Source of the DNA: a virus
Reading direction: 5' to 3' (one strand)
DNA length: 20,659 nt
IMG/VR virus record: IMGVR_UViG_3300027770_000303
Coordinates: 1 to 20,659 of that record
Below the pieces are notes generated by a model. It was not told the origin of the DNA and did not search any database. It saw only the letters and a list, made by a program, of their open reading frames with translations. The position numbers and the translations under genes are program-made. Shown here piece after piece: positions 1-20,659 of this stretch (position 1 is the first letter of the stretch; the number at the start of each line of letters is the position of its first letter).

Positions 1-26
1 CTAGTGTTTGTCCTAAACGCAACTTG

Positions 27-51
27 CCCCCGGTCGCTCACGCGCCGGGGG
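27..51. terminator. GC-rich hairpin at the left edge, probable terminator
   Basis: A 7-bp perfect stem (27-33 pairs with 45-51, CCCCCGG/CCGGGGG) encloses an 11-nt loop. It lies just past the stop codon of the minus-strand primase gene. On the plus strand it is followed by TCTTTCGTT, a T-rich tail. On the minus strand no T run follows directly. It therefore looks more like a terminator for rightward transcription entering from the left, possibly acting in both directions. Positions 1-26 hold no gene that I can support. Confidence 0.55.
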
Positions 52-58
52 TCTTTCG

Positions 59-2389
59 TTAGGCTCGCCGACCAGGCATATTTACGACGTTGCCGCTTGC
101 GCCAGGCTCCAGCATGTTGCGGAGCGTGGTCTTGCGCTCCTTGGCGAACTCCGGCGCGACGAACACATGGCGGCGGCTGGGATGCTCCACAGACGCCACG
201 CGCCCCCGGTCGATCCACCCGGCCTCCTTGAGGGCGTGGAGCAGCGCAGACGGCGGGATCTTGACGCCTGCGGGACCGACCGCCATCAAGCGGTCGCAGA
301 TGCCGTAGAACGGCGTGGCGACAACGCCAAGCCTGAACTCGTCCGTTCTGGCGCGTATCTGCGTGAGGATGAAACTCTCCGCCATGCTCATGCCGTTCTC
401 GATCAGGTTCTCCTTGAACTCGGTCCACATGGGCGGCGCAGCCGGGTTGAACTTTGACACGTCGCGGTCAGCCAGCCACCGGGCGATGGTCTCGAACCCG
501 CCGCTGCGATACCAGCGCCACATGTCCTGCGCCGCGCTGGGGTCCATGCGCCCGGCGGACGACCAGATGCAGAACCAACGGCGGTCGCCCGAACTGATCG
601 AGATCGGGACGGGGTCGTTCGTGAACGCCAACACCATCATCCTGTTGACCATGTCGTAGGGATGCAGACCCTTGCGGTTGATCGGCAACGTCTCCGGCGG
701 GGCGGCAATGATCGGCTTCAGCTTGTTGGCGAGCGCGCGGCGTTGCGACGCCTCCGGCTCCTTCAGTTCGTTCAGGATCAGGATCTCGCTTTCCAGCGCG
801 TAGCCCCACTGGGAGTTAAGCCCGTCGTTGTCCACCAAACCCCGGTTCTTGAGACCCGCGCCGCAGACGCTCCAGATGAATGGAGCCCACATGGTATCCT
901 TGCCAGACCCCTCGTCGCCGCCGTGCAGGACCGCGTGGTTGATCTTGACGCGCGGGTTCTGGAGCTTGAACGCCATCACGTCGAAGCAGTGGTTCAACTC
1001 GGCATCTTCAGGCACCAGCGCCTGGCAGTGCTTGATCCAGAGCGACACGTCACCGGCTGCGACGCCGTCCAGGCTGGGGCGGGCGTCGCGCCAGCGGTTG
1101 CCGTACACGTCGCCGTCACGGGCGACCAGAACGCCGTCACCGGCAGCGTAGGTGATGCCGCGCAGCAGGCGGGCGTTGGCGGCAGCGCGGTTCTCATCAT
1201 AGCAGACGCTGGCTTCGATCCGGCGGGCGTTCTTGCCGCTCAAATGGATCGACTTGCAGTTGACGTGGCGGAAGATCGCGTTGAAAGATCCCCGGCTCAA
1301 CTCGGTGCGGGCGTCCATGTCGAAATAGGCGTCGTCCTCCACAACGTAGGCGAACCGTTCATACCACTGCGCCTTGTCTACTCGCCCGACCTCCTTGCGC
1401 TCCACCTCCGCGATGACGCGCGCGGCCTCGTCAGGGAACGCCTCCGTGGGCGACAACTTGGACAGCGTGGACTGCATATGCTGCGCCAGCAACTCGTCGC
1501 GCAGACCCGGCGAGACGCGCGGCCCGCCGTTGTCATGGACCCACGACAAGAACATCTGCGTGTTGAAGCCCTCGCAGTGGCCGTGATAGCAACAGAACGA
1601 ACGATCCAGAGGCTTGTAGCGGGCTCCGATCTGGCCGTCTGAATGCTGGGCGTGGTTCGGGCATACGATGCCCATCCACCCCTCACCGTTGACGTGCGAC
1701 AGCACCAACGCCTTGTCGTTCAGCCACTCCAACACGGTGTCCATGCCGGTGTCGCGAAGTTTGAACGCCAAGTTGCGGGCGGTATCCGCCTCCGCTGGCG
1801 TCACCTCCAGCGCCGCACAGATCTGCGGCAACGTGTACTCACGATCTGGATGGAACTCGACCAGACGCGCGCGGAAAAGATCGCGGCCCGGCTTTAGGTT
1901 GACTGATCCGGGAATGCGAAAATTCCGTACTGCGTTGGTTGCGCCGGGGTCTGTGTAGCCCGCCACGGCGATGGCGGTGATCGCCGCGCTGAACTCACCC
2001 TTGGACGGCTGGTCGCTGAACCCGTAACCCCACTGGAACGATCCCTCGCTGGTCTCCATAATCCATGTCGGCGGCAGGGGCGGGATCTTCGATTTGGTGC
2101 CAATGTCGTCCAGCATCATGGCGAGGACGTAGTCACAGTTCGCGGCGCTGGCGCTGACCTTGCCATCCAAGAACCGCGCGGCCATGAACGAGCCGGTGTT
2201 AAGATACCACGCCTCGCCATCCTTGCGCGGCTTAGTGGGCAGATAGGCGGGCCAGGTGAACTTGGGCGAGCCGTCCAAATGGGTCTGTTGTACCCCGTCG
2301 CGCATGATGGGCTTCTGGCACACCAGCAGCGCCGTCTCCCCCTCCGGCGCAAGTCCCACGATGTAGTCGATAAACTGTTGTTCTTGCAT
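59..2389 (-). CDS. Phage primase-helicase (AEP-type primase + SF3-like helicase)
   Basis: This 776-aa replication protein should make primers and unwind DNA at the phage fork. The N-terminal part (about 60-200) looks like an archaeo-eukaryotic/RepB-type primase domain, with an acidic pair at D94-D95 and an RIPGSVN motif near 158-164. A CHC2-like zinc cluster follows (C243, H246, C266/C267, H269, C272). The C-terminal half is a helicase of the SF3/D5 (VirE/DUF5906-like) type, with Walker A GDEGSGKD at 491-498, a Walker B-like ILILNE ending at E541, an asparagine sensor in FTNDP (589-593) and an arginine pair at 603-604. The ATG at 2389 has an AAGGGG ribosome site 6 nt upstream and starts 3 nt after the polymerase stop, so the two genes are probably co-transcribed. 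The domain order is clear. The exact primase subfamily is inferred. Confidence 0.88.
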   Translation of the reverse strand: MQEQQFIDYIVGLAPEGETALLVCQKPIMRDGVQQTHLDGSPKFTWPAYLPTKPRKDGEAWYLNTGSFMAARFLDGKVSASAANCDYVLAMMLDDIGTKSKIPPLPPTWIMETSEGSFQWGYGFSDQPSKGEFSAAITAIAVAGYTDPGATNAVRNFRIPGSVNLKPGRDLFRARLVEFHPDREYTLPQICAALEVTPAEADTARNLAFKLRDTGMDTVLEWLNDKALVLSHVNGEGWMGIVCPNHAQHSDGQIGARYKPLDRSFCCYHGHCEGFNTQMFLSWVHDNGGPRVSPGLRDELLAQHMQSTLSKLSPTEAFPDEAARVIAEVERKEVGRVDKAQWYERFAYVVEDDAYFDMDARTELSRGSFNAIFRHVNCKSIHLSGKNARRIEASVCYDENRAAANARLLRGITYAAGDGVLVARDGDVYGNRWRDARPSLDGVAAGDVSLWIKHCQALVPEDAELNHCFDVMAFKLQNPRVKINHAVLHGGDEGSGKDTMWAPFIWSVCGAGLKNRGLVDNDGLNSQWGYALESEILILNELKEPEASQRRALANKLKPIIAAPPETLPINRKGLHPYDMVNRMMVLAFTNDPVPISISSGDRRWFCIWSSAGRMDPSAAQDMWRWYRSGGFETIARWLADRDVSKFNPAAPPMWTEFKENLIENGMSMAESFILTQIRARTDEFRLGVVATPFYGICDRLMAVGPAGVKIPPSALLHALKEAGWIDRGRVASVEHPSRRHVFVAPEFAKERKTTLRNMLEPGASGNVVNMPGRRA

Positions 2390-2392
2390 GTC

Positions 2393-4366
2393 CTACCCCT
2401 TCCCGTAGCGCGTCATTATACTCGTCTCGATCCCCAGCGGCAGACCGGCGGCCCATGCGGGCGGCGTACACATCGCGCGCTGCATGGCCTGCTCGGCTGC
2501 TTCAGGATCTGTCGTCTCCAGCACGATCTCATCGTGGACATGCAGCACGGGTTCAAACCCGTCAGCGTCCAGCGAACGCAGAGCGTAGCGCAGAATATCG
2601 TTGGCCGTCGCCTGCGTGACGTTCTCGCAGGCCAGACCCCGCCACAGGCGGGCGCGGGGCCATTCCTTGGCGTCTGCGGCGGGCTTCCATGCCGCCTTGG
2701 CGTAGGTGACGCCGTCTTCCTCCAATCGAGCGTATGGGTAGCAAAGGATGCGCCCAGACGGCAGAGCGTACCAGAGGTGGACGCCGTCGAACAAGTAAGT
2801 GATCCGCCCGGCGGTGAACTCCTTACCCTTGTGGCGCATGGCGGCGGTGTAGCACCGCTCCAGACCTTCCCAGAACGGCATGGCCCACGGGTTGGCTCGA
2901 CGCCAGCCGTCCACCATGCGCTTGGCCTCTGGTTCAGGCAAGAGCAAACCGTAGACGCGGCCCATCGCCGCGAACGCGCCGACGCCACCCGCGAAACCAC
3001 ACGCGAGTTCCTGGACCTTGCCGACCTGGCGCTGGTCGCCCGTCACCTCGGCGACAGGCACACGAAACGTTGCGGATGCGTTCACCTTGTAAACGTCGCC
3101 GCCATTGCGGAAGATCTCCAGCTTGTCATCGCCCCGGCCAGACAGCCACGGATTGACGCGCGCCTCAATGGACGACCAGTCAGCCACTACCAGCGCAGCG
3201 CCGTCCTGCGCCAGCAGCGCCGGGCGCAGCATCTGCTTCAGCACGTCCGTGACGCGCTTGCCGTACTGCGGGACGATCTCGCCGCCCTGCACCATCGCGT
3301 CGCGGACTAGTTCAGGTTCTTTCGCACACTTGCGCGGGAAGTTGTGGACTTGCAGTCCAAAGCTCGAAGCACGTCCCGTTGCTGAACCCCCAGCAAAGAC
3401 AAAAGCCCCACGCACTCGTCCATCGTCTCGATCAGCAAGGTTAGCGGCTCGTTGGAACTTCGCGACCGACGAAGCCCATAGGTCGTCCGCACATTGAATG
3501 ACTTCAGCGACATCAGGCGGCACTTCATCAGCGTTTTCTCCAGCGAGAATTAAAAGGTTGCCGCGCACGGATTTGTCTATAGAATACTTGGCCTCGCCAT
3601 CCTTGAAGATCGTCATCAGCTCCAGCGCCTGCGGCCCAACACGGTCCAGCACCCACTCGCGCATCTTGGGACTGCGGACGCTGGTGATCGCGCCGTCCGT
3701 CACCTCGCGCACGATCTGCTGGATCTCGTCCAACTCGGTGGTGGCGTAGCGGATCGCGGCGTTGCACAGATCGACATCGACACGGACGCCCCGGTCGTTG
3801 ACGCGCTCGTTGACGTGGTAGTCGGCCAGTTCTTCAGCGGACAGATCGCGCATACCCTTGCTGATCGCGCGCATGGCGCGCACGTCCTGCTCGCAATAGG
3901 CCACCATCTCGTCCATAAGCGTCGGATCTTGACGGAAGAACCCGTCAGCCTGCGGGATGGACAGCAAGCGGATCAGTTGCGAGCCCCGGTGGTCCTTCTT
4001 CATGGACGCGCCAGCGAAGCGCCCCACGTCCTCCAGCGAGCCCGGCGCGCAGTTGGCGCGAGCTTGCGCCGCCGTGCAGTAGAACTGCTCCAGCTTGGGC
4101 TCGCGCAGCTTCTGATCGGGACACAGTACGAACCAGAAGATCAGGCGCTCGAACGCGGCGTTGTGCGCGCGGATCTGGCCGGTGTGGTTGGCGACAGCGG
4201 CGGGGAACGGTTGCCCCGGCGTCCAAGTCGTCACTTCGCCATCATCGAAGGCGTAGGACATACACAGCACCTCAGTGCTGAGATCTTGGGCGTAGTTGTA
4301 CACGCCCCGCGAAGGCAAGTCGCAGCGACTTCTGCTTTCGAAGTCAATCCAGCATATCTCAGACAT
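2393..4366 (-). CDS. polA: Family A DNA polymerase with 3'-5' exonuclease
   Basis: This is the replicative polymerase, 657 aa from the ATG at 4366. An RNase-H-like proofreading domain comes first: Exo I is D8/E10 in IDFES, Exo II is HNAAFE at 68-73, and Exo III is YCEQD at 157-161. The polymerase domain has motif A with D396 and E401 (DWSSIEA), motif B from R446 to G461 with K450, and motif C HDE at 611-613. There is no 5'-3' exonuclease domain, as is usual in phages. Aligning K450 with E. coli K758 puts Leu454 at the 762 position. The frame is open to 4462, but that extension is only HNH-gene sequence in another frame. The chosen start begins directly with the exonuclease strand and overlaps the HNH stop by 8 nt. 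Its own ribosome site is weak (GGG 10 nt upstream), which suggests translational coupling. Confidence 0.95.
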   Translation of the reverse strand: MSEICWIDFESRSRCDLPSRGVYNYAQDLSTEVLCMSYAFDDGEVTTWTPGQPFPAAVANHTGQIRAHNAAFERLIFWFVLCPDQKLREPKLEQFYCTAAQARANCAPGSLEDVGRFAGASMKKDHRGSQLIRLLSIPQADGFFRQDPTLMDEMVAYCEQDVRAMRAISKGMRDLSAEELADYHVNERVNDRGVRVDVDLCNAAIRYATTELDEIQQIVREVTDGAITSVRSPKMREWVLDRVGPQALELMTIFKDGEAKYSIDKSVRGNLLILAGENADEVPPDVAEVIQCADDLWASSVAKFQRAANLADRDDGRVRGAFVFAGGSATGRASSFGLQVHNFPRKCAKEPELVRDAMVQGGEIVPQYGKRVTDVLKQMLRPALLAQDGAALVVADWSSIEARVNPWLSGRGDDKLEIFRNGGDVYKVNASATFRVPVAEVTGDQRQVGKVQELACGFAGGVGAFAAMGRVYGLLLPEPEAKRMVDGWRRANPWAMPFWEGLERCYTAAMRHKGKEFTAGRITYLFDGVHLWYALPSGRILCYPYARLEEDGVTYAKAAWKPAADAKEWPRARLWRGLACENVTQATANDILRYALRSLDADGFEPVLHVHDEIVLETTDPEAAEQAMQRAMCTPPAWAAGLPLGIETSIMTRYGKG

Positions 4367-4877
4367 GCTTGTACACCCGGTTGAATTTGATGGCGTTGAT
4401 TGTGCAAAGGCTGACATTGTATTCCTGCGCCAGCAAAGTTTGCGTGCCGAACGCGCAACCACGTAAACGCGCGCGTATGTCCAGCACTTGCGTTTCTGTT
4501 AACTTGCCTCGCGTGCCGTGCTTAACCGCGTCGATATTATTTTCGCTACGAGTGCCCCAACGCAAATTCTCCAACCTATTGTCGGCGGGGTTTCCGTTGT
4601 TATGGCAGCATTCGTGCTTCGCAGGGCGCGGTCCTACAAAAGTCCGAAGCACAAGATCATGAACCATACGTGTGTTTCCACGGCCTAAAACAACAGACAT
4701 ATGCCCAAAGTTAGACGGTCCAGGACGCAGAATGCGGCCTTTGACTTGCTTTGTATACGCGCGCGATTTATGTGACGCCGCGTAAACAATATCGCGCGCA
4801 AGCGAGCGAATTTCGCCGCGTTCGCTAGCCTGATACGAGCCTTCGTATCCGGGAATGTCTTTCCAGAGAATGGTCAT
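4359..4877 (-). CDS. NUMOD4-HNH homing endonuclease
   Basis: This 172-aa free-standing endonuclease is of the kind that nicks or cuts an allele lacking the gene so that the gene is copied in. A NUMOD4 motif opens the protein (WKDIPGYEGSYQAS, residues 5-18). An HNH_3 nuclease core follows, with H73, H92-N93-N94 and the NLRW element near 104-107. A helix-turn-helix-like C-terminus (about 125-168) probably binds DNA. I chose the ATG at 4877 because NUMOD4 proteins begin this way. A GTG at 4937 is in frame but its Shine-Dalgarno touches it. The gene sits between the SSB-like gene and the polymerase, and its stop overlaps the polymerase start (ATGTCTGA). GC is about 53% in sampled blocks, below that of its neighbours, which fits a mobile insertion. 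Confidence 0.9.
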   Translation of the reverse strand: MTILWKDIPGYEGSYQASERGEIRSLARDIVYAASHKSRAYTKQVKGRILRPGPSNFGHMSVVLGRGNTRMVHDLVLRTFVGPRPAKHECCHNNGNPADNRLENLRWGTRSENNIDAVKHGTRGKLTETQVLDIRARLRGCAFGTQTLLAQEYNVSLCTINAIKFNRVYKHV

Positions 4878-4896
4878 GGGGTTCTGTAGATACTCA

Positions 4897-4930
4897 CGGG
4901 CGCCAGCGGGGGGAGGACCACTGGCGCCCG
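4897..4930 (-). promoter_or_regulatory. 10-bp perfect hairpin in the leader of the HNH gene
   Basis: CGGGCGCCAG at 4897-4906 pairs perfectly with CTGGCGCCCG at 4921-4930 around a 14-nt loop. In the transcript the hairpin lies between the SSB-like gene and the HNH ATG, 19 nt before that ATG. No T run follows on the minus strand, so simple intrinsic termination is unlikely. The loop reads TCCTCCCCCC on the mRNA strand and could pair with the purine-rich Shine-Dalgarno just upstream. A role in RNA processing or in holding down endonuclease translation is inference. Confidence 0.6.
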
Positions 4931-4937
4931 CTTTCAC

Positions 4938-4945
4938 TCCTCCTT
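4938..4945 (-). promoter_or_regulatory. Strong Shine-Dalgarno with no well-spaced start codon
   Basis: The mRNA strand reads AAGGAGGA, one of the best ribosome sites in the window, overlapping the stop of the SSB-like gene. The only adjacent start is a GTG at 4937 with no spacer, which is too close for normal initiation. The next plausible start is the HNH ATG 60 nt away, beyond the hairpin. It may be the ancestral ribosome site of the polymerase gene, separated from it when the HNH gene inserted. Alternatively it may serve the HNH gene through RNA folding. Confidence 0.5.
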
Positions 4946-5597
4946 ACGCGCTGCGACGACGGCGACGCGACTCAGAAGGGGCCTCGTCCGTGGCAGCTTC
5001 CGCTGCCTCGGTTTCCGCAGCCGCACCATCCATCCCGACCCACTCGATAACCTCGAAGACGGGGGTATAGATGCGACCGTAGCTCTTGTGAATGTAATGC
5101 TCCTTCTTGAGGCGCACCACCGGGACCGGCTTGGTCTGGTCCTTATCGACCTGGGCGGCGATGGCGAGCGCAAGCTGCTGCACCGCCTTCTTGCCGCCCA
5201 CGGACGTGACCGTGTAGCGGGCCTCCAGATCCTTGTCTTCGCCAGCCATGCACTTTAGGGACATGCCGACCTGCACTTCCCAACCGCGCTTGGCGGCGGC
5301 AGGCGCAGCGTCCAGTTCAGGCAGCGGCTGCTGCACTGACACCATCTTTTCCCCAAGAACTTCACCTTCGCCCCACGCGATATAGCCGTGGACGAAGCTG
5401 AACGGGTTGATAGCCCAAGTCGAGTCATCCTCGATCTCGGTCTGCTCGGCACCGAACACCCAATGGCCGGTCTTGTCCATCTTGAGGATGACAGAACCCG
5501 CGCCGTCAGGAACGCCTGCGCTGATCGAGCGCAGACCGGGAGCGAGAGACGAAACGGAAGGAAGGTTAGCACCGGCGAATACTGTGAGATTTGACAT
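4944..5597 (-). CDS. Phage replication-module protein, probable ssDNA-binding role
   Basis: This 217-aa protein has no domain that I can name with certainty. It is rich in short beta-strand-like stretches with glycine and aromatic residues (for example WAINPFSFVHGYIAWGEGE and YGRIYTPVFEVIEWVG), as expected of an OB-like fold. It ends in an Ala/Glu-rich acidic stretch followed by a basic RRRRR tail. Phages that carry a DUF2800 nuclease next to a polymerase often have a single-strand DNA-binding protein (DUF2815) in this place, so I infer that role from position. The sequence does not look like DUF2815 itself. The ATG at 5597 is preferred over the one at 5603 because the AGGAG site is 8 nt from it and only 2 nt from the other. 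That AGGAG site overlaps the stop of the nuclease gene. Confidence 0.75.
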   Translation of the reverse strand: MSNLTVFAGANLPSVSSLAPGLRSISAGVPDGAGSVILKMDKTGHWVFGAEQTEIEDDSTWAINPFSFVHGYIAWGEGEVLGEKMVSVQQPLPELDAAPAAAKRGWEVQVGMSLKCMAGEDKDLEARYTVTSVGGKKAVQQLALAIAAQVDKDQTKPVPVVRLKKEHYIHKSYGRIYTPVFEVIEWVGMDGAAAETEAAEAATDEAPSESRRRRRSA

Positions 5598-5609
5598 TAC
5601 CATTTCTCC

Positions 5610-6740
5610 TTAGACGAGTTTACCAAGAGCGGCGGACAGTTGTACGCCGATCTGCAAAACCGCCGGGCGAGGATCATCCTCTGACGCCAGCGTGTTGCCC
5701 GATGAGACGGAAACGACGTGGTCCGCAGGCAACGCAAGCTTGTGCTTCTTCAGCACCTTCTCGGCCTTCGCAGGACTAAGGATCGTCATCTCAGTCAATT
5801 CCATTGCATTAACACCCATTGCGCGCATGGCTTCAAGGGCTTTGTTTTCATCGACCCACTGGCGCATACCGCGCTTGGGGACAAGCTTGTACCCCGGCAC
5901 CGGCAGACCGGCTTCCAGCGTCTGCATCGCCAACGCCCGCACTTCTTTGATCCAGCTTTCCAACTGATCGGCCATGCCAAGGTAGTCGGACATGTTCTCG
6001 ATGCTGAGATCCTTCAACGTGGACACCAGCGCCCGGTCAGCCGCGCCGGTCATGATAGGGCAGATTGCCTTGCCAGCGCACCAACGGCACCACTCGCCCT
6101 GCGCCAGCGGCGCGTCAGGCTGCTGCGCGATCTTCACCGCAATGATCAGCTCCTTCTCAAACAGTTGGATGCGGCGCGGGGTCGTCTCCCAACGCTTGAC
6201 GTAGGGCGGCTGCACGATGACCAGCTCGACCTTGGTCGCGCCTTCAAACGCCCACTGCGCGGCGGGGGTCCGCATGGCCGCAGCGGCGTAGAACATAAGC
6301 TGGGGGTTTTCCTCGACATCGACGGCCACGCCGTCGCCGAACTTCCAGTCCACGATGTAGGCGGTGTCACCGATACGCCCGACAATGTCGGCGGACCCGA
6401 ACACGCCGGGCAGCAGATCGCCGAACCCGACGACCACCTCGGTCTCGAACTCCATCTGTTTGTCGGGGTCGATGTCATTCAGCGCCGCCAGCGCAGGCAG
6501 CAGCTTGTTGTCGATCAGATCCTGATCAAGCGTCACGTCCGCATGGACAGCGCCAAGAAAATCCTGCGGCGTAGCCTTGCCGTCCAGCACGTCCGCGATG
6601 ACGTTGTGGAGCAGGGTGCCGGTGTCGGCGTAAACGCTGGACGGCTTGGGCGGCATCTGCGCGACGAGCGTCACGGAGCCAGGGCAGTTGATGACGCGTT
6701 TGGCGGTCGAACCGCCGACAATGCTGGAATGTTGAGCCAT
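5610..6740 (-). CDS. DUF2800-type PD-(D/E)XK nuclease with Fe-S cysteines (Cas4/AddB-like)
   Basis: This 376-aa nuclease is probably an exonuclease acting on DNA ends in recombination or replication. A RecB-like core is visible: H45 in GTLLHN, D118 in GSADIVG, D131 and K133 in the IVDWKFG strand, and the Q147/Y151 helix (PQLMFYA). Cysteines at 19 (INCPGS), 218, 221 and 227 give the N-terminal Cys plus C-x2-C-x5-C arrangement that holds a 4Fe-4S cluster in Cas4 and AddB nucleases. The C-terminal part (about 240-376) is not recognised beyond the family. The ATG at 6740 has GAGG 7 nt upstream. It is the first gene of the leftward replication unit and faces the plus-strand VRR-NUC gene across a 72-nt spacer. 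Confidence 0.88.
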   Translation of the reverse strand: MAQHSSIVGGSTAKRVINCPGSVTLVAQMPPKPSSVYADTGTLLHNVIADVLDGKATPQDFLGAVHADVTLDQDLIDNKLLPALAALNDIDPDKQMEFETEVVVGFGDLLPGVFGSADIVGRIGDTAYIVDWKFGDGVAVDVEENPQLMFYAAAAMRTPAAQWAFEGATKVELVIVQPPYVKRWETTPRRIQLFEKELIIAVKIAQQPDAPLAQGEWCRWCAGKAICPIMTGAADRALVSTLKDLSIENMSDYLGMADQLESWIKEVRALAMQTLEAGLPVPGYKLVPKRGMRQWVDENKALEAMRAMGVNAMELTEMTILSPAKAEKVLKKHKLALPADHVVSVSSGNTLASEDDPRPAVLQIGVQLSAALGKLV

Positions 6741-6812
6741 TAGATTACCTCAGTGGACTGTTGACGAAACCGACACTAGACTTTCTTTTACGGGTATGCA
6801 ATACATTTTTTT
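6741..6812. promoter_or_regulatory. Divergent intergenic region, probable control region
   Basis: This is the only point in the window where two gene blocks point away from each other, so promoters for both directions are expected here. The plus strand has TTGACG at 6761-6766, but no good -10 box lies 16-18 nt downstream. The minus strand has TTGCAT, a 17-nt spacer and TAGTGT, a weak match. A run of seven T's (6806-6812) lies directly before the VRR-NUC ATG, so that start has no visible Shine-Dalgarno. The GAGG ribosome site of the nuclease gene is on the other side. No clear operator palindrome is visible. Confidence 0.5.
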
Positions 6813-7136
6813 ATGAGAGAGAGCGAGATCGAACGATATTTCGTGTGGGCCGTCATGTTGCTTGGCGGCACTACCTACAAGTTCCGGTCGCCCACGCAGC
6901 GCGGGGTGGCCGACCGAATCGCGTGTATGCCCAACGGCGAGACGTGGTTCGTGGAACTCAAGACCAAGGGCGGGCGTCTTGCGCCGCTCCAGAAGATCTT
7001 TGCTGCGGACATGGAGCGCCTTGGGCAGCATTACGCCTGCTTGTGGTCAACGGAAGAGGTAGACAAATGGGCCTCGCATTACGACCTTATCAAGAAGAAG
7101 CCGCCGATTTCCTGTACGCCCGCGACCGAGCCATGA
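6813..7136 (+). CDS. VRR-NUC domain nuclease
   Basis: This 107-aa stand-alone VRR-NUC protein belongs to the PD-(D/E)XK superfamily, whose members act on branched or structured DNA. The signature is complete: a helix with E5/E8, G31-V-A-D34-R-I, E48-L-K50 in FVELKTKGG, and Q60. It is the first gene of the rightward unit and is followed by a SNF2-type helicase that starts inside it, a pairing common in phages. There is no purine-rich ribosome site before the ATG, only a T run. A very weak initiation or a leaderless transcript is possible. The last roughly 15 residues lie in the overlap with the helicase gene and look unstructured. Confidence 0.9.
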   Translation: MRESEIERYFVWAVMLLGGTTYKFRSPTQRGVADRIACMPNGETWFVELKTKGGRLAPLQKIFAADMERLGQHYACLWSTEEVDKWASHYDLIKKKPPISCTPATEP

Positions 7137-8443
7137 TCCTTGCGCCCGTGGGTGCAGGCAAGACGGCCATCACGCTGACGGCGTTGGATAGACTGTACAA
7201 AGCGGGCAAATTAGACCGCGTACTAATCCTTGCGCCTAAGCGGGTGTGTACGGACGTGTGGCCTGTTGAGATACCCAAATGGAGTAAGTTTCTGTCGCCT
7301 ATCTTAGCGGTAGGAACACCGCAACAACGCGGTTTTGCGTTTAAATCCCCCGCCGAAACCGGCGCAAACGTCGTCATCATGAACTACGAAAACATTCAAT
7401 GGTTGGCGGACGGAATGCGCGGGCATAGTTTAAAAGACGCGCTTTTCGATACGGTAATTTTTGACGAACTGACACGGCTTAAAAATCCCAGCGGCAAACG
7501 GTTTAAAGCTGTGGAAAAACTTTTAGAGGGCGTTCGAACACGTTGGGGCCTGACCGGCTCGTTCACGTCCAACGGGCTCGAAGACGTGTTCGGCCAATGC
7601 AAAGTGGTTGACCAAAAACTGCTGGGCCGGGCCAAGGGCGCGTTTCTCCAGAAGTATTTCGTCTGCATCAACCGCGACTTTGGTGACTGGCAACCGCGCA
7701 AAGGCGCGCTGGAACAGGTCATGGACGCCATCCGTCCAGCGACATTTGTGCTGGACCCCGGCGAATACAGCGACAAGTTGCCGCAGCTAAATGTTGTGGA
7801 AATGCGCTGCGACATGCCTGACCGCAAGCCCTACGAAAAGATGAAGCGCGACTTCCTGCTGGAGTACGGCGAGGACAAGATCATCGCGGCGAACGCCGCC
7901 GCCGTGACGAACAAGCTCCAGCAGATGGCGTCGGGGTTCGTTTACGATAACAAGACGATAGCGTCAGAGGAAAAGGGAAAGTTCACTATGAAACAGAAGG
8001 TCATTTGGTTCTCGACGCACAAGTTTGAACTGATCGAAGAGATCCTGAACGAGAACCAGCGCGACAACACGATCATCGTCTACAACTACAAGGAAGAACT
8101 GGCCGAGCTAATGCGCCGGTATCCCCACGCCCGCACCATTGACGATTTTAACGCCATCCCGCGCTGGAACGCGGGTGAGATCGAGTTGTTGCTGATCCAT
8201 CCTAAGTCCGCCGGTCACGGTCTCAACCTTCAGTTTGGCGGCTGCAAGATCATCTTCCTGTCGATGCCCTGGTCGTTGGAACTGTTCGAACAGACGGTGG
8301 GCCGCCTGCACCGGGGCGGGCAGACCAAGGATGTCTGGTGTTATTTGCTGATCTGTAATAAAACAGTGGACGAACGGATCTGGGGCGCGCTTCAGGACAA
8401 GCGGGCGATCTCAGACATAGCACTTGAGGAATTGAAAGCATGA
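7067..8443 (+). CDS. SNF2-type DEAD-like helicase/translocase
   Basis: This 458-aa superfamily 2 ATPase has all main motifs: Q-like LRPYQ at 5-9, Walker A APVGAGKT at 26-33, motif II DELT at 133-136, motif III GLTGS at 161-165, motif V HPKSAGHGLNLQ near 378-389 and motif VI QTVGRLHRGGQ at 409-419. Such phage enzymes probably remodel replication or recombination intermediates. The frame is open back to 6761, but the LRPYQ start and a GAAGAGG site about 8 nt before the ATG at 7067 mark the true start. This leaves a 70-nt overlap with the VRR-NUC gene. The stop overlaps the next start (ATGA). Base composition changes inside the gene: about 47% GC at 7381-7500 against about 60% at 7621-7680. Confidence 0.93.
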   Translation: MGLALRPYQEEAADFLYARDRAMILAPVGAGKTAITLTALDRLYKAGKLDRVLILAPKRVCTDVWPVEIPKWSKFLSPILAVGTPQQRGFAFKSPAETGANVVIMNYENIQWLADGMRGHSLKDALFDTVIFDELTRLKNPSGKRFKAVEKLLEGVRTRWGLTGSFTSNGLEDVFGQCKVVDQKLLGRAKGAFLQKYFVCINRDFGDWQPRKGALEQVMDAIRPATFVLDPGEYSDKLPQLNVVEMRCDMPDRKPYEKMKRDFLLEYGEDKIIAANAAAVTNKLQQMASGFVYDNKTIASEEKGKFTMKQKVIWFSTHKFELIEEILNENQRDNTIIVYNYKEELAELMRRYPHARTIDDFNAIPRWNAGEIELLLIHPKSAGHGLNLQFGGCKIIFLSMPWSLELFEQTVGRLHRGGQTKDVWCYLLICNKTVDERIWGALQDKRAISDIALEELKA

Positions 8444-8643
8444 ATTGGCGCGAGATCAACAAGGTGCTGCCCACGCTGGACGAGGACACCGTCAGGCGGA
8501 TGCTGGCAGACGAGCGCGCAGGCGAGCAGCGCACCACCGTCCTGATCCGTCTGCATCAACGCTACACGGCGCTGCGGGCGGCGCGGGAGCGCACGGAGAT
8601 CCTTGGAGACGTGGAGTTTCCCAAGGTGGTTGCGCTCACTTAG
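8440..8643 (+). CDS. Small phage protein of unknown function
   Basis: This 67-aa protein is coupled to the helicase gene by an ATGA overlap, so it is very likely translated. It is mostly helical and charged, with an arginine-rich segment (RLHQRYTALRAARERTE, about 42-58). It has no signal peptide, membrane segment or cysteine pair. I do not recognise a domain. It could be a helicase partner, judged only from its coupling. It ends 8 nt inside the convergent o-spanin gene. Confidence 0.7.
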   Translation: MNWREINKVLPTLDEDTVRRMLADERAGEQRTTVLIRLHQRYTALRAARERTEILGDVEFPKVVALT

Positions 8644-8647
8644 CGCA
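8631..8647. other. Hairpin spanning two convergent stop codons
   Basis: TGCGCT at 8631-8636 pairs with AGCGCA at 8642-8647 around a 5-nt loop. The plus-strand stop (TAG, 8641-8643) and the minus-strand stop (TGA, 8638-8636) both lie within it. No T run follows on either side, so it is at best a weak bidirectional terminator for the converging early and late transcripts. Confidence 0.35.
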
Positions 8648-8827
8648 CCAGCCTTCGCGCCGGGCGTTGTTCTGCCGCACTTCGATGATGGTGGCCGTGG
8701 TGTCCTTGGATGACCAAGACACATCCTTCCAGACCGTGCAGACCGCCGCGTTAGTCTCGACGGTGCTTGTCAGGCTCACGCACCCGGTCAGGGGACAGAT
8801 CAAGAGCGTCAGCAGCATCCACCGCAT
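8636..8827 (-). CDS. o-spanin (Rz1-like outer membrane lipoprotein)
   Basis: This short lipoprotein would join the i-spanin across the periplasm to disrupt the outer membrane at lysis. From the ATG at 8827 it is 63 aa. Residues 1-15 are a lipoprotein signal peptide with lipobox L13-T14-G15-C16. A short, cysteine-containing periplasmic part follows. A GGAG site lies 8 nt before the ATG. The first 77 nt overlap the end of the i-spanin gene in another frame, the usual Rz/Rz1 design. It lacks the proline-rich stretch of lambda Rz1. A longer frame to 8869 exists but would put the signal peptide inside the protein. It is the last gene of the late unit and meets the plus-strand small gene head-on. 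Confidence 0.82.
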   Translation of the reverse strand: MRWMLLTLLICPLTGCVSLTSTVETNAAVCTVWKDVSWSSKDTTATIIEVRQNNARREGWCAK

Positions 8828-8981
8828 TGCGTGTTCTCCGTAGCACGTCCGCCGTCGCAGCGGCTTCAATCTCGGCCACGGCGTCCCTGCGGATCTTGTA
8901 GTAGACGCCGGTCAGCGTCATTACGATGATGACGCCCATGATGGCGTAACGCCCCAGCGGCGTAAAAAGCAGGCTAAACAC
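8751..8981 (-). CDS. i-spanin (Rz-like inner membrane protein)
   Basis: With the GTG start at 8981 this is a 76-aa protein with one N-terminal membrane helix (about 13-27, AIMGVIIVMTLTGVY) after a short basic/polar head. A charged, helical periplasmic region follows, with Ala/Glu/Arg heptad-like spacing (DAVAEIEAAATADVLRR). That is the form of a small i-spanin. The identification rests mainly on position: directly after the endolysin and overlapping a lipoprotein gene. The start is uncertain. A TTG at 9035 and an ATG at 8939 are alternatives, and none has a strong ribosome site. GTG keeps a short overlap with the endolysin stop. Confidence 0.7.
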   Translation of the reverse strand: MFSLLFTPLGRYAIMGVIIVMTLTGVYYKIRRDAVAEIEAAATADVLRRTRNAVDAADALDLSPDRVREPDKHRRD

Positions 8982-9702
8982 CGTGTTCGTCCATGTGCTT
9001 CTTGCGCCAGAACCAAATGGCTGCACCCGCGCCAATGATCGCCAGCATGATGATAAAGTTTACGTTGTGCAGCAGGCCCATGATCTGATCCATCACGTCA
9101 GATGCGTCCTTCGCCTGCGCCGCAATTTCCTTGGCAACGCCGACGCTTCCAAGCCCTGCCGTCAGTAGCGCCGCGTTACCTTGCTTGCTGTCTGCCATAG
9201 TTCTTTTCGGAGGAGCATCAGGTTCTGCACGGTCCTCTTGTTCATCATGCGCCTGATCCTGTGCGGTCCACCATGCGCCTGCCGCCTGGCGGCGGCGCAC
9301 CAGCCCTGGCAGCACCTTGCCGCCGCCCTTGGTCCATTTCATCAACTCGGCAGGCACCGCGTCAAGATCGCCAGCGTTGACCTTCTTGAGCATCGTGGAC
9401 GACTTGAGGTTGCCGACGCCTGCGTTGTAGGCGAAGTCCACCAGCACGTCGAACTGGTTCTGCGTCAGTTCGACCTTGATCAGATCCTGAACAGAACGCT
9501 CGTATTTGATCAGATCCTGACGAAGGATCGTGTCCGCCTGCGCCTGCGTGATGGTCATGCCGTCGTTGACCATAGGCGCGCCAGCAGCCGAGGTGTGGCC
9601 GTAACCGATTGTACACACATTTGCGGGGCAACGGTACGCTTTCAGTTTGCAGCCTTCAAACTTCTTGAGCAGGTTGTCGAGACCGCCTTGGCTCATGTGC
9701 AT
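8974..9702 (-). CDS. GH24 endolysin (lysozyme) with C-terminal membrane segment
   Basis: This 242-aa muramidase cuts the glycan strands of peptidoglycan during lysis. Residues 1-150 are a phage-lysozyme domain with catalytic Glu16 (KKFEG) and Thr31 in CTIGYGHT. The position nine residues after the Glu is Cys25, not the Asp of T4 lysozyme, giving a Glu-Cys-Thr set. Residues 150-168 are an acidic, proline-containing linker. The C-terminal part (169-242) is unlike the usual family, which ends near 150-165. It has one hydrophobic helix (about 213-232) followed by RKKH, so the enzyme may be membrane-anchored. There is no N-terminal signal or SAR helix. A GGGGA site precedes the ATG at 9702. Confidence 0.9.
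   Translation of the reverse strand: MHMSQGGLDNLLKKFEGCKLKAYRCPANVCTIGYGHTSAAGAPMVNDGMTITQAQADTILRQDLIKYERSVQDLIKVELTQNQFDVLVDFAYNAGVGNLKSSTMLKKVNAGDLDAVPAELMKWTKGGGKVLPGLVRRRQAAGAWWTAQDQAHDEQEDRAEPDAPPKRTMADSKQGNAALLTAGLGSVGVAKEIAAQAKDASDVMDQIMGLLHNVNFIIMLAIIGAGAAIWFWRKKHMDEHGV
9476..9520. repeat. 15-bp direct repeat inside the endolysin gene
   Basis: TTGATCAGATCCTGA occurs at 9476-9490 and again at 9506-9520, 15 nt apart and in frame, so the protein carries QDLIK twice. A 13-mer of the same word (GATCAGATCCTGA) is also at 6513-6525 in the DUF2800 nuclease gene, again coding QDLI. It is probably coincidence of shared codons or a short duplication. Confidence 0.6.
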
Positions 9703-9704
9703 GG

Positions 9705-10178
9705 TTATTTCCCCTTCTCTAAAAGAGTGACACGCTTATCCAGCGCGGCGATCATTTGTGCGGTGTCAAACCGGATGGCAGCGCGCGCGGCAGCGGCGTC
9801 GGCCACCATGTCCATGCGGCTTTTCTCAATGGCGGACATGGAACGCTCACGGTCCAACGTCATGGCGGCGCGGGCCAAGGCGCTTTCCTTTTCGACCTTG
9901 CTGATTTGATCGCTCAGGTTCTCGCGAATCTGCGCCATGTCGATGGTGGTGCCTTGGGGCGGGATGGCCTTGTTGTCGGCGTTGACGACGACAGCCACCT
10001 TGGACTTTAGTTGAATGATCTCGTTGTTGGCAGCAGAAAGCGCGCTCATGAGGTAGACGACGCAAGAGAACAGGATCGGGATGCCCGCGAAGGTGATCTT
10101 CTCTACCAACGCGCCCTTGCTGGCGCTCGCCGCCATCTCGATGGCAAACTTTTCCTGTTTCTCTTCCGTGGTACTCAT
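9705..10178 (-). CDS. Membrane-anchored coiled-coil protein in the lysis cassette
   Basis: This 157-aa protein has a polar N-terminus (1-27), one membrane helix (about 31-50, FAGIPILFSCVVYLMSALS) and a long charged helical part (about 85-155) with hydrophobic residues spaced as in a coiled coil. Its start overlaps the holin-like gene's stop (ATGA), and it ends 2 nt before the endolysin start. It resembles conserved phage proteins seen next to endolysin genes, of unknown function. It could be a holin regulator or an inner-membrane lysis factor. An i-spanin role is less likely, because a better candidate overlaps the lipoprotein gene. Confidence 0.75.
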   Translation of the reverse strand: MSTTEEKQEKFAIEMAASASKGALVEKITFAGIPILFSCVVYLMSALSAANNEIIQLKSKVAVVVNADNKAIPPQGTTIDMAQIRENLSDQISKVEKESALARAAMTLDRERSMSAIEKSRMDMVADAAAARAAIRFDTAQMIAALDKRVTLLEKGK

Positions 10179-10354
10179 ATTTCAGTTCCGGCTTTCCAAT
10201 CACGAACGGCTATGCGTATGCGGATGACGAGCAACGCAAGTGTCGCCAGCGTGACGCAGAGCCCGGCCCACGCACCTAGCTCCATCGCCCACCACGGAAG
10301 CGTCAGCGCCCCCGCAGCGATTGCACCATCAACGGCCAGCTTTGTATCGTGCAT
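10175..10354 (-). CDS. Holin-like small membrane protein
   Basis: This 59-aa protein has two hydrophobic segments, about 7-26 (AVDGAIAAGALTLPWWAMEL) and 30-46 (AGLCVTLATLALLVIRI), followed by a positively charged tail. That is the size and shape of a two-helix (class II) holin, which would open the inner membrane at a set time. The ATG at 10354 overlaps the stop of the ejection-protein gene (TGATG) and has AGAGG 7 nt upstream. A TTG one codon earlier is less likely. Its position directly before the endolysin supports the call, but small membrane proteins cannot be proved to be holins from sequence. Confidence 0.72.
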   Translation of the reverse strand: MHDTKLAVDGAIAAGALTLPWWAMELGAWAGLCVTLATLALLVIRIRIAVRDWKAGTEI

Positions 10355-12279
10355 CAAGGGGCCTCTTGCGGTGCGAGGGCATTTGAAGTCTGAACGCCAC
10401 CACGCAGAAGATTGTTTCGTCTTACATTGCGTTCTTGCATAGCCAATCGACGAGCGTTGCGCTCCATTATGTTTCTCGGCGCATTAGGTATGGCGTACTT
10501 TTCAACCAACCGCGCAAAAGTTTCGGGTTGCAGCATCGCTTCGCCGATCTCAACAGCCGCTTTCCGACTGATGGCGTTTTCAAATGCTTTCATTATTCCT
10601 GACGCTAATGTACCAATAACGCCTCGGGCTCCAGGTATGTCCGCAATGCTCTCGCCAGCTTTAACGCCTGTTGTCGCCTGCGAAAGACGCTTAAACTCGG
10701 CAGACCGCGCAAAGTCTGACAGGACATTGGAGACCTTTGCCGAGTCAGCCGTTTCCAAAATTGCCGACAGATCCTCATACCGAGGCGCACCCGTAGCTTT
10801 CTTAATGGTGCCGGGCGCATTGCGGACCGCTTGCGCAAGCATGGCGGGGCGGCTAACACCTTGGTCAAGCGGACTTGTAACGCTTTCTTTTAGAATTTTA
10901 CCGACGTCCATTACGTCAATTGGTTTACTGCTGGCGGCAAACTCAGTTTTTGCCGTTTTAAAGCCCGGCAACACCCCTTCAAGCCAATCTATATAATCCC
11001 CGCGAAGTTTACCTATAGTTTTGAGTTCTGCGGCTTCCAATGCGCCACCAACAGCATTTCTTTTTGATGTCAACATTTTATCCATCCCGGCTTTGATGTC
11101 GAGAAGGCTTTGACCGGGGTACTCATTTGCATCCGTCATAAAAGGACGACGGTTATTGGCGGCAAGATTTTTCGCGGTAGCAACAGCTTCTTGCATGGCG
11201 GGCGTTTCAAGTAACGCAGTCAGCGTCTCGTCAGGGGGCACAAGTTTTGTTTCAATCCTACCATAATTAAGACTGGCTTGCGTTGCTCGCGCTTTTTCCG
11301 CCGCTGCAAGATCAGCGGGAATTTCAGGCGCAATGGTTCCAATAGCGTTGACACGCGCAAGTTCGTTTGCGGATTCGCGCGCGGCAAACTGCGACGCCAG
11401 CGCGGGGTCTTTTGCAAGTTTGGTTTGCAGCGCCGCCAATTGCGTCGGACTTGTTCCACTACCGGCAACGATTTCACCTACGGTAGGCTTGGTACCCGCC
11501 ACAAGTGCCGCGTTAGGATTACGCAGCATGTTGACAACGCCTTCGGCGTTGCCCTCCAACGCAGGCTCCAACATGCGCCGTGTGGGACTCAATTGATTTT
11601 TAATTCCCTCGGCGCTTTTTTGCCATAATGCGCCGCCCCCTTGCAGCGCCGCTGCAATTGGGTCAAGAACAATTTGCGCCGCGCCTAACGTACCTGACGC
11701 CCCGGCCTGTGCCGCGCCAGTAGCAACGTCCGCTACCCCAGCCAAACTATATGGGTTGATAGGAGGAGTGGCGGATGCAGTTCGCGCTGCTCGCGCAAGT
11801 CTTGCCGCGTCCACCATTTCCTTGCCCGGTCCAATAAGTTTTGTGGCGGCAAGAGGACTGAGAAACGAAGTGGCGGCACCACCAAATAAACGGCCTCTAG
11901 CTTGATCCGCCGACGTAGCTTCGCCAAACATGGCGTTACCGATTTCATGAGACGTATATGGATTGTCGGCAAAGATGCCTACAACATCGCCGGGAAGACC
12001 AGCTATGGATGGAATAACGCCTTCTGCCGCGCCTCTACCCATAGCGCCGTAACGCCCCGCCAACTCGGCGGCTGTCGGGATGCGCGGCGTCTCTGCGGGG
12101 TTGGTAAACGCCTCTTCAACTTGCTTCCGAAACCCACCGCGAGAACGACCTTCAGACGCCGCTTTCCGCGTAGACGGCATACCTTCGCCTGCCGCTGACG
12201 GTTGAGATTCTATAGGGTCCGATGCCCAAGCTGGTTGCTTAGCTTCAGAAGTGGCAATAGGATCATTTTGCCATCCCAT
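10354..12279 (-). CDS. Internal virion / DNA ejection protein (641 aa)
   Basis: This large, alanine-rich protein is the third of three likely ejection proteins. In P22-like phages these leave the capsid with the DNA and form a conduit through the cell envelope. No enzyme motif is visible. Residues 1-65 are polar and low-complexity, about 80-260 contain several glycine/alanine-rich hydrophobic stretches (for example GVIPSIAGLPGDVVGIF), and the rest is mainly charged helices. It starts at an ATG overlapping the previous stop (TAATG) with a strong GGAGGA site 7 nt upstream. The assignment rests on position, length and composition. GC is low in parts (about 40% at 10861-10920, hand count), unlike most of the window. 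Confidence 0.72.
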   Translation of the reverse strand: MGWQNDPIATSEAKQPAWASDPIESQPSAAGEGMPSTRKAASEGRSRGGFRKQVEEAFTNPAETPRIPTAAELAGRYGAMGRGAAEGVIPSIAGLPGDVVGIFADNPYTSHEIGNAMFGEATSADQARGRLFGGAATSFLSPLAATKLIGPGKEMVDAARLARAARTASATPPINPYSLAGVADVATGAAQAGASGTLGAAQIVLDPIAAALQGGGALWQKSAEGIKNQLSPTRRMLEPALEGNAEGVVNMLRNPNAALVAGTKPTVGEIVAGSGTSPTQLAALQTKLAKDPALASQFAARESANELARVNAIGTIAPEIPADLAAAEKARATQASLNYGRIETKLVPPDETLTALLETPAMQEAVATAKNLAANNRRPFMTDANEYPGQSLLDIKAGMDKMLTSKRNAVGGALEAAELKTIGKLRGDYIDWLEGVLPGFKTAKTEFAASSKPIDVMDVGKILKESVTSPLDQGVSRPAMLAQAVRNAPGTIKKATGAPRYEDLSAILETADSAKVSNVLSDFARSAEFKRLSQATTGVKAGESIADIPGARGVIGTLASGIMKAFENAISRKAAVEIGEAMLQPETFARLVEKYAIPNAPRNIMERNARRLAMQERNVRRNNLLRGGVQTSNALAPQEAP

Positions 12280-14411
12280 TATTGCTTCCTCCGAACGGAA
12301 CCATCAGGCGCTGTGTACAGTGTGCCCTTTGTAAGAGCGCTATACTCTTGGTCGTTTTTAATAGCGACGGGCGCAACTTGCAGTGCGGCATTACCCGCAG
12401 GCGCAGCCGAACCCGCAGGGGGTAGAACCGCCAATTCTTTACCTTCGGAAGTGGCGTTCATATAGTTTATGAATTGTTTGAACGCCGCAATGCGCCGCTC
12501 AGGGCCTTTTTCGCGGTCAGCTATTTTGCCGCTCATTGTCTCAACTGCTTCACGGTCTTTGTCGGTAAACCCGCTGCCGTATTTACCGTTAGCTATGTCA
12601 AACGTGATTGAGCTGGCTATTTGCGAAAGAGCCTCAATGTTCGTCATACCTTTAGTTGATTTACCGGTGACGGACTCTATACGATCAGCTAAATCAGCCG
12701 CCAATTTTCCTGACGTTGACGCTTGGATAAGTTTTTCAATGTCGGAAGCCGCTGTACCGCCCACTGTTTTCAGCAACCGCGACGCCGATTCTTTCCGCGC
12801 ATCATCGGCACCTTTTTGCGTCGCAGTCAGTTCAGCAGTTTTTTCAGCGCCTTTAATAGCCGCAGCTTGTTTGACGGCAAGTGCTTGCGTGCGTGCTTGC
12901 TGAGCCTCCCAAGGCGATTGCCCTGCGGGTGCAGGCGCGGCAGCAACGGCAGGGGCCATTGCAGCGGTAGGCGTCGGCGCGCCCGGTATCTGAGGCTGCA
13001 ACGATACCCCCGCATTCTGCGAAGGCGCAGTACCAAACATGTTAGCCATGAGCGCGTTGTTGACCGTGGGCGCGCCAAGCGACATGAGCGCGTTATTAGC
13101 GGGCACAAACCCGGCGGGAGCGCCGCCCAGACGGGCGTTGCCCGCCGTCATAGATGCAGCCAAGCCGGGTTGGCCGCCGAACTTGCTGTTGGCCCAGTTC
13201 TGCAAATCCCCCACAGTCTTGTTTTTGATTGCAAGAACTTCTGGATTGGCCTTGATGGCGTCTGCACTGACGACTTGCGACAGCGGCGTATTGGGATCTG
13301 CGCTCAGGACGTTACGCGCGCCACCAGCACCAAGGAAGTGCGCTAGATAAACGTTGCCTGGCGTGGGTTGGATGCCCGCGCTGGTCAACGACGCAATGTT
13401 GTCCGTGCGGAATTTTTGCTCTAACACGGCTTCTATTGGGGTGCCATCCGCCAATTTGGTGCCGCGCAAGGTAAGAATTTCCGCAGGCGATTTGTTTGCC
13501 AGTTCAGGAAACACTTTCTTGGCCGTATCAACAAAAGTGCCGTTAATGAACTGACCAAATCCCTGCGCCGTCGAACGGGAATTTTTGTCAACGCCTTCGG
13601 CAGCGTTAAGTCTTTGCGAGAATGCGTCACCAATAGCGGGGGCAGCAACGGTAGTCTGCTGCCTAACCGCAGCAGGCGTATTGGCAGGCGCGGCAAACGG
13701 TGCCCCCGCAACGGCAGGCGCAGGACCGGCAGCAGGTAGGGGAACGTTTGCCGTTGCGGGCAAGCCCGTACCCATTTCTACCATTGTGTTGGTAGTTGGA
13801 TCGTAACGCATCCCCGGCATTTTTTCAGTTGGATTGATGTTTACAGGCCTATTCCTAAGCCGTTGTTCTGCCGTTTGCGCTGCGTATTCTTTTACGCTTG
13901 CGTCGTGGGTCATTATCAACCGCTGCATACCTTCAGGGCTGTAAGTTGGGTCTACTTCAGCCGCAAGTTTAGGTGCGTCTTTTAGCAAATTAGCGCGCCA
14001 AATGTCGTATGTAGCCTGATCTTTGACGATAGGTGCAGTTTCGCGATGAAACGCCAATGTCTTTGCCGCCGCTTCGGCTGTTGCCGTTTGCAAATCAATA
14101 GGCTGTTTTGCAAGTTCGCCTTCAGTTTTTTTCTGCGCGAGCGCGGAAGCTTTAAGGTCATTTTGATGCTTTTCGAGCGCCTGACCTGCCCCCATAGAAA
14201 TATTATACGCTTGTCGCAAAGCTTCGGGCGAACCACGGTCAACGCCGCTTGCGAAAAGGGCGCGCATTTGATTTTGTTCATTGGCCGCGCGCTGCACTTC
14301 AGCCAGTTGGGCTTGATGAAGCTGCATCTTGTTAGCCATTTCGGCCATAGCAAGCATATTGGGAGCTTGGTACGGCGTAAGTTGCGGAAGCGCGGCGTTG
14401 TAATCAACCAT
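12279..14411 (-). CDS. Ejection protein with lytic transglycosylase-like domain
   Basis: This 710-aa internal virion protein probably opens the peptidoglycan as DNA enters. Residues 1-200 are helical and glutamine/alanine-rich. A proline/alanine linker covers about 215-260. A lysozyme-like transglycosylase domain lies at about 262-412, with a likely catalytic Glu272 (RLNAAEG), the GFGQF segment at 284-288, and NVYLAHFLGAGGA (353-365), the conserved helix seen in phage structural lysins. The rest (about 430-710) is another Ala/Pro linker and a helical C-terminus. An AAGGA site is 7 nt before the ATG. It sits between two other putative ejection genes, equivalent in place to the P22 gp7/gp20/gp16 set. 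Confidence 0.82.
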   Translation of the reverse strand: MVDYNAALPQLTPYQAPNMLAMAEMANKMQLHQAQLAEVQRAANEQNQMRALFASGVDRGSPEALRQAYNISMGAGQALEKHQNDLKASALAQKKTEGELAKQPIDLQTATAEAAAKTLAFHRETAPIVKDQATYDIWRANLLKDAPKLAAEVDPTYSPEGMQRLIMTHDASVKEYAAQTAEQRLRNRPVNINPTEKMPGMRYDPTTNTMVEMGTGLPATANVPLPAAGPAPAVAGAPFAAPANTPAAVRQQTTVAAPAIGDAFSQRLNAAEGVDKNSRSTAQGFGQFINGTFVDTAKKVFPELANKSPAEILTLRGTKLADGTPIEAVLEQKFRTDNIASLTSAGIQPTPGNVYLAHFLGAGGARNVLSADPNTPLSQVVSADAIKANPEVLAIKNKTVGDLQNWANSKFGGQPGLAASMTAGNARLGGAPAGFVPANNALMSLGAPTVNNALMANMFGTAPSQNAGVSLQPQIPGAPTPTAAMAPAVAAAPAPAGQSPWEAQQARTQALAVKQAAAIKGAEKTAELTATQKGADDARKESASRLLKTVGGTAASDIEKLIQASTSGKLAADLADRIESVTGKSTKGMTNIEALSQIASSITFDIANGKYGSGFTDKDREAVETMSGKIADREKGPERRIAAFKQFINYMNATSEGKELAVLPPAGSAAPAGNAALQVAPVAIKNDQEYSALTKGTLYTAPDGSVRRKQ

Positions 14412-14415
14412 CGGT

Positions 14416-15243
14416 CTATCCTTTGAAATAGCTGTTGATCATACCATAATCAGCCGTTGTCATTGGACTGCCCCCACTATATGGGTTTACGCCCGCGCCG
14501 CCACGGTTCAGATAGTTATTCATCGTGTATGAACTCATGCCCTGATTGAGCGCGTTCGTCACCGCGTTCGCTTGGTTTAGGTAGCCTGACGCTTGTGCAT
14601 TGCCCGCCGCGACATCCGCCTGCCCAAGATTAGATCCCAAATTCGAATAGGTATTGCCGAGGTTTGTGCCCAAGTTCTGCGCCGCCGCCGCCGATCCTGC
14701 CGCTGCGGCCTGACCGCCTGCGTACAGACTCTGCAACGGCGCAAGCTGTGCCGTCCGATTGGTCTGATAGCGGTTGAAAGCGTTCTGGTATTCGCCAGAA
14801 GCTTTACCCGTAGCGTAATCAAGGATGCCTTTGTCGTTTGCACCCGAAAAAGTCCGCCCTTGCGACGCATCGCGAGCCTTGATTGCCCGTAGCCCTTGGT
14901 CAAGGCTGAACTGGTAGCCAGGATCAGTTGTAAAATCTGACATGCCAAAGTCTTTGGCATACTTGCCGTAGTTCGCCGCCGTGGTGTCGCCGCCAATACC
15001 CAGCATCTGCATAAGCTGGTTCTGCGCGGTCTCGCCGCCCTGTCGGTAAGGCGCGAGGTCCGCGCGGCCAATGTCAAACATCGCCCGCTGGGCGGCAATG
15101 CTTTTGTCCGCCATTTCTTTTTGAACGGCGGCGCTCTGAGCAGCGGCATCGCGCTGGGCGTCCGCAGCGTTGCTGGAGCCAAACAGACTTGCGCCAGCGC
15201 CAAGGACGCTAGACCCTGCAATAGCAGAAATCGGATCAGGCAT
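14416..15243 (-). CDS. DNA ejection/transfer protein (gp7-like)
   Basis: This 275-aa protein is the first of the three ejection proteins. The start at 15243 (MPDPISAIAG) has GGAG 7 nt upstream. The frame is open to 15300, but that part lies inside the previous gene. The N-terminus is a glycine/alanine hydrophobic stretch (4-22), followed by a helical segment with repeated Ala/Gln (about 25-60). The middle has PGYQFSLDQGLRAIKA (about 126-141), a segment found in many phage DNA transfer proteins. The C-terminus is Gly/Asn/Ala-rich. It is followed within 4 nt by the transglycosylase ejection gene. Confidence 0.8.
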   Translation of the reverse strand: MPDPISAIAGSSVLGAGASLFGSSNAADAQRDAAAQSAAVQKEMADKSIAAQRAMFDIGRADLAPYRQGGETAQNQLMQMLGIGGDTTAANYGKYAKDFGMSDFTTDPGYQFSLDQGLRAIKARDASQGRTFSGANDKGILDYATGKASGEYQNAFNRYQTNRTAQLAPLQSLYAGGQAAAAGSAAAAQNLGTNLGNTYSNLGSNLGQADVAAGNAQASGYLNQANAVTNALNQGMSSYTMNNYLNRGGAGVNPYSGGSPMTTADYGMINSYFKG

Positions 15244-15685
15244 GGGAGAACTCCGCGCAATAGTCTGTGTATTTCTCGCCGTACAATGCCATAACTGCAC
15301 CCGACTTGGCTAGGGCCGCGTCGTACCCGTGACATAGCATGACCACGGCCAGAACAACATCATAGTAGGACGCCCGCCACATGAACGACTTGGCGTCCGC
15401 TTTACCGGCGCGTTCCGCCTCGTCCGACGCCGCCCACTTTAGGAACGCCGTCGCCATCACAGGCAACAGGCTGGCCGAGTTGGCGGCAAAGAACGGATTG
15501 GACGGCATCTGCACCAGACAAGACCAGACCGCGCGGCGCATGTCGTCGCCCGTCACCGGATCGCCGTCCACAACGTCATCAAACACTTGGATGGCGTCCC
15601 ACAGGTCCAACAGCCAAGCGCGGGCCTGAGGTGGCAACTCCAGAACGGTCGCGAGGTAGTCCGAGATCGTTTGCTTGTGCGACAC
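15236..15685 (-). CDS. Conserved phage protein of unknown function (149 aa)
   Basis: I recognise this only as a recurrent phage protein found near ejection and tail genes. It is largely helical with many tryptophans and paired Asp residues, including FDDVVDGD (35-42), NPFFAANSASLLP (63-75) and a C-terminal YGEKYTDY. It has no signal peptide or clear membrane helix. Segment 107-120 is hydrophobic but short. It starts at GTG (15685) with a TAGGGGG ribosome site 5 nt upstream, and ends 8 nt inside the next gene. A chaperone or scaffold role for the ejection proteins is possible from position only. Confidence 0.75.
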   Translation of the reverse strand: MSHKQTISDYLATVLELPPQARAWLLDLWDAIQVFDDVVDGDPVTGDDMRRAVWSCLVQMPSNPFFAANSASLLPVMATAFLKWAASDEAERAGKADAKSFMWRASYYDVVLAVVMLCHGYDAALAKSGAVMALYGEKYTDYCAEFSHA

Positions 15686-15694
15686 ACGCGCCCC

Positions 15695-15967
15695 CTACGA
15701 TAGTTGTTTGTGGAGCAAGGGCGGCAGCACCTCGGCCTGCGCCCGCACCATCTCGTTTCGGAAACTCTCAGTCGCCGCAGCGCCTTGCCGCGCCTCCTTG
15801 GCGACCTCAATCTGTAGCATGGGCATGGCCGAGATGGCGCACATCCATTCGTCAATCTCCGCGCCGGTCTGCGGGTGCGTCCCCCGCAACTGCGTAAACC
15901 AAGCGCACTGGAGTTGGACGCACTCCTTCTTGATCAGCGGGCAGAATGAACCGTTCTTAAGCTGCAT
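15695..15967 (-). CDS. Conserved small Cys-containing phage protein (90 aa)
   Basis: This small protein, common in podovirus-like genomes and of unknown function, sits between the fibre gene and the 149-aa gene. Four cysteines (9, 16, 21, 43) around CPLIKKEC could bind a metal. The middle carries GAEIDEWMCA (35-44), and the C-terminus is a charged helix with SFRNEMV (68-74). An AAGGA site is 6 nt before the ATG. It begins 3 nt after the fibre stop, so it is in the same operon. There are no membrane segments. A structural role in the virion is not shown. Confidence 0.78.
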   Translation of the reverse strand: MQLKNGSFCPLIKKECVQLQCAWFTQLRGTHPQTGAEIDEWMCAISAMPMLQIEVAKEARQGAAATESFRNEMVRAQAEVLPPLLHKQLS

Positions 15968-15969
15968 CG

Positions 15970-16881
15970 TCAGTCCTTAGTCGCGATGATGACATCGACA
16001 TAAGACACGGCCAAGTTGATTGCCGTGCCTGTAAACGTATGGTCATGCGAACCACCGCCGCCCGTTGCGTCCGTAGATCCAGACGCAAAATATCCGTTCG
16101 GACCCGTGTTTCCATCTACTTTATACGACGCTGTTGTAGAGCCGTTAGGGTATGTGTGCGTATGGCTAGGACTTTGTGCCGTGGTAAGCGTAGTGCCGCC
16201 CACCGTACCCGCGACAGATTGAGACGCAAACGCGGTCGTAAACGCCACGGAACCGCCGCTGCTGGCCGCGCCAGACACTACGCGCAGGGCCTTGTTGTTG
16301 TGCGTAGTGGACTTGGTCCAACCAGTGGGCGCGGATGTCTGTGCGAACAACATTGCGGTGCCAGTGGGCAGGTAGGCCCACGCGCCAGTAAAGACGCCAG
16401 GGCTGGCAATCTCCAGCGCCGATGACGGCGTAGCCGTGCCGATGCCGACCGAGCCATTACTATCGACGATAAACGGCGTTGCGTCAGGATCACTGGAATC
16501 CTGCACTCTAAGCGCCGCGCCCGTGCCTGTCTGCGTGATCGTTAATGCAGCCGAAGATGTGTTGGAGTCGATGGTGACGTTGCCAGACAACACGGGCGAC
16601 ACCGCCGCCGTAGGCGCAGAAATGTTATCGACGGACCAGATCAACGCGCCAACCGAATCTTTCAAGACGAACTTGTAGATAGCGCCGCCCAACCAGACGT
16701 TGGCCTCACCACGCGAATCCAAAACGATGGGGTTGGTGTTGGCCGTCACCGCTGTCGAGTCCGTGTAGGTCGTTTGCGGCGTAGTAGTCCCCGCAATGTA
16801 AGTGTACAGCAGACCACCAACTAGTGGTTCGCCAGCGGCGTCAACAAAAGATGTTTTGGCAGCGGGGGAAAGAACAGCCAT
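15970..16881 (-). CDS. Tail fibre protein with collar-type C-terminal domain
   Basis: This 303-aa protein probably binds the host surface. The N-terminal part (1-88) looks like a virion-attachment domain, with TNPIVLDSRGEANVWLGG (49-66), a motif found at the start of many podovirus fibres. A beta-rich stem follows (about 95-160), including GIGTATPSSALEI as in fibres with triple-helical stems. The C-terminal domain (about 170-303) begins PTGTAMLFAQTSAPTGW like phage tail-collar domains, carries two HxH motifs (H240/H242, H279/H281) that could hold metal ions, and ends YVDVIIATKD. No enzyme or chaperone domain is seen. The start overlaps the preceding stop (TAATG) and has AGGTG about 4 nt upstream. 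Confidence 0.85.
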   Translation of the reverse strand: MAVLSPAAKTSFVDAAGEPLVGGLLYTYIAGTTTPQTTYTDSTAVTANTNPIVLDSRGEANVWLGGAIYKFVLKDSVGALIWSVDNISAPTAAVSPVLSGNVTIDSNTSSAALTITQTGTGAALRVQDSSDPDATPFIVDSNGSVGIGTATPSSALEIASPGVFTGAWAYLPTGTAMLFAQTSAPTGWTKSTTHNNKALRVVSGAASSGGSVAFTTAFASQSVAGTVGGTTLTTAQSPSHTHTYPNGSTTASYKVDGNTGPNGYFASGSTDATGGGGSHDHTFTGTAINLAVSYVDVIIATKD

Positions 16882-17459
16882 TATTCACCTATATTTGCAG
16901 CTACGGTCAAGATGACCGATGGGATGGCCGGTACAGGCGCAGACGCCGCTACGCGGGCTATCTGAACGTTCGTGTTGGTAGTAGACCACATCAGCCGGAA
17001 ATAGTCACCCGCGCTCATGCGAATAACGAAGTTCCATGCCGCAACATAAGATTTACTAGCGCCAGACAAACTTAACTTGGTGGCGCTCTCAGGTACGGAC
17101 GTTCCGTTCACGTCTGCCCAGATATACACGTCTTTATCCGCCGCGTTGGTGCTAGTCAGTTGCAACGAAAACTGGATGTTGTAAGAGCCTGTGCGGTCGA
17201 CATACACCCGCGATGTTGGCGTTCCAATGCTGACGCCTTGGGTCAAGCTCGTGCTGTTAAGCGTGATGGCGTAGGCGGTATTGATGGCTGCGGCGGTCTG
17301 CGTGGTGGTGTCGTAAAACGCGCCGCTGCGAAGCGAACCGCTGCCAAGAATGGCGTATAAGTTGTAGAAATACCGATACCACCCGCGCGTGACGTAGTTC
17401 GTCATCGTGTCCCAGATGGCGACACGCGGAGCCGGAATCTGCGTGATGTTATCAAGCAT
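16881..17459 (-). CDS. Virion protein with C1q/TNF-like beta-sandwich
   Basis: This 192-aa protein has an N-terminal part (1-40) with RGWYRYFYNLYAILG, typical of phage structural proteins that attach to the tail. A beta-rich domain follows (about 45-190) with RTGSYNIQFSLQL, VYIWADVNGT and AAWNFVIRMSAGDYFRLM, a pattern I associate with C1q/TNF-like jelly rolls. It lies directly after the gp10 homologue, where P22 has its tail needle gene, so it could be a needle knob or a second fibre. It lacks the long coiled coil of gp26. Its start lies 8 nt inside the gp10 gene. Assignment to a fold is by eye. Confidence 0.75.
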   Translation of the reverse strand: MLDNITQIPAPRVAIWDTMTNYVTRGWYRYFYNLYAILGSGSLRSGAFYDTTTQTAAAINTAYAITLNSTSLTQGVSIGTPTSRVYVDRTGSYNIQFSLQLTSTNAADKDVYIWADVNGTSVPESATKLSLSGASKSYVAAWNFVIRMSAGDYFRLMWSTTNTNVQIARVAASAPVPAIPSVILTVAANIGE

Positions 17460-18891
17460 TGGTTGGGCTCACGATCAGTTCAGCGCCCATAATGGCAATC
17501 TTGACAGGATCTGTACCCGATACCTCGTACACGCGGTCGCGCAGTCTCATGGTCATGCCAAGACGCCGCCATAAGACGCGCCGCCCGTTTTCGCCAAGTT
17601 TGCCCATAGACCGCCAATGTTCACTGGACCAAGTATGACCGCCGTCATCCGACCAACGCAGCATGACTTGCGGATCAGACCCTTGCACGGTGTCGCCGCC
17701 ATCCAACCCAACGCCCGATTCGCAGTCCAATTGCAAGCTATGCTGGGTGGTGCGTTTTAGGTTGTTGGTGCCGGTGGGCAACGCCCGCCACGAGCGCAGC
17801 CATTTTTGTATTGTACCCGCTTCTGTGTAGACGGTGGGATCATAAGCGTAGATGGCTCCCGCCAAATAATCCCCGATGACGATTTGACCGTTAAACGCCA
17901 TCTGACAATTGCCGCGATGACGGGTGAACTGGTTGTTGAGCCAACCAGCGCGTTGGTGCCATGCTTGGGTCGCCACGTCATAGACCCAAGTGATGTTGGC
18001 GCTGGGGAAGTTTAACACATAAAACGAATGGCCGTCTTGCTGATAGGTGTAGGCCACCGCGTCCGTGATGTCGGCGTATTGCTGGATCTGCCATTCGACG
18101 GAGTGCGTTGAAATGCGGGTGCCAGCGTAGCCGTTGGACCGGTACACCATACCGCGCCCGCGCGCGTCGGCGCTTAACCAGAACACGCCGTTGTCTAGCT
18201 TGGCGACGGAGAACGGCGCGGCGCAACCGATTTCAATAAACGCGCCTTGGATACGCGCAAGAGGAAAGTCCGGCAAACCGGCGTCGTACCAAACTTCGAT
18301 GGAAGACTGCCCAAACAGCCAAATTTCGCGATGGTCTACGATCAAGGACACCAGATTGTCGGGCGAGCCTTCCGCGCTGGCAAAGTCAAGCGGATCGACA
18401 GACGTGCCGTCGTACAGCGAAGTCACCCAAAATTTTTGGCTGTTGGGCTGGTTGTAAACGAAGTACCCGTCAATAAACCCGACCGTCACCGCGCCCGCAA
18501 AGTCAACGTCCGTGATCTGCGCGAACACGTCCGTACTGGCGTTGTAGATGTATCCGGTAGCGCCCGCCGCGATAAACATCTGAGTACCGTTATCAACCAT
18601 CGACACCGAATCTGTACCCGCCACGGTGCCTTTGGCTACAACGTTCCAATCAGTGTCAATCTTGTAAAGCGTGGTGCCTGATACGGCGTAACCATAATTG
18701 CCAAATGTCCACAACCCGCGTATGGGGCCTGTGCCAACATATGCCAGCAAATTTAACCCTGGCGCGCGTTGCAGAAACGCGGGTTCTTTTCCCGCTTCCG
18801 GTACAACTTCAGGAAACAGGTTGATCATACGGTTGTCCGCAGCGTTGACGCTGCGGGCTACATACGCGGAGCCAAGGATCGGGCTTTTCAT
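17452..18891 (-). CDS. P22 gp10-like packaged DNA stabilization protein
   Basis: This 479-aa neck protein closes the portal after DNA packaging and connects to the tail needle in P22-like phages. The N-terminus (MKSPILGSAYVARSVNAADN) and the following NLFPEVVPE (24-32) and FLQRAPGLNLL (39-49) are characteristic of the family. The rest is beta-propeller-like, with repeated short strands and aromatic residues. Length agrees with the family's roughly 470 aa. The start overlaps the gp4-like stop (TAATG), so the two neck proteins are co-translated. Confidence 0.92.
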   Translation of the reverse strand: MKSPILGSAYVARSVNAADNRMINLFPEVVPEAGKEPAFLQRAPGLNLLAYVGTGPIRGLWTFGNYGYAVSGTTLYKIDTDWNVVAKGTVAGTDSVSMVDNGTQMFIAAGATGYIYNASTDVFAQITDVDFAGAVTVGFIDGYFVYNQPNSQKFWVTSLYDGTSVDPLDFASAEGSPDNLVSLIVDHREIWLFGQSSIEVWYDAGLPDFPLARIQGAFIEIGCAAPFSVAKLDNGVFWLSADARGRGMVYRSNGYAGTRISTHSVEWQIQQYADITDAVAYTYQQDGHSFYVLNFPSANITWVYDVATQAWHQRAGWLNNQFTRHRGNCQMAFNGQIVIGDYLAGAIYAYDPTVYTEAGTIQKWLRSWRALPTGTNNLKRTTQHSLQLDCESGVGLDGGDTVQGSDPQVMLRWSDDGGHTWSSEHWRSMGKLGENGRRVLWRRLGMTMRLRDRVYEVSGTDPVKIAIMGAELIVSPTNA

Positions 18892-19601
18892 TAGAAGTTC
18901 CCGGCAAAGATGTTAAACCGCTGGCGGGTGCTGACGATGGCGTAGGGGATCGACATGATGTCGTCAGGGTTGTTGATGCGCTTGAGATTGCGCTTTGACG
19001 CCATAGCGATACGCCCGACCGTAGCGGAAGGCTCAACGCCAAACTCGGGGGCTAATTCGCAAGCCAGATTGTACCGAAACGCCCGCATGTAGCCAGGCGG
19101 GAAATACAACGGCGTTGCGATGGTAGCGGGCTGGTCCAATTGCGCCGCCGATATGAAATGCCATTCCAGCACCTTTGTAGGCACCGGATAGATGTGCATG
19201 TCGATGTTGGGGTAGTTGGTGTTGATCCACATTACCTGTGGAAAAGTACTGGTCACGGTTTTGACCGCAATGCCGTCGTACTGCTGCTGGTTGATTATCT
19301 TGATGCCATAGGAGATGCCGGTCGAGGCGTCCACAAAGTAGGTTGCGTCGTCCATCAAGACAGGGCGGTCGCCAACGAAGTCGCCGGAAGGCCCAAGCGT
19401 CTGGCTAATGAGCCCCGGCAACCAAGAGAACACTTGCTCTTGCGTTGTGAACGTCGCGAGCTTTTCCGTACCCCAGGAGTCGATCATCTGATTGAGGGCG
19501 GACAACGCGTCTTGCGACGTAGCCGCAGACGGCGTTTCACCTTCGGCCAGAACGCCTAGAAGGCGAAGGGCTCCGTTAATTTGATCCCCGGCTGTCGTCA
19601 T
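18891..19601 (-). CDS. P22 gp4-like head-tail adaptor (tail accessory factor)
   Basis: This 236-aa protein would attach below the portal ring as the first neck protein. The N-terminal helical segment (ALRLLGVLAEGETPSAATSQ at 11-30, then ALNQMIDSWGTEK) is the family signature. A conserved YFPPGYMRAFRYNLACEL region follows near 165-182. Size is about right, P22 gp4 being shorter. It is directly upstream of the gp10-like gene, in the same order as in P22. A GAGGG site lies 11 nt before the ATG, a little far. The ATG at 19601 lies 26 nt inside the previous small gene. Confidence 0.92.
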   Translation of the reverse strand: MTTAGDQINGALRLLGVLAEGETPSAATSQDALSALNQMIDSWGTEKLATFTTQEQVFSWLPGLISQTLGPSGDFVGDRPVLMDDATYFVDASTGISYGIKIINQQQYDGIAVKTVTSTFPQVMWINTNYPNIDMHIYPVPTKVLEWHFISAAQLDQPATIATPLYFPPGYMRAFRYNLACELAPEFGVEPSATVGRIAMASKRNLKRINNPDDIMSIPYAIVSTRQRFNIFAGNF

Positions 19602-19794
19602 AGCTGGCTATTCCCTCATTCAGCGGCCTGCGACCGCGCCGCCGGGGTGCAAGTTCATTTACCGGCTCTGACGTGTCAGAGAACGGGGCTTCGCCAAGAG
19701 TATAGCGGCTCCAGCCATTCGTTTCATCATAAATCGCTTCGGCTTCCATAGTGGCAACTTTGGTGCCGTGGATCGCATGGCGCATATAGATCAT
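19576..19794 (-). CDS. Small conserved phage protein near the head-tail genes
   Basis: This 72-aa protein carries RHAIHGTKVAT (5-15) followed by NGWSRYTLG (26-34) and ends in a basic RRRGRRP segment (51-57). Small proteins of this pattern recur between capsid and neck genes in podoviruses. Their function is not known to me. The start could be 19794 or 19785; neither has a strong ribosome site. It begins just after the terminator that follows the decoration gene, and overlaps the gp4-like start. A 10-bp palindrome GGGTATACCC (19795-19804) touches its start. Confidence 0.7.
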   Translation of the reverse strand: MIYMRHAIHGTKVATMEAEAIYDETNGWSRYTLGEAPFSDTSEPVNELAPRRRGRRPLNEGIASYDDSRGSN

Positions 19795-19808
19795 GGGTAT
19801 ACCCGTTG

Positions 19809-19838
19809 AAAAGACGCCCCGCCTTGCGACGGGGCGTC
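19809..19838 (-). terminator. Intrinsic terminator after the decoration gene
   Basis: On the minus strand a 9-bp perfect stem (GACGCCCCG/CGGGGCGTC, 19838-19830 with 19821-19813) with an 8-nt loop is followed directly by TTTT (19812-19809). It begins 6 nt after the stop of the decoration-like gene. It should lower, not abolish, transcription into the neck, fibre and ejection genes, since no clear promoter is seen after it. Confidence 0.8.
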
Positions 19839-19844
19839 AGGATG

Positions 19845-20243
19845 TTAGCCGATGCGGTAGAGCGTCCAAGTCGCATCGCCGGTCTTGCGAGCGCGGAACA
19901 GCGAAGAACTGGACACCGCAACGCCCATCGTACCGACAAGGGTCCAGCCCGTAGCAGTGGCAAGCGAACCGATGTTGGCGCTGCTCAGATTGATGACCGA
20001 AAAGTCAAACGAGCTGTTTGGCTTCGCGTTTGTGAACAGGGCGTCCATAAGCGCGCAAGTAGGCAGGGTGTAGTTAAGGGCCGAGCCGGGAGTGGTCGAG
20101 ATGATACCCGTCGCGATCTGCGCTGCGGTCAGAGTGACCGCAGAAGTCAGACCGGACGTGATGTCGCCCTGATCGCCAATGGTGGGTTCGTTAGCGTTGC
20201 CATCACCAAGCTGATAGCCGCCGCCGGAGTTGGGAAGAGCCAT
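19845..20243 (-). CDS. Probable head decoration protein
   Basis: This 132-aa protein follows the capsid gene and is beta-rich. It begins with a glycine-rich segment, QLGDGNANEPTIGDQG (11-26), a pattern seen in capsid-associated proteins encoded after phage coat genes. A threonine/serine/alanine-rich body follows (TLTAAQIATGIIS), ending in FRARKTGDATWTLYRIG. There is no signal or membrane segment. The AGGAG site is 6 nt before the ATG. Lying between two hairpins, it is likely to be made at a level near that of the coat protein. Decoration as opposed to a head fibre or stabiliser cannot be told apart here. Confidence 0.75.
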   Translation of the reverse strand: MALPNSGGGYQLGDGNANEPTIGDQGDITSGLTSAVTLTAAQIATGIISTTPGSALNYTLPTCALMDALFTNAKPNSSFDFSVINLSSANIGSLATATGWTLVGTMGVAVSSSSLFRARKTGDATWTLYRIG

Positions 20244-20274
20244 GATATTCTCCTAAAAAGTTGAAAGGGGGAGA

Positions 20275-20294
20275 TCTGGGGCCGCAGCCCCAGA
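20275..20294 (-). terminator. Hairpin between coat and decoration genes
   Basis: An 8-bp perfect stem (TCTGGGGC, 20275-20282, with GCCCCAGA, 20287-20294) encloses a 4-nt loop. It lies 9 nt after the coat stop. Downstream on the minus strand comes a C-rich then T-rich stretch (CTCCCCCTTTCAACTTTTT), so it may be a leaky terminator or an RNA-stabilising 3' end for the coat message. Confidence 0.55.
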
Positions 20295-20303
20295 GAGAAG
20301 TGG

Positions 20304-20659
20304 TTAACCCCACATACGCACGGCCATAGGCGCGCGAATTACGGAGTAGCCGTACAGAACGTCAATACGGCAAGGCATACGGTCATTGTTGATGTCGTAC
20401 TGGCGAACAATACGCATCGAGATGCCGTTATGAACCTGGCGAGAAGCCATATCCACACCCTGCGGCATAAGCAGATCGGCGGTGCCGAGCGTGATGGCGT
20501 TCTTGTTGTAGATCAGGTTCTGCGGGTAGGCAGTCGAAGCTGCACCAAGGAAAGTGACAGCAGCGTTGTCCGCCGGGAACGAATCCACAGTTGCTAGAGC
20601 CTGGCTGGATGTGTAGATCGGGGGCGAAATAGCCACGTCGGTCCAAGAACCGCTGGAAG
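20304..20659 (-). CDS. Major capsid protein, C-terminal part (P22 coat-like)
   Basis: Only the last 118 codons are in the window. The frame is open to the right edge, with coding sequence continuing before the GTG at 20636, which is not a real start. The visible C-terminus carries GISMRIVRQYDINNDRMPCR and then IDVLYGYSVIRAPMAVRMWG, the conserved end of the P22-type coat protein family that forms the HK97-fold shell. The order of coat, decoration, gp4-like and gp10-like genes agrees. The portal, scaffold and terminase genes should lie beyond the right edge. Confidence 0.85.
   Translation of the reverse strand, partial: SSGSWTDVAISPPIYTSSQALATVDSFPADNAAVTFLGAASTAYPQNLIYNKNAITLGTADLLMPQGVDMASRQVHNGISMRIVRQYDINNDRMPCRIDVLYGYSVIRAPMAVRMWG

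Follow-up and report, generated by a model that had tools for sequence, protein, structure and literature searches.

The seg and mob genes of T4, the mob proteins of which carry HNH domains, provide a close comparison for the locus described here. In the accessible part of their description (PMC2988022), these endonuclease genes have no intron, a scattered presence, altered neighbour sequence and reading frames that overlap, and these features recur at the present locus, the altered neighbour sequence as a putative one. The same partial text has the start of the T4 endonuclease overlapping the gene before it; here, by contrast, the start of polA lies inside the endonuclease tail and the polA leader has been taken over. 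As far as the available portion of its description goes (PMC11855218), ShiLan has an HNH gene inserted out of frame in a phage methylase gene. Insertion in another frame is common to both cases, but in ShiLan reading of the host gene continues across the inserted gene, whereas a stop-start overlap is found here. An HNH gene lodged in a phage polymerase gene has also been described and, in the excerpt at hand, it is carried by an intron (PMC3428280); the HNH gene here is free-standing, judged by an Rfam search for introns only.

Two RNA elements of T4 resemble the leader that precedes the present genes. T4 genes 25 and 38 have folds of the split ribosome-binding-site type, in which an RNA fold between the Shine-Dalgarno sequence and the AUG shortens an over-long spacing from 27 to 11 and from 22 to 5, according to the accessible sections of PMC3014915. 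The leader here is alike in this respect, with a predicted shortening from 57–61 nt to about 7–10; it differs in its GAAA/GAGUA loop, in its location before polA and in that its split site is a prediction. The same sections describe the translational operator of gp43 in T4 and RB69, a hairpin that lies upstream of a DNA polymerase start as the leader does (PMC3014915). The leader is nevertheless a different RNA, and any protein binding to it would be hypothetical.

Each component has been seen before, both a homing endonuclease next to a polymerase and a ribosome site of the split type. The new parts are their combination, the polA-dedicated lineage and an RNA element without an Rfam match. 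In the literature within reach, which included few subscription papers, we found no account of a polA-dedicated HNH lineage that supplies the polA start, and none of this polA leader.

The reading that we favour joins an insertion after polA codon 5, an older split-site leader, translational coupling and a replacement of exonuclease-I codons, and as a whole it is given a probability of about 0.68. A free-standing NUMOD4-HNH endonuclease of a polA-dedicated lineage would have inserted after codon 5 and would use the original start codon and leader of polA as its own. Its C-terminal codons would supply a new polA ATG (ATGTCTGA), so that polA would now probably be made by termination-reinitiation behind HNH. 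Its arrival would also have replaced the exonuclease-I codons, as expected if these are the cut site.

The Locus

The window, by which we mean the whole stretch of DNA that was analysed, is a 20,659-base virus record from an uncultured phage. The genes of interest all lie on the minus strand, in the order DUF2800 nuclease, SSB-like gene, leader, NUMOD4-HNH, polA and a primase-like gene. The SSB-like gene (4944..5603, 219 aa) owes its name to a guess based on gene order: a Pfam search gave no match, and its sole match is PHROG 9528 'nucleotidyltransferase'. The homing endonuclease gene (4359..4877, 172 aa) was identified by domain matches and family comparison; it matches HNH_3 (1.6e-11, 44.1 bits) and NUMOD4 (1.8e-10, 41.3 bits), both above the Pfam cut-offs of 24.8 and 23.4, respectively. 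The 657-aa product of polA (2393..4366) matches the family A DNA polymerases (1.5e-18).

Every feature that a first-pass annotation of this DNA had named is present where it was placed. It had noted a lower-GC NUMOD4-HNH gene between the SSB-like gene and polA, and the GC content is 0.521 for the insert vs 0.614 and 0.633 for the two neighbours. It had also noted that the HNH stop overlaps the polA ATG. The stop (4361-4359) indeed lies inside polA, the ATG of which is 4366-4364, and the overlap is ATGTCTGA (4359..4366, minus strand). A strong Shine-Dalgarno sequence, AAGGAGGA (4938..4945, minus strand; aSD −12.1 kcal/mol), which the TAA of the SSB-like gene overlaps, and a perfect 10-bp hairpin are both present as described, and no ATG, GTG or TTG stands at normal spacing from AAGGAGGA in the linear sequence.

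Takeover of the polA Initiation Region

With the SSB-like protein and polA as queries, we retrieved 120 loci. In eight distinct HNH-free junctions the same TAAGGAGGAGT leader runs straight into polA, which lies 63–67 nt from the SSB stop, and it is the place of this polA ATG that the HNH ATG occupies in the window. The comparison upholds the proposal that the HNH gene took over the initiation region of polA, but it alters the details. The first-pass annotation held that the insertion had stranded AAGGAGGA, which should then lie 5–9 nt before the polA ATG in relatives without HNH; in those relatives the distance is 57–61 nt, and the insertion did not displace the site. Nor did the hairpin, read earlier as a regulator of HNH, arrive with the endonuclease: it is the old polA leader and is present in HNH-free relatives. 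Leaders other than this one have been taken over in like manner: those of L126 and L331 (both with HNH) are of one type with that of the HNH-free L323 and match it closely as far as the start codon, and the same holds for L285 (HNH) and L074 (HNH-free). In five further HNH-containing loci (L105, L115, L129, L050 and L075), HNH is preceded by a terminator-like hairpin of its own.

The first five HNH codons, ATGACCATTCTCTGG (4863..4877, minus strand), are identical to polA codons 1–5 of the HNH-free L093 in 15 of 15 nt, and it is this 15-nt identity that places the junction at codon 5. Because other members of the HNH lineage begin M(x)EIWKDI or similar, the MTILW of the window looks like a polA start fused to HNH where both proteins have a Trp codon. 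The probable inserted segment would then be the 511 nt between two TGG codons (4352..4862, minus strand; putative limits). In the window, the ribosome site in front of polA is poor (aSD −3.8 kcal/mol); this weak site and the overlap with the HNH stop make it likely that polA translation is coupled to that of HNH.

A polA-Dedicated Lineage

Among the best 80 of 117 HNH relatives together with the earlier loci, 31 of 31 relatives scoring at least 100 bits are directly upstream of polA, vs 3 of 47 below 100 bits. The count required at least 300 nt downstream, and one row below 100 bits was dropped for lack of room; three further relatives of at least 100 bits, with less downstream room, are also directly upstream of polA. 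The partner polymerases have identities to the window polA down to about 29%. On a quick tree of 82 HNH proteins the polA label needs 4 changes, compared with 27.1 when shuffled. L020 falls inside the polA group of this tree, although its gene immediately follows polA. A second tree, of 159 polA rows, left out the exonuclease motif; on it the 15 rows with HNH need 14 changes, as many as at random, and at least 12 of these are forced by supported branches. HNH thus comes and goes while the site stays. Such scattered presence among polA relatives is that of a free-standing homing endonuclease.

Other genes use the same slot. We obtained 148 distinct junctions from the 252 of 288 loci that gave one: 74 hold the leader only, 53 have an ORF overlapping the polA start (in 33 of these the overlap is a 4-nt ATGA), 16 contain a long gap but no ORF that overlaps, and in 5 polA overlaps the SSB stop. 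The cargo elsewhere includes cytosine methylases, a DruA-like protein and the phrog_3704 'ferredoxin'. In L081, the polA of which is 94% identical to that of the window, the slot holds a GIY-YIG-like ORF with a Pfam match below the cut-off (0.0033, 18.1 vs 22.6 bits) and a match to the phrog_1111 endonuclease (1.6e-4). Since genes without known homing activity occupy the same slot, the overlap with polA is partly a feature of the slot.

A Likely Trace in the Exonuclease Motif

Codons 7–14 of polA (4325..4348, minus strand), which encode the exonuclease I motif, are likely a coconverted or recoded tract. They show 50–58% nucleotide identity to HNH-free relatives and the rest of the gene 86–91%, in the 11 of 12 comparisons used; L001 was left out, as its contig ends within polA. 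For six of these 11, the tract is lower than every other 8-codon window; for the remaining five, 3 to 37 windows out of about 635 reach as low a value. Among related phages, the residue before the exonuclease Asp is Cys in 10 of 18 contexts with HNH vs 7 of 142 without. In independent pairs (n = 12) the Cys goes with HNH in 6–7 and against it in none (median p 0.016). In a distant polymerase group the residue is other than Ile in 14 of 22 HNH contexts, six of them Cys, and in 1 of 76 HNH-free contexts (Fisher 1.3e-10, not corrected for kinship). These codon changes fit cleavage near the motif. The window polA itself has Ile, not Cys, before the Asp. That the Cys is absent without HNH held in the first set but not in the larger one, as the seven HNH-free cases show.

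The Leader RNA

The structured leader (4888..4938, minus strand; 81.6 bits with model R1) consists of P1, a GAAA/GAGUA internal loop and P2. P2 (4896..4931) is a hairpin with a perfect 10-bp core (4930-4921/4906-4897), which becomes 14 pairs when G-U is allowed (4931-4918/4909-4896) and is closed by the 8-nt pyrimidine loop UCCUCCCC (4917-4910). P1 (AGU/UCU in the window) has two pairs and a U-U mismatch, and a 10-nt spacer (4878..4887) leads from it to the start codon. AAGGAGGA lies 5' of the folded element and is not within a stem of the window fold. A single-sequence fold of 101 nt is weak (z = −1.89), and the proof that the hairpin goes beyond chance is comparative.

The layout P1, GAAA, P2, GAGTA, P1' recurs with P1 variants such as AGT:ACT, GC:GC and CGC:GCG, among others. 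In 18 aligned leaders, 94.0% of the cells are paired and 10 of 16 pairs show double-sided changes; none of 500 shuffles attains the covariation score. Pair counts on 55 later matches agree, in an alignment that was fitted to R1 and on a set that partly overlaps the first. Searches of 81 and 100 sources with R1 gave strong matches at the SSB-polA junction only; the weak ones were antisense, partial or of 12 bits. The later loci gave 55 matches in 91 sources and 12 in 76, including several model contigs and one weak match in each set. By a pattern scan, 70 of the 148 distinct junctions have the type-A arrangement, a count that takes in a second form whose inner helix differs. Rfam gave no match at gathering score for the window stretch (one chance match, E 6.2) and none for related loci (0/10 and 0/7). 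By these comparisons, the leader is a conserved covarying RNA that is older than the HNH insertion and common to many related phages.

The sequence GAA/AGUA stays constant while the flanking helices change. A GAA opposite an AGUA between helices is the consensus of the bulged-G (loop E) module; the loop of the leader is a candidate for this module by its sequence, and P1 is weak in the group of the window.

A Proposed Split Ribosome-Binding Site

Out of 22 related leaders, each of the 17 that lack a site next to the AUG carries a strong one, AAGGAGG or AAGGGAG, just 5' of P1 (−7.6 to −12.1 kcal/mol), and in all of these 7–10 nt separate P1 from the start. The five with a near site have 16–19 nt after P1. 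The two sites trade off with rho −0.81, although a strict trade-off is weakened by later loci that have both, e.g., L325 and L344. By sequence, the over-long spacing is spanned by a conserved fold that would leave a working distance. It is proposed that the order of the leader is Shine-Dalgarno, P1, GAAA/GAGUA loop, long P2 hairpin, 7–10 nt and start, and that folding in the cell would loop the hairpin out and bring AAGGAGG to working distance.

In many related leaders an ordinary site follows the fold, and part of these also possess a 5' site, which argues that the fold did not arise to bridge. In the larger set, L406 and L410 have neither site and are the one exception among the compact leaders, the others of which have a strong site ahead of the fold whenever none stands next to the AUG. 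Given these and the leaders with both sites, split initiation probably represents a specialised use that the group of the window makes of an element with some wider role.

Alternative Readings of the Leader

The leader might instead serve chiefly as an operator to which a protein binds, or as a bridge for ribosomes coming off the SSB-like gene. AAGGAGGA would then not be used via a looped-out fold, and the bulged-G-like loop would bind polymerase or SSB, setting the synthesis of polA (now HNH) as gp43 does in T4. gp43 is a family B polymerase. The constancy of GAA/AGUA amid covarying helices speaks for such a role, as do the retention of the element in leaders with a site after the fold and the five junctions in which polA directly overlaps the SSB stop. 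Bulged-G modules often bind proteins, according to the part of PMC7247131 that is accessible, and the gp43 operator hairpin lies upstream of its own start (available text of PMC3014915). We nevertheless consider an operator or bridge unlikely as the main function, as it does not account for the AAGGAGG or AAGGGAG immediately 5' of P1, nor for the 7–10 nt that follow P1, in leaders lacking a near site.

A repressor of the T-even type, in which the pyrimidine loop pairs with AAGGAGGA, hides the ribosome site and delays HNH, is improbable. T-even endonucleases do have site-hiding hairpins in the accessible part of PMC2988022, and the earlier suggestion that loop and site can pair stands: the match is six bases in the window and five to six bases in five lineages with a 5' site, and it is weaker in three without. 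The covariation between them was rejected as unspecific, since exchanging loops among the five lineages gave about as good a fit in 46 of 120 cases. Moreover, the element predates HNH, the site lies outside the stems, and a 14-bp stem with short connecting loops would make for an awkward pseudoknot. Still less is to be said for the hairpin as a transcription terminator or processing site with a polA promoter inside HNH. The hairpin is stable, GC-rich and intergenic but has no T run, and this reading was rejected after a scan of 4300-5100, a weak test confined to terminator-like and sigma-70-like patterns, matched neither. Least credible is an HNH start at the GTG at 4937, which the first-pass annotation had considered. 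The reading frame is open and would give a 20-residue extension, but the GTG abuts AAGGAGGA with zero spacing and the HNH family has no such extension. Relatives with gaps of 62, 64, 65 and 67 nt do not keep the frame to polA, and for this reason the start was rejected. ATG 4877 is the likely start, because the family N-terminus is MxxxWKDIPGYEG.

Implications

On the favoured reading, the supply of the polA start from upstream points to a means by which a selfish gene may resist removal: HNH would be hard to lose by simple inactivation, since an early stop would be expected to cut polymerase synthesis too. As a candidate for translation start that depends on RNA structure in uncultured phages, the element is compact and testable. 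More tentatively, and with the odds against it, the element may belong to phage replication operons as a cis-regulatory RNA family that is as yet undescribed, its split ribosome site responding to a ligand or a protein. A polymerase-dedicated homing lineage would have captured it repeatedly, making an essential polymerase depend on the translation of a parasite while rewriting its exonuclease active-site codons.

In a host scan of genomes, 11 MAG contigs were matched, six of which are titled Betaproteobacteria, Burkholderiales or Rhodoferax.

Cargo in the SSB-polA slot

The junction between polA and the SSB-like gene (so named from gene order) also houses ORFs other than the NUMOD4-HNH homing endonuclease gene (HNH). 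In L081, one of the related phage loci, a GIY-YIG-like ORF (L081:152-742) occupies the slot taken by HNH in the window, after the same leader, and its stop overlaps the polA ATG at 729. The slot of L102 carries a DruA-like protein (L102:4390-5001), which was assigned by Pfam. Further cargo, identified by eye only, comprises a second HNH-like family (L300, L310, L408), PAPS-reductase-like proteins (L303, L332) and QueD-like proteins (L318, L368).

The HNH-free allele at the start of polA in L014, MTICWIDFESRSRCD, has the ICW and ESRSR features in common with the HNH-containing polA of the window. It could be a resistant allele or the relic of a lost HNH.

Other leaders and hairpins

A different leader type fills the interval from the SSB-like gene to polA in L021, L028, L037, L049 and L055. 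Its loop is complementary to an upstream stretch (AAGCCAG/CUGGCUU or AGGCAGA/UCUGCCU), which looks like a covarying pseudoknot. No Shine-Dalgarno adjoining polA was found in these five leaders. A third type, GGGGYGGYUGACAYUAUUCAG...CCGCCCC, precedes polA or cargo in L019, L023, L035, L036, L044, L048, L051 and L053. Among the long-gap junctions without an overlapping ORF, a near Shine-Dalgarno at ≤ -5 kcal/mol was present in 2 of 16, and most had none.

The conserved hairpin AUCAGGUUUUCCUUGGUCGGUUCGGCCUGAU, with close variants, lies 3' of the type-A leader (the kind of structured RNA that precedes HNH in the window) and stands before polA or cargo in L020, L034, L040, L042, L056, L058 and L066. 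A long terminator-like hairpin, GGUAAGCCCUGUUCUGCAU...AUGCAGAACAGGGCUUUU, is located upstream of HNH in L050, L075, L105, L115 and L129; it seems to move together with some HNH genes, and GGCGG/CCGCC pairing in these loci may form a pseudoknot.
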